From Candidatus Gastranaerophilales bacterium (lineage in GTDB: Bacteria; Cyanobacteriota; Vampirovibrionia; Gastranaerophilales; Gastranaerophilaceae): a DNA stretch of 64,000 nucleotides. Position numbers and translations under genes: made by a program. The stretch spans positions 62,001 through 126,000 of the forward strand of contig CALVEL010000001.1 in NCBI GenBank assembly GCA_944326565.1. Direction: 5' to 3'. Position 1 is the first letter of the stretch. Each line of letters begins with the position of its first letter. A model generated the notes under the pieces. It made no database searches and was not told the DNA's origin. It saw only the letters and a program-made list of their open reading frames with translations. Shown one piece after another: positions 1 through 64,000 of the stretch.

Positions 1-179
1 CAAAAAGCCTGTAATCATATATATATTACTTAAAGTCAGATGTTCCAGGAACATAATTCCTCCATACACAATCACCTTACAACAAAAACAAATTCATCTA
101 AACAATTGATTACAAATTTGAAACATTTCTATAAGATGCATATAAGCAGAGAAATTCCAAAGAATACGGAAATTTTAAT

Positions 180-1067
180 ATGGGGAGAACAGACTTGGCA
201 AGAGTAAAGACTAATACAAAACTAAAACCGGTGAAAAAAGCGGATTTGCAAGTTGTAAAACCGGTTAAGACTACAAAATACAGTGATATTGATTTGAATA
301 ACTGGAAAGCATATGAGCATGTAAAAACAGATACTTTGTGGGAATTTCCGACAAGACTAAAAGAACATGGACATTCAAATGAATATCATGGCAATTATAT
401 TCCTCAAATTGCTCAACAGTTGTATGAAAGATTTACTAAAAAGAATGATATAGTATTGGATTTATTCTTTGGCTCTGGCACCTCAGGTATTGAGGCTATA
501 AATATGGGACGGCGCTGTATTGGGGTTGAGTTAAAAGATGAATTAGCAGAAAAAGTTTCTGAAAAATTCACCCCGAAACAACTAGTAACAGATGTAAGAA
601 TAATATGTGCGGATTCTGCCTCTGATGAGGTTAGAGATAAAATTCAAGCAGGGCTGGAAATTATGGGAGAAGACAAAGCTCAATTTTTAATTCTTCATCC
701 GCCATATGACGATATAATTAAGTTTTCGGATAAAAAAGAGGATTTGTCTAATTGTGCCTCAACAGAGGAATTTTACGATTTATTCGCAAAAGTAGCCAAA
801 AATGGTTACGATAAATTGGAAAAGGGCAGATTTGCCGCATTGATAATCGGGGACAGTTATAAAAATTCCGAAGTTCAGCCTTTAGGTTTTGAATGCATGG
901 CTAGAATGATGAATTTAGGTTTCAGGCTGAAAGGCATAATTGTAAAAGATATCCAAGGTAATGAAAGAGCTAAAGGCAAGACTGCAAACTTATGGCGGTA
1001 TCGTGCTTTAGCTGGCGGATTTTTCATTTTTAAACATGAATATGTAATGATTTTTCAAAAAGTATAA
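180..1067 (+). CDS. Orphan DNA N4/N6-type methyltransferase
   Basis: Likely an S-adenosylmethionine-dependent DNA methyltransferase of the N4-cytosine/N6-adenine group. The SAM-binding motif FGSGT lies at about residues 97-101 and is followed by the acidic strand end IGVEL. The catalytic motif reads HPPY at about 173-176, where most relatives have D/N/S-PPY. The order, SAM motif before PPY motif, is seen directly. There is no neighbouring endonuclease or specificity subunit, so it looks like an orphan enzyme; its target cannot be read from sequence. The first 40 residues are Lys-rich and may bind DNA. Its stop lies 12 bases before the start codon of the next reading frame, which enters a G12 tract. 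Confidence 0.8.
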   Translation: MGRTDLARVKTNTKLKPVKKADLQVVKPVKTTKYSDIDLNNWKAYEHVKTDTLWEFPTRLKEHGHSNEYHGNYIPQIAQQLYERFTKKNDIVLDLFFGSGTSGIEAINMGRRCIGVELKDELAEKVSEKFTPKQLVTDVRIICADSASDEVRDKIQAGLEIMGEDKAQFLILHPPYDDIIKFSDKKEDLSNCASTEEFYDLFAKVAKNGYDKLEKGRFAALIIGDSYKNSEVQPLGFECMARMMNLGFRLKGIIVKDIQGNERAKGKTANLWRYRALAGGFFIFKHEYVMIFQKV

Positions 1068-1101
1068 AGGAGCTGGAAATGCAGGCTATGATTGAAATTC
1101 T

Positions 1102-1113
1102 GGGGGGGGGGGG
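1102..1113 (+). repeat. G12 homopolymer tract 1 (G12-CACCCG)
   Basis: Twelve consecutive G residues followed by CACCCG. The tract lies eight codons into a reading frame that starts at ATG 1079, preceded by AAAGGAG. With 12 Gs that frame stops at 1124; with 11 Gs it would run into the prepilin-like frame and add 45 residues to its N-terminus. The same G12-CACCCG motif occurs at 13509 and 34494. Confidence 0.95.
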
Positions 1114-1214
1114 CACCCGAAAATAAGCTCCTGAGTGGTAGAAAAATAAACCGATTGCATACTGACTATAAAAATGGTAAAATGAATATTATATTAGGTA
1201 ATAAAGAGGTCAGT

Positions 1215-1829
1215 ATGAAAAAAGCATTTACAATGGCAGAAGTATTAATTACTTTGGGAATTATAGGTATTGTTGCTGCAATGACAATGCCAATGATTAT
1301 AAGTAAAGCCGAAAGAATGATTTTAGCCCAGCAGTTTAAGAAGATGTATGCAAATCTTTCTAATGCAATTAATTTAGTATCAGAAAAATATGGTGGTTCT
1401 TACGAATGCTATAATACATCATATGGTAATTACCATACTGCGGATTGTAAAGTTTTTTGGAGTGAAATGATCTCACAAATGAATATAGTTCACAGTTGTT
1501 ACCCAGGGGTAGCTGGTTGTCGACCTACTTATAAAACAAAAGCGGAAGTATTATCATTAGGTGGAAATGTAAAAAATACAGCTTGTACAATGAATGTATC
1601 AGGAAAAGTTTATTACCTCACAGATGGTTCAATGATAGCTTTCCAAAATACAGATGTATTTTTTGTAATTGATATAAATGGTAAAAAAGGTCCTAATAGA
1701 TGGGGTTACGATGTTTTTTATATGAATTTAAATAAAAAAAATCAGTTGGTAAATGTAGTGCCTATTGATTTTATTTGTGCGATGAAAGAAAAAGGTGGTA
1801 TGTATGTAGAAGAGATGCTGAGGGAATAA
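1215..1829 (+). CDS. Prepilin-like protein (type IV pilin/pseudopilin family), member 1
   Basis: A 204-residue secreted pilin-like protein. It opens with MKKA|FTMAEVLITLGIIGIVAAMTMP, a class III prepilin signal in which a peptidase would cut before Phe and leave a hydrophobic helix with Glu at position 5. Ala rather than Gly precedes the cleavage site. The remainder is a Cys-containing globular domain with a GKKGPNRWGYDVF stretch that recurs in the other family members here. This start is chosen because AAAGAGG lies five bases upstream; a longer form starting at 1079 would need the G tract to lose one base. It probably serves as a minor pilin or pseudopilin for the pil machinery encoded elsewhere in the window. 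Confidence 0.85.
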   Translation: MKKAFTMAEVLITLGIIGIVAAMTMPMIISKAERMILAQQFKKMYANLSNAINLVSEKYGGSYECYNTSYGNYHTADCKVFWSEMISQMNIVHSCYPGVAGCRPTYKTKAEVLSLGGNVKNTACTMNVSGKVYYLTDGSMIAFQNTDVFFVIDINGKKGPNRWGYDVFYMNLNKKNQLVNVVPIDFICAMKEKGGMYVEEMLRE

Positions 1830-2188
1830 AAATTTTAATTAAAATCTACATCATTTAACGGATAAAAAATATAAAAAAATAGTTTATTCTAAACTTGGAA
1901 ATATCGTACAATGACAACTTCTTAAAGAAAATAAATTTACAGGCATGGCGAAGTCATGGGATTTTTTCTTATTATTACAAATTGTTACCAACGTTTAAGA
2001 AATATTAAAATGGCTGAAATCATGTCCTCATCATGGTTTTGGAGAAGTTGGAATAAGGGGAGGTATTTCAAAAAACAAAATAGTTGTCCGCTATAAAGGT
2101 ATAGAGTACAATTAATTTATATTCAATTGATTGTAATCTTTTATGGGGGATATACAATCAAAATTTCTTGTAAAAGGGTAAGATAATT
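1830..2188. other. Intergenic stretch without a supported gene
   Basis: No convincing gene is seen here. A short plus-strand frame ending near 2115 reads KWLKSCPHHGFGEVGIRG and continues for about 15 residues to a stop, but it has no start codon with a ribosome site. It may be a remnant of a lost gene. The last part supplies the ribosome site region of yggS. Confidence 0.4.
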
Positions 2189-2851
2189 ATGCAATTTAAG
2201 GTAAAAGAGAATCTTTCACGCATACAAGAAGAAATTGCACCTTATACACCAAATATTATTGCAGTGACAAAGTATTTTGACGAAGAAGCGATGTTTGCAG
2301 CTTATCAGGCTGGCATGCGTGATTTCGCAGAATCCCGTACAATAGAGGCAATCGAAAAAATAAACAGGCTTCCTGCAGATATGAGAAAAAATTCAACATT
2401 CCATTTTATAGGGCATCTTCAGTCCAATAAAGTTAAAAAGACAGTTGAAAATTTTGATTATATCCATTCGGTTGATTCTTTAAAACTTGCAGAATTAATT
2501 TCTCAGGCAGCAAAAGCACAAGGAAAAATACAAAAAATTTTGCTTCAGTTGAATAATGCAAACGAAGTCCAAAAATTTGGTTTTTCAAAAGAGGAGTTAT
2601 TCAATGCTTTTGCACAGATACAAAATCTTGAGAATATAGAAATTGCAGGTCTTATGAATATGACACCTCTTGGTGCGGATGACAAAACTCTGTATGAATT
2701 GTTTACAGATGTTGCAAACACAAAACTTGAATTGGAAAAACAATTTAATTATCCTCTCAAGGAACTGTCAATGGGGATGAGTCAAGATTATAAAATAGCT
2801 GCAAAGTGCGGTGCAACAATGCTAAGAATAGGTAGAAAGTTATTCAGTTAA
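2189..2851 (+). CDS. yggS: YggS-family PLP-binding protein
   Basis: A 220-residue member of the YggS/PROSC (PLPBP) family, a single-domain TIM-barrel protein that carries pyridoxal phosphate and buffers cellular PLP; it has no known catalytic activity. The PLP lysine is expected at about residue 28 in AVTKYF, and the family signatures FHFIGHLQSNK, HSVDS and LSMGMSQD are present, although the usual final stretch MRIGRAIFG is here LRIGRKLF. Length is typical. It directly precedes sepF, a pairing found in cyanobacteria and Gram-positive bacteria, which links it to the division locus. Confidence 0.93.
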   Translation: MQFKVKENLSRIQEEIAPYTPNIIAVTKYFDEEAMFAAYQAGMRDFAESRTIEAIEKINRLPADMRKNSTFHFIGHLQSNKVKKTVENFDYIHSVDSLKLAELISQAAKAQGKIQKILLQLNNANEVQKFGFSKEELFNAFAQIQNLENIEIAGLMNMTPLGADDKTLYELFTDVANTKLELEKQFNYPLKELSMGMSQDYKIAAKCGATMLRIGRKLFS

Positions 2852-2883
2852 GTAAGATAAATTAAATAAACGGAGGAAAAACG

Positions 2884-3390
2884 GTGGCGATTGTAACAGA
2901 CAAAATTAAATCAGTAGTTGATTTTTTGGTAAAAGGTTTTGAGCCTAGAGAGACAATATTTGATGATATGGTAGAAGATGATATGGATGGTAATTATGAA
3001 GTGCAAGACAATCTTGCAATAGATCCAGCATATTCATATCAACCGAAAGTTGAAAAAACTCAAGATTTGAAAGTTGTTAATCATCCAAACTATAGAGGTT
3101 ATGAAGTAAGAATTATGGAACCTCGTTCTTTTGATGATGCTGCTCAAATTGTTCAAAATTTAAAAGATAGACAAACAATCGTACTAAATCTTCATTTACT
3201 AGATAAAGAACAGTCTCAAAGAACTATCGACTTTGTCTGTGGTGCAGCTCATGCTTTGAATGGTAAACCGCAAAAAGTTGGTGATTTGGTATTTGTTTTC
3301 ACTCCGAGTAATGTAACTTTGTCTGTTGATATCAACGCTAACCAAAATAAATTTAATGATTCATTGTGGAGAGCTCCACTACAACAATAA
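2884..3390 (+). CDS. sepF: Cell division protein SepF
   Basis: SepF tethers FtsZ filaments to the membrane and aligns them. The N-terminal segment (about 1-20) can form the amphipathic membrane helix, residues 20-65 are an acidic linker, and the C-terminal domain from about residue 65 has the SepF core (YEVRIMEPRSFDDAAQIVQNLKD, then VLNLHLLD and DFVCGAAHAL). The start is GTG with GGAGG upstream. FtsZ is encoded at 12.2 kb; FtsA is not in this window, consistent with the SepF-based membrane anchoring typical of cyanobacteria-like lineages. A hairpin terminator follows at 3430. Confidence 0.93.
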   Translation: MAIVTDKIKSVVDFLVKGFEPRETIFDDMVEDDMDGNYEVQDNLAIDPAYSYQPKVEKTQDLKVVNHPNYRGYEVRIMEPRSFDDAAQIVQNLKDRQTIVLNLHLLDKEQSQRTIDFVCGAAHALNGKPQKVGDLVFVFTPSNVTLSVDINANQNKFNDSLWRAPLQQ

Positions 3391-3429
3391 GGTCTGTTCG
3401 TAATAAATATAATGAGAAGAGGATAGTTT

Positions 3430-3466
3430 AAGAAAGACGGCTGTATGAAAGTCGTCTTTCTTTTAT
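3430..3466 (+). terminator. Rho-independent terminator after sepF
   Basis: AAGAAAGACGGC pairs with GTCGTCTTTCTT (one G-U pair) around a nine-base loop, and the second arm runs into a T-rich tail. It would end the yggS-sepF transcript. Confidence 0.85.
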
Positions 3467-3681
3467 ACTATAAAACTTTATTTTGCCCAATATAAGCGCC
3501 TTATAGTATTTATATTTAAATAAATTCCCTTTTTAGTATATTTTATAACTTTTTTGACTTTTATCAAATAATCATTATTAAAAATAAAAAAGCCATCCAA
3601 ATAGAGGATTTTTTTTTATGAAAGTACGTCAAACTGTAAATATAGCCGTATAATCATGAAAAAGCAACAGAGGTAGTAGTT

Positions 3682-4380
3682 ATGAAAATAAATGGCGGAA
3701 TACGTTATTATGAAAGAGGTATAGATCTATCAATCCGTGCCATGCAGGTGCAGACCGAATTGATGTCAATATCTAATGAAAACGTAAACGGTTTTGATAA
3801 AGTTGGATATCAGCGCCAAGAGCCTATAGTCTCTTCTTTTTCAGAATTTATCGGCGTGCATGGGATTTCAAAAACTACCGATACTAAAGTCGGAAGAATT
3901 ACTATGTCTTCAAACCCTCTTGATTTTGCGATAGCAAAAGAGGGGTATTTTCAAACAGAAGGTGATGATGGTGTTCGTTTAACTCGTGATGGCAGATTTA
4001 AGTTGGATAAAGAGGGAAACCTTTTAACTCTTGATGATAGACGTGTACTTTCAAATGCAGGTATGCCTATTAAATTACCTTTAGTTCCTGAAAAATTGGA
4101 AGATATAAAAGTGGATGATCACGGACTTGTATCAGTGTTCAATAAAGATACTTATAAAATGGAAATTGCAGCCAATATAGGTGTGGTCGATGCTAACGGC
4201 GTAATTATAATGGATCCTGAAATTAAACAGGGATACAATGAGTTTTCAAATGTGTCTTTGCAAAACGAATTTATTGCAATGATGCCCGTAATCAGAAACT
4301 TTGAAGCAAACAGGCAATTGTTTATGATTCAGAACCAGAATTTACAAAAAGTTATTTCACAATTAGGTTCAACTTCATAA
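3682..4380 (+). CDS. Flagellar basal-body rod protein, FlgF/FlgG family
   Basis: A 232-residue rod protein of the FlgF/FlgG family, part of the axial rod crossing the periplasm. The N-terminal helix region contains MSISNENVNGFDKVGYQRQ, equivalent to the rod-protein signature NNLANvnTtGFK. The central domain has PLDFAIAKEGYF and LTRDGRFKLDKEGNLLT, typical of FlgF/FlgG. The C-terminus (FEANRQLFMIQNQNLQKVISQLG) is the conserved coiled segment. It is slightly shorter than classical FlgG, so whether it is the proximal (FlgF) or distal (FlgG) rod subunit cannot be decided. It is first in a four-gene rod cluster. Confidence 0.85.
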   Translation: MKINGGIRYYERGIDLSIRAMQVQTELMSISNENVNGFDKVGYQRQEPIVSSFSEFIGVHGISKTTDTKVGRITMSSNPLDFAIAKEGYFQTEGDDGVRLTRDGRFKLDKEGNLLTLDDRRVLSNAGMPIKLPLVPEKLEDIKVDDHGLVSVFNKDTYKMEIAANIGVVDANGVIIMDPEIKQGYNEFSNVSLQNEFIAMMPVIRNFEANRQLFMIQNQNLQKVISQLGSTS

Positions 4381-4402
4381 ATAAGTAAAAAAGGATAGTA
4401 TT

Positions 4403-5116
4403 ATGCACAATTTACAAGGAATTATAAGAAGAAGCGTAAACAATGTGACAAATCAATGGGAACGACTGGGATATGTCGCAAATGATTTGGCCAACTTCAA
4501 TACACATGGGTATAAATCCGTAAGATTTGAGCAAATGCTTGATGAAGACGGATATTTGACAGGTGCAATAAGAACAGACCATAGAGACGGTTCGGTGCAA
4601 ATTACAAGCAACCCTTATGATGTTGCGATAAAAGGACCGGGATTTATTCCGGTAGTATCACCAAGAGGTGAAGTGCAATATACACGTGACGGTTCCTTTA
4701 AACAAGGTAAAGACGGATATTTGGTCACAAATGATGATTGGATTGTAGGTGAAGGGATTAAACTCCCGACAAACTGCTATAAATTCCATATCAAACCTAA
4801 TGGAGACGTGATTGCTTATGATGCAGTTGATTCTCCGGGTAAGAAATTGGGTAATATTCCTCTTGTGCAATTTGATAATCCAGAAGGGCTTGAGCAAGGC
4901 GGATTGAATAAACTTGTACCGACAGAGGAATCTGGTGAAGCAAGGCTTGTAAAAGATCATGAATATTTTGCGCAAAATAACTTAGAAAATTCAAACGTAA
5001 ATATCTACGATAATGTAAGCACAATGTTGAGATTAAACGCCTCAATGCTTGCCAGTACCAGATTGATGAAAGTCGTAGATGATATGTATAACAAGTCAAT
5101 AAACATAAGAGAATAA
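4403..5116 (+). CDS. Flagellar basal-body rod protein, second FlgF/FlgG family member
   Basis: A 237-residue paralogue of the preceding gene. The rod signature appears as NDLANFNTHGYKSVRFEQ near residue 30, followed by PYDVAIKGPGFIPV and YTRDGSFKQGKDGYLVT. The C-terminal helix ends in STRLMKVVDDMYNKSINIRE. It has AAGGATAG upstream of ATG and follows its neighbour by 22 bases, so the two are probably co-transcribed. Together the pair would supply the FlgF- and FlgG-type rod subunits; the assignment within the pair is not certain. Confidence 0.85.
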   Translation: MHNLQGIIRRSVNNVTNQWERLGYVANDLANFNTHGYKSVRFEQMLDEDGYLTGAIRTDHRDGSVQITSNPYDVAIKGPGFIPVVSPRGEVQYTRDGSFKQGKDGYLVTNDDWIVGEGIKLPTNCYKFHIKPNGDVIAYDAVDSPGKKLGNIPLVQFDNPEGLEQGGLNKLVPTEESGEARLVKDHEYFAQNNLENSNVNIYDNVSTMLRLNASMLASTRLMKVVDDMYNKSINIRE

Positions 5117-5158
5117 CAGGTCGATAGAATTTAATTAAAAAGGAACGAAAGGACTAAA

Positions 5159-5506
5159 ATGTTTACATCACTGGATCATATAGGAAGAGTCGGATTAATG
5201 ATGGACTTGATAACACAAAGACAAGTCGCATTAGGCTCTAATCTTGCAAATATGGATACACCGGGCTATGTAAGACGAGATATCGATTTTGCTGAATACT
5301 TAGGATCAATGAATAGTCCTTTGGAAACAAAATTGTCAGAACGACTTGGTGCATCTGCGGTAATTTCTCAAAGAACTTATGAAGAAATAAGACCGGATAA
5401 AGAATTGATGGAATTACAGCACAATGCACTTCTATATACTATGGCGACAAGACGTATGTCAAATATAATTACAGAAATGAAAACAGTAATAAATGTAGGT
5501 AAGTAA
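5159..5506 (+). CDS. flgB: Flagellar basal-body rod protein FlgB
   Basis: A 115-residue proximal rod protein. The N-terminal segment has VALGSNLANMDTPGYVRRDIDF, the FlgB form of the rod motif, and the C-terminal helix carries LMELQHNALLYTMATRRMSNIITEMKTVI. It is a little shorter than typical FlgB. It is followed by flgC after 51 bases, the usual order. fliE, which often follows flgC, is absent here. Confidence 0.93.
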   Translation: MFTSLDHIGRVGLMMDLITQRQVALGSNLANMDTPGYVRRDIDFAEYLGSMNSPLETKLSERLGASAVISQRTYEEIRPDKELMELQHNALLYTMATRRMSNIITEMKTVINVGK

Positions 5507-5557
5507 TAACTAATTCTGCAAAATTGTAGAATAAAAAAGAACAGGAGCATAAAAATT

Positions 5558-6001
5558 ATGAGTCTTATGGGTTCAATGGATATAGGTCAAAGAGCACTCC
5601 GTACACACGGTCTGCGACTTGACGTGCATTCAAGAAACATGGCAAACATTGATACGCCAAATTATGTGAGACGTATTCCTGTTTTGAATGCAACTGAAGA
5701 AATTTCATTCCATGGCTTGTTAAATGAAATGAAAGAAGATGTCTTTGGTGTCGGAACTCTGCCACTATTGCAGGGTGGTGTTGTTTTTAACGGTTGTATA
5801 GAAGATCCGACAATGGGGGAAAAAATTTATAAACCAGGACATCCAGACGCGGATGAAAATGGGTATATAAGGGCTTCAAATGTAAACCCGATGGTAGAAA
5901 TGGCGGATGCGATAATGGCTCAAAGGGCTTACGAAGCGAACTTGGCGCTTGTGAATATAACGAAATCAATGGCACAGCGCGCAACAGAAATCGGAAGATA
6001 G
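5558..6001 (+). CDS. flgC: Flagellar basal-body rod protein FlgC
   Basis: A 147-residue proximal rod protein. Residues 1-40 contain LRLDVHSRNMANIDTPNYVRR, and the C-terminus contains NPMVEMADAIMAQRAYEANL, the strongly conserved FlgC/FlgG-type end. A ribosome site AACAGGAG precedes the ATG. It is the last gene of the flagellar cluster; a terminator follows at once. Confidence 0.94.
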   Translation: MSLMGSMDIGQRALRTHGLRLDVHSRNMANIDTPNYVRRIPVLNATEEISFHGLLNEMKEDVFGVGTLPLLQGGVVFNGCIEDPTMGEKIYKPGHPDADENGYIRASNVNPMVEMADAIMAQRAYEANLALVNITKSMAQRATEIGR

Positions 6002-6006
6002 TTTTG

Positions 6007-6034
6007 AAAAAGGCGGTTTTTATATTCGCCTTTT
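6007..6034 (+). terminator. Rho-independent terminator after flgC
   Basis: AAAAAGGCG pairs with CGCCTTTT across a short AT-rich loop, with a T run within the second arm. It ends the flagellar rod cluster. Confidence 0.7.
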
Positions 6035-6089
6035 ATGTATATTAATATCTGAAGTTTTTATTATGGCTTTTTATATAGAAACTATAAAT

Positions 6090-6407
6090 TTAGTCAGCCT
6101 TTTTTATTATTAGGAGATTATCTTCGACAGAAAGATTTAACTTGTCTGTATCCGGGTTGATTTCCAAAAGTTCTAGAATTGAATTTGGCATATATAGACC
6201 ATAACTTGAGTTCTTTTTGCTCAGAGGTCGTACAAGATATTTTTCATAGTCAGGATTTTCAGGGAAAATTTCTTGAATATATAAAATTTTGTTTTTAATT
6301 TTAAATTGAACTTTTGATTTTTCAGGATTTAGTCCAAGCAGTTTAATAATAGCCTTTGGTATAATAAGCAGCCAGCCGTTGCCTCTTTCTGTAAGTGTTT
6401 TTATCAT
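6090..6407 (-). CDS. Tandem AbrB/SpoVT-like DNA-binding protein
   Basis: A 105-residue protein made of two similar halves. The first (about 5-45) reads ERGNGWLLIIPKAIIKLLGL, then KVQFKIKNKILYIQE; the second (about 60-103) reads KKNSSYGLYMPNSILELLEI, then KLNLSVEDNLLIIKKA. Both match the swapped-hairpin AbrB pattern (a strand ending in IPK or MPN, a helix, then two strands). AbrB domains normally dimerise, so a fused pair may act as a single-chain dimer. It probably regulates transcription, but no antitoxin partner toxin is seen beside it. Confidence 0.6.
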   Translation of the reverse strand: MIKTLTERGNGWLLIIPKAIIKLLGLNPEKSKVQFKIKNKILYIQEIFPENPDYEKYLVRPLSKKNSSYGLYMPNSILELLEINPDTDKLNLSVEDNLLIIKKAD

Positions 6408-6503
6408 GAAATTACCTTAATTTATGTCCTATTGATTTATATTATTAAGGTATGTTATAGTAATTTGTATGCACTAATGATATACTAAATGTGGGTATAA
6501 AAT

Positions 6504-6842
6504 ATGTATAAAAAACTTATAAGTATAGATTTAGACGGAGTATTAAATGAGTACAACGGTAATTTTAATGAAAAAGAAATTCCCCAAATAAAAGCGGGAG
6601 CTTATGAATTTTTGAAAAATTTGTCTGAAAATTTTCGGATAGAAATTTTTACTACGAGAGAAAAAACATTAACCCAAAAATGGTTAAAAGATAATAACTT
6701 GCAAGATTTTGTAGAAGATGTAACTAATGTAAAAAACTCTTTTACAAGTGTTTTTTTAGATGATAGAGCTATTAATTTTGCGGGGGATTATGAATCTGCC
6801 AAAACTGCGATAAAAAAATTTATACCATACTGGAAAAAATAA
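6504..6842 (+). CDS. HAD-superfamily hydrolase-like protein
   Basis: A compact 112-residue HAD-fold protein. Motif I is SIDLDGVLNEYNG (DxDG), motif II falls at IEIFTTRE with Thr, and motif IV is the LDDRAINF acidic pair near residue 90. The short sequence leaves room for only a small cap. Relatives are phosphatases or nucleotidases of unknown substrate; the substrate here cannot be inferred. It is transcribed divergently from the AbrB-like gene across 96 bases. Confidence 0.75.
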   Translation: MYKKLISIDLDGVLNEYNGNFNEKEIPQIKAGAYEFLKNLSENFRIEIFTTREKTLTQKWLKDNNLQDFVEDVTNVKNSFTSVFLDDRAINFAGDYESAKTAIKKFIPYWKK

Positions 6843-6893
6843 AATAAAAAATCATTATATTTAAATGTAATCATTTACAATTTGTATTAAGCT

Positions 6894-7301
6894 TTAATAA
6901 TTTTCTTTATTCAAAATATTATTAATTATGAGTAGAATCAAATATGCAACTAACGTTATTAAAATAGGATAGAATGAGAAAGTATAAATAATCAGCATTA
7001 TACCAAGTAGTATTTTCCCTAATAAACATATAAATTTATTTTCGTAAATTTTATATTCTTTTTCAAAAAAATATAATGTTAATACCCTATTTTTGTTATA
7101 TATAACGAATAAATAATATGCTAGTGGTATTACTAAAACAAATATTGAAATCAGCATAACTAACAATGGTACACCCCAACCTACCATTCCCCAACTTTCG
7201 TCAACGAATACATATGCATAACTTAAAATAAATGACACTAAAACAACAAGCCAACTCCAAAAAGCATACATTTGTAAGAATTTAATACAGTTATTATTCA
7301 T
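6894..7301 (-). CDS. Small integral membrane protein, unknown function
   Basis: I do not recognise this 135-residue protein. It has four hydrophobic segments: about 15-32, 41-66 (GWGVPLLVMLISIFVLVIPLAYYLFVIY), 91-112 and 115-130. The segment between the second and third is charged (KNRVLTLYFFEKEYKIYENK). It stands alone between a HAD gene and the tRNA-Leu region. It could be an orphan membrane protein acquired with the nearby repeats, but there is no direct evidence for that. Confidence 0.5.
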   Translation of the reverse strand: MNNNCIKFLQMYAFWSWLVVLVSFILSYAYVFVDESWGMVGWGVPLLVMLISIFVLVIPLAYYLFVIYNKNRVLTLYFFEKEYKIYENKFICLLGKILLGIMLIIYTFSFYPILITLVAYLILLIINNILNKENY

Positions 7302-7348
7302 TGTTATTATTTAATCACCTCTAATTATATCTAATTAAATTTATATAA

Positions 7349-7367
7349 TTTGTCGTAGGCGGGACTT
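7349..7367. repeat. Partial copy of the tRNA-Leu 3' end
   Basis: GTCGTAGGCGGGACTTG here repeats the 3'-terminal part of the tRNA-Leu gene at 7570 in the same orientation, then diverges. The following ~130 bases are more GC-rich than the surroundings and contain GGATTTGC/GCAAATCC arms (about 7372 and 7480) and the palindrome TTGAACCTAAGGTTCAA. This looks like an attachment-site scar or a decayed tRNA copy. Confidence 0.55.
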
Positions 7368-7530
7368 GTCTTGGATTTGCTCCACGCTCGGAAAGTTTCG
7401 CTTTTTGAACCTAAGGTTCAATGCCGCTCAATTTCCTCGCTATCCAGACTAACTCCATTCTGTCGTGTCGTCCGTCCGCAAATCCGCTGAACCTGTTATT
7501 TTGCGTTTCGCGTCAATACCATCATACCAT

Positions 7531-7564
7531 AAAAAAGACCACAACAAAAGTTGTAGTCTTTTTT
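7531..7564 (-). terminator. Terminator downstream of tRNA-Leu
   Basis: On the plus strand AAAAAAGACCACAAC and GTTGTAGTCTTTTTT form a hairpin with a four-base AAAA loop and one bulged base. Read on the minus strand it follows the tRNA-Leu 3' end directly. Confidence 0.85.
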
Positions 7565-7565
7565 A

Positions 7566-7649
7566 TGGTGTCGTAGGCGGGACTTGAACCCGCACGGATC
7601 TCTCCACACGCCCCTCAAACGTGCGCGTATACCATTCCGCCACTACGAC
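7566..7649 (-). tRNA. tRNA-Leu (anticodon GAG)
   Basis: The minus strand folds as a class II tRNA. The acceptor stem is GTCGTAG with CTACGAC, the D arm is GCGGAATGGTATACGC, the anticodon arm is CACGT-TTGAGGG-GCGTG with anticodon GAG, there is a long variable arm, and the T arm contains GGTTCAAGTCC. CCA is encoded (7568 to 7566). It reads CUC/CUU leucine codons. Confidence 0.95.
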
Positions 7650-8035
7650 ATAACATCAATATTAAATTTTCACTTTTTCTGAACGAACTGCCAGTGGCGG
7701 AAGTGTTCCGATTCTCTTCACACTCTCCATTTTTTAATACTTAATTAAAAAATGGAGTCCTTGCCACTACGATAAAACAATTAATATTAAATTTTCAAAA
7801 TTATCGAAATACCACTGTGGCGGAAGTACACGCTTCACTTAGTACCCTCTCGAAAAATAACATTCAGTTATTTTTCTCGGCAGAGTGCCACTATTACATA
7901 ACAAACTCTATTAAATTTTCACTGTTTTCGAATGAATATCCTGTGGCGGAAGTGTTCCGATACTCTTCACACCCTCCATTTTTTAATACTCAATTAAAAA
8001 ATGGAGTCCTTGCCACTATGATATATTGACCTTTA
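7640..8035. repeat. Tandem array of ~124-bp palindromic repeats next to tRNA-Leu
   Basis: GCCACTA occurs at 7640 (inside the tRNA 5' end), 7763, 7887 and 8012, spacing 123-125 bases. Each unit has a conserved spacer (ATTAAATTTTCA), then GTGGCGGAAGT, a perfect or near-perfect hairpin, then GCCACT. In units 1 and 3 the hairpin arms are CTCCATTTTTTAAT and ATTAAAAAATGGAG. In unit 2 they are replaced by CGAAAAATAAC and GTTATTTTTCTCG, so pairing is kept while sequence changes. The outer AGTGGC/GCCACT pair closes each unit. The unit edge matches the tRNA acceptor region, suggesting a tRNA-derived origin. Confidence 0.8.
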
Positions 8036-8132
8036 TTAAATTGTCATTTCAGCCTTAAAATTACAAAAAGTGCAATCTTTCAACTGCACTTTTCAATATA
8101 CCATAAAATATTTTAAAATCAATGAATTCTTT

Positions 8133-8924
8133 CTACATCCAATCACAAGCGTCATGATTACAGAGTGTTTTTTCTAAATCAATCATTACTTCCTCTTTTG
8201 TCATTTCATAAGTTACAGGTGTAATGGATATTTTGTTATTTTTTACTGCTGCCATATCGGTATTTGCATCCATCGGCTCAGTTGTTAACTCTCCTGCCAT
8301 CCAGTAGTAGACCTTGCCTCTCGGGTCTGTGCGTTTTTCATAAGTGTTTGTAAACATCTTTCCGCCCAATTCTGTTATTGCAACCCCTGCAATATCATCT
8401 GCATCTAATAGTGGTACATTTACATTAAGTAGCGTTTTTTTAGGAAAATTAAATCCTTTCAAACGTTTTAGCATTCCTCTTACAAATTTTGCTGTAAATT
8501 CAAAATTTTCATAATCTGTCTGCATGCTTGCTAATGATACAGCGATACTCGGGATTCCCATCATCGCCCCTTCCATAGCACAGCTTACTGTACCTGAATA
8601 TAAAATGTCTGATCCTAGATTTGGACCATGATTTATACCTGAAATCACAATGTCAGGCTGCTCTTCTTTTGAAAGTATTGCGTTAATACCTATTTTTACG
8701 CAATCTCCCGGTGTGCCTGTTGTTACCCAAGTTCTTTTAGCTCCGTTTATTGGATCCAATTCTTCGACTCTTAATGGCGTGTGCAAAGTCAGTGAATGTC
8801 CTGCGGCACTGCGTTCTCTATCCGGTGCTATTACATAGACATCGTGTTCCTTAGAAAGCTCTTTTGTAAGCATCCTAATACCATTTGCTGCAATTCCGTC
8901 ATCGTTCGATATTAATATCTTCAT
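8133..8924 (-). CDS. surE: 5'/3'-nucleotidase SurE
   Basis: A metal-dependent phosphatase that removes phosphate from nucleoside monophosphates. The N-terminus MKILISNDDGIAANGIRML holds the metal-binding Asp pair (D8, D9). Further signatures are PDRERSAAGHSLTL, VTTGTPGDCVKIGI and SGINHGPNLGSDILYSGTVSCAMEG, with a metal-binding Asn in the last. Its 263 residues are typical. It is monocistronic on the minus strand, with AGGAG upstream of the ATG. Confidence 0.96.
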   Translation of the reverse strand: MKILISNDDGIAANGIRMLTKELSKEHDVYVIAPDRERSAAGHSLTLHTPLRVEELDPINGAKRTWVTTGTPGDCVKIGINAILSKEEQPDIVISGINHGPNLGSDILYSGTVSCAMEGAMMGIPSIAVSLASMQTDYENFEFTAKFVRGMLKRLKGFNFPKKTLLNVNVPLLDADDIAGVAITELGGKMFTNTYEKRTDPRGKVYYWMAGELTTEPMDANTDMAAVKNNKISITPVTYEMTKEEVMIDLEKTLCNHDACDWM

Positions 8925-9080
8925 AATTCTCCTCTCTTACAAATATAATCTTTTTCTAATATATTTTATATTTCCTGAAAATACAAATTTGTAATAATTC
9001 AATATTATTAAGTAATGTAACAAATATAAAAATAATAGATAAAATATAGCAATTTTATATACAAAAATTTTTTTATATAA

Positions 9081-9206
9081 ATGAACACGAGGAACGCTTA
9101 AAATTGAGGAATCAGACAGATTTTAAGCACACACTACACTTCACACTATTTGAGGAATGAATCAACGTTTATTCCAAGAGCCTTTCAAAAGAAGGCTCTT
9201 TTTTTT
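9081..9206 (+). ncRNA. Candidate small structured RNA
   Basis: A segment with no good ORF forms successive hairpins. GCTTAAAAT (9096-9104) pairs perfectly with ATTTTAAGC (9120-9128). GGAAT and ATTCC flank a later loop (about 9154-9175). A clear Rho-independent terminator, AAGAGCCTT/AAGGCTCTT plus a T run, ends at 9206. Neither neighbour needs a plus-strand terminator here, since surE runs the other way and sdaAB starts 400 bases later. The 5' end is a guess based on an AT-rich promoter-like region at 9065-9080. No known RNA family is recognised. Confidence 0.5.
9176..9206 (+). terminator. Rho-independent terminator of the candidate small RNA
   Basis: AAGAGCCTT and AAGGCTCTT form a perfect 9-bp stem around a seven-base loop and are followed by a run of Ts. 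Confidence 0.88.
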
Positions 9207-9307
9207 AGTCAAAGACTAACGATAAATCATATGAATTATTAGGCAAATCTCATTGTCCTTTTAAATTTTATTAAAATATTTCAAGTTGTTTTGATAATTT
9301 ATTATAT

Positions 9308-9448
9308 CTATTTTGTAACCAAAATATTAACCCAAGCAAGTTTTCCTCTTTTGTTAATTTTGAGAGGAATTTCCTTTTTTGTTTCAGCAGGGGCAAAATC
9401 AGATTTTTGATAATTAATTAAAAAACGCATAAATTCAGGGCTAAACAT
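9308..9448 (-). CDS. Small protein of 46 residues, unknown function
   Basis: A short minus-strand frame starts MFSPEFMRFLINYQKSDF and ends KLAWVNILVTK. A clean ribosome site AAGGAG sits five bases before the ATG, which is why it is proposed despite its length. The middle is Lys-rich (ETKKEIPLKINKRGK). It has no recognisable domain and no membrane segment. It lies between surE and the serine dehydratase genes; the minus strand downstream leads into the candidate small-RNA region. Confidence 0.5.
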   Translation of the reverse strand: MFSPEFMRFLINYQKSDFAPAETKKEIPLKINKRGKLAWVNILVTK

Positions 9449-9610
9449 TAACACTCCTTGTCACACTTTTTTATAAATTTGAATAACACATACTACCAAT
9501 TTGTATATATATAAAAACATAAAAAATCGTTTTTTTGTCAAATCTTTATGAATTCTTTACATATATTAATAACATTATGTTTTGTGTATAATTATTCAAG
9601 AGGAAAATAT

Positions 9611-10270
9611 ATGAAACAGACATCAATGATAGATATAATATCACCTGTAATGGTAGGACCGTCAAGCTCTCATACAGCAGGAGCAATTCGTTTAGGGCTT
9701 TTGGCTAAAAATATATATAACGAAGTCCCGGATAAAGTGACTTTCAAACTTTACAATTCTTTTGCTCAAACAGGAAAAGGGCATGGAACTGATAAAGGTT
9801 TATTATCCGGAGTTTTAGGCTTAAATGTTGATGATATTAGGATTAAAGATATTTTTAATTCGGAATTGGCAAAAGAATTTGAATATGAATTTCAATATTT
9901 GGAAGATTTCAACCGACACCCAAATGCTGTGGATATAATTTTTGAAGGTCGTAGAAATATGAAAATTTCAGGGAATTCAGTAGGTGCTGGAGAAATTGAA
10001 ATTACAAATATAGATGAGTTTTCTGTCAGTTTGACAGGGAAATACAATACACTGCTTTTGATATATAAAGATGTACCCAATATGATTTCTCGAGTTACCA
10101 ACTCAATCCATGTAAATATTGCATCATTCCACTGCGATCGTTATGCAAAAGGTGAAGAAGCATCAATGTGTATTTGCTTGGACGGTGAAATAAATCAAAA
10201 AATTATCGATTTTTTATACCTAATTGAAGACGTCTATATGATAAGATATATAAAAAAATTGGAAAGCTAA
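9611..10270 (+). CDS. sdaAB: L-serine dehydratase, beta subunit
   Basis: The beta subunit of the two-subunit iron-sulfur L-serine dehydratase, which deaminates serine to pyruvate and ammonia. The start MKQTSMIDIISPVMVGPSSSHTAGAIRLG is the family signature and is preceded by AAGAGG, so this ATG is preferred to an upstream one at 9548. The C-terminal part (about 145-215) is an ACT-like domain (NTLLLIYKDVPNMISRVTN). The stop is one base from the alpha-subunit ATG, so translation is probably coupled. Confidence 0.94.
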   Translation: MKQTSMIDIISPVMVGPSSSHTAGAIRLGLLAKNIYNEVPDKVTFKLYNSFAQTGKGHGTDKGLLSGVLGLNVDDIRIKDIFNSELAKEFEYEFQYLEDFNRHPNAVDIIFEGRRNMKISGNSVGAGEIEITNIDEFSVSLTGKYNTLLLIYKDVPNMISRVTNSIHVNIASFHCDRYAKGEEASMCICLDGEINQKIIDFLYLIEDVYMIRYIKKLES

Positions 10271-10271
10271 G

Positions 10272-11150
10272 ATGAACAAAAGTATAAATACATTCAAAGA
10301 ACTTGCAGAAGTTTGCCAGGAAAATAATAAACAAATTTATGAAGTAACCCAAAAATATGAAGCTGAATTGGCTGATATCACAGAAAAAGATATAAGACAA
10401 ATTGTCAAAAAAAGCCTTGATGCAATGAAAGAATCAATAAAAAATGGACTTCAATGTAAAGAGATGTCAATAAGTGGAATGTGCGGGGACGATTGTGACA
10501 GGTTACAAAAAAAATATCAAACAGAAGGAGCAATTTTTGGCAAAACATTCGAAAAAATAACAACTTATGCTCTTGCGACAATAGAAGAAAATTTAAGAAT
10601 GGGTAAAATTGCAGCTTGTCCGACAGCAGGTTCTTGTGCCATAGTTCCATCGGTATTGATAGGTGTAAGTGAAGATTTTAATATTTCAGAAGAAGATCAA
10701 ATTAATGCTCTCATTACAGCTGGAACGATTGGAAGAATAATTTCCACTAAAGTTGCACTTGCAGGTGCGGTTGCAGGGTGTCAGGCAGAATGCGGAGTAG
10801 CATCAGCAATGGCAGCAGGAGCATTGACCCAAATGCGTGGAGGTAGTATTTCTCAAATTCTAAATGCAGTAGCGCTTGCTATGAAAAATTTGCTAGGACT
10901 TACTTGCGATCCTGTATGTGGGCTTGTAGAAATACCTTGCGTAAAACGAAATCCTTTTTTAGCAATACATTCAGTTACAGCCTCAGAATTAGCTTTAGCT
11001 GGTGTAGAATCTAAAATCCCTTTGGATGAAGTTATAGACGCACTGGAACAAACAGGAAAATTAATGTCACCGCTTCTTAAAGAAAGTTCCCAAGCAGGAC
11101 TTGCTACAACAAAAACAGCATTAAAGTTAAAACAAACTTTGTTTAAATAA
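10272..11150 (+). CDS. sdaAA: L-serine dehydratase, alpha subunit
   Basis: The catalytic subunit. Cysteines expected to bind the [4Fe-4S] cluster appear in ACPTAGSCAIVPS and in CDPVCGLVEIPCVKRN. The Ala/Gly-rich stretch AGAVAGCQAECGVASAMAAGA is also conserved. Length of 292 residues fits. With sdaAB it supports use of serine as a carbon and energy source, which suits a fermentative gut organism. nadK follows after 25 bases and may be read from the same transcript. Confidence 0.95.
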   Translation: MNKSINTFKELAEVCQENNKQIYEVTQKYEAELADITEKDIRQIVKKSLDAMKESIKNGLQCKEMSISGMCGDDCDRLQKKYQTEGAIFGKTFEKITTYALATIEENLRMGKIAACPTAGSCAIVPSVLIGVSEDFNISEEDQINALITAGTIGRIISTKVALAGAVAGCQAECGVASAMAAGALTQMRGGSISQILNAVALAMKNLLGLTCDPVCGLVEIPCVKRNPFLAIHSVTASELALAGVESKIPLDEVIDALEQTGKLMSPLLKESSQAGLATTKTALKLKQTLFK

Positions 11151-11175
11151 TTAAATTTGCTTAATTTTATTTTAT

Positions 11176-11994
11176 ATGCTATATTCCAAAGGTATGGAAT
11201 TCAAAAAAATTGCAATTTGTTATAATCCTAAAATCCAAAATTCTGTTGAGGTAAAAAATGAGTTAAGAAGTATTTTGGCTCAGCATTGTATTGATGCTAG
11301 TGTCATTGATATTGATACTCTAACAAACGGATACGACTTTGTATATGTAATAGGCGGAGATGGTACTATTTTAAAAGCTGCAAGATTTTTTGCCAAACAT
11401 AATGCCGCTATTTTCGGTATAAATCTTGGACGTTTAGGATTTTTATCACAATCTTCAAAAGAATATTTAAAAAAATCTGTTGAAAAAATACTTAATGGTC
11501 GGTTCCATATAGAAGAACGAATTATGCTCCAAAGTTTTGATGCCATAGCATTAAATGATTTTGTTATAAAAGGTAATACTCAAGGCAGAACAGCAAAATT
11601 ATCACTAAAAATTGGTGGAAATCCTCTTTGTGATTATCTTGCAGACGGTATAATAATTTCTACCCCGACAGGTTCTACAGCTTACGGATTATCTGCGGGC
11701 GGTCCTGTATTGTCTCCAAATTTGGATGCTTTTGTGATAGTGCCTATATGCCCTCATACCTTGACTGCTCGTCCGCTCGTAGTTCCGGATAAAGAAATTA
11801 TTACTGTCTCAATGGGGGATTCTGAAAACGGTTTTGTGGTCTCAGTAGATGGACAAAATTTCTTTGAATATAAGTCTGATATAGTTATAAAAAAATCTGA
11901 ATTCACAGCTAAGCTTGCATTGCTTGATGATTCCGACTTTTACTCTATTTTGCGTGATAAACTCCATTGGGGTGTTTCACCAGCAAATATATAA
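11176..11994 (+). CDS. nadK: NAD kinase
   Basis: Phosphorylates NAD to NADP. The motif GGDGTILKAARFF (about 59-71) binds phosphate, followed by FGINLGRLGFLS and the TPTGSTAYGLSAGGP motif near 170. A second start, MEFKKIAICYN at 11194, preceded by AAAGG, matches the usual N-terminus better than the annotated MLYSKG start; both are kept open. Length of 266-272 residues is typical. Confidence 0.93.
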   Translation: MLYSKGMEFKKIAICYNPKIQNSVEVKNELRSILAQHCIDASVIDIDTLTNGYDFVYVIGGDGTILKAARFFAKHNAAIFGINLGRLGFLSQSSKEYLKKSVEKILNGRFHIEERIMLQSFDAIALNDFVIKGNTQGRTAKLSLKIGGNPLCDYLADGIIISTPTGSTAYGLSAGGPVLSPNLDAFVIVPICPHTLTARPLVVPDKEIITVSMGDSENGFVVSVDGQNFFEYKSDIVIKKSEFTAKLALLDDSDFYSILRDKLHWGVSPANI

Positions 11995-12158
11995 CTTGGG
12001 ACTTTTTATTAACTTTTGTTCATAATTGTTGTAAAATTCTTGTACTTTTTTTCTATTTAAAATAGTATGTTATTATATAATTGGGGAGTCCGTTAATTGA
12101 CCAATCGGGCTAGTTCGCCGAAGTTATGTAATAAATTTAATATAAAAGAGGTAACAAA

Positions 12159-13337
12159 GTGGAAAATTTCGTATCAGATATCTTCGCAAAGAAAGAAGAC
12201 ACAACTAACAATCAAGCGCCTACAAATCGCTCTCCTATCAATCCTACAAAAATCAAGGTAGTAGGTGTAGGCGGTGGTGGCGGAAATGCTGTTAACCGAA
12301 TGATTAAAGCAGGACTTTCAGGTGTAGAGTTCTGGTTAATGAATACAGATTTACAAGTTTTAGAGTTTGCTCAAACTCCGAATAAAATACAGTTGGGTGC
12401 AAAATCAACAGCTGGTCTTGGTGCTGGTGGAGATCCAGCAGTAGGCGAAAAAGCTGCAGAAGAAGCTCAACAAGAAATTACACAAGCTTTAGACGGAGCT
12501 GATATGGTGTTTATCACAGCCGGAATGGGCGGTGGCACTGGTACTGGAGCAGCTCCTGTTGTTGCTAAAATTGCTAAAGAATTAGGAATTTTGACAATAG
12601 CAGTGGTTACAAAGCCTTTCTCTTGGGAAGGTCGTAAACGTCAAAATCAAGCTGTACAAGGTCTTGAAAAACTACGTGAAGCTGTGGATGCAGTAATAGT
12701 TGTTCCTAACGATAAGTTGCTTCAAGTTGTTGACCGCCAGGTATCATTGACAGAATCCTTTATAATTGTTGATGAAGTACTATTACGCGGTGTACAAGGT
12801 ATTTCAGATATCATTACCGTACCTGGCACTATTAACGTTGACTTTGCTGATGTTAAGAATGTTATGCAGGCTTCAGGCTCAGCTCTTATGGGTATTGGTC
12901 GCGGTCAAGGCGAAGGTCGTGCTATCAAGGCTGCTGAAATTGCTATCAATTCTCAATTGCTTGAAACTTCAATTAACGGAGCATCTGGTGTAATCGTTAA
13001 TATTACAGGTGGACCTGATATGACATTGCACGAAATTACAGATGCAGCAAATATCATTCACGATGCTGTTCTTGATGATGCAACTGTTATTATTGGTACC
13101 GCAGTTAATGAAAATATTCAAGGTGAAATTCAAGTTACAGTTATTGCAACAGGTTTTGAGTTGAAAAATCAACCTGTAGAAGCACCAAAGACAGATGTAA
13201 AACAACTAAGTGCATCAGATTTCTTCTCAGGAGCTTTCAATAATAATGTATCAGCAGCTCAACCGAGAAGATCTTCAATGCCTCAAATGGGTTCAGGATT
13301 TACAAATATTGAAATTCCTGACTTTTTGAAAAAGTAA
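12159..13337 (+). CDS. ftsZ: Cell division protein FtsZ
   Basis: The tubulin-like GTPase that forms the division ring. The start is GTG with AAAAGAGG upstream. Residues 1-30 are a variable tail, then [17 protein letters not shown] begins the nucleotide domain. The signature GGGTGTG lies at about 124-130, and the T7-loop region ([10 protein letters not shown]) follows. The C-terminal domain ends near 340 and a disordered linker leads to the conserved peptide IEIPDFLKK, which would bind SepF. The gene stands alone, not in a dcw cluster. The leader contains ATTGG and CCAAT arms and a TATAAT at 12076. Confidence 0.98.
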
Positions 13338-13378
13338 TACTATACATTTTAATCACAATATAAGTTGGAAGTATATAG

Positions 13379-13406
13379 AGTGACCGAGTTATCGGTCACT
13401 TTTTTA
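13379..13406 (+). terminator. Rho-independent terminator after ftsZ
   Basis: AGTGACCGA pairs with TCGGTCACT around a four-base loop, followed by six Ts. Confidence 0.92.
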
Positions 13407-13499
13407 TTTAACCTGTTGAATGTAGACGCTTATTTTGGTATAATACCCATTGTTAAGAATATAGTAAAGGAGGAATTAAGGTGAAACACAGTCAGGATA

Positions 13500-14285
13500 A
13501 TGCTTTCAGGGGGGGGGGGGCACCCGTATAAAAGCCCTGCTTTGGGATTTGGATTCACAATAGCAGAGGTTTTAATTACAATTGCTATAATTGGGGTAGT
13601 TATAGCAATGACATTACCTTCTATTATTCAAAAACATCAAGAAAAAGAATGGGTCACAGCATATTTAAGAGTATATGCTATTTTAGAAAATGCATACAAA
13701 ATGGCTCAGGTTGAAAATGGAACTTTTGATAATTGGGCAGGATGTACATTAACTTTAGCGAATGATGGTGAATATAATCGTACAGCAAGCGATGGAATGA
13801 AGGTTTTTGATATGGTAATTAGACCATATGTAAAAACTAATGTTACTATTGAAAATCTTGCTACATGGAATGACAAAAATTGTTGGCCCGATAAATCTAA
13901 TGATCTATTTGGTGATGATGCATCTATGGATAATAGTCATAGAGTTCCTGCCGTTAGTCTTATGTCAGGGGAGTGTATTATATTAGGTCATCCACATGCT
14001 GATTTTATGGTAGATCTAAACGGTAAAAAAAGACCTAACACAATAGGTAAAGACCAGTTTATGTTTTCATTTGATATTACAAAAAGAACTCGTTTAAAGC
14101 CTGGATATCATCAGAGATGGTGGACAGATTCTCCTGTATATTGTCATGAAAGCAAATCAAGTGCAGATGCGGGCTGGACACCTGGTGCATCTTGTGGTTT
14201 TTGGATTTCGCGTTATCATAATATGGATTATTTGCATATGTCATATGAAGAATTAAAGAAAAAGTGGAATGGCGGTTGGTGGTAA
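13500..14285 (+). CDS. Prepilin-like protein, member 2, with G12 tract in its leader
   Basis: A pilin-like protein whose leader would be cut at LGFG|FTIAEVLITIAIIGVVIAMT, giving the class III signal with Glu5 and an N-terminal helix. The body is Trp- and Cys-rich, with VDLNGKKRPNTIGKDQF shared with other members. Two starts are possible. GTG 13481 has a strong ribosome site (AAAGGAGG) but with 12 Gs runs into a stop at 13529. ATG 13500 is in frame with 12 Gs but has only AGGA two bases upstream. With 11 Gs the GTG start would read straight through. Efficient expression may therefore depend on tract length. Confidence 0.8.
   Translation: MLSGGGGHPYKSPALGFGFTIAEVLITIAIIGVVIAMTLPSIIQKHQEKEWVTAYLRVYAILENAYKMAQVENGTFDNWAGCTLTLANDGEYNRTASDGMKVFDMVIRPYVKTNVTIENLATWNDKNCWPDKSNDLFGDDASMDNSHRVPAVSLMSGECIILGHPHADFMVDLNGKKRPNTIGKDQFMFSFDITKRTRLKPGYHQRWWTDSPVYCHESKSSADAGWTPGASCGFWISRYHNMDYLHMSYEELKKKWNGGWW
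13509..13520 (+). repeat. G12 homopolymer tract 2 (G12-CACCCG)
   Basis: Twelve consecutive Gs followed by CACCCG, ten codons after GTG 13481. Downstream, CACCCG is read in frame as His-Pro in this gene, whereas at the other two loci it falls in another frame and gives Ala-Pro. Conservation is thus at DNA level. Confidence 0.95.
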
Positions 14286-14333
14286 ATTACACAAAAAGAC
14301 CACTTTAAAAAAAGCGGTCTTTTTGTGTAATTT
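14284..14333. terminator. Bidirectional terminator between prepilin-like gene 2 and fba
   Basis: AAATTACACAAAAAGACC and GGTCTTTTTGTGTAATTT form a perfect 18-bp stem with runs of A and T on each side. It serves both convergent genes. Confidence 0.9.
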
Positions 14334-14345
14334 AGACTTTTTAAA

Positions 14346-15305
14346 TTAGTCTTTAGCGTGTCCTGCAGTACCAAGAACGTCAACCATTTTATGTTTAACC
14401 ATTTCTTTAACAGCAGTTCTGCCAGGTCCCATATATTCACGTGGGTCGAATTTTTCAGGGTGTTCTACAAAGAATTCTCTAATTGTAGAAGTCATTGCAA
14501 GTCTTAAATCTGTATCAATGTTGATTTTTGCAACACCGTGTTTAGAAGCATAGCTAAGCATATCTTCAGGAACACCTTGAGCATCAGGCAGGTTACCGCC
14601 GAATTTATTACATTTTGCAACGAATTCAGCAGGAACTGATGATGAACCGTGAAGAACTAATGGGAAATCATATCCTACAGCTTCATTAACTGCTTTTTTA
14701 ATTTCAGCAAGTCTTTCAAAGTCAAGTTTAGCTTCACCTTTGAATTTATATGCGCCATGAGAAGTTCCGATTGCAACAGCTAAAGAATCACAACCTGTTT
14801 CTTTAACAAATCTTGCAGCTTCAGCAGGATCAGTGTAAGTTGAATCTTTAGCATGGACTTTAACATCATCTTCTACACCTGCTAATTTACCTAATTCAGC
14901 TTCAACTGAAACTCCGCGAGGATGAGCATAATCTACAACTTGTTTAGTTAATTTAATATTTTCTTCCAATGGGAATCTTGATCCGTCAATCATAACTGAT
15001 GAAAATCCACCATCAATACAAGCTTTACAAATTTCAAAATCTGCACCGTGATCCAAGTGTAATGCAATAGGCACAGTAGTTGTAGCTAATGCAGCTTCAA
15101 CTAATTTGATTAAATATGTTTGGTTAGCATATTTTCTAGCTCCAGCTGAAACTTGTAAAATAATAGGTGATTGAGTTTCTTCTGCAGCTTCAGCTATACC
15201 TTGAAGAATTTCCATGTTGTTTACGTTGTAAGCACCGATAGCATATCCGCCAGCTAATGCTTTTTTGAACATTTCGCCTGTCCCAACTAATTTTCTTTCA
15301 CTCAT
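14346..15305 (-). CDS. fba: Fructose-bisphosphate aldolase, class II
   Basis: Zinc-dependent glycolytic and gluconeogenic aldolase splitting fructose 1,6-bisphosphate. The TIM-barrel signature HLDHGADFE near residue 82 holds zinc ligands, followed by DGSRFPLEENI, and the later LVLHGSSSVP and GVAKINIDTDLR are active-site segments. The start at MSERKLVGTGEMF is chosen because AAGGAG lies seven bases upstream, rather than 13 codons further out. It is single on the minus strand. Confidence 0.95.
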   Translation of the reverse strand: MSERKLVGTGEMFKKALAGGYAIGAYNVNNMEILQGIAEAAEETQSPIILQVSAGARKYANQTYLIKLVEAALATTTVPIALHLDHGADFEICKACIDGGFSSVMIDGSRFPLEENIKLTKQVVDYAHPRGVSVEAELGKLAGVEDDVKVHAKDSTYTDPAEAARFVKETGCDSLAVAIGTSHGAYKFKGEAKLDFERLAEIKKAVNEAVGYDFPLVLHGSSSVPAEFVAKCNKFGGNLPDAQGVPEDMLSYASKHGVAKINIDTDLRLAMTSTIREFFVEHPEKFDPREYMGPGRTAVKEMVKHKMVDVLGTAGHAKD

Positions 15306-15407
15306 TTGAGTTCTCCTTCTTTTTGTAAACTTTTTATACACCATGAAAATTACTACAAAAATGCTATACGTGCAAGTGTGAAGAAATGTAAATATTGTAT
15401 ATACAAT

Positions 15408-15436
15408 TTTACAAATACCTCAAACCATTATATAAT
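15408..15436 (+). promoter_or_regulatory. Sigma-70-type promoter for the 374-aa protein gene
   Basis: TTTACA and TATAAT separated by 17 bases, about 105 bases before the ATG at 15541. A palindrome ATTGTATATACAAT lies just upstream at about 15393-15406, between this promoter and fba, and could be an operator for either gene. The leader also holds a GCAAAAAA/TTTTTTGC hairpin near 15480. Confidence 0.6.
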
Positions 15437-15540
15437 GCGAATGTAAGGGAATTAATGAATCTTAAATAAAAAAGGGACTAGCAAAAAAACTTTTTTGCAG
15501 TTTTGGAATAAAAAAGAATGGTTAAAATGGAGTAAATATT

Positions 15541-16665
15541 ATGGCGATACAACCTGTGATTTCTTCTAGTTTTGGAATTAAGGCTACTAATTTAAATTTT
15601 GAAGGTAAAAAAAATAAAAAAAGTGTAGCAAAAAATGAGTTAACTAATCCTGTTACACCAAGTAAATTGTCAGTTCCTTTAGCTCTTGTGATGGCCATGA
15701 GTCCGGCTAACTTGAAATCAGCAAATGATTTTAATGTAAAAGATTCTGATAATTTTAAAATTGAAGTTGTTGATGAAAATTCAGCTTATAAAGATGTAAT
15801 TAAAAGTCAGCGTTTCTTTGATTCAAGGATCCCTAAATTAGTTACTGTTGACGGGGATTTAAAGTGGGTTAAATTCAGCTTGTATAATAATATAAATCTG
15901 ATCAATAAAGATTTACAAAGAGGCGATTTTGAAGATATTGAAATAGAGACTACAATTGGAAATATATCTGATTTAAAAGTTGTTTCTAAAATGACAGAGT
16001 TAGTTACTTATAATTACTCAATATTATCTGATGATGGAACAAGAACACCATTTGCAACAGTAAGAAGAATTTTTATGCAGAGTGAAGAAACTAACAATAT
16101 AAATAATATTGAAACTGCTGCAGCTTGTGAGTTTGTTGCAAAAGAATTAAAATCATCAAGAAATAACAGTAATATAAAACAAACGGTCCGTAATATAGAT
16201 CTTAGACCCGATGCTAAGTCAAGGACATTACAAAATGTTCCGAACGGAAATATTTTGAAAAATGCAAAACCAATAGACCGTTCAGCTTATAAATATCTTG
16301 GAGATCAAATAATAGAAGGGGATAATGGTAAGTATACATTTAAATATTATAACTATACAGGTAATAAATCCATAGAAGAAATTACAATTCAAAAACCAGG
16401 AATGCCGGAGGTACGTGTAGCAGGAGTATACCAGGGTAAAGCGAGATTTGGTGCACACACAGAAAAAGAGCCAGTACATTATTATTACTTAATATTATTG
16501 GAAGATGGTGATGGTAAAAGATATTGTATATCTGACCCTTCTTTAGCTGTAACTTTAGCTCAAGCTTTGGATGAACCTCAAGTATTTGGAGGTGCTTTTG
16601 ACAGACAAGCTCTGGAACAGGATTATCTGTATACTCCTAAAGGGGCAGTAACTCCTGTAAATTAG
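15541..16665 (+). CDS. Lineage-specific protein of 374 residues, unknown function
   Basis: I do not recognise a family. The N-terminus (MAIQPVISSSFGIKATNLNFEGKKNKK) has no normal signal peptide but includes an SFG-x-NFEGK element reminiscent of the ISFG stretch in the small protein at 35572. A hydrophobic stretch at about 44-58 (LSVPLALVMAMSPAN) is weak for a membrane helix. The middle and C-terminal parts look globular, with alternating strands. A possible second domain at about 240-340 (YKYLGDQIIEGDNGKYTFKY onward) resembles a secreted or cell-associated beta domain only in composition. It has its own promoter. Confidence 0.6.
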   Translation: MAIQPVISSSFGIKATNLNFEGKKNKKSVAKNELTNPVTPSKLSVPLALVMAMSPANLKSANDFNVKDSDNFKIEVVDENSAYKDVIKSQRFFDSRIPKLVTVDGDLKWVKFSLYNNINLINKDLQRGDFEDIEIETTIGNISDLKVVSKMTELVTYNYSILSDDGTRTPFATVRRIFMQSEETNNINNIETAAACEFVAKELKSSRNNSNIKQTVRNIDLRPDAKSRTLQNVPNGNILKNAKPIDRSAYKYLGDQIIEGDNGKYTFKYYNYTGNKSIEEITIQKPGMPEVRVAGVYQGKARFGAHTEKEPVHYYYLILLEDGDGKRYCISDPSLAVTLAQALDEPQVFGGAFDRQALEQDYLYTPKGAVTPVN

Positions 16666-16776
16666 TATGTCTTGTTCAACATAAAATGTAACGAATTGTA
16701 AAACATGTCAAAATCTTTGAAATACATGCATTTGGCATGTTTTTACATGAGTATGAAGTAAAATAAAGAGAGTATT

Positions 16777-19428
16777 ATGTCAGAGTATGGATTATCAAAT
16801 ATAGGAATTAAGCAGGCTCAAGCTGGTGCGAATAATAGTGGTGCTTCATCTGCAAATGTAGAAAAATCATCCGCAAAATCATCACAAATATTTGATTTTG
16901 GTGCGGCTAATGAAGAGTTATTTAAAAAGTACGGATTAACTGAAGAACAATTTAAAGAGATATTATTAAAATATCCAGATTTTTCATTGTTAAATATACA
17001 AGAAAAAGAAAAGATTTTAGCAAGTTTTAATAATCAGGTACAAGCACAAACTGCTGAGTCTGATGAAAAAAATGTTGTTGAAAATACAAAAAATGAAAAT
17101 GTTAATATATCAGATCAAAAGTCTTCTACTGAGAATAAAGCAGACTTAGTTTTTGATAAAGTTAAATATAATAACGCGACACCGGAACAAAAAATAAATA
17201 CTTTGGTGTTAGAGCTAGCTAAAAATATGTATATGTATTCAGATTCTGACAATCCTAAAACTGAGCAGGAATGGATTGATTTATCAGATGAGGAGAGAAA
17301 TAATGTTATTAATCAGCTAAAATCCAAAACAAAAGAAAATGGTGATGCAATTTCAGCCTTTATGTCAAAATTGTCTGACAAGGGTGCTGTATCGATAGTA
17401 GATGGAGCAATGTCAGCCGTCCAAGCTGCTAATCATGCAGGGATATCAATTGCTGAATATCAAAAAATGTCGTCATATCAAAAAGAAGAAATGATGTACG
17501 ACTATTTGTATCTGTTGGATAATGATGATAAATATTACGGTCGAGAATCTTCTTTTAGTGATGTAGACCGTGAATTTTGGGATAGAAATAGTTTAATTGC
17601 AGAATCTACAAATTTTTATTTCAAACAAAAAGGTGAAGACCGTAATGTTTGTCCTGGTGATGCAAGCAGAATTTTAAGAGAAGAAAAAGTTTCTTTTGAA
17701 AAAGTAAAACTGGATTATTTGCAAAACAAAAAAGATAATAATAAAGAATTAAGTGAATATGAGCAGCAGCAGTATGAGTATCTTTCTAAATATAATAAAA
17801 ATGGAAAGACTATTCTTGATAAGCTAGCTTCTCAAGAGGTAAGAGAATATAGTGATCCTCCGTCTGCATACATGGAATTGCTTGAAAATAAAGAACAGGC
17901 AGAATTCTTTAATAATAATATATTACCGGCAAAGAAAGCATCTATTATCAGCTCAATAGTAGAGAAAAAGACAGAGTTCGGTACACAGGAATATTATGAA
18001 CGGATGATGGCATCAGCTAAAGATGCTTTAATAAAAGGTGATGATGAGTTAGCTCATGAATTAACACAAAAAGCATTGCAAAGTTGTCCGCAAGAAGCAA
18101 TAAATATAGATAATGAGACATCTGCTACAGAATTACAATTAAAGACACGTGCAGGAAGTGTTGTATTAAGCGCTGAAGAATATGCACAACAGGCTGCAAG
18201 TGTAAATAAATTAGAAAATGAAGAATTACGTATAGCAACAGGTCAGAGTATGCGCGAAATAGCATCTGAGGATAAGATGATTGCTTTATCAGAAATAGAA
18301 GTCAAAGACACTGAAGTGCAGAAGTCTAATGTTGATATGCGAAATCGAGCTAAAGATAAAAAGATTCAACTAGAATTAAACAAAAATATTGCAGAAAAAT
18401 GTAATATAGAAGCAAGAAAATATGCAATAAAAACAACCAAAGATTTGCATAAAGATGTACAAGTAGAGGCCTTGAATGAGCAGTTAAAAGATGCGGAACC
18501 AGAGCTTGTAAGAACAGCCGCCGAGGTCCCATCTACTTTGCATAAGGATAATCAGGTTGAAGCCTTAAAGGCAGTTAAAAAAACATCCCAAAAATTATCT
18601 GAAGATGATGCAAAAGAAGTAGAACTAATATTGGCTGACCAGGTTTCAAAATCTCATAAAGATAACCAGCTTGCAATGCATGAAGAAATTATGAAATCTG
18701 AATATTCAGAAGTTCAAGAGCGAGCAGCTGCAAATATAAAAGATTATGACCATTCAGTTCAGTCAAAAGCTATAGATGTAGTCTATGAATCCGGAAATTC
18801 AAATGCTGTTCAAAAGGTTATTGAAAACCTTGAGAAAATGCCGCCGGATATACAAAAAAATGAAGTCACAAGACTCGTAGGCGAGATTGCTTTAAGTAAT
18901 TCAGTATCAGTTAATGAACTGGAAAAGCATTTAATGGGTGGAGAATTATCAGCAGGTGATTTAAGCAAAATGACTCCAACCCAGCGAAGAGAATATTTCT
19001 TAAAACAATTTGAGGAAGCTCCGCCAGCCAAAAAACTTGAAATTCTGATGAAAATGGCATCATCAATGAGTGGTATACACCAAAGAACTATTTATACAGT
19101 TATAGCAAGATTCTCACCTTCACTGCTAAAAGGCATGGTTGAAAGAGGATTAGGCAAGACAATGCTTGAAGCTGGATTGCCTATAGATGCTGTAAATAAA
19201 ATTATAGGTGTAATGAAAACTTCTACAAATAATGAAGTTATAAGTCAGCTAAATGAATTAAAACAGGATTCCAATTTTGAAAAATATTTTGCTGATGAAC
19301 AAGATATTCAAAATAACAAGAATGCAACAATACCAAATGATTTGAAAACAGCATTTGCATCACCAATAGACAAGCCTACTTATAAAAAACTTAAAGATAA
19401 TAATGCTACAATGTATATAAAATCGTAA
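16777..19428 (+). CDS. Large 883-residue helical-repeat protein, unknown function
   Basis: No known family is recognised. Residues 1-60 are Ser/Ala/Gly-rich, 60-130 are low complexity and acidic, and the rest is predicted to be mostly helical. Around residues 550-700 there is a run of degenerate repeats about 38 residues apart, marked by LHKDVQVEAL, LHKDNQVEAL, SHKDNQLAMH and DHSVQSKAI, resembling HEAT-type helical hairpins. No signal peptide or membrane segment is visible, so it is probably cytoplasmic or scaffold-like. It follows the 374-aa gene by 111 bases and could share its transcript. A strong terminator follows. Confidence 0.65.
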   Translation: MSEYGLSNIGIKQAQAGANNSGASSANVEKSSAKSSQIFDFGAANEELFKKYGLTEEQFKEILLKYPDFSLLNIQEKEKILASFNNQVQAQTAESDEKNVVENTKNENVNISDQKSSTENKADLVFDKVKYNNATPEQKINTLVLELAKNMYMYSDSDNPKTEQEWIDLSDEERNNVINQLKSKTKENGDAISAFMSKLSDKGAVSIVDGAMSAVQAANHAGISIAEYQKMSSYQKEEMMYDYLYLLDNDDKYYGRESSFSDVDREFWDRNSLIAESTNFYFKQKGEDRNVCPGDASRILREEKVSFEKVKLDYLQNKKDNNKELSEYEQQQYEYLSKYNKNGKTILDKLASQEVREYSDPPSAYMELLENKEQAEFFNNNILPAKKASIISSIVEKKTEFGTQEYYERMMASAKDALIKGDDELAHELTQKALQSCPQEAINIDNETSATELQLKTRAGSVVLSAEEYAQQAASVNKLENEELRIATGQSMREIASEDKMIALSEIEVKDTEVQKSNVDMRNRAKDKKIQLELNKNIAEKCNIEARKYAIKTTKDLHKDVQVEALNEQLKDAEPELVRTAAEVPSTLHKDNQVEALKAVKKTSQKLSEDDAKEVELILADQVSKSHKDNQLAMHEEIMKSEYSEVQERAAANIKDYDHSVQSKAIDVVYESGNSNAVQKVIENLEKMPPDIQKNEVTRLVGEIALSNSVSVNELEKHLMGGELSAGDLSKMTPTQRREYFLKQFEEAPPAKKLEILMKMASSMSGIHQRTIYTVIARFSPSLLKGMVERGLGKTMLEAGLPIDAVNKIIGVMKTSTNNEVISQLNELKQDSNFEKYFADEQDIQNNKNATIPNDLKTAFASPIDKPTYKKLKDNNATMYIKS

Positions 19429-19454
19429 GTCCTCAGGTACAAAGTTTGTGGTGA

Positions 19455-19490
19455 TAAAAGACCGAGTTTAATTTTAAACTCGGTCTTTTA
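19455..19490 (+). terminator. Rho-independent terminator after the 883-aa gene
   Basis: TAAAAGACCGAGTTTAA folds back on TTAAACTCGGTCTTTTA, a long perfect stem with a short loop and T-rich end. Confidence 0.9.
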
Positions 19491-19581
19491 TTTTAGTACT
19501 TGCTTTTAGTATTTTTTTATAATTTAATATAAATACAGCGGTGTAAAACCGTTAGTCTAATAGAAAGAAGACAATTGTAAA

Positions 19582-20448
19582 TTGCCGAAAAAAATTAAAT
19601 TAGCAAAATATGCAGGTTTTTGTTACGGAGTCAAAAGAGCCGTTGAGACTGTTAAAAAGTTAAAAGCCGAAAATCCAAGAGATAATGTTTTTGTGTTGGG
19701 TGAGCTTATTCACAATGCTCATGTAATTAGCGAGTTGGAAGCTTTAGGCATTAAAACACTCAAAGAAATTCCGCATTCAGGGAGTGGTATTTGCATAATA
19801 AGAAGTCATGGAGAAAGTCCTGAGGTAATTGAAAATATTAAAAAAGCAGGTTTTACTCCTGTCGATTTGACATGTCCTGATGTCAAAAAAGTTCAGCAAA
19901 AAGCTGTAGAAATGGCAAAAGAAGGATATTTTGTTGTTATAGTCGGCAGATCAGAACATCCTGAAGTCGTTGCAATAAAAGCAAATGCACTTTTGTGGAC
20001 TGACAAAGTTGCGGTTGCTGCAAATATTGAAGAATTAAAGGAATTTGAAAGTATAATAAAAAATCATAAAAAAGTAGGTGTAGTAGTCCAAACAACCCAA
20101 AGGATATCTACATTAAATGATATAATTTCTTATTTAACAGGAATATCAAAAGAAATTCACATAGCAAATACGATATGTAAAAGTACATCAATGAGACAAA
20201 ATGAAGCAAAAGAACTAGCCAAAACAAGCGGTTTGATGGTGGTTGTCGGCTCTAAAAAAAGTGCTAATACTACCCATTTAGCTGAAATTTTGTCTGATAT
20301 TACAAAAACAATACATATTGAAAGTGCTGAAGAATTAGTTGATTATAAAGAATTAATTGAACAAAATAATGAAATTTCTATAACAGCAGGTGCGTCAACC
20401 CCGCAAAATATCATAGAAAAAGTTATTGAGGAATTAGAAAAATATTAA
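19582..20448 (+). CDS. ispH: 4-hydroxy-3-methylbut-2-enyl diphosphate reductase (IspH)
   Basis: The last enzyme of the MEP isoprenoid pathway, making IPP and DMAPP. Three cysteines binding the iron-sulfur cluster are in AGFCYGVKRAV (C14), LTCPDVKK (near 98) and NTICKSTSMRQNE (near 196). Substrate-binding motifs GELIHNAHV, SHGESPE and GRSEHPEV are present. The start is TTG, with a weak AGAAGA upstream. Length of 288 residues is normal. It feeds the polyprenyl synthase encoded at 53.6 kb. Confidence 0.96.
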   Translation: MPKKIKLAKYAGFCYGVKRAVETVKKLKAENPRDNVFVLGELIHNAHVISELEALGIKTLKEIPHSGSGICIIRSHGESPEVIENIKKAGFTPVDLTCPDVKKVQQKAVEMAKEGYFVVIVGRSEHPEVVAIKANALLWTDKVAVAANIEELKEFESIIKNHKKVGVVVQTTQRISTLNDIISYLTGISKEIHIANTICKSTSMRQNEAKELAKTSGLMVVVGSKKSANTTHLAEILSDITKTIHIESAEELVDYKELIEQNNEISITAGASTPQNIIEKVIEELEKY

Positions 20449-20484
20449 AATAAAAATAATGTAAAACGAAAGGAAAAATACAAA

Positions 20485-21561
20485 ATGACAGCAACATTAG
20501 AAAAAACAAACATGGATGAATTCGAAAAATTATTGGAAGAATCCTTTTCAAAAAGCAACGCAGTTGCAGACATCGTAGAAGGTACAGTTATTAAAAAAGA
20601 ACAAGAAGGTTATTTAGTAAGTGTTCGTGGCGCAAAAACCGAAGCATTTTTACCTTCAAAAGAAATTCCATCAGCAGAAGGCGCTGAAACTGTAGATATT
20701 GGTGATATTAAAGAATTCTATGTATTAAAAGAAGAAAATGATGATGAAGGTATGCTATTATCTCTAAAACGTCTAGCATTTGCTCAAGCTTGGGCACAGC
20801 TAAATGATGCTAAAATTCAAGGTGATACAATTTTAGCTAAAGTTGTATCAATTGTTAAAGGCGGAGTTTTAGTAGACGTAGCTGATTTAAAAGGATTTAT
20901 TCCATCATCACAATTAAGAACAGGCACTCCATTTGACGGTTTGATTGATACAAAAATTGAAGTTAAAGTACTTGAAGCAGATCCTAAGAAAAATAAACTT
21001 ATTCTTTCACAAAGACAAGCTGTAGCAGAACAACGCGATCAAGTTGTAGATAATATTTTATCAACTTTGGAAGAAGATCAAATTGTAAAAGGTGAAGTAG
21101 TAAGAATTGCTGATTTTGGTGCATTTGTTGATATCAATGGAATTGATGGACTTTTACCAATTTCAGAAATTTCTTGGTCAAGAATTAAACACCCATCTGA
21201 TGTTATTTCTTTAGGTGAAACTATAGAAGTTAAAATTATAAAAATAGATAACGAATTAAAGAGAATTTCACTTTCATTGAAGAGAATGGGTGAAGATCCA
21301 TGGCAGCAAATTGAAGGACAATTTGAAGAAGGCCAAGTGATTACAGGAACTGTAAATAAAGTAACAGGCTTTGGTGCATTTATAAATATATTCCCTGGTG
21401 TTGAAGCTTTATTACCTGTATCAGAAATGGCTGAAGAAAACGTAAACCCATTCAACAGATTCAAAGTTGGTGACAGCGTAGAAGTATTGATTAAAAAGTT
21501 CACACCGCAAGAACATAGAATTGCATTAAGTGTAAAAGATATCAACAAAGACGCTGAATAA
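20485..21561 (+). CDS. Ribosomal protein S1-like protein with four S1 domains
   Basis: An RNA-binding protein of the bS1 family that helps mRNA bind the ribosome. Four S1 domains are visible: about 25-90 (degenerate, VADIVEGTVIKKEQEGYLVSV), 107-175, 194-262 (VKGEVVRIADFGAFVDINGIDGLLPISEIS) and 279-350 (VITGTVNKVTGFGAFINIFPGVEALLPVSEM). Four domains in 358 residues resembles the shorter S1 of cyanobacteria and Gram-positives rather than the six-domain form. It follows ispH by 36 bases, a pairing also found in other bacteria where the two are fused or adjacent. Confidence 0.9.
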   Translation: MTATLEKTNMDEFEKLLEESFSKSNAVADIVEGTVIKKEQEGYLVSVRGAKTEAFLPSKEIPSAEGAETVDIGDIKEFYVLKEENDDEGMLLSLKRLAFAQAWAQLNDAKIQGDTILAKVVSIVKGGVLVDVADLKGFIPSSQLRTGTPFDGLIDTKIEVKVLEADPKKNKLILSQRQAVAEQRDQVVDNILSTLEEDQIVKGEVVRIADFGAFVDINGIDGLLPISEISWSRIKHPSDVISLGETIEVKIIKIDNELKRISLSLKRMGEDPWQQIEGQFEEGQVITGTVNKVTGFGAFINIFPGVEALLPVSEMAEENVNPFNRFKVGDSVEVLIKKFTPQEHRIALSVKDINKDAE

Positions 21562-21582
21562 TTTCTAATTCTTATGAAATGT

Positions 21583-21617
21583 AAAAAAATCGCTCTGTTT
21601 TTCAGGGCGATTTTTTA
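21583..21617. terminator. Bidirectional terminator after the S1 gene
   Basis: AAAAAAATCGC pairs with GCGATTTTTT around a 13-base loop. It ends the S1 transcript and, read in reverse, the small HTH gene. Confidence 0.85.
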
Positions 21618-21818
21618 ATTTAACAATTCCAGCTTGCAGTTTATAATTTCTGCGATAATTTTCATTTCTCTATAAGTTATAGTTTCGTTTCTCAGTTTAT
21701 TGGATAGATTAGCAAGAGAATAAGGTTTATTTAAGCGTTTGGAAAGCTCCTCTGCTACAAATTTCAAGCTTAGACCTTTTTGATAAAGTATTTCTTTAAC
21801 TTCTGTAATTATCCTCAT
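21615..21818 (-). CDS. Small helix-turn-helix protein divergent from a prepilin-like gene
   Basis: A 67-residue protein with the layout of a lone XRE-like HTH domain. KFVAEELSKRLNKPYSLANLSNKL matches the two helices of the motif, followed by ETITYREMKIIAEIINCKLEL, the usual dimer-side helix. It is transcribed away from the prepilin-like gene at 21935, with 116 bases between the two starts. Its likely role is to control that promoter, by position only. Two similar head-to-head pairs exist at 40.9 and 52.2 kb. Confidence 0.65.
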   Translation of the reverse strand: MRIITEVKEILYQKGLSLKFVAEELSKRLNKPYSLANLSNKLRNETITYREMKIIAEIINCKLELLN

Positions 21819-21870
21819 AAATTCATGATTGCATATAGCAGATTATTTTCAACAAATTCGTTTATAAGTA

Positions 21871-21900
21871 TTGACAAAATTAAATTAATATATTTATAAT
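21871..21900 (+). promoter_or_regulatory. Strong promoter of prepilin-like gene 3, flanked by inverted repeats
   Basis: TTGACA and TATAAT are 18 bases apart. CGTTTAT (21859-21865) and ATAAACG (21899-21905) form an inverted pair on either side of the promoter, a plausible operator for the divergent HTH protein. Confidence 0.7.
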
Positions 21901-21934
21901 AAACGTATTAATTTATTATTATGAAAGAGAGAGT

Positions 21935-22624
21935 ATGAATAAAAGCAAAGCATTTACATTAGCAGAAGTTCTGATAACAATTGGAATAATAGGCATTGTA
22001 GCGGCAATGACTTTACTGGGATTGATTAATAATAACAGAAATAAAGCTTTAGAAACGGCATTTAAGAAGAATTATTCGGCGATAAATCAAGCACTAAATA
22101 TGTATTATGCGCAAAATGGTGAAAGATTAACTTATGATACCGTTGGAATACATGAATTAAAGCCTATTTTAATGAAATATATGAATGTATTATATGACTG
22201 TGGTTTCGGGTATTCAGATGAAGATTCAGCTTGTATTCCAAATTCTTCAGATGTAACTAAAATTTCAAAAGTATATAAAAATTTTAATGGAACTAATACA
22301 ATAGATTTGCATCCTATGGATGATGGGCAATTTATATTAAATGATGGTAGCCTTATTTTGCTTGAAAACGCAAGGAGTTCAGGAGGTCTTTTTATTTCTG
22401 TTGATGTAAATGGGTATTTAAAGAATCCAAATAGGTTAGGATGGGATTTATTTATGTTTCAAATAGATGCTAAAGGTAATTTATTACCAATGGGTGCGGA
22501 AGGTACAAGATACTATAATAAAAACGAAATATATTGTTCTAAAGATACAACATATACTACTAATGGTTCTGGATGTACGATAAAAGCAATAAATGAAAAA
22601 GATTATTTTACAAAATTGCGTTGA
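21935..22624 (+). CDS. Prepilin-like protein, member 3
   Basis: A 229-residue pilin-like protein starting MNKSKA|FTLAEVLITIGIIGIVAAMT, a short class III leader with Ala before the cut. The body contains a NDGSLILL strand and VDVNGYLKNPNRLGWDLFMFQ, the family signature VxVNGxxxPNRxGxDxF. Four Cys residues in the C-terminal half may form disulfides after export. There is no G tract. It has its own promoter and a divergent HTH gene. It is probably a minor pilin or pseudopilin. Confidence 0.88.
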   Translation: MNKSKAFTLAEVLITIGIIGIVAAMTLLGLINNNRNKALETAFKKNYSAINQALNMYYAQNGERLTYDTVGIHELKPILMKYMNVLYDCGFGYSDEDSACIPNSSDVTKISKVYKNFNGTNTIDLHPMDDGQFILNDGSLILLENARSSGGLFISVDVNGYLKNPNRLGWDLFMFQIDAKGNLLPMGAEGTRYYNKNEIYCSKDTTYTTNGSGCTIKAINEKDYFTKLR

Positions 22625-22726
22625 AGTTTTAGTGTATATTTCAGGAGTTTTAAATGATGTACGCTAATAATTTTACAAAAACATTAATACTAATATTTGA
22701 CCAAAGGTAGAAGCACACTTTGTATG

Positions 22727-23728
22727 TTATTCACCAAAGTAGTTTTTAAGTCCGACTGTGAGGTGTTTATTTTTGCAAAGTTTTTTAAGTTTTGCGATAG
22801 CTCTATTTTCGATTTGTCTGATACGTTCACGTGAAACCCCATATTGAGAACCGATTTCATCAAGAGTTTTTTTCGTACCGTTGTTATCCAGACCGTAACG
22901 AAGAATAAGAACATCTCGTTCTTTTGGGCTTAGTTGGTTAAGCATTTTTCTTATATCTTCAAATAAGTTTTCTTGAGAAACTCTTCCGTCAGGAGTAATC
23001 GTAGAATCATCCACAATAAAGTCAGCAATTTTAGAGCTATCTTCAGAGCTGTTTGCAGGAGTTTCCATACTGATAGTGCTTTGAGCCGATTTAATTATCG
23101 AGGTTAGTTTGTTTACGGAAATTCCAAGTCTATATGCAATTTCCTGTTTCGTTGGGGTATGGCCGAGTTCTGTCGTTAAATCTATTGTAGCTCTTCTAAT
23201 TTTACCCAATGACTCAATCATATGAATAGGGAGTCTTATAATTCTTGCTTTGTCTGCGATTGCACGCGTTATAGACTGTTGTATCCACCAGGTTGCATAA
23301 GTTGAGAATTTGTAGCCTTTTGTATAGTCAAATCTTCCTGCGGCTTTCATTAAGCCCAAATTCCCCTCCTGAATTAAATCAAGAAATGAAAGTCCTCGTC
23401 CTATATATTTTTTAGCAATACTAACAACAAGTCTTAAGTTTGCGTTTACAAGCAGATTTTTTGAAAATTCATCTTGAGATTCGTAAATTTTCTTTGCTAA
23501 ATCAAGTTCTTGCTCTGATGAAAGCAATGGAATTTTACCGATTTGCTGCAAGTATATTTTTACACTGTCATCAGAATTTACAGACGCTAAACTTTCTTGA
23601 ACTTTTGGATCTTCGACTGAATTTATGATTTCATCTTCTTCGTCCATTGGCTCAAGTTCATGAAAATTTACATCTTCATCTGAAATATCTTCTGATATAA
23701 GTCCAAGTTTTTCTATTTCTTTTTTCAT
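22727..23728 (-). CDS. Primary-type sigma-70 factor (RpoD/SigA-like)
   Basis: A 333-residue sigma factor. After an acidic N-terminal stretch (to about 50) in place of a full region 1.1, it has region 1.2 ([17 protein letters not shown]). Region 2 then has [33 protein letters not shown] and [17 protein letters not shown], and region 3 and region 4.2 ([29 protein letters not shown]) follow. The strong conservation of 2.3-2.4 matches group 1 or 2 sigma factors; it recognises TTGACA/TATAAT promoters of the kind seen in the window. Whether it is the housekeeping factor or a close paralogue cannot be told here. Confidence 0.88.
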
Positions 23729-23783
23729 AAATTGTAAAACTCTCCATCTTCAAATCTATTATATTATGATTTTTTCGATAAAA

Positions 23784-24527
23784 CTATTTTTTTACGTTGC
23801 TTAACTTTTGTTTAAGAGCTTCAAATATAATTACACTTGTGGCATTTGAAACATTTAAAGAGTTGAAGTCTTTCATCATAGGGATTTTTACCGAAAAATC
23901 TGACATCTTCAATAATGATTTAGAAACTCCTGCATGCTCAGCTCCCATAATGAGTGCAAAATTCATATCATCATATTTGATATCATAATAATTATCTTTT
24001 GCAGATGCATCAGTTGCAATTATCCACCAGTCTTTTTCTTTTAGTCTTTGAACTGCGTTGACAAGGCTATTTACTTTTATAATAGGTATGTGATTTATTG
24101 CACCGGCACTTGTTTTTTCGACAATGGAATTAACTTGGACATTTCTTCTTGAAGGAATCATGATTGCATCAACTCCCGCACATACACATGACCTTATAAT
24201 TGCACCAAAATTATGAGGATCTTCTATTCCGTCAAGTATTACAACTGAAGAATTTTTGTGTTGTTTTTCAAGAAAATCTTCCAAATCTGTATATTTGAGC
24301 GGTGAAATTTGTGCAATAACTCCCTGGTGGTTAAATTCTGTATAAGGTTGAAATTTTTCTTTTGCTACAAATTGAAAGATAATTCCTCTCTCGCGTGCAA
24401 GTGATTTAATTTTTTCAATTTTGGTATCGGTGTGAATATTTTTGGAAATAAGAATCTTGTTTATTTCTCTTTCGCCACTGATTAAAGCTTCTGTTATTGC
24501 ATTTTTGCCAAAAATTATATCATCCAT
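23784..24527 (-). CDS. rlmB: 23S rRNA 2'-O-methyltransferase, RlmB/TrmH (SpoU) family
   Basis: A SPOUT-fold methyltransferase. The N-terminal domain (about 4-75, FGKNAITEALISGEREINKIL) is the L30e-like substrate domain. The catalytic domain has DGIEDPHNFGAIIRSCVCAGV (motif 1), LIMGAEHAGVSKSLL (motif 2) and IPMMKDFNSLNVSNATSVIIFE (motif 3), which together form the knot. Length of 247 fits RlmB, which modifies G2251 in E. coli numbering. It is 12 bases downstream of nadA, in the same direction. Confidence 0.87.
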   Translation of the reverse strand: MDDIIFGKNAITEALISGEREINKILISKNIHTDTKIEKIKSLARERGIIFQFVAKEKFQPYTEFNHQGVIAQISPLKYTDLEDFLEKQHKNSSVVILDGIEDPHNFGAIIRSCVCAGVDAIMIPSRRNVQVNSIVEKTSAGAINHIPIIKVNSLVNAVQRLKEKDWWIIATDASAKDNYYDIKYDDMNFALIMGAEHAGVSKSLLKMSDFSVKIPMMKDFNSLNVSNATSVIIFEALKQKLSNVKK

Positions 24528-24539
24528 TTTCTTTTTATC

Positions 24540-25460
24540 CTACTTTGATATTTCAAGCATTCTTTCAATACATTTAAGTGCTTTTTTTGCGATTTCATTA
24601 TCTACGGTAATTTCAGGAGATTCATTTTTCAGAGCATAATAAATGTCAGAAACTGTATTCAATTTCATGCTTTGACAAATTGAAGGCTCATTGTTAATAT
24701 CATAGAATTGCTTGTTTGGATAATCACGTTTTAGTCTGTCGAGAACACCTTTTTCAGTTGCAACTATAAACTGTTTTTCATTGCTGTTCTTAACATAATT
24801 CATAATTCCTGTGGTACTGCCTACAAAATCTGCTAGTTTTAAGAATTCTTCTGTGCATTCAGGATGTGCAAGCACAAGAGCATTTGGATATTGTGCTTTA
24901 GTTTCTTTTATTCCAATAGGCTCAAGTCTGTCATGAATTGGGCAGCAGCCGTTGTATGTTATAACTTCTACATTGCCAAGTTTTTTCTCTACCCATCTGC
25001 CTAGGTTTTTGTCAGGTAAAAAGAGAACTTTAGGCGCTTTTAGACTTTCTACAATTTTTATTGCATTAGAGCTTGTGCAGCAAATGTCGCATTCAGATTT
25101 TACTTCTGCGGTTGAATTTATATAACATACAGTTGGAATATTCGGGTATTTGTTTTTGAAATTTCTTAGTTGTTCCAAATTTATCATATCAGCCATGGCA
25201 CATCCTGCTTTTAAATTTGGTAATAAAACTTTTTTAGCTGGATTCAGGATTTTAGCTGTTTGAGCCATAAAATATACACCTGCGAATATTATAATATCAG
25301 CATCAGTTTTTGCTGCCATTTGACTTAGGTATAGAGAATCTCCAATATAATCAGCGACTTCATCAACTTCTATATTCTGGTAACAATGTGCTAATATTAC
25401 GGCATTTTTTTCTTTTTTAAGCTTTTTTATTTCGCTAATATAATTCATTTGGCAGCTCAT
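24540..25460 (-). CDS. nadA: Quinolinate synthase NadA
   Basis: Condenses iminoaspartate and dihydroxyacetone phosphate into quinolinate for NAD synthesis, using a [4Fe-4S] cluster. Conserved cysteines appear in KAGCAMADM, SECDICCTSSNA and HPECTEEF. AHCYQ and GDSLYLSQMA near the start are family motifs. The ATG at 25460 overlaps a GGAGG directly; the ATG at 25448 (MNYISEI) has that GGAGG twelve bases upstream, so the exact start is uncertain. nadB and nadC are not in the window. Confidence 0.95.
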   Translation of the reverse strand: MSCQMNYISEIKKLKKEKNAVILAHCYQNIEVDEVADYIGDSLYLSQMAAKTDADIIIFAGVYFMAQTAKILNPAKKVLLPNLKAGCAMADMINLEQLRNFKNKYPNIPTVCYINSTAEVKSECDICCTSSNAIKIVESLKAPKVLFLPDKNLGRWVEKKLGNVEVITYNGCCPIHDRLEPIGIKETKAQYPNALVLAHPECTEEFLKLADFVGSTTGIMNYVKNSNEKQFIVATEKGVLDRLKRDYPNKQFYDINNEPSICQSMKLNTVSDIYYALKNESPEITVDNEIAKKALKCIERMLEISK

Positions 25461-25492
25461 CCTCCATCATTTAGTGTAAATTTATGTTAAAT

Positions 25493-25522
25493 TTGCATCG
25501 TTCATAAAATATATTGTATAAT
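25493..25522 (+). promoter_or_regulatory. Promoter of the pilMN-pilO operon
   Basis: TTGCAT and TATAAT separated by 18 bases, 44 bases before the pilMN ATG. It lies in the divergent region shared with nadA. Confidence 0.6.
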
Positions 25523-25565
25523 AAAAATAAGAATTAAGTACATAGGAAGAGAAATTTTATACATT

Positions 25566-27293
25566 ATGGATATATCTAACAGTATTACGGAATTTTTAAA
25601 TAAATTGACAGCTGGAAATCGTCCGGATGTCTATTTGTCAGTTACTCCAGGGCTGGGGCTAGAGATGATTCAAATAGATACGGCAAGTCATACGGTAAAA
25701 AATTATACTTTCCGCCCTTTGGCTTATAATGAGTCATTGCGTGAAATATCAGACATGGAAGAGTTTAAAAGAGTTCTTTCGGAAATGTTTGAAGAACTTA
25801 ATATTTCGCCAAAGTGTAATGTAACATTAAATCTTCCTACAGTATTATTTGGTTCAATTGAGATGTCTCTTATGCTTGGGGATGATGCTATTACAGGCGC
25901 TATTACATCTGAAGTAGAACAGTCTTATGTATTTAAAAGACATGATCCTATTGTACAATGGATTGACTCTAACACAAATACAGGTGAGAACAGAAGATTG
26001 TTTTATTCTGCGGTACAACAGTTAGTTGTTGAAAATATTAGTGCAGCTCTTACAGAGTTGGGTGCAGCGCTTGTTGATGTTGAGATGTCTTTGGTATCAA
26101 CTCTTCGAGCTTTGGATTATACCGGTCTTGCATCTGAACAGATGAGAGATGGTGTTTCTTGGAATATGCTTACGGTTAATACTAATGGTTACACTTTAAT
26201 TTCTATGTCCGGTAAAAACATAGTTGATTATTATGAAGAACCTATTGCTGTAAAATCTTATGAAGGAGATGAAATTTATAATGTAATAAGCTCTTCTGCG
26301 CAAATTACATTGATGAGTTATCCTGCGAATTATCTTTTGGTAATATCTGATACTGATTCGGTAAGTGCAGAAATGCTTGCTAAAAATTTGAATACTGAAT
26401 CTTCGATTGAATATATCGAAAATAATAAATTCAAAAGAAAGGAATTCCTGCCTGTAAGTTTGGATGTATTACCGGATAATGTTTTAAAAATTTCATTACA
26501 GGCAATAGGTACTGCGATTACAAAAGTATCTGATTATCCAATAGCTTTTAATTTTCTATCAACAACAGGTTCTGATATTGCAGTTGAAGAAACTGTAACA
26601 ATTCCGATTGGTGAAAATGAATATCAGGTTACACCTTCAATGGCAATGGTCATTGCTGTAATTGTGGATATTGTAATACTGTTACCTGTTATTATTGCTT
26701 TTCTATTACTACCTCAAATTAAGGCGCAAAAGCAAGCCGAGCTTGATGAATTGAATGCAAATATCCAACAAGTAGAAAAACAAATTGCAGATTTAAAAGA
26801 GCAACAGCAAATTGCAGGAAAGTTTAATATAAAAAGTGAAATTAACAAAGTTCTGCAAAACAATCGTATTAAGTTAATGTCGTACAGTGCTATCGGAGAG
26901 TCTGTTCCGCCAGAATTGTGGCTGACTTATTTTTCAACTGAAGGTGATGGCAATATTTCTATTAAAGGCGGAGCCAATTCTGTTGAGGATGTATATCTTT
27001 TCTTTAAGAATGTAAAAGAGTATCTTGTAAAGAGTGACTTAAAGCTTCAAAAGTTGGAAATGCAAGCAGATAACGTTGACGAGTTTATGTCTAATTTACC
27101 GGTTACTTACGATTTTGAAATATCAAATGCAAAAGCTCCAGTGGCAGCTCCAGCACCGGATAATTCTAAAAATAATGCAAAGGATGACAAAAAAGGTAAT
27201 AAAAAGTCAAAAGATAAAAAAGGGAAAACAACAGGTCAAGCTGCAAATGTAGCGCCTGATAAAAAACTTTTGAGTGATAAGCCTATAAATTAA
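25566..27293 (+). CDS. PilM-PilN fusion, type IV pilus/type II secretion inner-membrane platform
   Basis: A 575-residue protein that appears to join two pilus platform parts. Residues 1-340 resemble the actin-like PilM fold (DVYLSVTPGLGLEMIQID, NVTLNLPTVLFGS, ISAALTELGAALVDVEMSLVSTLRALDY). One transmembrane helix follows at about 358-382 (SMAMVIAVIVDIVILLPVIIAFLL), then a coiled coil (about 388-425) and a PilN/GspL-like ferredoxin domain to about 520. The tail from 528 is Lys/Asp/Ala-rich and disordered. The N-terminal part would be cytoplasmic and the C-terminal part periplasmic, a GspL-like arrangement. PilO follows 24 bases later. Confidence 0.75.
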   Translation: MDISNSITEFLNKLTAGNRPDVYLSVTPGLGLEMIQIDTASHTVKNYTFRPLAYNESLREISDMEEFKRVLSEMFEELNISPKCNVTLNLPTVLFGSIEMSLMLGDDAITGAITSEVEQSYVFKRHDPIVQWIDSNTNTGENRRLFYSAVQQLVVENISAALTELGAALVDVEMSLVSTLRALDYTGLASEQMRDGVSWNMLTVNTNGYTLISMSGKNIVDYYEEPIAVKSYEGDEIYNVISSSAQITLMSYPANYLLVISDTDSVSAEMLAKNLNTESSIEYIENNKFKRKEFLPVSLDVLPDNVLKISLQAIGTAITKVSDYPIAFNFLSTTGSDIAVEETVTIPIGENEYQVTPSMAMVIAVIVDIVILLPVIIAFLLLPQIKAQKQAELDELNANIQQVEKQIADLKEQQQIAGKFNIKSEINKVLQNNRIKLMSYSAIGESVPPELWLTYFSTEGDGNISIKGGANSVEDVYLFFKNVKEYLVKSDLKLQKLEMQADNVDEFMSNLPVTYDFEISNAKAPVAAPAPDNSKNNAKDDKKGNKKSKDKKGKTTGQAANVAPDKKLLSDKPIN

Positions 27294-27317
27294 TATAATG
27301 GAGAATTTTTATAAATT

Positions 27318-27908
27318 ATGCCAGAAGAAACTAAAGAAATTTTAATAAAATTAAAAAATGCAGTTACAATATTAGCATTAGGATTGTTGGTTGCAGTTGC
27401 TATTATTGCAACTCAGATAGTGCCGGTTGTACAGAGCATTTTGGATATGAATGAACAATATGCTGCACAAACTCTTGTTTTAGCCGAAAAGCAAAAAGAG
27501 TTACAGGATTTGCAGCTTACTGTTAAAAAGCAGGATGATTTGTCAGATATAGAAAAGCAGTTATTTGTACCTGAAGAATCTGGACTTGATACAGAAGGTG
27601 TTATTGCTGGTGAATTCTCTGAAATTTTAGATTTAATAAGATCTAATACAATAAAAATGAGATCTATAAATTATACTTATGACCCATCTGATGATACCTT
27701 TGTAAAAGGTGCTCCGCAAAAGTTTAATGTAGCTCAACTTGATATGGAAATGATTGCTAATTACAAAACTTTTGAAAATTTCTTAAAAGATTTGTATAAA
27801 CATGAGCATTTCTTGGATATCGCAAAAGTTGAAATTAATCCTTATGAAAAAGATAAATCCGTACTTTTAATTAATTTTACGTTAAAGCTATATGCTAAAA
27901 AAGGCTAA
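27318..27908 (+). CDS. pilO: PilO-like inner-membrane platform protein
   Basis: A 196-residue bitopic protein. One membrane helix lies at about 12-38 (NAVTILALGLLVAVAIIATQIVPVV), then a coiled coil (YAAQTLVLAEKQKELQDLQ) and a ferredoxin-like domain that contains LDMEMIANYKTFENFLKDLYKHEHFLDIAKVEI. This is the PilO/GspM pattern. It pairs with the PilN half of the upstream gene. Its last four bases overlap the 3' end of the convergent radical SAM gene. Confidence 0.8.
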   Translation: MPEETKEILIKLKNAVTILALGLLVAVAIIATQIVPVVQSILDMNEQYAAQTLVLAEKQKELQDLQLTVKKQDDLSDIEKQLFVPEESGLDTEGVIAGEFSEILDLIRSNTIKMRSINYTYDPSDDTFVKGAPQKFNVAQLDMEMIANYKTFENFLKDLYKHEHFLDIAKVEINPYEKDKSVLLINFTLKLYAKKG

Positions 27909-28771
27909 GAAAATTTTTTAAAGTCGATTGAAAATAATTGTTTTTTATTCTTGAGGCAGGTTGCACAAAAATCAGTCTCAAGAATATTTTTTTTTGCATA
28001 GTCTTTAAAGTTTGCACCGGATCTTCCTCTGTGGTCATTTGCAAGAAAAGGACAGGTATAAACACCTTTTGTTGTGAGTATTCTGCCATATTCACAATCC
28101 AATGATTCCCAATTGTTTTCAAAATTATTTTCATTATTAGTTTTTTTATACATAGTATTTATTTTGAAATTATTTTCATTAGCTTCAAAACCTATTTTTT
28201 GACATATTGGTTTAAATCCTTCCAATAGATTTTTTCTGCCTTCACTATAAAAATCAGTTACACATAAAATCGGGTTAAAACCGTATTTTACAAGACTTTT
28301 TATTGCATGTAATACCTGTCTGTATGTTCCTCTGCCTCGTATATCATCGCTTTTTACTTCGTCATAGTGGTCTATGCTTAATTGGAAGATTATTTCAAAA
28401 TTGCTTTCATCTTCGACTTTTTTCAGAAATCTGGCTTTTTTTTCATTTATAAAACTTCCGTTTGTGCAAATGCATACATTAGTTGTTTTAAGACAAAGTC
28501 TCAGTATACTGTTAAAGTCAGGGTGGGTCATAGGCTCGGCACCTGTCAAATAAATACATTCAATATTTTCATTTTTAGTATCCTGGATTGCTTCTTTTAT
28601 TAAATCTATTGAGATAAAATCTTTTATATTTTTGGATAATGGAAAATCTATATAGCAGTGTTTGCATCTTTGATTGCAATTTTTTGCAGTCAGTTCAATA
28701 AAAAGGTTATTTAAATTTTTTAGTTCACAGGTTTGTGCTTGAAATAAATTGTTCATTAACATATGCTCCAT
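27905..28771 (-). CDS. Radical SAM protein with C-terminal SPASM-like cysteines
   Basis: A 288-residue radical SAM enzyme. The cluster-binding motif CNQRCKHC (C32, C36, C39; CX3CX2C) follows a short strand. IYLTGAEPMTHPDF is the GGEP-type SAM motif with TGAEP. The C-terminal part has Cys residues in CEYGRILTTKGVYTCPFLANDHRG and DFCATCLKNKK, consistent with a partial SPASM or twitch domain carrying an extra cluster. Such enzymes modify peptides, cofactors or tRNA. No precursor peptide is identified beside it, so the substrate is unknown. Confidence 0.8.
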   Translation of the reverse strand: MEHMLMNNLFQAQTCELKNLNNLFIELTAKNCNQRCKHCYIDFPLSKNIKDFISIDLIKEAIQDTKNENIECIYLTGAEPMTHPDFNSILRLCLKTTNVCICTNGSFINEKKARFLKKVEDESNFEIIFQLSIDHYDEVKSDDIRGRGTYRQVLHAIKSLVKYGFNPILCVTDFYSEGRKNLLEGFKPICQKIGFEANENNFKINTMYKKTNNENNFENNWESLDCEYGRILTTKGVYTCPFLANDHRGRSGANFKDYAKKNILETDFCATCLKNKKQLFSIDFKKFS

Positions 28772-28844
28772 TAAAATCTATAATCCATAAATATTTTAGA
28801 TTTTAAAGAACAAATAAAATCCGACAACAGGATATAAATAGGTA

Positions 28845-29159
28845 TTACTTTTTGAAATCATCAGGGGTTTTATCGTCAAGCCATTTTTGCAAAATGTAAT
28901 GTTCATAGCTTAGTGCAAAGTTGTATAATGCTTTAATTAAAGTTCTTCCGCTTTCTGATTTTGCGGTAATTAAAAAATCACCGTATTTATTTTCGGCTAA
29001 TAGTATTTCTGTATGGATAATCTTGTCAACATGACCTTTGGGATTTTTTTTAATTACAAGTCTGATCCAATCGCACAAAATTTTTGTGGCGGTTGTTTTT
29101 CCTAAGGTTATTTCATCTTTACGAGATTGAATATATGTAGAAAACTCTTTTAAAATCAT
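28845..29159 (-). CDS. Protein of 104 residues, unknown function, coupled to comF
   Basis: I do not recognise a family. The protein is mixed alpha/beta, with KDEITLGKTTATKILCDWIRLVIKK and ESGRTLIKALYNFALSYEHYILQKWLDD forming likely helices. No Cys motifs or membrane segments are seen. Its ATG overlaps the comF stop in a TAATG junction, so translation is coupled and the two products may work together. Confidence 0.6.
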   Translation of the reverse strand: MILKEFSTYIQSRKDEITLGKTTATKILCDWIRLVIKKNPKGHVDKIIHTEILLAENKYGDFLITAKSESGRTLIKALYNFALSYEHYILQKWLDDKTPDDFKK

Positions 29160-29806
29160 TATTCCTCAAATGGGGTTGTAGCTGCTAGACATGTTATATC
29201 AAAAATATTATGTTTATGGAATTCTTTTATCATTTCTTCAAATGTTGCACCTGTTGTACAAATATCATCAATTATTAAAATTTTCATAGGGAGCAGATTT
29301 TTTTCATTTACCTCAAATGCATTGTCCAGATTTATTATGCGCTCTTTTTTATTTAATTTATATTGTGGTTTTGTATCTTTAATTCTTTTGATTAAATCAA
29401 TATTCAATGTACATCCTGAAAGTTTGCAGAATTCTTCTCCAACAAGGGTCATATGATTATATTTTCTGATTTTTTCACGCTTTGGGTAAATGGGGACAGG
29501 GACAACCTGAAAATTGTTTTTATTAGTAATTTGTTGAAAGTATTCCCACATAAATTGTGCAAGGTATTTAGCAAGCTCTTTTTGATTGTGGTATTTAATT
29601 CCTCTTATTAGTTTTTGCAAATTTTTTTCATATACTCCAGCGCAATAAACAGGTGTATCAAATTCACAACGGTTTACTTTATTTGGCAGAAATTCAAGAG
29701 AATTATAGCATTTAGAACACATTTTTACACATTCTTTTGAAGATCTGCAAAAATAGCATTTTTTCTTATAAATCCAATCTAAAAAACTAATAAGGAATTC
29801 TTTCAT
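29159..29806 (-). CDS. ComF-family phosphoribosyltransferase-like protein
   Basis: A 215-residue ComF/GntX-type protein, related to DNA uptake or handling of foreign DNA in competent bacteria. A zinc finger is formed by C17, C20, C30 and C33 (CYFC and CSKC), with one extra Cys at 26. The phosphoribosyltransferase domain shows VVPVPIYPKREKIRKYNHMTLVGEEF and the PRPP-binding ILIIDDICTTGATFEEM. Together with the type IV pilus genes in this window it hints at natural transformation, which is inference only. Confidence 0.88.
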   Translation of the reverse strand: MKEFLISFLDWIYKKKCYFCRSSKECVKMCSKCYNSLEFLPNKVNRCEFDTPVYCAGVYEKNLQKLIRGIKYHNQKELAKYLAQFMWEYFQQITNKNNFQVVPVPIYPKREKIRKYNHMTLVGEEFCKLSGCTLNIDLIKRIKDTKPQYKLNKKERIINLDNAFEVNEKNLLPMKILIIDDICTTGATFEEMIKEFHKHNIFDITCLAATTPFEE

Positions 29807-29823
29807 AATGTTTTAATTATATT

Positions 29824-31092
29824 CTAAGCGGGTAGCTTTATGCAAAACTCTGTTCTTACATTTTCTTTACTGTCTACAGTAATTTCGCCGCCGTGTGATT
29901 TTATAATCTGCTGAGATAAATATAACCCCAATCCTGTGCCTATTTTTCTGAATTTTTTTGCGGCTGAATAGTATTTGTTAAATATTAATTTTTGTTCATC
30001 TTCAGGAATTCCCTGCCCGTAGTCTATAACTGAAATTGTTATATACCCGCTGATTTCGCCTGTTTCAATATCTATATCTTTTTTAGTGTTGCTGTGAGAA
30101 ATGGCATTTGAAATAAGATTTTTGATAACTCTTTCTAATTGCATTGTATCAGCAGATACGGTTATGTTCTTTTTTGGGGTAAAGTTTATAACAAGTCCTG
30201 CGTTTGTTGCAATCGGTTGTACTTGTTCCACAATACTTGAAATAAATTCGTTTAATTTTATATTTTCTTTTAAAAGAGGAATACCTGTTTCTTTGATTTT
30301 ATAAGTTTCCAAAACTATTTGTACCAGTTCAATTAATTCCTGATTTGAAGATTTCATGTTTAAAAGGGCTACTTTTTGTTTATCATTTATTTCGCCGAAT
30401 TTTCCGTCTATTAGGAAATTAAGAATATTGGCCTCAGCTACAATTGGAACTTTTAAATCATGGGTAAGTGTAGCGACAAAATCCTCTTTCAAAGTCTCAA
30501 TTTCTCTTTGCATTGTCACATCTTTTATCAAAAGAACATATCGTTTTTTTTCATCAAGTGAAAGTTTAACAGAATTGATTATAAAATTGTTAGTTGGAGT
30601 ATGTTTTATAAAAATATCTACATCTGCAAGTTTTTCAATGGATTTACTTTCAGAAATCTCTATATAATCAAAAACATTTTTACCTAAAATATCATTTCCT
30701 TTTACTCCAAACCAATCTATTATTTTAGGTGTAGCGCGAAGAATATTTCCCTGTTCATTTACGATTAGAATACCGTCTGATAACGAATTGATAACATTTT
30801 CCAGTAATTTATTTTGTCTTATTAATTCGGCTTGATATTCAACAATCATTTTTTCTCTGTCGTTAAGAGTCTCAACCATTCGGTTAATACTTTCTGTTAC
30901 ATTTTTGTAAGAGGAATGTTCAATTTTATCCATCTTGGTTGATAAATTACCATATCTTACAGAGTTTACGGTATTTGTAACCATTCCTAAATAATCGTTA
31001 ATTTTAGACCATCTTTTGTTCATCTGTCTTGTAATTAGAAAAAGTGCAATGAATACAAGAATGATGCAAATATTTATTATATACCAAGCCAT
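29824..31092 (-). CDS. PAS-domain sensor histidine kinase
   Basis: A 422-residue membrane kinase. One membrane helix spans about 3-21. A linker or HAMP-like region follows to about 90, then a PAS domain (about 95-195, LENVINSLSDGILIVNEQGNILRATPKI). The phosphoacceptor is H211 in ATLTHDLKVPI. The ATPase domain has NLISNAISHS (N box), DYGQGIPEDEQKLIFNKYYS (G1) and GTGLGLYLSQQII (G2). The short N-terminus lacks a periplasmic sensor. No response regulator lies next to it. It is followed by comF and the 104-aa gene, which may share its transcript. Confidence 0.92.
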   Translation of the reverse strand: MAWYIINICIILVFIALFLITRQMNKRWSKINDYLGMVTNTVNSVRYGNLSTKMDKIEHSSYKNVTESINRMVETLNDREKMIVEYQAELIRQNKLLENVINSLSDGILIVNEQGNILRATPKIIDWFGVKGNDILGKNVFDYIEISESKSIEKLADVDIFIKHTPTNNFIINSVKLSLDEKKRYVLLIKDVTMQREIETLKEDFVATLTHDLKVPIVAEANILNFLIDGKFGEINDKQKVALLNMKSSNQELIELVQIVLETYKIKETGIPLLKENIKLNEFISSIVEQVQPIATNAGLVINFTPKKNITVSADTMQLERVIKNLISNAISHSNTKKDIDIETGEISGYITISVIDYGQGIPEDEQKLIFNKYYSAAKKFRKIGTGLGLYLSQQIIKSHGGEITVDSKENVRTEFCIKLPA

Positions 31093-31161
31093 TTATTTCT
31101 TAATCCTTTAGCTTTTAACTACATTTTATGATATGATTCATTATATCAAATATCTTATCTT

Positions 31162-31686
31162 ATGTTAATAGGTCAAATTAAGGATTGCAGATTTATGGGG
31201 AATTTAAAACTTCCGGATACAATAAAGATGGTAATAACCGATTTTGATGGAATTGTTACAGATAATTGTGTGTATATTTCCGATAATGGTGATATGTCAA
31301 GGAAATTAAATTTTTCGGATATTATGGGATTTTCTATTTTGAAGAAAAATGGGTATGATATAGCAATAATTTCAGGAGAAGAGAACAGAGCTGTAGAAGT
31401 GATAGCTCGAAAATTTGATATAAAAGAAGTGCATACAAATATACGAAAAAAAATAGAAGTATTAAAAAAAATAATTGATAAATATTCTCTTTCTCAAGAA
31501 GAATATCTGTACATAGGTGATGATGTAAATGATTTGGAAAGTTTAGAGTATGCAAAATACAAACTTACTGTATCTCATGCACCTAAAGCACTAAAAGAAA
31601 TTGCAGGGATACAGATTTTAGATAAAGACGGTGGATGCGGAGCATTCAGAGAGGTGGCGGATTGTCTGATTGGTTTGAAAAAATAA
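31162..31686 (+). CDS. KdsC-type HAD phosphatase
   Basis: A 174-residue HAD phosphatase of the KdsC type (3-deoxy-D-manno-octulosonate 8-phosphate phosphatase). The motifs are VITDFDGIVTDNCVYIS (motif I), IAIISGEENRAVEV (motif II) and YIGDDVNDLESLEYAK (motif IV). In this family such enzymes make KDO or related acidic sugars for the outer envelope. A start at 31195 (MGNLKLPDTIKMV), preceded by AAGGA, is about as likely as the longer one. Its 3' end overlaps the next gene in another frame. Confidence 0.82.
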   Translation: MLIGQIKDCRFMGNLKLPDTIKMVITDFDGIVTDNCVYISDNGDMSRKLNFSDIMGFSILKKNGYDIAIISGEENRAVEVIARKFDIKEVHTNIRKKIEVLKKIIDKYSLSQEEYLYIGDDVNDLESLEYAKYKLTVSHAPKALKEIAGIQILDKDGGCGAFREVADCLIGLKK

Positions 31687-33167
31687 TAGATAAAGTTAAA
31701 ACTCTAAATTCTAAAATTGATGATTATAAAAGTGATTCGGTAATCCAATCTTTACCTTCTGTTGCTTATGTTAATCGTGCAAAAAAGCTTATTGAAAAAG
31801 GTCAGTATAAAGATGCTTTAGAAATTTTAACTGAGGCAGAAAGCCTTCCTCAAGAGGATGCATTGGTCTATAAATACAAAGGAATTATTTATGATAAGCT
31901 TTTTAGATTTGATGATTCGGTTAAAGCATATAAAAAATCAGCCAATTTAAATAAGAATGATAAACTGATATGGAAGAATTTGGGATATGCACTTTTGAAT
32001 GTAGGGCTTTATGATGAGGCGGATGAAGCGTTTGAAAATGCAGATAAAATAACTCCGACAAATTCAGAAGTTTTTTTAGGCTGGGGCATGTCTTTAATGA
32101 AGCAGGAAAAATTCAATGAAGCACATGAAAAGTTTATCCTATCATCTAAATATAACCGTTATAATTCAAATGCACTCTTTTTAGCGGCAGTAATGGAAAT
32201 TAAATTGAAAATGTATGAAGATGCAGAAAATAAGCTTCAATTTCTGGCTAATGTAGCTCCTAATGAGGGGAATTCTTATGAATACGCTAAACTGAAATTT
32301 ATTTTAAAGGACTATGATGCTTCGATATTTTATGCTCAAAAAGCACTTGATTTTAACAAAAACATGCTGCCCTGCTATCTTTTGCTTGGCAAGATTTACC
32401 GATTAAAAAATGAAGAGGATTCATCTCTTGAAAATTATAAAAAAGCTGAGGAACTTTCTCTAATAACACCAAACTTATACATAGAATGGGCTTTTTCTCT
32501 TATAAAATTTGAAAAATATAACGATGCTTTCGAAATGATAACAAAAGCAGAAAATATGGATGGAGAAATCCCGGAAATTAAATTGATAAAAGCATTTTTA
32601 ACTGTGATAAGCGGAGAAATCCCTGAAAACAGTGAAAGTTTGGAAAGTATATTTAAAGAAAACTCAGATAATGCCCTTTCAAAAAGAGCTTTAGGTATCT
32701 TGAATTGTAAAAATGAAAACTATAATGAAGGTATTCATTGTTTCAAATCCGCAATAAAACAGGATTCTTCAGATGTAATAAACTATTATTACATAGCAAA
32801 AGCATATATGCATCTTGGAGACAATTCCAATGCAAAGGAATACTTTGAGACTTCTATAAAAGAAAACCCTGCAAGTTTGAAGATTTATATAGATTATGCA
32901 AAGTTTTTAATTTCACTAGATGACTATGCTGATGCAAATCGAAAACTCCGTAAAGCTTTGATTTATGCAGAAAATAACTTAGAAATATTAAATATGTTGT
33001 TTTATGTAAATTACATACTTGTCAAGGATAGAGTTTGTGAATATAATATAAAAGAAACATTGAACTTTGAACAAAAGATTAGAAATATAAATGAAAATGC
33101 ATTTAAATACCCTGACAAATCGGCAGAATTGGCTGAAATGTTAAATAAATTGCAAGAAAAGGAATAA
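31662..33167 (+). CDS. TPR-repeat protein
   Basis: A protein of about 500 residues built mostly of tetratricopeptide repeats, for example ALVYKYKGIIYDKLFRFDDSVKAYKKSANLN and LIWKNLGYALLNVGLYDEADEAFENADK, with further copies to the C-terminus. It is probably a cytoplasmic scaffold for protein-protein contacts. The start is taken as TTG 31662, eight bases after GAGGTGG; an ATG frame opening at 31635 is longer but has no ribosome site. It overlaps the kdsC-like gene by about 25 bases, suggesting coupled translation. No partner can be named. Confidence 0.78.
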   Translation: MSDWFEKIIDKVKTLNSKIDDYKSDSVIQSLPSVAYVNRAKKLIEKGQYKDALEILTEAESLPQEDALVYKYKGIIYDKLFRFDDSVKAYKKSANLNKNDKLIWKNLGYALLNVGLYDEADEAFENADKITPTNSEVFLGWGMSLMKQEKFNEAHEKFILSSKYNRYNSNALFLAAVMEIKLKMYEDAENKLQFLANVAPNEGNSYEYAKLKFILKDYDASIFYAQKALDFNKNMLPCYLLLGKIYRLKNEEDSSLENYKKAEELSLITPNLYIEWAFSLIKFEKYNDAFEMITKAENMDGEIPEIKLIKAFLTVISGEIPENSESLESIFKENSDNALSKRALGILNCKNENYNEGIHCFKSAIKQDSSDVINYYYIAKAYMHLGDNSNAKEYFETSIKENPASLKIYIDYAKFLISLDDYADANRKLRKALIYAENNLEILNMLFYVNYILVKDRVCEYNIKETLNFEQKIRNINENAFKYPDKSAELAEMLNKLQEKE

Positions 33168-33169
33168 AG

Positions 33170-34435
33170 TTGAGAAAGGTTATTGTACAAAAATTCGGCG
33201 GAACTTCAGTAGCCGATACAGAAAAAATAAAGAATGTTGCCAAAACGGTCATAAAAGAAAAAAATAACGGGAATGATGTTGTAGTAGTAGTTTCAGCCAT
33301 GGGGCATACTACAGATTATCTGGTAAAAATGGCAAAAGATTTAAGTCCTAATCCATCAGGCAGAGAAATGGACATGCTCTTATCAACAGGAGAAGGTGTA
33401 TCTATTGCTCTCTTGGCAATGGCAATACAGGCGCAAGGTTATGAGGCTGTAAGTTTTAATGCTATGCAAATAGGTATTATGACCGAAAACGTTCATTCCA
33501 AAGCAAGAATAGTAGATATAAAAACAGATAAACTTAAAAAGAATTTGCAGGAAGGAAAAATAATAGTAGTTGCAGGATTTCAAGGTGTGACTGAGGACGG
33601 TGAAATTACAACCCTTGGACGCGGAGGCTCTGATACTTCAGCTGTTGCTCTTGCAGCAGCTTTGAATGCTGATCGTTGCGATATCTATACAGATGTCGAA
33701 GGCGTATATACGACAGATCCCAGAATTGTTCCTAAAGCAACAAGATTGAATGAAATTTCTTATGAGGAAATGTTAGAATTGGCACATGCTGGTGCAAATG
33801 TCCTTCACCCAAGAAGTGTAGAGACTGCAAAACAATTTAATGTTCCTCTAAGAGTCAGAAGCAGTTTTAAAACTGATAATTTGGGTACTTTAATATTAGG
33901 AGTGGATAAAATGGAAATATATAAACCCGTAACAGGTGTTGCAGCTGATCTTTCACAGGCAAGAATAGTAGTATGTGATGTACCTGATGTGCCAGGACAA
34001 GCTGCGAAATTATTCGGTAATCTTGCAAAAGAACATATTTCAGTTGATATGATTATCCAATCATATGCACGTAAAGTATCAAATACTAATGATATTGCTT
34101 TTACGATAGATAGTGCTGATTTAGACAAGACAATCGCTACTTTGAATTCAATGAAAAAAGATTTGAACTGTGGAGATATTCAGGTAAATGATAATATTGC
34201 CAAAGTCTCAATTGTCGGTGCAGGCATGATTGACAGACCAGGTATTGCTTCTGCCATGTTTGAAACAATGGCAGAGTTGGGAGTAAATATAAAAATGATT
34301 TCTACAAGTGAAATAAAAATAAGCTGTCTTGTAGACAAAGATGATGCTCACAAGGCATTGAAAGCTCTCCATAAAGTATTTGAATTGGAAGGTGAAGAAA
34401 CTGCTGTTGTAAAAGGCGATTTACCTGATGTGTAA
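33170..34435 (+). CDS. lysC: Aspartate kinase
   Basis: Phosphorylates aspartate for lysine, threonine and methionine synthesis. KFGGTSVAD at the N-terminus and DIYTDVEGVYTTDPRIVP are kinase-domain signatures. Two ACT domains after about residue 265 (VPDVPGQAAKLFGNLAKEHISVDMI; IVGAGMIDRPGIASAMFETMAELGVNIKMISTSEIKISCLV) give feedback control. The start is TTG, two bases after the TPR stop, so the two are co-translated. Length of 421 residues is typical of the single-function form. Confidence 0.96.
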   Translation: MRKVIVQKFGGTSVADTEKIKNVAKTVIKEKNNGNDVVVVVSAMGHTTDYLVKMAKDLSPNPSGREMDMLLSTGEGVSIALLAMAIQAQGYEAVSFNAMQIGIMTENVHSKARIVDIKTDKLKKNLQEGKIIVVAGFQGVTEDGEITTLGRGGSDTSAVALAAALNADRCDIYTDVEGVYTTDPRIVPKATRLNEISYEEMLELAHAGANVLHPRSVETAKQFNVPLRVRSSFKTDNLGTLILGVDKMEIYKPVTGVAADLSQARIVVCDVPDVPGQAAKLFGNLAKEHISVDMIIQSYARKVSNTNDIAFTIDSADLDKTIATLNSMKKDLNCGDIQVNDNIAKVSIVGAGMIDRPGIASAMFETMAELGVNIKMISTSEIKISCLVDKDDAHKALKALHKVFELEGEETAVVKGDLPDV

Positions 34436-34464
34436 TTAAAATTTAAAAAAAAGGAGTGAATTTG

Positions 34465-35191
34465 ATGAAAAAGCGCACTATGACTGGATTTATGGGGGGG
34501 GGGGGCACCCGAGAATAACGCTCCTGTAAAGGTTAAAGAAAAATTTTTAGGATTTACTTTAGCTGAAGTATTGATAACATTGGGGATTATTGGTGTAGTT
34601 GTCGCAATGACTTTACCGTCATTGATAGGCAAGTATCAGGAAAAGCAGTGGAAAGTAGCTTATAAAAAGGCATATTCAGGTTTTTCACAAGCATTTTTGC
34701 GATTGCAGGAAAATGGTGAATTGCTTAGTATGACACCTGAAGGTTATGATGAAAACGGAACTGCAATAAGTCCTGGAGTAGGCGAGAATTTCAAAAAGAT
34801 ATCCAAATATTTCAATGCAGTAAAGACTTGCTTTGATAATAATGCAGATGAATGCTGGGTATGCGATGAAGGACAAGCAGGATATTATTATTCATCAGCA
34901 CCTGATTATTTGGGGTGTACAAGGTCTAGTTACGCCTTTAAAGATAATTCAGGTATGGCGTGGTATCTATATAGAAATACAGAATGGCCTATTTTAGTTG
35001 ATGTAAACGGAGATAAAAGACCTAATAGATTAGGTCAGGATCGTTTTGTAATGCGTTTTGCTGATAGTAGAGATGCAGGTAATAATTATGCATCAGAAGC
35101 AAATGTTATTAAACCTTTGAGTGATATAGAGGAAAAAGGTCGTTGGTGTCCTAGCGGTCATTGTCTTTATACAACTTGGCTTTTGCATTAG
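34465..35191 (+). CDS. Prepilin-like protein, member 4, out of frame at a G12 tract
   Basis: A prepilin-like locus whose 5' part is out of frame with the rest. ATG 34465, preceded by AAGGAG, reads MKKRTMTGFMGGGG and stops at 34516. The pilin frame from 34484 on reads through GGGAPENNAPVK, then LG|FTLAEVLITLGIIGVVVAMTLPS, but has no ATG or GTG start after a TGA at 34481. Losing one G (12 to 11) would join the two and give a 29-residue leader ending in Gly. The body is closely related to the minus-strand gene at 40233. As sequenced, the gene should be off. A base-count error in the tract is the main alternative. Confidence 0.8.
34494..34505 (+). repeat. G12 homopolymer tract 3 (G12-CACCCG)
   Basis: Twelve Gs followed by CACCCG, ten codons after ATG 34465. 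After CACCCG the sequence GAGAATAACGCTCCTG closely matches the AAAATAAGCTCCTG after tract 1, so the shared motif extends about 20 bases beyond the Gs. Confidence 0.95.
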
Positions 35192-35247
35192 TCAAAAAAA
35201 AAGGGAGCTGAATTGCCCCCGTTGGAATTAAGAATAGCTGGAAGTAT

Positions 35248-35290
35248 GAAAAAGATTATCTTTATTTAACAGGAAGATAATCTTTTCTTC
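35248..35290 (+). terminator. Terminator-like hairpin after prepilin-like gene 4
   Basis: GAAAAAGATTATCTT and AAGATAATCTTTTC form a stem of about 13 bp with an 11-base loop, followed by TTC-rich sequence. It lies in the 380-base gap between the prepilin-like gene and the next small gene. Confidence 0.65.
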
Positions 35291-35371
35291 AATTAACCGG
35301 TTAAGCAATATTTAAATATTGAAAATAGCTCAGCAAGAGAATAAAAATAATAGAAGCATGGGTATTTTTCA

Positions 35372-35424
35372 TAGAAAAGTGTAAAAAAAACACTTTAAAA
35401 TAAGTGAAGATTTTACACTTTATC
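35372..35424 (+). promoter_or_regulatory. Inverted repeat upstream of the 98-aa gene promoter
   Basis: AAAGTGTAAAA is repeated in inverted form as TTTTACACTTT after about 25 bases, upstream of a strong promoter. A further AAGTGTT/AACACTT hairpin sits in the leader at 35526-35544. It could be an operator or part of a longer RNA. Confidence 0.5.
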
Positions 35425-35481
35425 CCTCAGATTAAGTTATGACAATGATATTGACCTCTTTACAAAAGTTCACAAAAGGGG

Positions 35482-35510
35482 TTGACAAATAAATTATTCT
35501 AGTTTATAGT
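35482..35510 (+). promoter_or_regulatory. Strong sigma-70-type promoter of the 98-aa protein gene
   Basis: A perfect TTGACA and TATAGT are separated by 17 bases. The start codon is 62 bases after the -10 element, and the leader carries a hairpin and a strong ribosome site (AGAGAGGAGG). Confidence 0.8.
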
Positions 35511-35571
35511 GAAATTGTAAGGATGAAGTGTTAAATAAACACTTAATAAAACCTCAGAGAGGAGGATAAAG

Positions 35572-35868
35572 ATGAAAATAGATAGAATCCAAAACACATT
35601 AAACAACAGAAAGTACATCTCATTCGGCGAAGGCAATATGAATAACATTACACCGAGTGTCGCTATCCTTGCTTTACAAAACCCCAATGCAAAAATCAAT
35701 TTCGAAAACGATTTGAACCGTTCAAAAAGAGCTGATATGGTTCAAAACCCAAATATATTAACAGCTTTTGCAAACAAAGTAAGCAGAGCTATCAACGAGT
35801 TTAAAAGATCAAACAATGACAAAAACATTCATCCGAGTGTTGCAGGTCATATAAATTACGCTGCATAG
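35572..35868 (+). CDS. Small protein of 98 residues, unknown function, strongly expressed
   Basis: No family is recognised. The sequence has NRKYISFGEGN near the N-terminus, then two related stretches, NITPSVAILALQ and NIHPSVAGHINYAA. It is basic with helical central part (TAFANKVSRAINEFKRSNNDK). There is no signal peptide or membrane helix. The promoter and ribosome site are among the strongest in the window, so the product is probably abundant. The ISFG element also appears in other uncharacterised proteins of this lineage in my general impression, which is inference. Confidence 0.65.
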   Translation: MKIDRIQNTLNNRKYISFGEGNMNNITPSVAILALQNPNAKINFENDLNRSKRADMVQNPNILTAFANKVSRAINEFKRSNNDKNIHPSVAGHINYAA

Positions 35869-35999
35869 TTCAGCTTATCAGACAAGAGTTATAATTAGAC
35901 ATTTACCCACCAGACTAAATTATTTTTACCCCAATAACCATACACTTTTTTCATAGCTTGATTTATCTTAATTCTTGAATAAGAAAGGAAAATCAAGTT

Positions 36000-36383
36000 A
36001 TGAATGACAAAGTGCAAGATCTGCGCAGAAACTCTATTGAAGCGCAGAATTATTTTACTAAAAATTTAGCTTATACAATAGGACCTATTGAGTTGAAAAA
36101 CCTTATGGACGAAGGCGAAATTAATCTTATTGATGTGAGACGCTTAGAAGACTTTCAAATTGCCCATATACCGAGTGCGATATCTATTCCTAAGGATGAA
36201 ATTGAAAATAATTTCGATAAAATTTCAAAAGAAAAAGTGAATGTTGTTTATTGCTATAATCAGCAATGTCACCTTGGGGCAAGAGCAGCACTGATTCTTG
36301 CAGAATATAATTATCCTGTTGTTCTGTTAGAAGGTGGTTTTCAAGTCTGGACGGAAGATTTTAGATTTGCTACAGTGTCTTAA
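36000..36383 (+). CDS. Rhodanese-like sulfurtransferase domain protein
   Basis: A single 127-residue rhodanese domain. The fold signature is LIDVRRLEDFQIAHIPSAISIP, followed by VVYCYNQQCHLGARAALILAEYNYPVVLLEGGFQVW. The active-site cysteine would be the one in YNQQCHLGARA, with the loop NQQCHLGA replacing the usual CxxGxR. The C-terminal LEGGFQVW is typical of the family. It may carry persulfide sulfur; the partner is unknown. A bidirectional terminator follows. Confidence 0.85.
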   Translation: MNDKVQDLRRNSIEAQNYFTKNLAYTIGPIELKNLMDEGEINLIDVRRLEDFQIAHIPSAISIPKDEIENNFDKISKEKVNVVYCYNQQCHLGARAALILAEYNYPVVLLEGGFQVWTEDFRFATVS

Positions 36384-36386
36384 CTT

Positions 36387-36419
36387 AAAGGCGGAATAGT
36401 TCAACTGTTCCGCTTTTTT
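36387..36419. terminator. Bidirectional terminator after the rhodanese gene
   Basis: GCGGAATAGTT and AACTGTTCCGC form an 11-bp stem (one G-U), flanked by A and T runs. It serves both convergent genes. Confidence 0.85.
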
Positions 36420-37122
36420 AAACCTCTGCCCCGCCTTCATTTTGGATTTTATCTAAGACTTTTTTGCTTCCTTCAATTGATTTTGCATAATTTGTTGTAA
36501 AATCAATAGCTTCATTATCCCTTGCAATTGCTTCTTTTAGACCTGTCATCTCATCCAGTGTAAGGTTTTCTAGTCCTTTGGTATCTGAAGAGTTCAGGTA
36601 TTTTCTGAATAGCTTTTGAGCTTTGTAGTCAAAACCTGGCAGCCCGCGATATAGTGAATACCATTTATAAAATTGATGCAGCATATAATACGGGTCAATT
36701 TCACCGTCTCTTAAAATAAACATAGGCTTTGTTTTCAGTGAAATCCCACAGTCTGTTAAAATATTTATATATAAAGCTTCCAGTCCTTTCAACTCACATA
36801 CAAGCCCCTCATCTTCATTAATCAAAGCCAAAATTTTGTCGGCATTTGCAATTTTGACCACACTTGTACCATGTGCTTTTATGTATTCTAGTAGCATATA
36901 AGGATTGTTTTTTACGCCTGAAACTATCTCTGTGACAGATTTTAAGACTATTTCTTTATTTAGTTCTGTTTGCGCAGAAATCGTTACTGTCACGTTAGGT
37001 GATAAAAAGGTTTTGGATGTCTTGTTATTGGCTCTTACCTTTAAATGCTTGTCTAATCTTACTTCCAGTTGTTTTTCCTTTAGTTTTAAGAAAAAATATA
37101 TCAATTTTTTTAGAATATTCAT
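36418..37122 (-). CDS. Protein of 234 residues, unknown function
   Basis: I do not recognise a domain. The N-terminus (MNILKKLIYFFLKLKEKQLEVRL) is amphipathic rather than a signal peptide and could lie on a membrane. The rest is mostly helical, with a conserved-looking DGEIDPYYMLHQFYKWYSLYRGLPGFDYKAQKLFRKYL. The gene ends at a shared terminator, and its 5' end lies upstream of the adhE promoter region in divergent orientation. Confidence 0.6.
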   Translation of the reverse strand: MNILKKLIYFFLKLKEKQLEVRLDKHLKVRANNKTSKTFLSPNVTVTISAQTELNKEIVLKSVTEIVSGVKNNPYMLLEYIKAHGTSVVKIANADKILALINEDEGLVCELKGLEALYINILTDCGISLKTKPMFILRDGEIDPYYMLHQFYKWYSLYRGLPGFDYKAQKLFRKYLNSSDTKGLENLTLDEMTGLKEAIARDNEAIDFTTNYAKSIEGSKKVLDKIQNEGGAEV

Positions 37123-37208
37123 AAAAACAGTATATTATATTTTATTAATAAGTCTTTCATCTGAACAATGTAAATATTAAATTTGTATAAAGATTGTAAA
37201 AAATACAC

Positions 37209-37237
37209 TTGCTTTTGTTGTGTATTTATCTTATAAT
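37209..37237 (+). promoter_or_regulatory. adhE promoter
   Basis: TTGCTT and TATAAT are separated by exactly 17 bases, about 107 bases before the adhE ATG. The predicted transcription start is near 37243, inside a Rex-like operator. Confidence 0.75.
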
Positions 37238-37241
37238 GTAA

Positions 37242-37259
37242 TTGTGAAATAATTCACGA
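37242..37259 (+). promoter_or_regulatory. Rex-like redox operator overlapping the adhE transcription start
   Basis: TTGTGAA-ATAA-TTCACGA is a near-perfect match to the known Rex box (TTGTGAAnnnnTTCACAA, one mismatch). It lies immediately after the -10 element, where a repressor would block initiation. Rex is known to control adhE in fermentative Gram-positive bacteria by sensing NADH/NAD. The rex gene itself is not in this window. Confidence 0.75.
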
Positions 37260-37343
37260 ATTGAAATTTTGGTATTATTTGCTAAAATAGATTTACGGAA
37301 TAATAAAATAGCAATTGTCAAGTTACATTAAGGAGAAATAATT

Positions 37344-40016
37344 ATGACAACAAAAAGCAAAAAGACAGTTGAAAACCTAGAAAAGGCTTTGAATAAGTCA
37401 AACTTGGTAGACAACGCAGAGCAATTGGAATTGCTTATTGAAAGAGTAAAAAAAGCTCAAAAAATTTATGCAACATTTACACAAGAACAAGTTGATGCAA
37501 TTTTTAAAGCAGCGGCTACAGCAGCTGATAAAGCACGTATTCCTCTAGCAAGAATGGCTGTAGAAGAAACCGGAATGGGTGTATTGGAAGATAAAATTAT
37601 TAAAAACCACTTTGCATCAGAATACATCTATAACAAACACAAAAATGCTAAAACTTGCGGTATTATAAAAGAAGATAAAGCTAACGGTATCAAAATAGTT
37701 GCAGAACCTTTGGGTGTAATTGCAGGTATTGTACCTACAACTAACCCGACTTCAACTGCGATATTCAAATCATTGATAGCTTTAAAAACAAGAAACGCAA
37801 TAATTTTCTCACCACACCCGAGAGCAACAAAATGTACAATAGCAGCAGCAAGATTAGTTTTGGAAGCTGCAGTTAAAGCAGGAGCTCCGGAAGATATTAT
37901 CGGTTGGATTGATCAGCCTGCAATCGAATTGACAAACCAATTAATTAAACATGATTCAATTTCTTGTATCTTGGCAACAGGCGGTCCGGGAATGGTAAAA
38001 GCAGCTTATTCATCAGGAAACCCTGCATTGGGTGTAGGTCCTGGAAACGCTGCAGCTGTAATTGATGAAACTGCTGATATTAAAATGGCTGTATCTTCAA
38101 TTATGATGTCAAAAACATTCGATAATGGTATGATTTGTGCGTCAGAACAATCAGTAGTTGTTGTTGATAAAGTATATGAAGAAGTTAAAAAAGAATTTAT
38201 ATACAGAGGTGCATATCTTCTAAGTGCAGCTGATGAAAAGAAAATGATAGATTTACCATTCATCGACCCGAAACGTGGTACTGCACATCCTGATATTGTA
38301 GGTCAGCCAGCACACAGAATTGCTGAGTTAGCGGGATTTAAAGTTCCTCAAACAGCAAAAATTTTATTGGCAGAAAGACCTTCAGTAGATTGGGAAGATC
38401 CATTCTCAAGAGAAAAATTGTCACCAGTATTGACGATGTACAGAGCAAAAGATTTTGCAGAAGCTACTGAAATGACTTATGAATTAGTATCAAAAGGCGG
38501 AGCGGGTCACTCAGCAGATTTATATACAGATACCCGCAGTCAGGAAAGAGTAGACAAATTTGCAGAAAAAATGCCTGCTTGTCGTGTATTGATTAACTCA
38601 CCATCAGCACAAGGCGGTATTGGTGATTTATATAACTTTAAACTTGAACCGTCACTTTCATTAGGCTGCGGTTCTTGGGGTAAAAACGCTATATCAGGTA
38701 ATATCGGCGTTGAAAATTTATTGAACTACAAGACAGTCGCTGAAAGGAGAGAAAATATGCTATGGTTCAAAGTTCCTCCGAAAGTTTACTTTAAAAGAGG
38801 TGCAGTTGACCTTGCTCTTCGTGAACTTCAGGGTAAAAAACGTGCTTTCATTGTTACAGACAGATTCTTATTCAATTCTGGAGCAGTTGACAGCATAGTT
38901 AATGTATTAGATGAAATCGGAATCGATCATCAAATTTTCTTTGATGTAAAACCAGATCCAACATTATCTACAATCAATCAAGCAATGGAAATCATAAGAC
39001 CATATGAACCTGATGTAATTATTTCATTAGGCGGCGGGTCTCCTATGGATGCTGCAAAAATTATGTGGTTAATGTATGAACAACCTGATACTGTATTTGA
39101 AGATATTTCAATGAGATTTATGGATATCAGAAAGAGAATTTGCAGAATACCAGAATTAGGCAGAAAAGCTACAATGGTTGCAATTCCGACAACATCAGGT
39201 ACAGGTTCAGAAGTAACACCTTTTGCAATCATTACAGATGATGAAACTCATGTAAAATATGCGATTGCAGATTATGCATTGACACCGAATATGGCAATTA
39301 TTGATCCTAACTTTGTTGATGGAATGCCTAAAGGTTTGACAGCTGCTTCTGGTATTGATGCTTTAGTTCACTCAATTGAAGCATATGTATCAGCAATGGC
39401 TACAAACTTCACTAATTCAAATGCATTGGAAGCTACAAAATTGGTATTCAGATATTTGGAAAGATCTTGGTCTGAAGGTGCTAATGATCCGATAGCAAGA
39501 GAAAAAATGCACTATGCTGCAACTATTGCAGGTATGGCATTTGCAAATGCATTCTTAGGATTGTGCCACTCTATGGCTCACAAATTAGGTGCTATGTTTA
39601 ATGTACCTCACGGTGTAGCTAACGCATTGTTAATTAGACAGGTAATCAAATATAATGCTGTTGATTGTCCGAAAAAACAATGTATATTCCCTCAATACAA
39701 ATTCCCGAACGCAAAAGCAAAATATGCTCAAATTGCAGATGAATTAGGTTTGGGTGGAAAAACTGATGATGAAAAAGTTCAATTGTTAATTGATGCAATT
39801 GACAAATTGATGAAGGCTGTAAATCTTCCAAATTCAATCAAAGACTTTGGTGTTAAAGAAGCAGACTTTAATGCTAAGTTAGATGAAATGGTAGAATTGG
39901 CATTTGACGATCAATGTACAGGTGCTAACCCGGCTTATCCGTTGATGGAAGATATCAAAGCTATTTACAAAGATGCATTTAACGGTGTTGTAAGAGATTA
40001 CTACACTACAAAATAG
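37344..40016 (+). CDS. adhE: Bifunctional aldehyde-alcohol dehydrogenase AdhE
   Basis: An 890-residue fusion that converts acetyl-CoA to ethanol through acetaldehyde, reoxidising two NADH. The N-terminal half (about 25-430) is the CoA-acylating aldehyde dehydrogenase, with ATGGPGMVKAAYSSGNPALGVGPGN and the catalytic Cys in NGMICASEQSVVV. A linker at about 440-460 leads to an iron-dependent alcohol dehydrogenase (about 470-880), with GGGSPMDAAK for NAD binding and SGIDALVHSIEAYVS plus LCHSMAHKLG for metal binding. This indicates fermentative growth. A hairpin terminator follows. Confidence 0.98.
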   Translation: MTTKSKKTVENLEKALNKSNLVDNAEQLELLIERVKKAQKIYATFTQEQVDAIFKAAATAADKARIPLARMAVEETGMGVLEDKIIKNHFASEYIYNKHKNAKTCGIIKEDKANGIKIVAEPLGVIAGIVPTTNPTSTAIFKSLIALKTRNAIIFSPHPRATKCTIAAARLVLEAAVKAGAPEDIIGWIDQPAIELTNQLIKHDSISCILATGGPGMVKAAYSSGNPALGVGPGNAAAVIDETADIKMAVSSIMMSKTFDNGMICASEQSVVVVDKVYEEVKKEFIYRGAYLLSAADEKKMIDLPFIDPKRGTAHPDIVGQPAHRIAELAGFKVPQTAKILLAERPSVDWEDPFSREKLSPVLTMYRAKDFAEATEMTYELVSKGGAGHSADLYTDTRSQERVDKFAEKMPACRVLINSPSAQGGIGDLYNFKLEPSLSLGCGSWGKNAISGNIGVENLLNYKTVAERRENMLWFKVPPKVYFKRGAVDLALRELQGKKRAFIVTDRFLFNSGAVDSIVNVLDEIGIDHQIFFDVKPDPTLSTINQAMEIIRPYEPDVIISLGGGSPMDAAKIMWLMYEQPDTVFEDISMRFMDIRKRICRIPELGRKATMVAIPTTSGTGSEVTPFAIITDDETHVKYAIADYALTPNMAIIDPNFVDGMPKGLTAASGIDALVHSIEAYVSAMATNFTNSNALEATKLVFRYLERSWSEGANDPIAREKMHYAATIAGMAFANAFLGLCHSMAHKLGAMFNVPHGVANALLIRQVIKYNAVDCPKKQCIFPQYKFPNAKAKYAQIADELGLGGKTDDEKVQLLIDAIDKLMKAVNLPNSIKDFGVKEADFNAKLDEMVELAFDDQCTGANPAYPLMEDIKAIYKDAFNGVVRDYYTTK

Positions 40017-40040
40017 CATTTTATAATATTGTTAATATGA

Positions 40041-40073
40041 AAAAAGGAACTGCCATTTGGCAGTTCCTTTTTA
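40041..40073 (+). terminator. Rho-independent terminator after adhE
   Basis: AAAAAGGAACTGCC and GGCAGTTCCTTTTT form a perfect stem with a four-base loop. Confidence 0.93.
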
Positions 40074-40111
40074 TGTAATTACCCCTTCATACAATGAACA
40101 TTATAGGGCAC

Positions 40112-40178
40112 CGTCATTCTGAGGGCAAAGCACGAAGAATCTTTTTATTTATATACTTTGCTAACGCTCAGTATGACG
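40112..40178. repeat. Short palindromic intergenic element (CGTCATTCTGAG type)
   Basis: CGTCATTCTGAG (40112-40123) and CTCAGTATGACG (40167-40178) are inverted copies with 11 of 12 matches, enclosing AAGAATCTTTTTATT. This resembles REP-like or MITE-like intergenic repeats known in many bacterial genomes. It lies between adhE and the 3' end of a prepilin-like gene. Confidence 0.6.
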
Positions 40179-40232
40179 TTGTTTTGAAAAATTTTGTAGA
40201 ATTTGCTGTATCAATCACTTTTCTTATGGGAG

Positions 40233-40889
40233 TTACTCCAAAAGCCATGTTTTATAAAGACAGTTGCCGCTTGGACACCAGCGTACCTTCATCGTGTAAT
40301 CTTCAAACGGTGCTATTCTGTCAATATGTTCATCGTAATTTCCGCCTTCTTTTGAGGCAAACTTCATCACAAACCTATCCTGACCAAGCCTGTTCGGCCG
40401 TTTATCCCCGTTTACATCCACCAAAATCGGGTATTCTACATTTCTATACAAATACCATGCCATCCCCGAAGCATCCACAAAAGAATAACTTGTTTTATAG
40501 CATCCAAGCCAATCAGGAGCACCTCCGCCTATATATCCGGACTGTCCCTCTTCACAAACCCAGCATTCATCCGCATTATTGTCAAAACATGTTTTTACAG
40601 TGTTGAAATACTTTGATATTGTTTTAAAATTCTCGCCGATTGCATCTGAAACAACCAATGTTGTTCCGGAATCAGTTTCTACATCATATGTATTTGAAAT
40701 ATCCTCAAATTCGCCGTTTTGCTGAACCCGCAGCAGAGCCTGAGATATGCCTGAATAAGCTTTTTTATAGGCGACTTTCCACTGTTTTTCTTGATATTTG
40801 CCTATTAAAGAAGGCAGAGTCATAGCAATAACGACTCCAAGAATGCCAAGGGTTATTAAAACTTCTGCCAAATTAAATCCTTTTTTCAA
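40233..40889 (-). CDS. Prepilin-like protein, member 5
   Basis: A 218-residue prepilin-like protein starting MKKG|FNLAEVLITLGILGVVIAMTLPS, a short class III leader with Gly before the cut. It is a close paralogue of the out-of-frame gene at 34465: both share LIGKYQEKQWKVAYKKAYSG, then TCFDNNADECWVC, YLYRN, PILVDVNGDKRPNRLGQDRF and RWCPSG. It has no G tract. The promoter is strong and framed by direct repeats, and an XRE regulator is transcribed divergently. Six to eight Cys residues suggest disulfides after export. Confidence 0.9.
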   Translation of the reverse strand: MKKGFNLAEVLITLGILGVVIAMTLPSLIGKYQEKQWKVAYKKAYSGISQALLRVQQNGEFEDISNTYDVETDSGTTLVVSDAIGENFKTISKYFNTVKTCFDNNADECWVCEEGQSGYIGGGAPDWLGCYKTSYSFVDASGMAWYLYRNVEYPILVDVNGDKRPNRLGQDRFVMKFASKEGGNYDEHIDRIAPFEDYTMKVRWCPSGNCLYKTWLLE

Positions 40890-40904
40890 AACGCCCTCCT
40901 TGAA

Positions 40905-40944
40905 ACTGCTATTTTAATTATAATTATAACAAACACTGCTATTT
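40905..40944. repeat. Direct repeats ACTGCTATTT flanking the prepilin promoter -10
   Basis: ACTGCTATTT occurs at 40905-40914 and 40935-40944, exactly 30 bases (about three helical turns) apart. The -10 element lies between them and the second copy sits in the spacer next to the -35. This is a good candidate operator for the divergent XRE protein. Confidence 0.65.
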
Positions 40945-40951
40945 TTGTCAA
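40923..40951 (-). promoter_or_regulatory. Promoter of prepilin-like gene 5
   Basis: On the minus strand TTGACA and TATAAT are separated by 17 bases, a consensus-quality promoter about 35 bases before the ATG, with AGGAGGG as ribosome site. Confidence 0.8.
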
Positions 40952-41035
40952 TATTTTAGTAGATTTTAATCAAATTAGTAATATTTTGGTATTTTGAATA
41001 TCTCCTTTAAATATAAAATTGAATAAAGGAGTATT

Positions 41036-41347
41036 ATGAATACTAAAGAACTTCTAGGGCTAAAAGTAAAAGAATTCAGAAAACAACGAAAATTAACTCA
41101 GGAAAAATTAGCTGAGATTATCGGAGTGGATAACGGTTATATTAGCAAGCTGGAGGTCGGGCAAAATTTCCCGTCCATCAGCACCTTAGAAAAAATAGCA
41201 GAGGCTCTCGGGGTGGAATTGTATGAGTTGTTCCAGTTTACTCAGGGAAAAGAAAAGGATTTTAGAAGCGAAATAATCTTTATTTATGACTCTTTGAATA
41301 AAGAAAAACAATATACCCTCTACCGTGTTGCAAAAGCTATGGAATAG
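41036..41347 (+). CDS. XRE-family transcriptional regulator divergent from a prepilin-like gene
   Basis: A 103-residue protein. Residues 8-62 are a classical XRE/Cro HTH (VKEFRKQRKLTQEKLAEIIGVDNGYISKLEVGQNFPSISTLEKIAEALGVEL). The remaining 35 residues form a short helical tail. AAAGGAG precedes the ATG. It is head-to-head with the prepilin-like gene at 40889, 146 bases apart, with direct repeats in between. Its likely role is control of that promoter. Confidence 0.88.
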   Translation: MNTKELLGLKVKEFRKQRKLTQEKLAEIIGVDNGYISKLEVGQNFPSISTLEKIAEALGVELYELFQFTQGKEKDFRSEIIFIYDSLNKEKQYTLYRVAKAME

Positions 41348-41421
41348 GATTAAGCTATTTTAATACACACTTGCGTCTTGACATTGCGGTATGTCTTTTT
41401 TATCATAAAAGAATGAGGAAC

Positions 41422-41493
41422 GGCGACATGGCCAAGTGGTAAGGCAGGAGCCTGCAAAGCTCTTATCCCCCAGTTCGAATCTGGGTGTCGCCT
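41422..41493 (+). tRNA. tRNA-Cys (anticodon GCA)
   Basis: The acceptor stem GGCGACA pairs with TGTCGCC, the anticodon loop is CTGCAAA with GCA, and the T arm has CAGTTCGAATCTG. The discriminator base is T, as expected for tRNA-Cys. CCA is not encoded; a T run follows. Confidence 0.95.
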
Positions 41494-41539
41494 TTTTTAA
41501 TTTAATAGGGGCAAGTATTTTAAATAACGGGTAGCTTTT

Positions 41540-42202
41540 ATGATCAAAAAGTTTTTTATTTTATTAGCAGTTTCATTATTAATGGCATCAAGTAGTGTTT
41601 ATGCTTCTGTTGTCGATGATTTAAAATTTAGTGGATATATAGCTGATAAAGCAGAGATTCTCAACGAAGAAACTGAAAAAAATCTTAATGAAATGTTGCA
41701 TGATTTAGCTAAAAAAACAAGCTCAGTGATAGCTATAGTTACAGTTAAATCGTTAGATGGTGAGTCAATTGATTCTGCTAATGAAAAGATTTTGGAAACT
41801 TTTGCAATTACAGATCCTGAAACTAATAAAGGATTGATTTTCTTAATTGCTCTTGATAATCGTCAGCTGCAAGTTTTGCTTGATAAAGGTCTTGTAGGTG
41901 AAGTTAAACCTGAGGACTTGAAATCTATAATAGATAAGAATGTAATTCCATTTTTTCAAACTTCAGAATATGACAAGGGTATAGTAAGAGGTACATATCT
42001 TTTGGCAGAAAAAGTAGCTAAAATTAATGGACAGACAATAGAATATAAAGCAGAAGTTCCAAAAGTACAACTTACCTTGGGTCAAGTAAATAAAAATTGG
42101 CTTTGGCTATTGCTAATACCTGTATTGGGTGCAATTGGGGGATTTTTAGCTTATTATATTACAAGAAAAAATAAAAATAGTAATACTGATCAAGAGGTAT
42201 AA
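41540..42202 (+). CDS. TPM-domain membrane protein
   Basis: A 220-residue exported protein. A signal peptide (MIKKFFILLAVSLLMASSSVYA) is followed by a TPM domain (about 30-165; ADKAEILNEETEKNLNEMLHDL, VIAIVTVKSLDGESI, GLIFLIALDNRQLQVLLDKGL). A C-terminal membrane helix lies at about 187-205. In plants and cyanobacteria related TPM proteins assist photosystem II repair or act as phosphatases; in other bacteria their role is unclear, so function is not assigned. The 76-aa gene follows two bases later. Confidence 0.85.
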   Translation: MIKKFFILLAVSLLMASSSVYASVVDDLKFSGYIADKAEILNEETEKNLNEMLHDLAKKTSSVIAIVTVKSLDGESIDSANEKILETFAITDPETNKGLIFLIALDNRQLQVLLDKGLVGEVKPEDLKSIIDKNVIPFFQTSEYDKGIVRGTYLLAEKVAKINGQTIEYKAEVPKVQLTLGQVNKNWLWLLLIPVLGAIGGFLAYYITRKNKNSNTDQEV

Positions 42203-42203
42203 A

Positions 42204-42434
42204 ATGGGAAAAATTTTTGGAATTTCAGATAATCCGGTATCAACAATAGAATCTGCTATTGGGATGAAGCCGATTAAGATTTCATCAAGTGTAGAACACG
42301 TAGTTTCTTTTGATAAAAATAATAATGTTGATAAATTTATCTCTAAAGAAGCTAAAAATAAAAAATCTAATCCTTTCATTAAAATGAAAAACGGATTTGG
42401 AAAATTAATGAAACATTTCAGTCATAAAAACTAA
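42204..42434 (+). CDS. Protein of 76 residues, unknown function
   Basis: A short Lys/Asn-rich protein (MGKIFGISDNPVSTIESAIG at the start, a basic tail ending KHFSHKN). No domain is recognised. It starts directly after the TPM gene stop, with AAGAGG upstream, so it is probably translated from the same message and may be a partner of that membrane protein. Confidence 0.55.
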   Translation: MGKIFGISDNPVSTIESAIGMKPIKISSSVEHVVSFDKNNNVDKFISKEAKNKKSNPFIKMKNGFGKLMKHFSHKN

Positions 42435-42449
42435 GTTTAATACAAAAAT

Positions 42450-42522
42450 GGGCGATTAGCGCAGTTGGTAGCGCATCACATTGACGTTGTGAGGGTCACG
42501 TGTTCGAGTCACGTATCGCCCA
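42450..42522 (+). tRNA. tRNA-Val (anticodon GAC)
   Basis: The acceptor stem GGGCGAT pairs with ATCGCCC, D arm GCGCAGTTGGTAGCGC, anticodon loop TTGACGT with GAC, and T arm CGTGTTCGAGTCACG. The discriminator is A, CCA is not encoded. Confidence 0.95.
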
Positions 42523-42563
42523 TTTTGTTTTGTCAAAAAATATTTTTTTGATAAAATTTTGTT

Positions 42564-43007
42564 ATGTTCAGAAAGATTCAAAAAAAAGACAAAGAATTTT
42601 ATATTAATTCAGCAAACGAATTTTACAATTCAGATGCAGTAGATCACAAAATTCCGATAAAAAATATAGAAAAAACCTTTAATGAGCTTATGCGCTCAAA
42701 TGAGTATGCTGAAGGATATATATTCGAAAAGGATGGAGAAAAAGTTGGATATGCGCTTTTGGCAAAGTCATTTTCACAAGAAGCAGGCGGAATAGTTATA
42801 TGGCTTGAGGAAATTTATATTCTTCCGCAATTTCGTTCACTAGGACTTGGGGGTGAATTTATTAGTTTTTTAAAAGAAAACCAAGACTGCTCAAGGCTAA
42901 GACTTGAGCTTAGTCAGGCAAATAATAGAGCTTACAATGCTTACAAAAAGCATGGATTTGAAGTTTTAGATTACAAGCAGATGATTTTTGATAAGAAATT
43001 TGACTAA
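42564..43007 (+). CDS. GNAT-family acetyltransferase
   Basis: A 147-residue GNAT enzyme. The acetyl-CoA binding region reads IYILPQFRSLGLGGEFISFLKE (about 91-112; R/Q-x-x-G-x-G/A pattern), and the C-terminal strand-helix NNRAYNAYKKHGFEVLDYKQM is typical. The acceptor substrate is unknown. It lies alone between tRNA-Val and the convergent glycine cleavage genes. Confidence 0.85.
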   Translation: MFRKIQKKDKEFYINSANEFYNSDAVDHKIPIKNIEKTFNELMRSNEYAEGYIFEKDGEKVGYALLAKSFSQEAGGIVIWLEEIYILPQFRSLGLGGEFISFLKENQDCSRLRLELSQANNRAYNAYKKHGFEVLDYKQMIFDKKFD

Positions 43008-43017
43008 GATAATCAAT

Positions 43018-44265
43018 TTAGATATTTAGCAAATATTTTTCAATGTCCTCATCAGAAATCATTTCAGTTGCAGCAACAAGAATTCTTTCAAAATCAAGTT
43101 TTATTCCGCCTAGAATTCCTGCTGATTTTAGTTTTGATAAAAATTTATCAGCATCATCTACTTTTATTACAAATTCATTGAAGAAATTTTTATTTAAAGT
43201 AGGTATTCCTTTTAAAGAAAGTTTCTCTGATAATTTATGTGCTTGTTTAGCACTCAAAAATCCTGCTTGTTTGAATCCTTTTTCTCCTAATAAACTTAGA
43301 TATAAAGTAGCACAAAGCCCTATTAAAGCTTGGTTTGAGCAAATATTACTTGTAGCTTTTTCTCTTTTAATATGCTGCTCACGTGTCTGAATTGTAAGAC
43401 AAAATGCTTGATTTCCATCCTTATCAACAGTACGTCCTGCAAGACGACCTGGAATTTGTCGCATATATTTTTCACGACAAGCAATAAATCCAGCATGCGG
43501 TCCGCCAAATTCTTGAGGTATACCAAGAGTTTGAATATCCCCCACAACAATGTCAGCCCCATATTCACAAGGCGGTTTTAAAATTGATAATGTTGAAATA
43601 TCAGTACATACAATTAAAAGAGTATCATTCGGTTTGATTATTTCTTTAATTTCTCCGAAATAATCAGGGGTTTGCACTAATATACACGCGAAATCTGATG
43701 TATTATTAGGAATTTCATCAAAATACTCAATTTCAATTTCATTTGCCCAGGCATAGGTATCAATAACTTTTTTGTATTCAGGATTAATATCTTTAGATAC
43801 AAGTGCTTTAGCCTTTTTAGATATTCTTCTAGCCATTAATATAGCTTCAGCACAAGCTGTGCCACCGTCATAGACTGTAGCGTTTGATATATCCATACCC
43901 GTAATCCTTGAAATCATAGTTTGAAACTCATACATTACCTGTAAAGTTCCTTGTGAAATTTCAGCTTGATAAGGCGTATATGCCGTTAAAAATTCAAATC
44001 GGTTAGCAACTTGTCCTATGCAGGCAGGTATAAACTTGTTATATACACCTCCGCCTAAAAAGCTTATATAATCATTTTTATTTTTCTTGGCAATTGCTTT
44101 TATTTTCTTTTGGACATCCATTTCACTGAGTGCTTTATCTAAATCTAATTTAGCCATTCTAGCTTGTTTAGGAATCATTTTGAATAAATCTTCAATAGAC
44201 TCAACTCCTATAAAATTTAGCATCTCAGTTTTTGTATTATCATTATGTACTAAAAAATTTTTCAT
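43018..44265 (-). CDS. gcvPA: Glycine dehydrogenase (decarboxylating) subunit 1
   Basis: The first subunit of the split P protein of glycine cleavage. The family features ISFLGGGVYNKFIPACIGQ, FLTAYTPYQAEISQGTLQVMYEFQT and DGGTACAEAILMA are present. It does not carry the PLP lysine, which resides in subunit 2 (GcvPB). At 415 residues it is slightly shorter than usual. Its ATG overlaps the gcvH stop by one base. The gene that normally follows, gcvPB, is absent here: a plus-strand GNAT gene follows instead. Confidence 0.94.
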   Translation of the reverse strand: MKNFLVHNDNTKTEMLNFIGVESIEDLFKMIPKQARMAKLDLDKALSEMDVQKKIKAIAKKNKNDYISFLGGGVYNKFIPACIGQVANRFEFLTAYTPYQAEISQGTLQVMYEFQTMISRITGMDISNATVYDGGTACAEAILMARRISKKAKALVSKDINPEYKKVIDTYAWANEIEIEYFDEIPNNTSDFACILVQTPDYFGEIKEIIKPNDTLLIVCTDISTLSILKPPCEYGADIVVGDIQTLGIPQEFGGPHAGFIACREKYMRQIPGRLAGRTVDKDGNQAFCLTIQTREQHIKREKATSNICSNQALIGLCATLYLSLLGEKGFKQAGFLSAKQAHKLSEKLSLKGIPTLNKNFFNEFVIKVDDADKFLSKLKSAGILGGIKLDFERILVAATEMISDEDIEKYLLNI

Positions 44266-44648
44266 TATTCTAATTCTTCTTTGTAATCTTCGTATTCCAT
44301 CAAATCACTTAATTCAGTTTCATTACCTGTCATTTCAACTTTAACAAGCCATCCTTTTTCGTATGAATCCTCATTTAAAATTTCAGGTGAATCAGCGATT
44401 TCGTTATTTACTTCAATAATTTTTCCGCTGATAGGCATATAAATTTCGCTTGCAGCTTTTACTGATTCAATAGTTGCGAAAGTTTCTCCTTTTTTATATT
44501 CGGTGTCTGCTTCCGGTAATTCTAAAAATACAATATCCCCAAGCTGATCTACAGCATAATCTGTCAACCCTATTGTATAGGTCTTATCAGAATTCTCGAG
44601 AATATATTCGTGAGTTTTTGAACATAAAATTTTTTCTGTGATACTCAT
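44265..44648 (-). CDS. gcvH: Glycine cleavage system H protein
   Basis: The lipoyl carrier protein of glycine cleavage. The lipoyl lysine is in the motif TFATIESVKAASEIYMP (K about 63). GDIVFLELPE and the C-terminal GWLVKVEM complete the domain. Length of 127 is normal. It lies between gcvT and gcvPA, nearly overlapping both. Confidence 0.97.
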   Translation of the reverse strand: MSITEKILCSKTHEYILENSDKTYTIGLTDYAVDQLGDIVFLELPEADTEYKKGETFATIESVKAASEIYMPISGKIIEVNNEIADSPEILNEDSYEKGWLVKVEMTGNETELSDLMEYEDYKEELE

Positions 44649-44657
44649 TTTTATCTC

Positions 44658-45764
44658 CTATTTAGTTTTAACTATATTTCTTTTTGTTACAAATGGTCTT
44701 TTAACAATTTTGGCATCGTGTAATTTCTCTCTAATCATAACTTGAACAATGCTGTCTGTGCAAATTTCTTCAATATTTTTTACATAAGCAAGTGCAATAT
44801 TTGAGTTTAATATAGGAGAAATTCCTCCGCTTGTAATTATACCTATTTTTTCTCCTTTATAATACACATCATATCCGTGTCTTGCAATATTTTTATCTAG
44901 CATTTGCAAACCTACTAATTTTTTTACAACTCCGTTTTTGATTTGGCTCATAATCACTTCTTTGCCGTTGTAATCAGCAGTTTTATCTTTCGGCACTGAC
45001 CAGGATAGACCTGCTTCAATGGGTGTTGTATTTTCGTCCAAATCATTACCGTATAAATGCAAAGCAGCTTCAAGTCTAAGAGTGTCTCTTGCTCCAAGTC
45101 CTATAGGTTTGATACCAAAAGGTTTGCCGTATTCTAAAATTTTATCAAATAACTCTTCGCTATATTCATTTTCTACAAGCAATTCGAAACCGTCTTCACC
45201 TGTATAGCCAGTTCTTGATGCAAGCAATTTTATTCCCGCTACTTTTGCAGGTCGAATTGTAAAAGAGTTCTGATTTGTGTTAAGTCCCATATTTTGTAAA
45301 AGCTCAGCTGCTTTAGGTCCTTGTATTGCAAGAAGTGAATAGTTATGTGACTGGTTATCGATTTTTACATCAAGTCCTTTGCTGTTCCTTACCATCCAGT
45401 TGAGATCTTCATCAATCCTTGCCGCGTTACAAATTATCATATATTCTAATAGTCCGAGTTTATAGATAATTAAATCATCAACCAACGCACCTTTTTTATT
45501 TGTTAATTGGCAATATACAGCTTTTTCATAAGTTAGTTTTGAAATGTCTTGGGGAACTATTTTATTTAAAAATTCTAAAGAGTCTTTTCCTGAGACAAAT
45601 ACCTCGCCCATATGCGATACATCAAATAGTCCAACATTTTCTCGAACAGTTTTGTGTTCTTCTATAATTGAAGTATATTGGACAGGCATATGCCAGCCTG
45701 CAAAATCTACCATTTTGGCACCTAGTGCGATGTGTTTGTCATGTAAAAAAGTCTCTTTTGTCAT
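44658..45764 (-). CDS. gcvT: Glycine cleavage system T protein (aminomethyltransferase)
   Basis: Transfers the aminomethyl carbon from GcvH to tetrahydrofolate. Family motifs are MVDFAGWHMPVQYTSIIEEH, VGLFDVSHMGEV, QGPKAAELL and SRTGYTGEDGFELL. The C-terminal barrel contains GIITSGGISPILNSNIALAYV. The length of 368 fits. It is the first gene of the minus-strand gcvT-gcvH-gcvPA operon. Confidence 0.97.
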   Translation of the reverse strand: MTKETFLHDKHIALGAKMVDFAGWHMPVQYTSIIEEHKTVRENVGLFDVSHMGEVFVSGKDSLEFLNKIVPQDISKLTYEKAVYCQLTNKKGALVDDLIIYKLGLLEYMIICNAARIDEDLNWMVRNSKGLDVKIDNQSHNYSLLAIQGPKAAELLQNMGLNTNQNSFTIRPAKVAGIKLLASRTGYTGEDGFELLVENEYSEELFDKILEYGKPFGIKPIGLGARDTLRLEAALHLYGNDLDENTTPIEAGLSWSVPKDKTADYNGKEVIMSQIKNGVVKKLVGLQMLDKNIARHGYDVYYKGEKIGIITSGGISPILNSNIALAYVKNIEEICTDSIVQVMIREKLHDAKIVKRPFVTKRNIVKTK

Positions 45765-45876
45765 ACATACCCCCTTACTGTTTATTTTCTTCTTAATACT
45801 TTAAAATGTCAATGAGTATATGTTTTTTGTTATATTAAATTACATAAAAATTGTTATCAGAACATAAATTTATTAT

Positions 45877-46213
45877 GTAGATTCTTTTCTTTTGTTGCGA
45901 TGCAAAAGAAAAGAATCTACCAAGAAAAGAAAACACGCTGATTGTTTACTACCTACTAAACTCAACATAAAGCGGATTAACTCGCTATCGCTCAAACAAA
46001 ATCCGCTTTGTTATCGTTTTGTTAAGTAGGTAGTATTTAAAATCCCCACCCCCCGCGAAATGAGCAATCAATGTATGCGTGGCAATGACAAAAGCAAATA
46101 TTGTTTAACCGAAAAGAGTTTACTTACTTTAAGCTGAGCATTACAGTTAACTAGAGAGTGAAGCAAAAGGTCGAGAATTTCTTTGGACATTTCTTGTCGG
46201 TACAAGAAATGTC
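45877..46213. repeat. Hairpin-rich intergenic element between gcvT and rpsI
   Basis: The 545-base gap holds three sets of inverted repeats. GTAGATTCTTTTCTTTTG and its perfect 18-bp complement lie at 45877 and 45903. ACTACCTACT (45948) and AGTAGGTAGT (46025) enclose the perfect pair AAAGCGGATT/AATCCGCTTT (45969, 46000). GACATTTCTTGT and ACAAGAAATGTC lie at 46186 and 46202. A C-rich patch (CCCCACCCCCCGCG) sits at 46043. No ORF is supported. It resembles a compound intergenic repeat, possibly mobile. Confidence 0.75.
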
Positions 46214-46263
46214 ATATAATAAATTATTAAAAAATTATAGTAAAATAACAATTTTTATGTATT

Positions 46264-46290
46264 AAAAAAGCCACCTTGTAGGTGGCTTTT
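46264..46290 (-). terminator. Rho-independent terminator after rpsI
   Basis: AAAAGCCACC and GGTGGCTTTT form a 10-bp stem with a five-base loop, and the minus-strand side ends in a T run. It closes the ribosomal operon. Confidence 0.9.
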
Positions 46291-46309
46291 GATAATCTGA
46301 AATAATCGA

Positions 46310-46705
46310 TTAACGTTTTGAGAATTGGAAACGTTTTCTTGCACGTTTGCGTCCGTATTTCTTACGTTCTTTAACACGTGGGTCACGAGTTAATAGTCCT
46401 TCCAAACGTAATACGTTTCTGTATTCTTCGTTAGATTTAACAAGAGCTCTTGCAATACCGTGTCTGATTGCTCCGCATTGAGCAACGATTCCGCCGCCTA
46501 CTGCTTTTACTCTTACATCATATTTTTCTTGATTGTCTGTAAGTACCAATGGTCTGTATACTAACATCTCAATAGCAGGTCTGTTGCCGATATAATTTTT
46601 TAAGGTTTTACCGTTAACAAAGATTCTGCCTTTCCCTTTAACTAATTTTACCACTGCGATAGAGGTTTTTCTGCGGCCTGTTGCCATAATTTCTTGATCT
46701 GCCAT
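46310..46705 (-). CDS. rpsI: Ribosomal protein uS9
   Basis: Small-subunit protein whose C-terminal tail contacts the P-site tRNA. TGRRKTSIAVVKLVKGKGRIFVNGK starts the domain, QCGAIRHGIARALVK follows, and the end DPRVKERKKYGRKRARKRFQFSKR is the invariant basic tail. It overlaps the rplM stop by one base. Confidence 0.98.
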   Translation of the reverse strand: MADQEIMATGRRKTSIAVVKLVKGKGRIFVNGKTLKNYIGNRPAIEMLVYRPLVLTDNQEKYDVRVKAVGGGIVAQCGAIRHGIARALVKSNEEYRNVLRLEGLLTRDPRVKERKKYGRKRARKRFQFSKR

Positions 46706-47142
46706 TATTTAGCCTCCTTTTCCAACACGATTGGTTTTTGAGCTGCGTGTGGGTGTTCGCTTCCTGCATAGATTTTTAATTTAGTTAATTGTTGTGCACC
46801 TAATGTGTTGTGAGGTAGCATACCTTTAACTGCTTTTTCTAATGCAAGTGTACCGTCTTTTTCCATTAATTCTTTAAAGCTTGCGCTTTTTAGTCCGCCC
46901 GGATATCCGGTGTGGTGGTAATAAATTTTATCAGTTTCTTTTTTGCCTGTTACACGAACTTTGTCTGCGTTGATTACTACTACGAAATCGCCTGTATCAA
47001 CATTAGGTGTGTATTCAGGTTTGTTTTTTCCTCTTAAAATATCAGCGATTCTTGTTGCAAGACGTCCTAATACTTCGCCTTCAGCATCAATCAAATACCA
47101 CTTTCTTTCTACTTCAAGAGGTTTTGCTGAATATGTCTTCAT
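46705..47142 (-). CDS. rplM: Ribosomal protein uL13
   Basis: Early-assembly large-subunit protein. Signatures are [67 protein letters not shown] and [25 protein letters not shown]. The rplM-rpsI pair is conserved across bacteria. Confidence 0.98.
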
Positions 47143-47164
47143 GCTAATGTCTCCATTTATTTTT

Positions 47165-47938
47165 TTAGTATTGTACTTCTATCAATGTCAATCCATATGG
47201 ACTGACTGTCTGTCCCGCTTTGGTGCGGTCCTTTGCCTCAAGAACTTTTTTCATATGTTCATAAGACAAGTTATGCCCTTCTATTTCTAAAAGGGTTCCG
47301 ACAATTGCTCTTACCATATTATAAAGAAATCTATTCCCTACAATATCAATAATTACTTTGTCATCATCGAGCTTTTTACACTCGGCCTTTTCTATAAAAC
47401 AGACTTTGCTCGGGTTCAGCGATCCGGCACTTTTGAAACTTGAAAAATCATGTTCGCCAATTAAGTAATTTAAGGCTTTTTGCATTCTATCAATATCGAT
47501 TTCATACTTTATTCTCATCAAATCACCGTCAAATGCATCTTTGTTTCGTCTATTTATGAATTCGTAGCGATAATATCTGCGTTTAGCGGATTTTTGAGCA
47601 TGAAATGTTTCTTTTGTTTCCTTAAAGTCTCTGATTGAGATGTCGGGAGGTAATATTTCATTTATAGAATATACAAACTTTGAAGCAACAATAGGTTTGT
47701 CATATTTAAAATGGACTACCTGCCCTTTTGAGTTTACACCTTTATCAGTTCTTCCGGAAAAGACTGTTTTAATCGGTCTTTTATTATTTTCAGTTGTTTT
47801 TTCACCTGTCACTGTGCAAATTGCTTTTTCTAAAGTCCCTTGTATTGTCGGTTTTTCTATTTCTTCACCATTTTCAAATTGGATTTGGCTGCCGTAATAA
47901 TTTTTGCCGATATACCGAACTTTAAAAGCATATTTCAT
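47165..47938 (-). CDS. truA: tRNA pseudouridine synthase A
   Basis: Makes pseudouridine at positions 38-40 of tRNA anticodon arms. The catalytic Asp is D65 in [31 protein letters not shown] and [23 protein letters not shown] are conserved later parts. Its place between rplQ and rplM is the usual one in many bacteria. Confidence 0.96.
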
Positions 47939-47945
47939 AATTAGC

Positions 47946-48374
47946 TTATACCAATTGAATTAAAGCCATTTCAGAAGCATCTCCGCGGCGTGGAGGAAGT
48001 CTAAATATTCTTGTATAGCCGCCTTTGCGGTCAGAATATTGTTTTCCGATTATTACAAATAATTTTCTTAGCACGGTTTGTTTGGCTAATTTTTTATCTG
48101 CTGCTGGTGCTTCAAATACTTCTCCGGTTGTTAAGTCCATGAACTTACCGGTTTCTTTATTATAAATGTGTCTTGCTGCTTGGCGTATTGCGTGAAGATC
48201 GCCTTTTTTTGCAAGGGTGATAATCTCTTCAGCATATGGTCTTAACGCTTTTGCTCTTGCCATTGTTGTTTTGATTTCACCGTGTACAAAAAGTTCAGTC
48301 GCTAATGAGCGTAAAAGAGCATCTCTTTGATCTTTTGCTTTGCCCAGCGTATGTTTTTTTGTCATGTGTCTCAT
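47946..48374 (-). CDS. rplQ: Ribosomal protein bL17
   Basis: Large-subunit protein near the exit tunnel. The start MRHMTKKHTLGKAKDQRDALLRSLATELF is the family N-terminus, so the ATG at 48374 is used instead of one 21 codons upstream; AAGGA lies upstream. The C-terminal YTRIFRLPPRRGDASEMALIQLV is typical. The region around residues 80-105 has an insertion (NKETGKFMDLTTGEVFEAPA) compared with shorter L17 proteins. Confidence 0.96.
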   Translation of the reverse strand: MRHMTKKHTLGKAKDQRDALLRSLATELFVHGEIKTTMARAKALRPYAEEIITLAKKGDLHAIRQAARHIYNKETGKFMDLTTGEVFEAPAADKKLAKQTVLRKLFVIIGKQYSDRKGGYTRIFRLPPRRGDASEMALIQLV

Positions 48375-48462
48375 TGTCTTATTCCTTTTGTTTTTATTAT
48401 ATTGTTTTCTTATATCTAAAAGTGCGGGGACGTGCATAAATGCAGTCCCTGCTGCTTTTATG

Positions 48463-49431
48463 TTAACCTATTTCTTCTTCGATTTCAGGGTTTGGAGCTA
48501 AGTCTAGTCCAAAATGATGTAATCTTTCAATTACTTCATCTGAAGATTTTTTACCGAAGTTTTTGATATTCAATAAATCATGTTCAGATTTTTTGAGTAA
48601 TTCTGCCATTGAATTTATGCTTGCGCGTTTTAGGCAGTTATATGCTCTTACTGATAATTCAAGTTCTTCAATTGTCATTGAAGGTACATTTGAATCTTCT
48701 TCTGCTTCATCAGTTATGCTTAATGTCGGTGCAATAACCGGTTGACCTGTTATTGCTGATATTTGCATAAAATGATCAATTAGAAGATTTGAAGCCTGGC
48801 TTAGGGCTGTTGTTACTTCTATTGAGCCGTTTGACCAAATTTCAAGAGTCAATTTATCAAAATCGATTGAATCTCCGACACGAGTGTTTTCTACATTGTA
48901 GCTTACACGTTTGATTGGCATAAATGTTGCATCAATCGGTAATACATCAATAGATACACCTTTAGAATCTCTAGGTACATCGTTAGCAATGTATCCTTTG
49001 CCTGTTTCTACAATGACATCAGCGTGAAAACTGCCGCCATCTGCTACTGTACAAATTAACCAGTCAGGGTTTACTACTTTTACTCCTGCAGGTAATTGAA
49101 TATCACTTGCTAAGACAGGTCCTGGACGATCAACGTCTATTCTTAAGTGTTGAGCTTCTTTAGAATCTGTTTTTACCACAAGTCCTTTAAGGTTTAGCAT
49201 TACATCGATTACATCTTCTAAAACCCCTGGAATAGCTGTGTATTCGTGTGTTATACCTTCAATTCTTGCTGATGTTACAGCTGTTCCTTCCAAGCTTGAA
49301 AGTAATACACGTCTTAGAGAGTTTCCGATTGTTGTTCCGAAACCTTTTTCTAACGGTTCTATTACGAATTTTCCGTATTGTGAACCGTCTGAACTTGTTG
49401 TGGTATTAACGCATTTGATTTTTAATTCCAT
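48463..49431 (-). CDS. rpoA: RNA polymerase alpha subunit
   Basis: The scaffold subunit for RNA polymerase assembly. The N-terminal domain (1-230) has FGTTIGNSLRRVLLSSLEGTAVTSARI, and the C-terminal domain (about 255-315) has LELSVRAYNCLKRASINSMAELLKKSEHDLLNIKNFGKKSSDEV for promoter and activator contact. Length of 322 residues is normal. It sits between rpsD and rplQ in the alpha operon. Confidence 0.98.
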   Translation of the reverse strand: MELKIKCVNTTTSSDGSQYGKFVIEPLEKGFGTTIGNSLRRVLLSSLEGTAVTSARIEGITHEYTAIPGVLEDVIDVMLNLKGLVVKTDSKEAQHLRIDVDRPGPVLASDIQLPAGVKVVNPDWLICTVADGGSFHADVIVETGKGYIANDVPRDSKGVSIDVLPIDATFMPIKRVSYNVENTRVGDSIDFDKLTLEIWSNGSIEVTTALSQASNLLIDHFMQISAITGQPVIAPTLSITDEAEEDSNVPSMTIEELELSVRAYNCLKRASINSMAELLKKSEHDLLNIKNFGKKSSDEVIERLHHFGLDLAPNPEIEEEIG

Positions 49432-49538
49432 GTTTTAATCTCCTAGTTTTTTAATTAACTATTGTGGATTTCTCCGTTTGATTTTCTAAATCGCTTGGGT
49501 TATATGCCCATCAGATTATTGCTCTGCGCATAATCCGC

Positions 49539-50141
49539 CTACTTAGAATAGTACTCAATTACGAGTTGTTCTTTGATTTCAGGATCTAATTCTTCTCTTT
49601 CGGGAATTCTATCGAATGTGATTTTTAATGCTTCTTTATCTATTGTCATCCATGCTGGTGCACATGCCATATCTATCATTTCTGTTACTGATTTTAAGAA
49701 TGCTGTGCTTCTTGCTTTAATAGTGATTACATCACCGGCTTTTACCAAGTATGATGGAATATCTACTTTTTTACCGTTTACTAAAACATGACCATGGTTT
49801 ACAATTTGTCTTGTTTGTTTACGTGTAATTCCTAAACCTGCTCTGTATAAAATATTATCTAATCTTGATTCCAATAGTTGTAATAGGATAGTACCTGTTA
49901 CACCTTTTCTTCTTGCAGCTTCATTGTAGTATTTTGCAAATTGTTTTTCACTTACTAAATATGTGAATCTAATTTTTTGCTTTTCTGCAAGATGAATTGC
50001 ATATTCAGATAATTTCTTTCTTACAGCACCATGTTGACCTGAAGCTGTTTGTCTCATTGATGAAGTTAATTTTCTGTTTGAAAGATCTTTTACTTTCTTA
50101 TTTCTAAATAATTTGTTTTTTGGTCCTGTATATCTAGCCAT
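49539..50141 (-). CDS. rpsD: Ribosomal protein uS4
   Basis: A primary 16S rRNA binder that also represses the alpha operon in some bacteria. MARYTGPKNKLFRNKKVKDL opens it, and an S4 RNA-binding domain (RLDNILYRAGLGITRKQTRQIVNHGHVLVNGKKVDIPSYLV) lies at about 90-140. It lacks the N-terminal zinc-binding cysteines. Length of 200 is normal. Confidence 0.98.
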   Translation of the reverse strand: MARYTGPKNKLFRNKKVKDLSNRKLTSSMRQTASGQHGAVRKKLSEYAIHLAEKQKIRFTYLVSEKQFAKYYNEAARRKGVTGTILLQLLESRLDNILYRAGLGITRKQTRQIVNHGHVLVNGKKVDIPSYLVKAGDVITIKARSTAFLKSVTEMIDMACAPAWMTIDKEALKITFDRIPEREELDPEIKEQLVIEYYSK

Positions 50142-50237
50142 TTTGATTTTTCTCCTTTTTTCTTGTGACGGGGCATCTATGGTTTACGTTTTGGCTGTCT
50201 ACGCAAGCCCCCGCCTTTTTACTTATTATTTCGCAGA

Positions 50238-50624
50238 TTAAACTCTACGTTTTTTAGGTGGACGGCATCCGTTGTGAGGAATTGGTGTTACGTCTTTAAT
50301 TAACGTAATTTCAAGTCCTGCAGCTTGGATTGCTCTGATTGCTGTTTCACGACCAGAGCCTGGTCCTTTGATGTGTACTTCTACTTTTTTCATACCTTGG
50401 TCAATTGATTTTTTAGCAACTAATTCTGCTGCTGATTGAGCTGCAAAAGGTGTACCTTTTCTTGCTCCTTTGAAGCCTGTTGCTCCTGCTGTTGCCCAAG
50501 CAATAGCATTACCTTGTGTATCTGTAGAAGTTACTATTGTATTGTTGAAGGTTGATTGTATGTGTACAACACCTTGCAATACATTTTTCTTTTCTTTTTT
50601 CTTTGTTTTTTGTGGTCTTGCCAT
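50238..50624 (-). CDS. rpsK: Ribosomal protein uS11
   Basis: Small-subunit platform protein. Features are [46 protein letters not shown], then [21 protein letters not shown] and the C-terminal [15 protein letters not shown]. Length of 128 residues is normal. Confidence 0.99.
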
Positions 50625-50674
50625 TTCTTTATCCTTTTTCTTTTTTACTTTTTCATTTTAATTTGAGTTAAAAA

Positions 50675-51040
50675 TTATTTTTTCTTAGCTACTGCGCCAT
50701 TTTTCTTTCCGCGGCGTGTTCTTGCATTTGTTTTTGTTCTTTGTCCTCTTACAGGAAGTTTTCTTTTGTGTCTTAGTCCTCTGTAAGATCCGATTTCTTG
50801 AAGACGTTTAATATGCATTGTAACTTCACGTCTCAAGTCACCTTCTATATGATAATTTGACAATTCGTTACGTAAGTTTTTGATATCTTCTTCTGTTAAA
50901 TCGTCTGTTCTCAAATCAGGTGAAATACCTGTTGCTGCAAGAATTTTTTTACTTCTTGTAGGTCCTATACCGTAAATATAGGTTAGAGCTATTTCCATTC
51001 TTTTGTTACGAGGTAAATCTACCCCTGCTAGTCTTGCCAT
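50675..51040 (-). CDS. rpsM: Ribosomal protein uS13
   Basis: Small-subunit head protein that contacts the large subunit and tRNAs. The family N-terminus [26 protein letters not shown] begins at 51040, with AGGAGAAAATAAGAA upstream, so the 41 extra residues of the longer frame are not used. [30 protein letters not shown] is the conserved C-terminal part. Confidence 0.98.
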
Positions 51041-51205
51041 TTTCTTATTTTCTCCTTTTCTTGTTGTTAGATTTTTTTGTGTATGAGGCTTAAATACTTC
51101 CTCACCACCTGCTGTCGCCCGCAGGTTCGGCTTTAAGGTTCTTTCGAATTTGTTTTGTACCAAATTGAGTTTGTTTGTTATAACTTACCCAAATTTATAC
51201 AAAAC

Positions 51206-51319
51206 TTAGCCTTGTCTTTGTTTGTGTTTAGGATTTTCGCAAATTACAGCGATTCTTCCTTTTCTTTTAATACATTTGCATTTATCGCAAATCTTTTTTA
51301 CTGATGATCTTACTTTCAT
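51206..51319 (-). CDS. rpmJ: Ribosomal protein bL36
   Basis: A 37-residue large-subunit protein with a zinc ribbon: [20 protein letters not shown] contains two of the Cys ligands and [14 protein letters not shown] the Cys and His ligands. It lies between rpsM and infA, its normal place. AGGAA lies upstream of the ATG. Confidence 0.96.
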
Positions 51320-51356
51320 TTTGTTTTCCTTTATTATAATTTGTACGTGAGATTTT

Positions 51357-51572
51357 CTATTTAAGTCTGAAGGTAATTCTGCCTCTTGTTAGATCGTAAG
51401 GAGTCATTTCGACCTTTACTTTGTCTCCAGGTAATATTCTTATGAAATTTTTTCTGATTTTACCTGAGATATGTGCAAGAATTTCGTGGTCATTTTCCAA
51501 TTTTACACGAAACATTGCATTAGGCATTGATTCTATTATTGTACCTTCTATTTCAATTACGTCTTTTGACAT
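51357..51572 (-). CDS. infA: Translation initiation factor IF-1
   Basis: A 71-residue S1-like OB-fold factor binding the 30S A site. The signatures are [63 protein letters not shown]. It is the first gene of this minus-strand operon in the window; the operon promoter should lie in 51580-51840. Confidence 0.98.
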
Positions 51573-51844
51573 AGTTCCTCTTTTTCGGCTAAATTTTTAC
51601 ATGTGCACAGATTACCCTTTTTAAGGGTACATGTTTATATTACTTGGAAAATATTTGTTTGCAAGTATATTTAAAGCATTTCAGATAAGTACAAATACTT
51701 GTTTTGAATTGATGTTTTTTTAATAATACCACACAATCAATGCAGGATTGCTTGTTTGAAAAACAATTATATCGCAACTTTTGACAGGTATTGTAAATTT
51801 TTCTTAATATTTTTAATGTGTGTATTTTTAATTAATAAATCATT

Positions 51845-52251
51845 TCAGTATGAGATTTTTTGAGGATAATTTTTGGGGATAGTCCAGTTATTCCTTTGTA
51901 TTATCGTTGTGCAGTAGAATTGATTACCTGTTTTGCAGGAATAAATTGATCCTTCTATTAATTGTTCATCAGTTCCATTCCAACGATATTTATATGGTTC
52001 AATACCTTTGCCATAATGCTTTTCCCAACGGGTGTCACCTTCTATGGGGTGAAATCCAAAAGCAAAACAACAGATTCCATAGCCTCCATTTAGACCATAT
52101 TTATCAATACATTTTTCAGGATTTACTGGATAGTAAAACCAGTCACTGGTTGTATTTTTCTGGGATTTAAGAGCGCTTCCATAATTAAAATAGACAATAT
52201 AGGATCCATCATTGTATAAAACTATGAAAGATGATAGATTATTACAACTTG
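51845..52251 (-). pseudogene. Truncated prepilin-like gene (C-terminal remnant)
   Basis: About 130 codons remain open on the minus strand, reading NNLSSFIVLYNDGSYIVYFNYGS, then DWFYYPVNPEKCIDKYGLNGGYG, GDTRWEKHYGKGIEPYKYRWNG and ending NWTIPKNYPQKISY. The NDGS strand and the Cys-rich end fit the prepilin-like family of this window. The N-terminal signal helix and first half are missing, and no start codon with ribosome site exists. Its 5' end overlaps the divergent XRE remnant, which suggests a deletion that removed the pilin start and the shared promoter. Confidence 0.75.
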
Positions 52252-52443
52252 GTCAAAAGATACGTTATGAGAGGTTAAAAAAAAGGCTAAGTCAGGAGGA
52301 TTTGGAAGAAATGTCCCTTTGTCTCAAGGAGAACAATTAGTGAAATTGAAAGAGGTAATGCGGATATAAGATATACTAATTTGTATCAAATTGCATCTGC
52401 ATTAGGTATGACGGTATCTGATTTACTGAAATTCAGTTTGTAA
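52224..52443 (+). pseudogene. Frameshifted XRE-family regulator
   Basis: The 5' part starts at ATG 52224 and reads MKDDRLLQLGQKIRYERLKK, RLSQEDLEEM; the 3' part in another frame reads SRRTISEIERGNADIRYTNL then YQIASALGMTVSDLLKF. Removing one T from the TTT at 52318-52320 joins both as EEMSLVSRRTISEIERG, a normal HTH. So a one-base insertion has broken the gene, unless it is a sequence error. It is head-to-head with the truncated prepilin-like gene, the same arrangement as at 40.9 kb. Confidence 0.8.
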
Positions 52444-52546
52444 GATTGTTAAGTTTTTATAAGAAAACGTTTTCTGTTGAAATTAGAGGGGAATATTTTA
52501 CTTTATATATGTAAGAACGAAGTGTTTTTGCAAAGGAGAGTAAAAT

Positions 52547-52915
52547 ATGGCTGATAAAATAAATAGTATAGAGGATTTAGAAGAAGTTAGAGCTGCGGCA
52601 GCTTCACAAGGAACTACAGTCCCTGATTATTATCAGTGGTATCAAGTTATGCAGCAATTAGAAGAGCTTGGGGTTGAATCTACGGGGTCTTATGCAGGAG
52701 ACAAGGCTAAAATAGAAGAAGTTCGGCAAGCTGTGGATGATTATATAAGAGAGGCACAGATTGAGCAAACTGCGACAGAAAATAGAAAAGAAAACAAACA
52801 GGTTAAAGAAATTGCCGAGACTGATAGTGAACAAACTGTAAAAGCTAATGTTGCAAATGCGACAAGCTCTCAACTAATTGCTGATTATATGAAAATTTAT
52901 CATTTATTACCGTAA
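52547..52915 (+). CDS. Protein of 122 residues, unknown function
   Basis: A hydrophilic, mostly helical protein (DYYQWYQVMQQLEELG, then KIEEVRQAVDDYIREAQIEQ). The first 50 residues resemble a small folded helical bundle and the remainder is low in complexity (Lys/Glu/Ala-rich). There is a good ribosome site (AAAGGAG). Its last nine bases overlap the 3' end of the convergent lepB. No domain is recognised. Confidence 0.6.
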   Translation: MADKINSIEDLEEVRAAAASQGTTVPDYYQWYQVMQQLEELGVESTGSYAGDKAKIEEVRQAVDDYIREAQIEQTATENRKENKQVKEIAETDSEQTVKANVANATSSQLIADYMKIYHLLP

Positions 52916-53566
52916 TTTTTCTATGCGGCTTAAAGGCCAAAAAATAACAACAGCGCGTCCTATAAATCGGTCTTTTTTCAATAGCCCCCAATATCTGCCA
53001 TCTTCGGAGTGACCTCTGTTGTCTCCGAGCATAAGATAGTAGTTTTCTGGGATATCAAATTCACATGTTACACTTTCAGAGCATAGGGGGTATTCATATG
53101 GGCTTTCAATATAAGGTTCATCAAGTGCTTTGCCGTTGATGTATACAGTATATTTACCGTTTTCATCGGGGGTTATTTTAACTTTTTCTCCAGGAAGTCC
53201 TATTACCCGTTTTATGTATGCGATATCTTTACAGAAAAAACCTGTAAGTCTTGAAAAAACTTTCCAAGGAGTATTTTTCAAACGTTCAAACGGCGGATAA
53301 AATACCATAATATCCCCTCTTTTGGGTGTTCTGTAAAATCTTGAAAATCTTTCTACTACTATTCGGTCACCTTCAAGAAGTGTAGGGTGCATTGATGCTG
53401 AAGGTATCCAGCGAATTTCTCCTATGAAAAATCTTATAATGATTACCATAACCACCACAAATACAATTGTTTCAATAGTTTCTCTTGTAATAGGGTTAAG
53501 AGTTTCATATTTAGATTTTATTTTTCTGTATGTGGTTATTATATTTTCTTTTATATTATATTTCAT
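52907..53566 (-). CDS. lepB: Signal peptidase I
   Basis: Removes signal peptides from exported proteins. A membrane helix lies at about 30-49, followed by the catalytic Ser58 in IPSASMHPTLLEGD and the general base Lys119 in AYIKRVIGLPGE. LGDNRGHSEDGRYWG is box E. The protein is a typical 219 residues. Its start overlaps the end of the upstream polyprenyl synthase gene by 11 bases, suggesting coupling. Confidence 0.96.
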   Translation of the reverse strand: MKYNIKENIITTYRKIKSKYETLNPITRETIETIVFVVVMVIIIRFFIGEIRWIPSASMHPTLLEGDRIVVERFSRFYRTPKRGDIMVFYPPFERLKNTPWKVFSRLTGFFCKDIAYIKRVIGLPGEKVKITPDENGKYTVYINGKALDEPYIESPYEYPLCSESVTCEFDIPENYYLMLGDNRGHSEDGRYWGLLKKDRFIGRAVVIFWPLSRIEKLR

Positions 53567-54434
53567 TTAGTATTTCCAAAAGCTCCCAAATCGCTCGTTT
53601 ATATTTATTATCCCTTAAATCAACTAAAGCATTTTTAGCTTGTGCTATATAATTATTTAACAAAGATTTTGTTTTTTCAATCCCCTCTTTTAGATTATTG
53701 GTATTTCCTGAAAAGATTACAGGGGCATTATAGATTCCGTTATCAATGTCATTTTGAATTGGTTTAAGATTGGCTGTATCTGATATGTTGATTAAATCGT
53801 CACGTATTTGAAATGCTATACCGAAGCAGCGGGCAAATTCTTGAATATTTGTGTTGTTACTTTCCCCAGAAAGGACAGCAGCTCCTTCCAGTGCTGTTTG
53901 AAATAGATTTGCGGTTTTTTGTTCTGTCTTTTTTATATATTCTTCAATTGTAGTTAGTTTATATCTGTTAAAGTATTGATTAATTTCACCTTTGCACATA
54001 TTTTCAAGTGTGTTTGAGCATAATGTCATAATTTTAGGATTGTTTAGTTGGTTTAATTTCTTCAGAGCAATAGATAAAAGATAATCTCCTGTTAAGATAG
54101 CTGTTTTGTTGTTAAAATTTGCATTAAGAGTTTTTTCTCCTCTTCTGACTGTACTTTCATCTATCACATCATCATGAATGAGTGAAGCGTTGTGTATTAT
54201 TTCGATTATTGTTTGGTAAGAGTATTGAATTTGAGTAATCTCTTTTTCTGAAGCTCTTAAATAAAGAAAAGCCAAAAGAGGTCTTATTCTTTTTGTGTTT
54301 TTTGTTAGAAAATCTTTTAGGAGGGTATTTATATATGGTGAAAAATCTATTTCAGAAACTAGCTCTTGTTCAAGTCTTTTCAAATCATCCGATACGAGAT
54401 TTGATATTTGATTGTATTGTTCTATAAAGCTCAT
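53556..54434 (-). CDS. Trans-isoprenyl diphosphate synthase
   Basis: Extends isoprenoid chains. The first Asp-rich motif is DDVID (D88, D89, D92) in LIHDDVIDESTVRRG, and the second is reduced to QIRDDLINISD. The NT-x-R region KRIRPLLAFLYLRA binds IPP. Length of 292 and similarity favour a medium- or long-chain (hepta- or octaprenyl) synthase for quinone or lipid carriers, but chain length is not certain. It uses the product of IspH. Confidence 0.85.
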   Translation of the reverse strand: MSFIEQYNQISNLVSDDLKRLEQELVSEIDFSPYINTLLKDFLTKNTKRIRPLLAFLYLRASEKEITQIQYSYQTIIEIIHNASLIHDDVIDESTVRRGEKTLNANFNNKTAILTGDYLLSIALKKLNQLNNPKIMTLCSNTLENMCKGEINQYFNRYKLTTIEEYIKKTEQKTANLFQTALEGAAVLSGESNNTNIQEFARCFGIAFQIRDDLINISDTANLKPIQNDIDNGIYNAPVIFSGNTNNLKEGIEKTKSLLNNYIAQAKNALVDLRDNKYKRAIWELLEILNEI

Positions 54435-54513
54435 AGGCTTATTATATCATAAATTCTAATTATAGAATTTATTTTAGTATTTTTGATTTTATGTTTAATT
54501 AGCTATACTTACA

Positions 54514-54539
54514 TAAAAAAAAACGACCTGATGGTCGTT
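54514..54539 (-). terminator. Rho-independent terminator after the 501-aa gene
   Basis: On the minus strand AACGACC and GGTCGTT form a 7-bp stem with a tetraloop, followed by a long T run. It lies downstream of the gene ending at 54702. Confidence 0.75.
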
Positions 54540-54701
54540 GAAAATTAATAGGAAAAAGGGAAAGGAAATGTTTATAAATTTTTTATTTTGTTGTTCATTT
54601 ATTATTATGGTTTGTAAACTTCTCAATCCTTAAATTATATATTTTCAAGGCTTGATTTTTTGATTATTTTGAAACATTTTATTGTTTCTTTTTATTTAAA
54701 T

Positions 54702-56207
54702 TTATCCGAAAGTTTTGAATGTAGATTCAGTATTTTTTTCAATAACTTTTTGTACGGCATCCATTTCTGTTTGTATTGCGCTTTGTTCAGTATCAAGTTG
54801 TTTCAATCTCAATTCAAGATTCTTATCTTGGGCCTGAATAATTTCTATTTTTGCATTTATATCTTGAATTGCTTGATCATATAGGTATTTTTCATGTTCA
54901 TATTCATTCATTGCATCATTGTATGCATCTTGGTCTGTTACAGTGGTAGTTGTAAGTGCATATTCAGTATAAGTTCCAGTACCATCATTGTTCGGGATAT
55001 GGATTGAAATAAATCTTCCTGAAGAATCTCTTTCAACGCGGCAACCTTCAATTGCCTTTATTTCTTCAACTTTTGTATCACTTCCGATTGTATAGCAATT
55101 AATATTGTTTAAAATATTTCCGTTTTCATCGACTTGATTTGCATTATTGTCGATATCAGTTTTCTTATAAAAATATGGTTTTTGTGAACCAGTTGTAGAA
55201 TCACTTACGTATCTTACATACCACATTTCAGCAGGTGTACCGTATTTATCTTCTAATTGCTGAGCCCATGCTGCTTCTTCTCTTAACATTGCATCAATTT
55301 GATCTCTTGTCATTGTAGAGAATGTAGGGTCATCAAATGCTCCTGCATAATTAGTAATACTATCTATTTGTTCATCAGTTAAATATTGTTTACTTGTTAC
55401 ATCCTCATAGCCTTCTTTGCTGTATGTTCCGTCTTCATTTTTCTGAACCAAAGTAACTGCATTTTCAGGATCTGTTTCTGTTTCATCCCATAAAGATATA
55501 ATTAAATCTTCTTCGGTTATACCTGGTAAATCGATTTGAGTACCGTCTTCATCTAATTTATAAAATCCGCCTGTTTCCTCATTTTTGTAAACAGTTTCTG
55601 CTGATGTAAAGTCTTCATTGAATAAATAATACTCAAAATTAGCAATATCTTCATCAGTACAAGGCACCATTGCTTTAACTGATTCAGTCTTTTCTATATA
55701 GTACCCGCTTCCATCTTGCAATACAGGATATGTTTCTCCGCCTAAAATGATCTCATCATTTACTTTAAGTTCTGCATCGATAGAGCCTAAGATTCTAAGA
55801 GCAGTAGTCCCAACATAATAGTTGCCATTTTGTACATTAATAACACTTGTAGATGCTGCGACCGGTACGTAATCATCTTGCCACTTTGAAAGATAGCTGA
55901 GAGTATAAGTTCCGTTATTTTGCGCTATTAAAGATGTAATTTCATTTGTCAAAGCACCATCTTCAAATGTATAAACAGTTTTTGTATAACTATCAACAGA
56001 CGGGGGAGTAGGTACAGACATACCCAGCAGGTCATTATAATAGTTTGCAGACTGATTAGACAATGATGTGCGTTGTTGGTTAATCTGTTGACCTTCAAAC
56101 TCAACATTAGTCTTGCGGGCTGTCAAACCTAAAAATCTAGCTTGTGACGCTGCCATTCCCATGACTGTCTGTTTCCCTTTCATTTTTTCTTGTGTACCTA
56201 TACGCAT
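54702..56207 (-). CDS. Lineage-specific protein of 501 residues, unknown function
   Basis: No family is recognised. The N-terminal 60 residues (MGMAASQARFLGLTARKTNVEFEGQQINQQRTSLSNQSANYYNDLL) look like a flagellar- or surface-type helical segment and would form a coiled coil. Residues 80-400 are acidic, Asn/Thr-rich and probably beta-rich. The C-terminal 65 residues are again a coiled coil (LYDQAIQDINAKIEIIQAQD onward). This helix-beta-helix layout recalls flagellin- or hook-like proteins, but the resemblance is only in arrangement. The start may instead be a few codons downstream. Confidence 0.65.
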   Translation of the reverse strand: MRIGTQEKMKGKQTVMGMAASQARFLGLTARKTNVEFEGQQINQQRTSLSNQSANYYNDLLGMSVPTPPSVDSYTKTVYTFEDGALTNEITSLIAQNNGTYTLSYLSKWQDDYVPVAASTSVINVQNGNYYVGTTALRILGSIDAELKVNDEIILGGETYPVLQDGSGYYIEKTESVKAMVPCTDEDIANFEYYLFNEDFTSAETVYKNEETGGFYKLDEDGTQIDLPGITEEDLIISLWDETETDPENAVTLVQKNEDGTYSKEGYEDVTSKQYLTDEQIDSITNYAGAFDDPTFSTMTRDQIDAMLREEAAWAQQLEDKYGTPAEMWYVRYVSDSTTGSQKPYFYKKTDIDNNANQVDENGNILNNINCYTIGSDTKVEEIKAIEGCRVERDSSGRFISIHIPNNDGTGTYTEYALTTTTVTDQDAYNDAMNEYEHEKYLYDQAIQDINAKIEIIQAQDKNLELRLKQLDTEQSAIQTEMDAVQKVIEKNTESTFKTFG

Positions 56208-56284
56208 GTTTACGACATCATGAGTTTTAAACTTTAATTTTTGATTTTTAAATATTAAGAAAATGTAACAATTTAAAAATTAAC

Positions 56285-56791
56285 TTATTGTTTAAATTTG
56301 TTCGAAATGTATGCTAGTATTGCCCCTCCGACTTCTTCATTTGGATCAAAGTTTGCTTGTGGAGGATTTATGGAATTTCTGATTAACATAGATATTAGAG
56401 GTCCAAAGGCATCAGGAACTTGTATTTTTCGGTAAATTCCTGCTAAAAAAGTTTGGATATTAGGGGAATTTGTCCAGTTAAAACGCGATAATACAGGATA
56501 CATTTTGTCTATTCCTTTTGTGCCTGCATCTATAAGACGGTCTGTTATGTATAAGGTTTCTGTAATTTCAGCTTCATCATTTGAGGTAGATAGTATATTA
56601 TATATATAAGGAAGAGCATTTTCTTTTTGTTTTACAAAATTATCAACTTTTATCGGGTCTACAAGAATGTGATTTCTGCTTCCTGTAGGCATTTGAATAG
56701 ATTGTGTCTGTTGTATTTGAGATCGTTTAGAATAAACGTAAGTTTGCGGGGACACATTATTATATATATAGGGTTGTATCGGTTGAATCAT
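56285..56791 (-). CDS. Protein of 168 residues, unknown function
   Basis: No family is recognised. A Gln/Ser-rich N-terminus (IQPYIYNNVSPQTYVYSKRS) leads to a helical-repeat-like part (NILSTSNDEAEITETLYITDRLIDAGTKGIDKMYPVL, GPLISMLIRNSINPPQ) that could be a single HEAT-like module. It sits between two lineage-specific genes on the same strand and may belong to a functional block from 54.7 to 59 kb. Confidence 0.55.
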   Translation of the reverse strand: MIQPIQPYIYNNVSPQTYVYSKRSQIQQTQSIQMPTGSRNHILVDPIKVDNFVKQKENALPYIYNILSTSNDEAEITETLYITDRLIDAGTKGIDKMYPVLSRFNWTNSPNIQTFLAGIYRKIQVPDAFGPLISMLIRNSINPPQANFDPNEEVGGAILAYISNKFKQ

Positions 56792-56820
56792 TTTAATATC
56801 CTTTTTAGTTTAAATTTATA

Positions 56821-58320
56821 CTATGAATATACAAATGGCGGACCATTTTTGATTTCAAGAAGAATGTTTTCTGCCATTGTTTTTAATTCTTCTTTTGGTT
56901 TGCCTGATTTTGCCTGTCTGTAAAATTCATCCATAAGAGGTTGTATTGCTGCATCTTTTTTCGATTTAAAGTTTCTTAATTCAGTAGATACAAGTCTTTG
57001 CTGTAAATTTACTTCAGTATCAGCATTAAGTTTTTTAACTTGAACATCTTTTATTGCTTCTCCGACAAGTTTTCCTCCGTATCCGACAGCTGCAAGTCCG
57101 GTAGTACCGAAAAACAGAGCTTTAAACTGCTTGTTATCCGTATCAAGCAGATAGTTATAAAAGAAGGCTCTGAAATCATCTACATGTGAATAGAAGGTTA
57201 CTTTTGGAGTAGAACCGCCTCCGCAGCTCGGGTTTGCATCTACTGTAGAGCGTTTGAGATCTTTCAAAACAGATTGAATAAAATCCTCTTTGTTTTCTAA
57301 TTTAAGATCTTTAAGATATTCTCTTATTTGCAATTCAGAAGGTTCTATTGACTTAAACAGATTTTTTAAATCAGCTATTGTCTGTTTTTCATTTTCTTTT
57401 GTTGAATTTAATACTACGTTTTTTATCTCTTTTCCTGTTTGTTTTATAAAGTCATTAATATTTCCTTTGCTTTTAGTAAGGTTTTTTAGTGAAATAAATC
57501 CGAGTCCGACTATTCCTGCGAATGTTGCAAGTCCCATTAATATATAGTTAATATTATTTTGCTTTGAATACGTTATTGAGGCTTGTTCTTCTGCTCCTTT
57601 AAACATAATTGCTTTAAATGTCTCATCAGGTGTTTTTCGTTTTTGAGGTTCGTATTTTAAGTATTTACCTAACTCTATTGCTTTTTGGGAAAGCATACTT
57701 CTTGTTATTTGAATTTTGCCTGCAAAGGATTTTGTTTCAATATCAATAAGTTTTTCCTGTAGATTTTTTTGGATGTCGGCTTCACGTTTTTTAACCCAGA
57801 CATCACGAAATCCGTCAAAGAAAGTCTTGCCCATAAAAGCCATTGCTGTAAGTGCAAAAACTCCGGTTCCTGCAGTTATAGTCTTCCAATTCGGGCATTC
57901 TACAATTCGATATAGTGCTTGTACGGGTTCATCGTTAATTGCTACGTTTCTTAGAGTTGAGGGAACTCGTTTTAAGGAATCGATATTAAGATTAATTTTG
58001 GCGCTGTGGTGTATAAATGCTGTAATACCTGCAATGATGCCCATTACACCAAGTGCTATCCCGCTTATAGGAAGAAGTTTTTTTTCTCCTTGTATATCTT
58101 TTTCGTATAGTTTATTCGGCATTTGGGTATTTTTTGATATTACAAGGGTATCCATTGTCTCGTTAAGTGTCAGGTTATTACTTGTATCAGTTTCTTTTAT
58201 GAATTGATTTACGAGTACACCTTCTTTTGTATCTGAATTTGTTCTTTTTTGTGCACGTGTCAGGTTTTTTTGTTGGCGTAAAGTTTCATTATCATGAAAT
58301 GTGTTATTGTTGATGTTCAT
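56821..58320 (-). CDS. Membrane protein of 499 residues with an internal duplication
   Basis: No family is recognised. Hydrophobic segments lie at about 84-103 and 258-278, with weaker ones near 150-166 and 403-418. Residues about 153-203 and 405-455 are similar: the first has GKTFFDGFRDVWVKKREADI then QKNLQEKLIDIETKSF, and the second has GKLVGEAIKDVQVKKLNADT then EVNLQQRLVSTELRNF. The protein thus contains two copies of a membrane-helix plus coiled-coil module. The gene start overlaps the end of its neighbour by 17 bases. Confidence 0.65.
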   Translation of the reverse strand: MNINNNTFHDNETLRQQKNLTRAQKRTNSDTKEGVLVNQFIKETDTSNNLTLNETMDTLVISKNTQMPNKLYEKDIQGEKKLLPISGIALGVMGIIAGITAFIHHSAKINLNIDSLKRVPSTLRNVAINDEPVQALYRIVECPNWKTITAGTGVFALTAMAFMGKTFFDGFRDVWVKKREADIQKNLQEKLIDIETKSFAGKIQITRSMLSQKAIELGKYLKYEPQKRKTPDETFKAIMFKGAEEQASITYSKQNNINYILMGLATFAGIVGLGFISLKNLTKSKGNINDFIKQTGKEIKNVVLNSTKENEKQTIADLKNLFKSIEPSELQIREYLKDLKLENKEDFIQSVLKDLKRSTVDANPSCGGGSTPKVTFYSHVDDFRAFFYNYLLDTDNKQFKALFFGTTGLAAVGYGGKLVGEAIKDVQVKKLNADTEVNLQQRLVSTELRNFKSKKDAAIQPLMDEFYRQAKSGKPKEELKTMAENILLEIKNGPPFVYS

Positions 58321-59008
58321 TATTTTCTAAATCCTTTTCATTTTCAGTAAGTTTTTTATATAAATCGTGAATGAAAGTTCTTAATTCGAAAGTTTTTTTA
58401 GTCTCATCAATTTGTTTTTCATCGTTGTCTGCATCAAGTGGTTTGAATATTCCAAACAGTGATTTTACCTTTTTCTTCAATTCATTAAAAGTCTCAGAAA
58501 TTTTCTTTTCAATTGAAGCTTTTAATTCACCCATCATTGCGGTCAGTTTATCTGATATATCGGCGAGTTTTTGTTGAATGTTTTGTAGGGTATTAGTGAT
58601 TGTTTGAGGAATATTTTTAATAAGATTAATCGTACCGCCTATTATTGTATTAATTATAAAATTAGCAGGCTTTGCAATAATTGAGGGAGTGTTATTGTTG
58701 AAAAACTGTGCCAATTCTGCAACTTTTAATCGGGCATTACTCATTGTATTTTGAAAATTTTGCATCTGAAGTGCGAAATTTTGAATATCTTGTTGTCTTT
58801 GAGCTTTTGCATTTGCTTGCGCTTTTAAAAAAGCTCCGATTGCTGCACATTCATTCCAACTCATTTCACCTGGTTTTGCGGAAAAGTCAGCTTTTTTCAT
58901 TCCGCTTCCCCCTCCCATTCCGTTGCAGATGGGGCAGGCTCCTATTGGCAATCCATGCGGGCATGTGCCTATTCTTGCATTGTTTGTGCTTATTGTTGCT
59001 AATTGCAT
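58304..59008 (-). CDS. Cys-motif protein of 234 residues, unknown function
   Basis: The N-terminus reads MQLATISTNNARIGTCPHGLPIGACPICNGMGGGSG, a CPHG-x4-ACPIC pattern that looks like a zinc ribbon with four possible ligands (CPH and CPIC). The rest is helical and coiled (about 70-230), ending in a charged tail (LTENEKDLENNEHQQ). The start at 59008 is preferred, with AAGAGG nine bases upstream, over a longer frame from 59089. Its 3' end overlaps the start of the 499-aa gene. A structured leader precedes it (59050-59180). Confidence 0.65.
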   Translation of the reverse strand: MQLATISTNNARIGTCPHGLPIGACPICNGMGGGSGMKKADFSAKPGEMSWNECAAIGAFLKAQANAKAQRQQDIQNFALQMQNFQNTMSNARLKVAELAQFFNNNTPSIIAKPANFIINTIIGGTINLIKNIPQTITNTLQNIQQKLADISDKLTAMMGELKASIEKKISETFNELKKKVKSLFGIFKPLDADNDEKQIDETKKTFELRTFIHDLYKKLTENEKDLENNEHQQ

Positions 59009-59049
59009 TAAAAAATCCTCTTGTCGCTTGTTGGATTTTGTATATCCAA

Positions 59050-59180
59050 AATACGAGAGGACACTTAGAAAAATTTTGAACTCCTCCAAACAGCACGTGA
59101 AGAAAGTTATTTCTCTGAGTGTTCCGGCTTTTACGGCTGCGGCTACAGCTGGAGATGTTCACTCCATTTCCTCTTGTATT
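59050..59180 (-). promoter_or_regulatory. Highly structured 5' leader, riboswitch-like
   Basis: On the minus strand, AATACAAGAGGA (59180 to 59169) pairs with TCCTCTCGTATT (59061 to 59050), 11 of 12, closing a ~131-nt domain. Inside are GGAG/CTCC and GCTG/CAGC hairpins, and a second helix in which CACTCAGAGAAA pairs with TTTTTCTAAGTG (one mismatch, one G-U). It lies about 40-170 bases upstream of the CPHG gene start. One part, GCTGTAGCCGCAGCCGTAA, faintly resembles the cobalamin riboswitch core but the B12 box is not seen. Confidence 0.5.
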
Positions 59181-59363
59181 TAAGGTTAAAATAACAAAAA
59201 TTTTATGTCAAACTTTTGTTATGTTTTATTAAATAAGCATATATATCTATATATATAATATATAGATAGTTAGAATTTATGTAAATTAATTTTTTTTTAC
59301 TACTAGCAAAAAAAAAAATTCTTAGGTATTATATATTCCATATAAACTTCTTTGGAATTATAT

Positions 59364-60221
59364 ATGCAGTTACTCATTGATAAAGAATTAAATTCAAATG
59401 ATAAAATTTTAAAACCTGACTTTAACTCAAGAACAGGACGTGAACTTTTAGCGTTTTACTTGCAGACAAAATTCAAGCAGATAATAGCTTATGATAAGCG
59501 TTGTGAAGCTCCGATTTTTAAAGAGATAAATCCTTTTTTTATTCAGCGTTTTTCAAAAAGACTTATAACTAATCCTCACAAACGCATATTGATAGGGATT
59601 ACAGGAGAGTCAGCATCAGGTAAATCTACAATATGCAGAGAGTTGAAAAACTTAATAGAACAATTATCAATGCCTGTGTCTGTTTTGAGTACTGATAATT
59701 ATTTTAACGATATATCAGAATTAATTAGCAAGTATGGTAATTTTGATAATTTACGTGATAATGGTTATGATATTGATTCCCCTGCAAATTTTCAATTGGA
59801 TTTGTTAAGGGAAGATTTAATAAAATTATCTGAAGGAAATGATATAAAAGCTCCAAGATATGTTCCTAATGGTACTGGTATATCAATTCCAAAATCTATT
59901 GATGTAACTTCTGATAAGTTGATAGTTGTAGAAGGAATTGCAACCATGTACAAAGAAGTTCAAGATGTATTTGATTTAAAAATTTATATTGAAACTACTG
60001 AAGATATACGTCGTGAACGTTTTATGAGAAGAGCAATTGAAGAAAGAAATCAAAATACAGAAAATGCAAAAAAACAATGGGATTATATTCTTGATGCTGG
60101 AATTAAATATGTACAGCCTTGTAGAAATTCGGCAGACTTTGTCCTTGATGGAAATGTTAATTTAAAATATTTTGATAAAATTTTAGAATATATCCATACT
60201 ATAACTAATAATTTCCAATAA
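59364..60221 (+). CDS. Uridine-kinase/phosphoribulokinase-like P-loop protein
   Basis: A P-loop kinase of the uridine kinase group. The Walker A motif GESASGKST lies at about 81-89, after an N-terminal extension of about 75 residues that relatives lack. LSTDNYFND (about 114-122) matches the catalytic DNY segment, and VVEGIATMYKEVQDVFDLKIYIET with RRERFMRRAIEERN gives the lid and base region. ATG 59364 is chosen over TTG 59352. The substrate (uridine, pantothenate or other) cannot be told. It is divergent from the CPHG gene across an AT-rich region. Confidence 0.75.
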   Translation: MQLLIDKELNSNDKILKPDFNSRTGRELLAFYLQTKFKQIIAYDKRCEAPIFKEINPFFIQRFSKRLITNPHKRILIGITGESASGKSTICRELKNLIEQLSMPVSVLSTDNYFNDISELISKYGNFDNLRDNGYDIDSPANFQLDLLREDLIKLSEGNDIKAPRYVPNGTGISIPKSIDVTSDKLIVVEGIATMYKEVQDVFDLKIYIETTEDIRRERFMRRAIEERNQNTENAKKQWDYILDAGIKYVQPCRNSADFVLDGNVNLKYFDKILEYIHTITNNFQ

Positions 60222-60416
60222 AATTTTACGAATGCTTAACACTTTTAACTTATTTTGCAAATAAATTTAAAATATGGTAGAATTTTTATAATCTGATATA
60301 GTGCGTTTAAATTAGAAGAGTTTTTAGAATTAAATACACTAAATAATTGATACTATAATTTATTAATTTTACTATAATTTATTTGTACTAAAAATGGATA
60401 AGTAAATAGGTGGCAA

Positions 60417-61232
60417 GTGATTGAAAAGTTTATGAATAATTTTAATAAAGTGGTAAGTTGGGTTAAAAAGCCCAATAATAGACAATATAGCATGTTATTT
60501 ATGTGCTTGTTTTTGTTGGTTTTGATATTTTCAGCCGCAGGTTGTACGGGAAGTAATTCTAATCTTGAGCCTAATGCACCACAAATGGATACTCCTTCAG
60601 CTGATAAGCCATCAAAGGTAAGTAATGAAATAGGTAATATTGCGCCAGATGTGAATTCTGATGATATTATGGTAGAACCTGGAAATGCAAATGATATAGG
60701 TGCTACAAATAATAAAAATAAAAAGGATAAAAAAATATTAAAAGATTCAAATGAAGATGAAATAGACATAATTGCAAATAAAACTGAAAAAATGGTTCCT
60801 TTAGTAGTAGAGGAATCTGGTCGTGCAGACCCGTTTTTACCGGCAAATGAAGCGGTTAATAAAGATGAAGCCAGTGCTCAGAAACTTTTGGAATTGCAAA
60901 AGGCTAAGTTAAAATATGATTTAATAGAGCCTCCAAATTCAGCCCAAGCGAATGAGGATGCACAAAAAGTATTAACAACAACTGTCTCTGGTATCATGTA
61001 TGATCAAACCAGCCCTTCAGCTATTTTGAATATTGAAGGATCTGATTTTTTGGTAAGATCCGGGGATGTTGTAAACGGATATAAGGTTTTGGCAATAAGT
61101 CCTTCTGTTGTAACTGTCCAACTAGGTTCAAATATATATAAAGCAGGAGTTGGTCAACTACTAGTAACAGATGGTATAAATTACAATACAGTGCCGAATT
61201 TGAGTAAAAAATTTGGCGGTGCAAAAAAATAA
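60417..61232 (+). CDS. PilP-like pilus assembly protein
   Basis: A 271-residue protein that probably bridges the PilN-PilO platform to the secretin. A hydrophobic segment at about 22-41 (MLFMCLFLLVLIFSAAGC) ends in a possible lipobox (SAAGC), so it may be a lipoprotein with an unusually long N-terminus. The middle is disordered and Lys/Asp/Asn-rich. The C-terminal domain (about 175-262; VSGIMYDQTSPSAILNIEGSDFLVRSGDVVNGYKVLAISPSVVTVQLGSNI) is the beta-rich PilP/GspC homology region. The start is GTG, just after AGGTGG. pilQ follows after 21 bases. Confidence 0.75.
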   Translation: MIEKFMNNFNKVVSWVKKPNNRQYSMLFMCLFLLVLIFSAAGCTGSNSNLEPNAPQMDTPSADKPSKVSNEIGNIAPDVNSDDIMVEPGNANDIGATNNKNKKDKKILKDSNEDEIDIIANKTEKMVPLVVEESGRADPFLPANEAVNKDEASAQKLLELQKAKLKYDLIEPPNSAQANEDAQKVLTTTVSGIMYDQTSPSAILNIEGSDFLVRSGDVVNGYKVLAISPSVVTVQLGSNIYKAGVGQLLVTDGINYNTVPNLSKKFGGAKK

Positions 61233-61253
61233 GTTAAATAAGCAGGAGCAGAT

Positions 61254-63182
61254 ATGAGAAATACAGTTACAAAGAAATTTTTAGCAGGAGCAATGTTACT
61301 AGCGTTTGCATTGCCGAATTCTTCAGCACTTGTGTTGGCTTCCGAAGTTACCGATTATATTAACGGCGGAAACAATGTCAATGGAATGTTGTTGGCAGAA
61401 GATCTTGGAGGCTTGAGAGGGTTCAGCTCGGATTCAGCAGCTCCAGATGTATTTTCTGGTGTATCAACCCAAGAAAGAAAAATGCTGGAAGATCAGTACA
61501 AGCCTACTGAAAATATAAAACTTCGCGGTGAAAAATCTTTGACAAATAAAGTTATACCAGTCACATTAAGTCTACGCGATTCTGATGTAACTCAAGTATT
61601 ACGTATGTTTGCAGATAAGGCTGGTTTGAATATTATTTTTGATCCTAATGTTTCTGGTACTGTGACTATGGATTTAGTGGATGTGCCTATAAATGATGCT
61701 TTTGAGCTTATTATGGAAATGAATCAGCTTTATTATTTGATTGATAATAATACGTTGATTGTATACTCAGATCCTGCTAATTCAACATTGAACATGAAAG
61801 AATTAATTCCTATTCCTGTAAAATATGTTGATGCTATGCCTATGGCAAAATTCTTAAATGAAAATATTTTTGGATTAAGAAAGCCTGGCATATCAAATAC
61901 TTTTGTAGCTACGACAAACCCTCGTAAGAATGAAGTTTTAATCTTTGGTACAGATAATGATGCTGCTATTGCACGCAAAATTATTGAGCAATTTGATGTA
62001 AAACCAATGTTTAAGACATATAAAGTAAATCATGTAACTCCTGATGTAATGGCAGAAATGATTTGTACTCAGTTGCTACCTACTATAATTGACATTGATG
62101 CTGCCAAAAAAGGTGATATAGGACAACTTACAGGAGCAGCTTCAAGCAGCAGTGATCTTTCAATAGGTGGAAGCGAGGTAGCTTGCGGATATACTTCAAA
62201 TATGGAAACTAAAAATTCTTCAGGTGCAGGTATTGTATCATTTTCTTCAATGCCGTTACTTTCTTTGGAAGTATCATATTCAGCAGGTTTGGGTACGATA
62301 AGTGTTATGGGGGCAAATCCTAACCAATTGCATATGATTGAAGATTTTATAAAAGCTAATGATAGAAAAGAACCTCAAGCTTATCTTGAAGTTGCAATTA
62401 TAGAATTAAACGAATCAGGAAGTAAACAATTTAACAATACTTGGAGCTTTATAAGTGATAACTTCAAGGTTTCTTTCGATGGTGCTTCTGGTATAAAAAC
62501 AAACCAGCCTATATATATTGTTGACAACGGTAAATGGGATAATGGTCCAGGCAGACCCTCAGACAGATATCAAAATAGTCCTGCGCCATGGGCATTATCT
62601 TGGACGATAAACTATCTAATCGAAAATAACAAAGGTCGTGTTGTTGCTAATCCGCGTATTTTGATTACAAACAGCCAAGAGTCTGTAATTGACTTGACTT
62701 CAGATTACGTAAAAACTGTAACTTCTCAGGTTGTACAAGGTGTTCAACAAGCTACATCACAAAAAGACTATGAAATCGGTGACGATAATGGTATAAAAGT
62801 TTCAATTACTCCTTTCATAAGTCCTGACGGATATGTAACTCTCAATATTACACCAGAATATGCAACTATATCTGAACAGATATTTGCTGTAGGTGAAGAT
62901 CCAGAAAATCCGGATTTGGTTGCTACATTACTTCAAAGACGTAATTTAGAGTTAAAAAATGTAAGAATTAAAGATGGTGAAACCTTGATAATTGGTGGTA
63001 TGCTAAGAGATTCTGAGACTAAACAGGTTCAAAAAATCCCTGTATTAGGTGATTTGCCTTACATCGGAGCTATCTTCAGAAGTACAAGTACTGAAAAAAC
63101 TAAAGAAGAAATGATTATCATGATAACACCTAAAATTATTACTGATAATGAAGATGCTATAAGCGAACAAGAAACTTTGTAA
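61254..63182 (+). CDS. pilQ: PilQ-family outer-membrane secretin
   Basis: A 642-residue secretin, the outer-membrane channel for pilus fibres or secreted proteins. A signal peptide (MRNTVTKKFLAGAMLLAFALPNSSALVLAS) is followed by a STN-like N0 domain (about 100-165; ITLSLRDSDVTQVLRMFADKAGLNIIFDP in sense) and N1/N2-type domains. The C-terminal secretin domain from about 380 has NKGRVVANPRILITNSQESV and LKNVRIKDGETLIIGGMLRDSET, then VPVLGDLPYIGAIFRS in consensus. Its presence shows a double-membrane envelope. SD: AGCAGGAG. Confidence 0.94.
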   Translation: MRNTVTKKFLAGAMLLAFALPNSSALVLASEVTDYINGGNNVNGMLLAEDLGGLRGFSSDSAAPDVFSGVSTQERKMLEDQYKPTENIKLRGEKSLTNKVIPVTLSLRDSDVTQVLRMFADKAGLNIIFDPNVSGTVTMDLVDVPINDAFELIMEMNQLYYLIDNNTLIVYSDPANSTLNMKELIPIPVKYVDAMPMAKFLNENIFGLRKPGISNTFVATTNPRKNEVLIFGTDNDAAIARKIIEQFDVKPMFKTYKVNHVTPDVMAEMICTQLLPTIIDIDAAKKGDIGQLTGAASSSSDLSIGGSEVACGYTSNMETKNSSGAGIVSFSSMPLLSLEVSYSAGLGTISVMGANPNQLHMIEDFIKANDRKEPQAYLEVAIIELNESGSKQFNNTWSFISDNFKVSFDGASGIKTNQPIYIVDNGKWDNGPGRPSDRYQNSPAPWALSWTINYLIENNKGRVVANPRILITNSQESVIDLTSDYVKTVTSQVVQGVQQATSQKDYEIGDDNGIKVSITPFISPDGYVTLNITPEYATISEQIFAVGEDPENPDLVATLLQRRNLELKNVRIKDGETLIIGGMLRDSETKQVQKIPVLGDLPYIGAIFRSTSTEKTKEEMIIMITPKIITDNEDAISEQETL

Positions 63183-63195
63183 AGAACTGAAAATA

Positions 63196-64000
63196 ATGAA
63201 TGAAGTTTTAAACAGATTAAAAAATAGTGTAAATAAACAAATCCTTAATAAAGTTAACAGCTCACTTATGGAACAATATAGTTTTGTTCCTATAAGTGTT
63301 AAGGATAAATTTTTGTTTGTTGCTATTAATTCTAAATCTGATAAAGATCTAATTAATTTGAGATTAAAAGAAATTTTTCCGTTTCAAATTAAATTCATTC
63401 AAATTGCGGATAATGACTTGAGTCAATTGATTAGTAGTTTGAAACCACTCATGATGAATGAAGAAACTGCTTCTCTTGATACTACAGAAGGGCAAGCTAA
63501 ACTAGGCGAATTGCTTATTAAAAAAGGTTATATTTCTGATCTGCAATTACTTCAAGCACTTGCAGAGAGCAAGCGCTTAAAAATGCCTATAGGTTCAACT
63601 CTTTTTAAATTAGGGTTTATTACTCTGCCTCAATTGAAAGAAATTTTGCATGATCAAACCGGATTTGATTTGGTAAGCAATGAGCAGTTGGCAAAGCAAG
63701 ATAAATTTATTAATATGTTGCCGGAAGACTTTATTAAGACAAATAAAGTTGTCCCGATATCTTCTGATGGCAAGACAATATTACTTGGGGTTGTCACTCC
63801 TTTAAAACCGGATGTTTTGAAGGAAATTATTTATTTGACTGGACAAAACCCGAAACAATTATTGATGACTCATTATGAGTATCAAAATTCTCTTGATACA
63901 TTCTTTAGTGAACAGAAAAAAGAAACAGAAAGAATCATCAAAAAAATTGAAGAAGAATCTGCTGAAATAGAGAAAGAAGAAACTTTATGGGAGCAGGTTG
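63196..64000 (+). CDS. pilB: PilB/GspE-type assembly ATPase (5' part, runs off window)
   Basis: The open frame begins at ATG 63196, 13 bases after the pilQ stop, and continues past the window end. It contains an MshEN/GspE N-terminal region (LGELLIKKGYISDLQLLQALAESKRLKMPIGSTLFKLGFITLPQLKEILHDQTGFDLV, then MLPEDFIKTNKVVPISSDGKTILLGVVTPL). The ATP-binding Walker motifs should lie beyond the window. The ATPase would power pilin polymerisation for this machine. Confidence 0.85.
   Translation, partial: MNEVLNRLKNSVNKQILNKVNSSLMEQYSFVPISVKDKFLFVAINSKSDKDLINLRLKEIFPFQIKFIQIADNDLSQLISSLKPLMMNEETASLDTTEGQAKLGELLIKKGYISDLQLLQALAESKRLKMPIGSTLFKLGFITLPQLKEILHDQTGFDLVSNEQLAKQDKFINMLPEDFIKTNKVVPISSDGKTILLGVVTPLKPDVLKEIIYLTGQNPKQLLMTHYEYQNSLDTFFSEQKKETERIIKKIEEESAEIEKEETLWEQV

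Follow-up and report, generated by a model that had tools for sequence, protein, structure and literature searches.

Tandem units beside a tRNA gene, each carrying a piece of the tRNA, are known from the rtT repeats of the E. coli tyrT operon, in which it is the 3′ end that is repeated, at one locus, while small gene-free mobile hairpins inserted in functional genes are known as Rickettsia palindromic elements, fungal mitochondrial GC clusters and double-hairpin elements. Short, many-copy palindromes that occur in groups, and whose stems vary by paired changes, have been described as REP and REPIN sequences together with the RAYT tyrosine transposases (PMC3733652, PMC3116915), and REP palindromes also serve as targets for complete insertion sequences that carry transposase genes (PMC1525189). 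The array described here, beside a tRNA-Leu(GAG) gene in a 1.87 Mb genome of the order Gastranaerophilales, resembles REP and REPIN sequences in having short palindromes in many copies, with paired stem changes and grouping, and RAYT genes occur in the order. Unlike REP sequences, the hairpin bears neither a GTAG nor a CGTC tag; its feet are ACTCTGCC and GAGAGG in 275 unique copies, and the one GTAG that the array contains belongs to the tRNA head. It also departs from the REP pattern (PMC3733652) in that no cognate RAYT gene is flanked by the same repeat, many hairpin-rich genomes are without RAYT, and the copies are concentrated at tRNA ends. As with the insertion sequences that target REP, one element is found inserted into a palindromic repeat, but here it is a gene-free hairpin of 40 bases that appears to enter the loops of tRNA arms and of repeats.

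The tandem units beside a tRNA gene and the tRNA pieces within them recall the rtT repeats, although here it is mostly the 5′ end that is repeated, many tRNA species are involved and an inserted hairpin is common to all. Compared with the Rickettsia elements, GC clusters and double-hairpin elements, the present hairpin has another sequence, is specific to the order, favours one tRNA position and forms tandem arrays. Imperfect hairpins in an array are likewise a feature of integron attC arrays; an attC site was considered and rejected, there being no GTTRRRY or RYYYAAC core on either strand of 7639-8046 and no cassettes. The element has the general features of miniature mobile palindromes and lacks both the GTAG/CGTC features of REP sequences and those of integron attC sites. 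Full-text literature searches, in which coverage of subscription papers was thin, returned no prior description of it, and nothing relevant was found on tRNA-linked repeats in Melainabacteria or Gastranaerophilales. We consider it probable that the inner hairpin of each unit is a mobile palindromic DNA element of ~40 bp which enters hairpin loops, and that the ends of the tRNA gene then duplicate and multiply.

The window is a stretch of 64,000 nucleotides from this genome, and all window coordinates are positions within it. Three tandem units lie directly 5′ of tRNA-Leu(GAG), at higher coordinates (7673-8046), with periods of 124-125 bases; Tandem Repeats Finder reports a single array at 7639-8046 (period 124, 3.3 copies), and direct repeats within it are spaced 124 and 125 bases apart (Table 1). 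A preliminary description of this DNA had recognised an array of ~124-bp units with a period of 123-125 at 7640-8035, which is real but runs on to 8046, and had placed the units after the tRNA; because the gene is on the minus strand, the array is in fact upstream (5′) of it. Read on that strand, each unit consists of a promoter-like TGAMAATTTAATA box, a spacer, the first 11 bases of the tRNA gene (the head, as far as GTGGC), an inner hairpin, a short second hairpin and the sequence TTCCGCCAC, an inverted tRNA start that is the inverse complement of GTGGCGGAA of the tRNA. What had been taken for a beginning within the tRNA 5′ end is thus a repeat of the tRNA promoter region together with these 11 bases. 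We propose that the intact tRNA gene is both the target and the source of the duplicated ends in the array.

Table 1 Features at the tRNA-Leu(GAG) locus, given as positions in the window
Feature	Position	Strand	Basis or context
Duplicate of tRNA 3′ end (antisense reading), head of one-copy unit 3′ of tRNA	7351-7368	plus	18/18 identical to 7569-7586
Second repeat family, CAGCGGATTTGC..GCAAATCCAAGA, in T-loop part of tRNA copy, between ACTTG and AACC	7369-7489	minus	Sequence; members at other loci
Intact tRNA-Leu(GAG)	7566-7649	minus	ARAGORN; Rfam tRNA 52.8 bits
Promoter-like box TGAAAATTTAATA of the tRNA gene itself (putative function)	7656-7672	minus	Sequence
Unit 1, nearest tRNA, type B hairpin	7673-7797	minus	Direct repeats, unit alignment
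Unit 1 structured block: tRNA head, hairpin, second hairpin, inverted tail; three-way junction	7694-7769	minus	Folds
Unit 1 type B inner hairpin, AAGGACTCC..TAAGT..GGAG	7725-7762	minus	R2 model match
Unit 1 promoter-like box	7781-7797	minus	Sequence; consensus scan also flags 7798-7769
Unit 2, type A hairpin	7798-7921	minus	Direct repeats, unit alignment
Unit 2 structured block	7817-7893	minus	Folds
Unit 2 type A inner hairpin, CTCTGCCGAG..TGAAT..CGAGAG, order-wide mobile body	7847-7885	minus	R1 67.5 bits, E 4.1e-12
Unit 2 promoter-like box	7906-7921	minus	Sequence
Unit 3, farthest from tRNA, type B hairpin	7922-8046	minus	Direct repeats, unit alignment
Unit 3 structured block	7943-8018	minus	Folds
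Unit 3 type B inner hairpin, AAGGACTCC..TGAGT..GGAG	7974-8011	minus	R2 model match
Unit 3 promoter-like box	8030-8046	minus	Sequence; consensus scan flags 8047-8018
Terminator-like hairpin	8064-8095		Between array and surE ORF
End of ORF, putatively surE by sequence	ORF 8133-8924		Upstream of array

For each of the three units, few or none of the dinucleotide shuffles reach the stability of its single-strand fold, with z-scores for units 1, 2 and 3 of -5.4, -2.1 and -5.1 as RNA and -7.2, -3.3 and -6.5 as DNA. Units 1 and 3 form a three-way junction whether folded as RNA or as DNA, and the fold of unit 2 is less clear. The middle inner hairpin has both arms changed and its pairing kept (GAAAAATAAC/GTTATTTTTC against CTCCATTTTTTAAT/ATTAAAAAATGGAG), as had been noticed at the outset; it is not, however, a compensated version of its neighbours, since the arms differ because unit 2 holds another hairpin type that recurs across the order rather than a drifted copy. 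This type A (ACTCTGCCGAG..TRAAT..CGAGAGG) stands between two hairpins of type B (AAGGACTCC..TRAGT..GGAG) in the order B-A-B, and the two types are also mixed in arrays elsewhere, as A-B-A (L068) and B-A (L084), both before tRNA-Pro, type B being found mostly in the window's own genus. In a set of 19 distinct hairpins of type A, every one of the 190 upper-stem cells is paired and 6 of the 10 upper-stem pairs change on both sides, which bears out the suggestion that structure and not sequence is maintained. Over the whole type A structure, 34 cells are doubly changed against 8.8 in shuffles, and slid controls collapse. The fixed parts are the loop (TRAGT/TRAAT) and the feet CTCTGCC/GAGAG, and the loop variants in a wider set are TAAGT, TGAGT, TAAAT and TGAAT, this set having been chosen by a scan that requires one of these loop patterns. 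The second hairpin of Leu-type units varies freely and still pairs, with many unrelated stems (GTGT/ACAC, GCGC/GCGC, GTAC/GTAC, GTTGGG/CCCAAC, GTTCCC/GGGAAC and more) and a mean of 4.97 pairs against 3.04 after the halves are re-dealt, a covariation between species. The lower part of type A (CTCT-GCCGA / G-AGAG) has a tandem G-A on its bulged strand that recalls a kink-turn.

The main rival to a mobile palindrome is that each unit encodes a small structured RNA or a leader that regulates the tRNA. In this view the unit's own copy of the tRNA promoter would start a transcript that folds into the three-way junction; it might serve as a decoy, for instance, or the units might act as additional promoters for the tRNA. 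Compensatory changes, as expected of a structured small RNA, are found in the inner and second hairpins, which are kept together with the outer stem across genera with covariation, and the 5′-side units lie on the strand of the tRNA. The TGAAAATTTAATA box precedes every unit with 1 of its 13 positions changed, against 17 of 36 in the linker, and between units 1 and 3 only 3 of 76 structured positions differ against 17 of 36 in spacer and linker, which suggests that constraint falls on the entire three-way structure beyond the inner hairpin, and hence selection on the unit; recombination with the tRNA gene could nevertheless make promoter and head seem conserved. RNA under selection normally tolerates G-U on one strand, yet the 954 inner-stem pairs of 106 distinct copies comprise 904 Watson-Crick, 9 G-T, 7 A-C and 34 other combinations, G-T thus being no commoner than A-C; T-G wobble pairs are present in the outer stem (P1) of some units. 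The lack of a wobble excess in the inner stem therefore favours a DNA palindrome, or else arms that correct one another. Moreover, the hairpin is also found in tRNA-free repeats and, in antisense orientation, 3′ of tRNA and tmRNA genes, and the tRNA is the sole Rfam match in the array region, the units themselves having none. On this balance we judge an RNA gene or leader to be unlikely, and favour the mobile DNA palindrome.

A covariance model of the type A hairpin (R1; cut-off E <= 0.001) matches 259 of the 286 genomes of the order, with up to 54 copies in one of them, and none of the genomes sampled from other groups of the phylum. When named species genomes were scanned, the record titles among the matches listed were almost only Gastranaerophilales, Melainabacteria, Cyanobacteria and uncultured bacteria; absence outside the order is accordingly stated for the phylum sample and for the record titles among those matches. 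A type A hairpin is also present in L197, a record titled Fusobacterium sp. that may be a mislabelled metagenome bin. The hairpin was not found in viral contigs, and phage records yielded three short partial matches, all in unannotated faecal contigs. The window's genome itself holds eight clear type A copies by R1, including that of the window array. One unit precedes tRNA-Pro(UGG) and two precede tRNA-Pro(GGG), two copies lie 3′ of tRNA-Leu(CAA) on the opposite strand, and one lies beside a putative tmRNA 3′ end with another 2.2 kb away. The tmRNA end, which ARAGORN did not confirm at that locus, is one that we take to be such from GGACAGGGGTTCGACTCCCCTCGTCTCCA and established knowledge of ssrA.

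The association with tRNA genes is pronounced, with 58 of 107 assessable copies lying 5′ of a tRNA on the same strand where ~2% would be expected at random (binomial p 5e-67; the count is of loci from the pattern scan, in which copies of one array are not independent). This is an underestimate, because several of the remaining copies precede tRNAs that were not reported by the program. When unit heads are set against the intact tRNA next to them, base 11 (GGC or AGC) is the last before the hairpin in Leu, Pro, Val, Lys, Met, Ala and Thr units, and base 25 in Ile units; tRNA sequence, where it resumes past the hairpin, restarts ~3-6 bases later. On the 3′ side of other tRNA genes and of tmRNA, the hairpin is antisense, and at tRNA genes it is situated around the T-arm. 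The gene order surE - tRNA-Leu(GAG) is shared by L002 (the window), L004, L005, L010 and L013, and the locus holds one to three hairpin units in all of these but L010, which has none; the presence of the array therefore varies at one orthologous locus, L010 and the window not being a strain-level before/after pair because they belong to different genera.

The hairpin is also found in the loops of unrelated repeats without any tRNA, where 3-5 bases are replaced relative to unoccupied copies. Thus the empty GTCATCCTGAGC-GAA-GCGAAGGATC corresponds to the occupied GAGC-hairpin-GCGAAGG, and the empty GGATTTGC-GGACG-GACGACACG to the occupied GGATTTGC-hairpin-T-GACGACACG, the empty sites being other copies of the same repeats rather than before/after pairs from one strain. 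Further host repeats are found beyond the GAGC and GGATTTGC cases, and the hairpin occupies many non-homologous sites, with counterparts lacking it both among repeat copies and at the orthologous tRNA locus. Nesting in the reverse sense occurs too, the hairpin's own loop holding a RAYT element in L163, a member of the GGATTTGC family in L017 and a 74-base insert in L238. Of the three readings put forward in the preliminary description, a tRNA-derived mobile repeat comes nearest, in that the head is indeed derived from the tRNA; the hairpin, however, is independent of it and sits in other repeats as well. In one genome (G063, L320-L330), more than ten near-identical type A hairpins lie within one dispersed repeat, CCCTCCCCAGATGGA-hairpin-GAAATTTCTTAATGAGC, as a recent burst.

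Within most other genomes the units of one array are 92-100% alike, and in one gut genome (G007) 10 of 31 copies lie at contig ends against 0.4 expected. Growth of the arrays fits both observations, and would help to explain assembly breaks beside tRNA genes in that gut genome. Near-identical units and contig-end copies would also agree with plain tandem duplication by replication slippage at the tRNA promoter, without mobility and with the hairpins merely favouring slippage, but we hold this to be highly improbable and already weakened by the dispersed copies, since slippage in one place cannot yield the same hairpin at many tRNA genes and in unrelated repeats. Another possibility is that the array is an attachment or recombination site where a site-specific recombinase working on the tRNA gene would add and remove units, in the manner of integrons or of elements that integrate at tRNA genes. 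The units are head-to-tail and each ends in a tRNA start, an intact tRNA is always left, and types A and B mix; against this, no genes lie between the sites, the heads differ in sequence between tRNAs and the hairpin stands alone in unrelated repeats. With the attC core lacking from both strands, there is nothing to support the earlier suggestion of a recombination target in the form of an integron-type site, and we regard a site of this kind as very unlikely.

For a mobile palindrome, RAYT transposases are candidate mobilisers, and their genes are present in 98 of the 286 genomes of the order. Median hairpin number, taken from the best 22 or fewer per genome and uncorrected for relatedness, is 12 in RAYT genomes against 5 in those without (p 0.001). 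RAYT presence thus correlates with copy number, yet is not required: neither RAYT nor a Y1 transposase was found in the window's genome, and RAYT was not found in ten genomes with at least 15 hairpins. A hairpin is held by 5 of 30 RAYT loci, and a tRNA gene by 9 of the 30. The RAYT genes are flanked by hairpins of their own (GTTGGG..CCCAAC), and because of this, and of their absence here, RAYT was rejected as the simple owner of the hairpin. In L163 (1218-2000), the apical loop of a type A hairpin is occupied exactly by a RAYT gene with its GTTGGG..CCCAAC hairpins; the type A hairpin is there a host site interrupted by the RAYT element, and does not form the end of that element.

We propose the following course of events. 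The body A-CTCTGCC-stem-TRAGT-stem-GAGAG-G would be copied into the loops of hairpin-forming sequence, usually right after GC and with replacement of ~3-6 bases, the target probably being single-stranded or cruciform DNA. Transfer RNA genes would be frequent targets, at base 11/12 in the D-arm on the 5′ side and antisense around the T-arm on the 3′ side. Since insertion into the only copy would destroy the tRNA, the survivors are those in which an intact gene has beside it duplicated ends that bear the hairpin. Promoter and head, now repeated, may then recombine and multiply the unit in tandem, so that insertion would be followed by duplication and this by amplification. The mobilising enzyme presumably acts in trans, and could be a RAYT-type tyrosine transposase or another transposase, or replication template switching might take its place. 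More speculatively, and with considerable doubt, a gene-free DNA hairpin could be copied into hairpin loops through the replication or repair of the host, or through an enzyme so far unrecognised, with a preference for tRNA D-arms and T-arms that makes the ends of tRNA genes expandable arrays across the order. If the account as a mobile palindrome is right, the element is very small, lands at a precise point of tRNA genes, mostly after base 11, and has a way of keeping the tRNA intact. One could then test if the loops of DNA hairpins are targets for insertion in living cells, and which enzyme or replication error copies a gene-free palindrome. The hairpin arrays would also offer a fast-changing marker for this uncultured order.

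On the 3′ side of the window tRNA, the 121-base insert at 7369-7489 is a member of the GGATTTGC..GCAAATCC family, and without it the copy of the tRNA 3′ end reads TGTCGTAGGCGGGACTTG-AACCTG, against AACCCG in the intact gene. With partial self-copies on both sides, the tRNA is therefore flanked twice by palindrome-bearing duplicates, with one type of palindrome in the D-arm and another in the T-loop, and insertion of another hairpin family on the 3′ side supports the general reading as mobile palindromes. The CAGCGGATTTGC..GCAAATCCAAGA family is found elsewhere in the order, where it sometimes hosts type A or sits inside it (L006, L017, L179, L234). An inverted repeat, GTCATTCTGA..TCAGTATGAC, at 40113-40177 of the window resembles a palindromic family that hosts type A elsewhere. 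The window also carries an AdoCbl-II (cobalamin) riboswitch on the minus strand at 59110-59187, which scores 39.3 bits, over the Rfam gathering score.

Follow-up and report, generated by a model that had tools for sequence, protein, structure and literature searches.

How is a prepilin gene expressed when a run of 12 Gs puts it out of frame with the start codon ahead of it? The question is raised by an open reading frame (ORF) in a 64,000-nucleotide stretch of DNA from a Gastranaerophilales genome; we refer to this whole stretch as the window. Our analysis, which is based on sequence comparisons, suggests that the gene is probably a translational ON/OFF contingency locus, with a poly-G tract in a type IV prepilin-like leader, and that it is one of 32 such loci in the genome.

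The focal locus

The original prediction was that a G12 tract separates a strong GTG start from a prepilin frame, and the tract, the Shine-Dalgarno sequence (SD), and the frames are all as it described them (Table 1). The tract begins 28 nt past GTG 13481, that is, the homopolymer lies within the 5' part of the ORF. With 12 Gs, translation from this GTG gives 16 amino acids (MKHSQDNAFRGGGAPV) and ends at the predicted stop codon, and with 13 Gs it gives 27 amino acids. With 11 Gs, the same start reads through LGFG/FTIAEVLITIAIIGVV, as had been proposed, and yields a prepilin of 267 amino acids. ATG 13500 had been considered in frame but poorly served by a ribosome site. Its frame is indeed open to the end (261 amino acids), and no SD-like motif is found 4-11 nt upstream of it; the closest AGGA stops 2 nt short of it.

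Table 1. Features of the focal locus and of the two other G-tract prepilin loci in the window
Feature	Positions	Strand	Details
G12 tract	13509-13520	+	One G too long for the SD-backed start
SD AAAGGAGG	13466-13473	+	7 nt upstream of GTG 13481; from the sequence
Sigma-70-like promoter, TTGAAT-17-TATAAT	13416-13444	+	10/12 in a consensus scan; chance matches of this kind also occur
Leader ORF from GTG with 12 Gs	13481-13531	+	16 aa, stop TAA 13529-13531; from translation
ATG in the prepilin frame	13500-13502	+	Without SD; poor alternative start
CACCCG right after the G12	13521-13526	+	Genus-specific; G9-CACCCG search
GCCCT	13534-13538	+	Degenerate form of the GCTCCT element found at most other loci
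Prepilin-like ORF	13500-14285	+	Predicted prepilin peptidase site between G13553 and F13554 (GFG/FTIAEVLI); TIGR02532-type N terminus
Second locus	1067-1829	+	SD AAGGAGCT 1067-1074, ATG 1079, G12 1102-1113, AGCTCCT 1126-1132, prepilin; one G too long
Third locus	34451-35191	+	SD AAGGAGTG 34451-34458, ATG 34465, G12 34494-34505, CGCTCCT 34519-34525, prepilin; one G too long

The N terminus of the focal protein has the G/F-T-x-A-E cleavage and methylation motif and a hydrophobic helix, and TIGR02532 is above its cut-off at G000:C1:75551-75616, which is the focal gene. The structure model (a long N-terminal helix at 21-73, then strands) is poor, with a mean pLDDT of 53. We infer from the sequence that the product may be a surface pilin; the products of these loci could form pili, pseudopili, or minor subunits.

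Other loci in the window and the genome

The original prediction understated the case: the window contains three G12 tracts, and all three follow an SD-backed start, lead to a prepilin, and are one G too long. A chance origin of the tracts can be ruled out, as shuffled sequences are expected to contain 0.02 runs of at least 9 Gs per 64 kb, versus 12 overlapping matches that we observed from these three tracts. Across the whole genome (1.87 Mb), 32 of the 33 tracts of at least 10 Gs have an SD-backed start before them and a prepilin after them. This anatomy can be read directly from the DNA. Of the 72 prepilin N-terminal motifs in the genome, about 44% lie behind a G tract. We saw no copy without a prepilin in the genome, which speaks against a mobile repeat cassette. 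The sole tract outside this family is a G10 at position 501-510 of locus L078; it lacks a start or a prepilin and lies beside an AAGCAAG/CTTG inverted repeat.

Two loci of one and the same genome (L092 and L100, the latter at a contig end) share their leader and N terminus but have 12 and 11 Gs, respectively. Another two prepilin genes (L083 and L087) are 99.7% identical over 650 nt, yet their leader and spacer modules differ, which suggests that gene conversion or module exchange may occur among prepilin loci. G-tract prepilin-type leaders are also found near mutS in two genomes of the genus (L065 at G000:C1:315445 and L298 at G012:C4:139250).

More broadly, the motif G9-CACCCG is present in 13 of the 14 genomes of the genus but missing in all 45 genomes searched from elsewhere in the family, order, and class. 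In a scan of the entire collection, the matches listed from outside Gastranaerophilales were mostly scattered single ones.

Tract phase across the genus

We scored 125 loci from 12 genomes of the genus; at each of them, exactly one frame reaches the prepilin motif. Their tracts have 10-14 Gs. One G too many is present at 93 loci, while 21 are in frame and 11 have one G too few. The skew among the out-of-frame loci (93 versus 11) has P = 2.5e-17 if loci are treated as independent, which paralogues are not. When each distinct leader context was represented by a single locus, the counts were 79 (too many), 20 (in frame), and 10 (too few). All 10 genomes that have an out-of-frame locus lean toward one G too many, and in genome G012, all 20 of the scorable loci are in that phase. 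Paralogues and orthologues do differ in phase among themselves.

The modal tract length is 13 where 12 Gs would be in frame (22 of 42 loci), 12 where 11 Gs would be in frame (62 of 69), and 11 where 10 or 13 Gs would be in frame (9 of 14). Tract length depends on this class (chi-square P = 2.6e-20, again treating loci as independent although paralogues are not). Because the modal length shifts with the in-frame length, it is the phase that is conserved and not the length, and an equilibrium length of 12 can be ruled out as the cause of the bias. A model with both length and phase had an AIC of 218, versus 283 for length alone; in its fit, one G too many carries 5.5 times the weight of in frame and about 7 times the weight of one too few. 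Substitutions at the tract borders, which would alter the length but not the phase, seem to account for much of the variation in length. This comparison of 125 homologous loci supports the proposal that tract slippage could control expression.

Orthologues and relatives

An orthologue of the focal gene in G001 (96% protein identity and 95.1% DNA identity; L444) has the same two neighbors, ftsZ and an aldolase gene, and retains the G12. In two other cross-species pairs, with 92.6 and 97% DNA identity, the tract is also unchanged. A more distant homologue in G004 (L445, 42% identical) starts with TTG, its leader is unrelated, and its tract is a G13; it too needs one G fewer. All 14 genomes of the genus have MutS and MutL, which rules out the loss of mismatch repair. 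Given the unchanged tracts in orthologues of 92.6-97% identity and the presence of MutS and MutL, slippage may be slow.

The layout of SD, ATG, and at least 10 Gs is found in 91 of the 239 genomes of the family, from 20 of 41 genera, and almost never in the reversed control; this search covered tracts of 10 Gs or more. In other genera, the leaders are unrelated and often precede prepilins. The phase varies there: 10 of 12 loci in G034 need one more G, which is opposite to the focal genus; 4 of 7 loci in G155 are also in the opposite phase; and in G022, from another genus, all three phases occur for the same in-frame length. Four loci from other genera (L325, L335, L341, and L351) have tracts of 11-15 Gs in the N-terminal part of long ORFs with apparent Sec-type signals; these tracts are in frame or one G too long. 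Judging from these sequences, surface proteins besides prepilins may be switched in other genera of the family. Four genomes of genus g10 (G022, G082, G109, and G134) have over 200 G11 matches each, far above the number of prepilin switches found there.

A proposed switch that would turn on by losing one G

We propose that translation begins at the SD-backed GTG or ATG and then passes through the G tract. Where the tract has one G too many, translation would end after about 15-17 codons and no pilin would be made. Loss of one G during replication would join the start to the prepilin leader, and prepilin peptidase would cleave this leader off later. Replication slippage is our proposed route of switching. 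A point against free phase variation is that the two OFF phases would be expected to be about equally common, and we observed 93 versus 11. However, if deletion is the commoner slip in these bacteria as well, then one G too many would be the OFF state nearest to ON, and the observed bias would follow if selection favored an OFF state that can be reversed. On our analysis, being off but one deletion from on would then be the favored resting state.

A different explanation of the bias is programmed slippage without any change to the DNA: RNA polymerase leaves out one G, or there is a +1 shift on the ribosome, so that genes with 12 Gs yield a fixed fraction of prepilin and one G too many is the functional state. 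We consider this unlikely, but it does account for much of the data. One phase is kept across three in-frame length classes (modes 13, 11, and 12) and has by far the highest fitted weight, G012 is uniform, orthologues retain their tract length, and L445 has again one G too many behind an unrelated leader; within the genus, programmed slippage fits as well as a DNA switch. Against it, 21 loci are in frame and 11 are in the third phase, and shared recoding would not predict the mostly opposite phases of G034 and G155 or the mixed phases of G022. Also, an Rfam search at the focal locus did not identify any known RNA element. We favor a switch by replication slippage, as a probable rather than a certain reading.

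An element complementary to the Shine-Dalgarno sequence

CTCC, almost always as CTCCT, occurs 13-16 nt past the tract at 121 of 141 loci; the figure for a control stretch is 4 of 137. Relative to the ON frame, GCTCC begins at each of the three codon positions (42, 34, and 28 loci), which implies that the element is kept as nucleotides and not as protein. The SD AGGAGC is the complement of GCTCCT, and the two are paired in minimum-energy folds at 95 of 119 loci. These predicted folds suggest that a hairpin with the GCTCCT element may hide the SD. Judged by eye, the outer pairs of the helix showed no convincing covariation; covariation is unable to prove this helix because one side is the SD itself, so the core cannot vary. 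The element is mostly missing in other genera (10 of 69), and the focal gene has only the degenerate form.

The loci of the genus might also make up a coordinated bank: tens of prepilins whose genes are kept one G out of frame, with slippage in RNA or on the ribosome allowing them to be read at a low but tunable level, with the SD in a hairpin with GCTCCT, and with DNA slippage adding variants that are fully ON. This idea is speculative and we doubt it.

Start codons and the ON frame

Between the tract and the cleavage motif, the ON frame has no stops in 5,623 spacer codons, versus 8.7% stops in the other two frames, although this is partly by construction, as loci were scored by reaching the prepilin motif. 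Just 16 loci with a start failed to score, and several of these are at contig ends. ON-frame spacers are open for up to 225 codons. Some of the spacers (L122-L135, L151, L152, and L282-L309, from several genomes) contain translated dispersed repeats, such as CHPEG...ILRFAQND or RHSELDSES, that are kept open in the ON frame.

Alternative starts are ruled out as a general mechanism by our survey of start codons. First, 70 of the 125 loci have no ATG, GTG, or TTG between the tract and the cleavage site. Second, upstream of the tract, all 104 out-of-frame loci lack an in-frame start that is backed by an SD: the in-frame start codons there are TTG (64 loci), ATG (2), or GTG (1), all without an SD, and the other 37 have none. 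On sequence grounds, then, the real start is the SD-backed one that precedes the tract. An SD-like start does lie between the tract and the prepilin at 28 of the 125 loci, as at the first window locus (GAGGTC before ATG AAA AAA GCA), and these loci could have some expression regardless of the tract.

As for the focal gene, it is very improbable that it is expressed from ATG 13500 regardless of tract length, with the tract being incidental. That ATG is in an open frame and is kept in the 96% identical orthologue, but it lacks an SD, and since the out-of-frame loci have no SD-preceded start upstream, this alternative would be peculiar to the focal gene and that orthologue. Assembly errors that hide true in-frame tracts are hardly credible either: our data include one assembly per species, assembled homopolymer lengths are often wrong, and the annotated 11 Gs of a Bifidobacterium breve tract are a minority form, so assembled lengths can mislead (PMC9187656), but such errors would need to add exactly one G to tracts that are truly 10, 11, and 12 long, and to do so at nearly all loci and across many assemblies, and in-frame loci of equal lengths were also assembled.

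Comparison to known switches

In the open-access literature, we did not find any report that links Gastranaerophilales to phase variation or that describes this family of prepilin switches. The closest analogues are in other bacteria. In Neisseria, the pilus-associated adhesin PilC, which has a Sec signal and two gene copies, varies in phase by a poly-G tract. There too, frameshifting in a run of Gs turns a pilus-related gene on or off, and the run lies near the start of that gene, ahead of or inside the export signal; in Gastranaerophilales, the genes encode the prepilins themselves and there are many copies.

In B. breve, the sortase-pilus loci bbr_0113 and bbr_1889 have a short SD-backed ORF and a pilin ORF that are joined only after one G is lost, as experiments have shown (PMC9187656). 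The OFF form predominates in culture, the mouse gut enriches for the ON form, and deletions far exceed additions at one of the two tracts (PMC9187656). The likeness to our loci is close: a gut commensal, a short SD-backed upstream ORF, a G10-12 tract, a pilin ORF without its own SD, and an ON state with one G fewer (PMC9187656). However, B. breve is Gram positive and has one or two loci per genome for sortase pili, whereas here there are 32 loci in one genome for type IV prepilins, and neither the bias in phase across paralogues nor the GCTCCT element is described in that study (PMC9187656). Campylobacter has about 20 genes per genome that are switched by simple sequence repeats, mostly poly-G, also in a low-GC gut bacterium (PMC6321876). 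Those tracts are mostly of 9-10 Gs and affect genes with mixed functions, and the fraction that is ON in draft genomes was reported to be near the neutral expectation (PhasomeIt; PMC6321876). In contrast, our loci have 10-14 Gs, belong to one gene family, and are strongly skewed in phase.

Overall, the number of paralogues, the strict bias toward one G too many, and the element complementary to the SD are unusual.

Implications

Gastranaerophilales are common but mostly uncultured, non-photosynthetic relatives of cyanobacteria that live in the gut, and their contact with the host is poorly known. If our explanation is true, then each genome would have a bank of up to about 30 switchable prepilins, and these bacteria would gain a means of surface variation. 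The switch genes would be mis-annotated as truncated or as wrongly started. The strict phase of one G too many would make a testable case: selection may act on the state in which a contingency locus rests, or slippage may be programmed.

Follow-up and report, generated by a model that had tools for sequence, protein, structure and literature searches.

A predicted AdoCbl-II cobalamin riboswitch in the leader of an uncharacterised three-gene operon of Gastranaerophilales

In the env8 cobalamin riboswitch, a P3-P6 four-way junction is combined with a bulged kissing helix between the loops L5 and L13, and the ribosome-binding site is located in the P13 loop; the excerpts of that study drawn on here also mention a kissing helix with a one-nucleotide bulge for other B12 riboswitches (PMC10907184). 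In Bacteroides thetaiotaomicron, cobalamin riboswitches were reported to precede cobamide uptake operons, in which formerly uncharacterised genes encode the cobamide-binding proteins BtuK and BtuJ; according to the available sections of that paper, these operons work together with BtuB/BtuG and BtuFCD, and their products are mostly lipoproteins (PMC12751083). Our literature search found no publication joining Gastranaerophilales and a riboswitch.

Here we describe a leader on the minus strand of a 64,000-nucleotide stretch of a Candidatus Gastranaerophilales genome (the window), which lies in front of a gene for a protein referred to as CPHG. The core sequence and the P3-to-P6 fold of this leader are those of the Rfam aptamer RF01689 (AdoCbl-II), and its score exceeds the gathering cut-off of that family; it differs in having a P3 reduced to GAG:CUC, a long P13 arm followed by a separate switch strand, and controlled genes without a family match in Pfam, NCBIfam or PDB. 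The four-way junction and the bulged L5-L13 helix are shared with env8 as described in those excerpts (PMC10907184), but the ribosome-binding site is not found in L13, and a UCCUCU strand downstream of P13 can mask it instead. Leaders of nrdDG-, metE- and btuB-type genes (L068, L031 and L110) belong to the same Rfam family and the same lineage, and several leaders of these types appeared by eye to have a short P13 near or overlapping the Shine-Dalgarno (SD) sequence and no strand exchange. This RNA adds a new member to a known family of riboswitches and has an expression platform of its own. We consider it quite probable that ample B12 makes this predicted AdoCbl-II riboswitch turn its three-gene operon OFF. 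The coordinates of the leader, the operon and some other genes are collected in Table 1.

Table 1. Features of the leader, its operon and other genes of the window
Feature	Position in window	Strand	Basis
Probable promoter: TTGACA 59211-59206, 17-nt spacer, TAACCT 59188-59183	59183-59211	-	read from the sequence
AdoCbl-II (RF01689) aptamer match	59110-59187	-	Rfam score, alignment
5' AGAGGA; GAG 59173-59171 gives the P3 strand; all six nucleotides can pair with UCCUCU 59061-59056	59169-59174	-	pairs in 51-58 of 58 leaders per helix
P4 hairpin (UGGAG / CUCCA)	59150-59166	-	four pairs changed on both sides, pairing retained
P5 hairpin; loop L5 59145-59140	59136-59149	-	alignment; L5 types covary with L13
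P6 hairpin	59124-59136	-	paired in 58 of 58 leaders, invariant
J6/3 AACA 59123-59120 and P3 3' strand CUC 59119-59117	59117-59123	-	alignment
P13 arm (second long helix of the initial annotation); L13 CGUGCU 59097-59092 can kiss L5	59067-59116	-	folds, covariation
Switch strand UCCUCU	59056-59061	-	UCCUC invariant in 58 of 58 leaders; either AGAGGA can pair
Shine-Dalgarno AGAGGA 59021-59016 and U6 59015-59010	59010-59021	-	GAGGA invariant in 58 of 58 leaders
CPHG gene, 234 aa, first of the operon	58304-59008	-	homologue in 49 of 59 genomes
Second gene, 499 aa, helical, at least 2 membrane stretches	56821-58320	-	
Third gene, 168 aa, helical-repeat fold	56285-56791	-	model pLDDT 85
Prepilin-like proteins	1092-1829, 13500-14285, 21935-22624, 34571-35191	+	
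Prepilin-like protein	40233-40889	-	

Family assignment and the conserved aptamer core

The initial annotation had described the leader of the CPHG gene as riboswitch-like, with a weak resemblance to the cobalamin riboswitch core. That resemblance proved to be the correct lead and was underrated: directly upstream of the gene, on the minus strand, the RF01689 match reached 39.3 bits (E 8e-6), above the family's gathering score of 36.5. It was the only riboswitch placed by Rfam in the whole window, and the only RF01689 match in the genome of origin. Membership of AdoCbl-II is indicated both by this covariance-model score and by the presence of the four-helix core P3-P6. The class I cobalamin model (RF00174) gave 23.5 bits at the same site, under its cut-off of 31.5, and a class I identity was dropped. 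A known family explains the leader, an outcome that the initial annotation had named as refuting its reading, so the leader does not represent an orphan riboswitch class.

The 131-nt fold that had been proposed for 59050-59180 was found in full, and it formed on either strand; it consists of an outer helix AAUACAAGAGGA/UCCUCUCGUAUU with a single mismatched position, a further long helix and a pair of short hairpins. The minimum free energy was -37.9 kcal/mol on the plus strand (z -2.99, with 1 of 200 shuffles as good) and -37.7 kcal/mol on the minus strand (z -2.92, with 0 of 200). The minus strand was taken as the functional one, since it carries both the Rfam match and, downstream of it, the CPHG gene (ATG at 59008). 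The plus-strand reading was dropped on the same grounds; terminator-like sites on the plus strand overlie the P4 region and were read as the complement of P4. Taken alone, the z-scores of the folds (-2.9 to -3.0) are moderate, which would speak for a chance structure in an AT-rich intergenic stretch. We find such an origin scarcely credible, since the Rfam match, the conserved position before orthologous genes, and the covariation in P4 and the kissing loop already contradict it.

For the comparison, leaders were fetched for the best 80 of 254 relatives of the CPHG protein, which gave 81 leaders with that of the window; the aptamer core motif was present in 81 of 81. From the 80, seven leaders (L159, L160, L175, L183, L186, L197 and L202) were set aside, and 57 of the remaining 73 were aligned with the window leader (alignment A5, 58 leaders), the other 16 being dropped to thin the set. 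Covariation was seen among the orthologous leaders: four P4 pairs differ on both sides and remain paired, and the L5-L13 kissing pair covaries as well. P6 did not vary, the inner pairs of P5 were kept, and the pairs of P3, which has just 3 bp, were each retained in 51 to 58 of the 58 leaders.

Kissing pairs between L5 and L13 are possible in 56 to 58 of the 58 leaders, and the two loops change together. L5 UAGCCGC (29 leaders) was mostly paired with L13 ACGUGCU, CUGCCGC (20 leaders) with CGUGCAG and GUGCCGC (21 leaders) with GCGAGCA, while CUGGCGC (6 leaders) was accompanied by CGCNCAG in 6 of 6; these counts are of sequences and not of independent events, and the L13 assignment is wrong for L159 and L160 and doubtful for the lone TGGCCGC leader. 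Complementarity and covariation are both seen in a kissing helix that requires one bulged nucleotide in every listed pairing. The leaders L159 and L160 carry a long insertion, of some tens of nucleotides, in P6.

Upstream of the aptamer, a TTGAC element was found 36-46 nt before the GGAA core in 75 of the 81 leaders; of 4000 random 75-nt windows, 286 had such an element. It was absent from the listing of the promoter tool for the window. The six inner pairs of the outer helix were kept among the orthologous leaders (51 to 58 of the 58, varying by pair), and the outer AAUAC/GUAUU part was not kept in the same alignment. If transcription starts where the TTGAC element suggests, the AAUAC/GUAUU part would lie at or before the start, and the helix in the RNA would therefore be shorter, probably 6-9 bp rather than 12.

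Proposed strand exchange and the Shine-Dalgarno sequence

The strand UCCUCU has two possible partners, the 5' AGAGGA and the SD AGAGGA, and all 58 aligned leaders allow UCCUC:GAGGA pairing. The anti-SD helix was judged by alignment columns, as A/U-rich pairings misled the automatic search in several leaders. RNAalifold picked the SD hairpin for the alignment. In the window leader the two folds were near-equal, with -45.4 kcal/mol for the outer helix and -44.2 kcal/mol for the SD hairpin; for a transcript ending at the SD, -43.0 kcal/mol was obtained with the outer helix and -31.0 kcal/mol with P3, values that contain no ligand or kissing term.

In its ligand-bound form, the aptamer is probably not closed by the outer helix AGAGGA:UCCUCU. 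As the same GAG forms P3 with CUC in the Rfam-type core, this helix is better read as a competing strand-exchange helix. We infer a switch that is OFF with B12 bound. Without B12, the nascent RNA would pair its 5' AGAGGA with UCCUCU, leaving the SD free (ON). On binding of B12, GAG would be held in P3 and L13 docked on L5, which would free UCCUCU for the SD AGAGGA; the resulting hairpin, followed by U6, would block ribosome binding (OFF) and may also end transcription.

The surroundings of the SD were compared with controls. Among the 80 CPHG leaders from the best 80 of the 254 relatives, 75 had at least 5 U between SD and start codon, as did 12 of the 291 other genes in these loci. The mean pairing probability of the SD in these 80 leaders was 0.95 versus 0.71 with shuffled upstream sequence, and it exceeded 0.8 in 72 of 80 versus 564 of 1600; the frequent masking of the SD in shuffled AT-rich leaders as well (the mean of 0.71) counts against the switch model. 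In one relative (G020), AGUGUCCUCU, a short loop, AGAGGACACU and a U-tract precede the start codon as a 10-bp terminator-like hairpin; the SD hairpin of the window has a long loop and is no ideal terminator. In the outer-helix fold of the window, the SD GGA can still pair with AAAAUCC, so the ON state is not clean. Since the pairs of P3, the SD hairpin and the outer helix hardly vary, covariation is of little help in judging the switch. Three short leaders (L183, L186 and L197) lack the UCCUC switch strand, and their P13 stem stands directly before the start region.

The same pairings could be read in the opposite sense, B12 stabilising AGAGGA:UCCUCU as a closing stem, so that the SD is released and the operon turned on. 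The retention of the outer helix (51-58 of 58 leaders per pair), its stacking beside the P13 arm and the slight preference of ligand-free folds for it over the SD hairpin speak for such an ON switch. We judge it unlikely, because the outer helix competes with the P3 (GAG:CUC) used by the Rfam-type core, because the other AdoCbl-II genes of the relatives resemble those turned off by B12 elsewhere, and because B12 riboswitches, as described in the excerpts of the env8 study, hide the ribosome site when bound (PMC10907184).

Distribution in relatives and other AdoCbl-II targets

RF01689 was matched at E <= 0.001 in 54 of 59 genomes, the own genome included, and above the gathering score in 41 of 59. 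A CPHG homologue was present in 49 of the 59 (again with the own genome), and in 43 of these 49 it was directly preceded by an AdoCbl-II match in the same orientation, at a distance of 73 to 355 nt from the matched stretch of the CPHG protein. Six genomes had CPHG without an upstream match (G037, G040, G043, G050, G053 and G056); five of them are of family f3, with weak CPHG similarity. The protein-led scan of species genomes returned the 254 relatives among 259 pattern matches. Where the titles of the best 80 name a group, it is mostly Candidatus Gastranaerophilales or Melainabacteria; one names Heliobacteriaceae, and several read just uncultured bacterium. Within the class, the CPHG protein was found in 183 of 289 genomes, and outside the order one weak match (G084, 4.1e-6) occurred among the matching genomes listed.

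Altogether, 78 RF01689 matches were obtained in the 59 genomes, 35 of them without a CPHG link, including one at a contig edge (G006). The genes downstream of the non-CPHG copies were clustered and the cluster representatives named with NCBIfam. One target comprised a BtuB-like receptor together with a permease of BtuC type, an ABC ATPase and a BtuF-like protein, none of which reached the equivalog cut-offs; further targets in relatives were NrdD with NrdG, a cut-off fragment of MetE, and CobT. These BtuB/C/D/F-like, NrdD-NrdG, MetE and CobT targets are typical B12-regulon genes; nrdDG-, metE- and btuB-type genes and the like are switched off by B12 elsewhere.

An AdoCbl-II-type core might also have drifted to another ligand or lost binding, leaving the operon free of B12 control. 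The modest score of the window copy (39.3 against 36.5 bits) and an operon with no recognised B12 gene would fit such drift, which we nevertheless hold to be very improbable: core and kissing loop are retained in all 81 leaders (the best 80 of 254 relatives and the window), CPHG-linked copies in relatives reach 54.4 bits, and AdoCbl-II copies precede classical B12 genes in the same or related genomes.

Some other copies were observed in passing. In two loci (L020 on G038:C76 and L093 on G050:C32) the match precedes a 448-449-aa protein of cluster 14, whose representative had no NCBIfam match at 1e-5. At G038:C76:1882-2413 (L107 and L020), two divergent matches are separated by about 340 nt; CobT follows one of them and the 449-aa protein the other. 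In another order of the class, a match below the cut-off (L102, G058:C12:30133-30203, 30.8 bits) precedes a 962-aa reductase-like protein scoring 394.3 bits with NrdJ, just under the cut-off.

The CPHG operon and its possible part in B12 supply

The operon is a conserved trio of CPHG, a protein of about 500 aa that is helical with membrane stretches, and a helical-repeat protein of about 170 aa; at the best 80 of the 254 relatives, a complete second gene was present at 79 and a third at 77 loci. Nine residues of CPHG (C16, P17, H18, G19, G23, C25, P26, C28 and G30) are invariant in 25 diverse members and likely form a metal knuckle. Profile searches of Pfam, NCBIfam and PDB gave no convincing family for any of the three proteins; weak and inconsistent coiled-coil-type matches were discarded, among them one between CPHG and a cobalamin adenosyltransferase family (E 0.049), which was not trusted. 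The structure model of the second protein was poor (pLDDT 59). That of the third was confident and resembled generic helical repeats (best E 0.22), with no structural match at 0.001.

Family searches of the three proteins revealed no BtuB receptor, BtuFCD or ECF component, and no signal peptide or lipobox was seen in them by eye; they resemble neither a known transporter nor a corrinoid binder. The operon thus has none of the partners or lipoproteins of the B. thetaiotaomicron operons, as far as these are set out in the available sections of that paper (PMC12751083). Downstream of the operon there is a fourth gene (54702-56207, minus strand, 501 aa); in 11 of the 43 linked loci a member of its cluster stands behind the CPHG operon, and the relative tested had no NCBIfam match. 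Elsewhere in the window, several scattered proteins have prepilin-like N-termini, such as FTLAEVLITIGIIG.

The ribonucleotide reductase NrdJ requires AdoCbl. The own genome has NrdJ (TIGR02504, 750.6 bits), which is above the cut-off in 50 of the 59 genomes; no match was obtained in the own genome for TonB Plug, FecCD/BtuC, CbiQ/EcfT, CobS or the MetH B12 domain. Among the 36 genomes of its family (G000-G035), NrdJ was above the cut-off in 30 and CPHG was present in 33, with Plug above the cut-off in 4, FecCD in 3, CbiQ in 0 and CobS in 0. With G006 excluded, as its contig ends at the riboswitch, CPHG was positively associated with NrdJ (45/4/5/4, Fisher p 0.015) and opposed to BtuB plus BtuC (4/45/4/5, Fisher p 0.015), both being weak associations that ignore phylogeny.

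The operon becomes a candidate for B12 acquisition because NrdJ is present, receptor plug, BtuC, EcfT and CobS were not found, and its proteins gave no family match. That it helps to get B12 is the most economical guess, and a role in sparing B12 is possible; regulation and host gene content point to one or the other. Only tentatively would we regard it as a previously unrecognised B12 acquisition or handling system, in which the knuckle CPHG-x3-G-x-CPxC might bind metal or corrinoid; with equal reserve, such a system could be the one used by those NrdJ-bearing Gastranaerophilales in which the searches detected neither BtuB, BtuC or ECF transport nor late B12 synthesis. Three sets of genomes go against the uptake idea: CPHG occurs together with BtuB/BtuC in G025, G035, G041 and G046, and without a full NrdJ match in G016, G022, G033 and G035, while G036 and G038 have NrdJ without CPHG and without BtuB/BtuC.

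A precedent for riboswitch-linked genes of no known role that bind cobamides is provided by Bacteroides, in the available sections of the paper cited above (PMC12751083). In the present case, the predicted riboswitch brings a conserved and as yet uncharacterised operon of these uncultured gut bacteria into the B12 regulon and names its three proteins as candidates for B12 supply. Most such genomes carry a B12-dependent reductase, yet most lack the B12 import parts searched for, and the operon may help these probably B12-dependent gut bacteria to cope when B12 is scarce.
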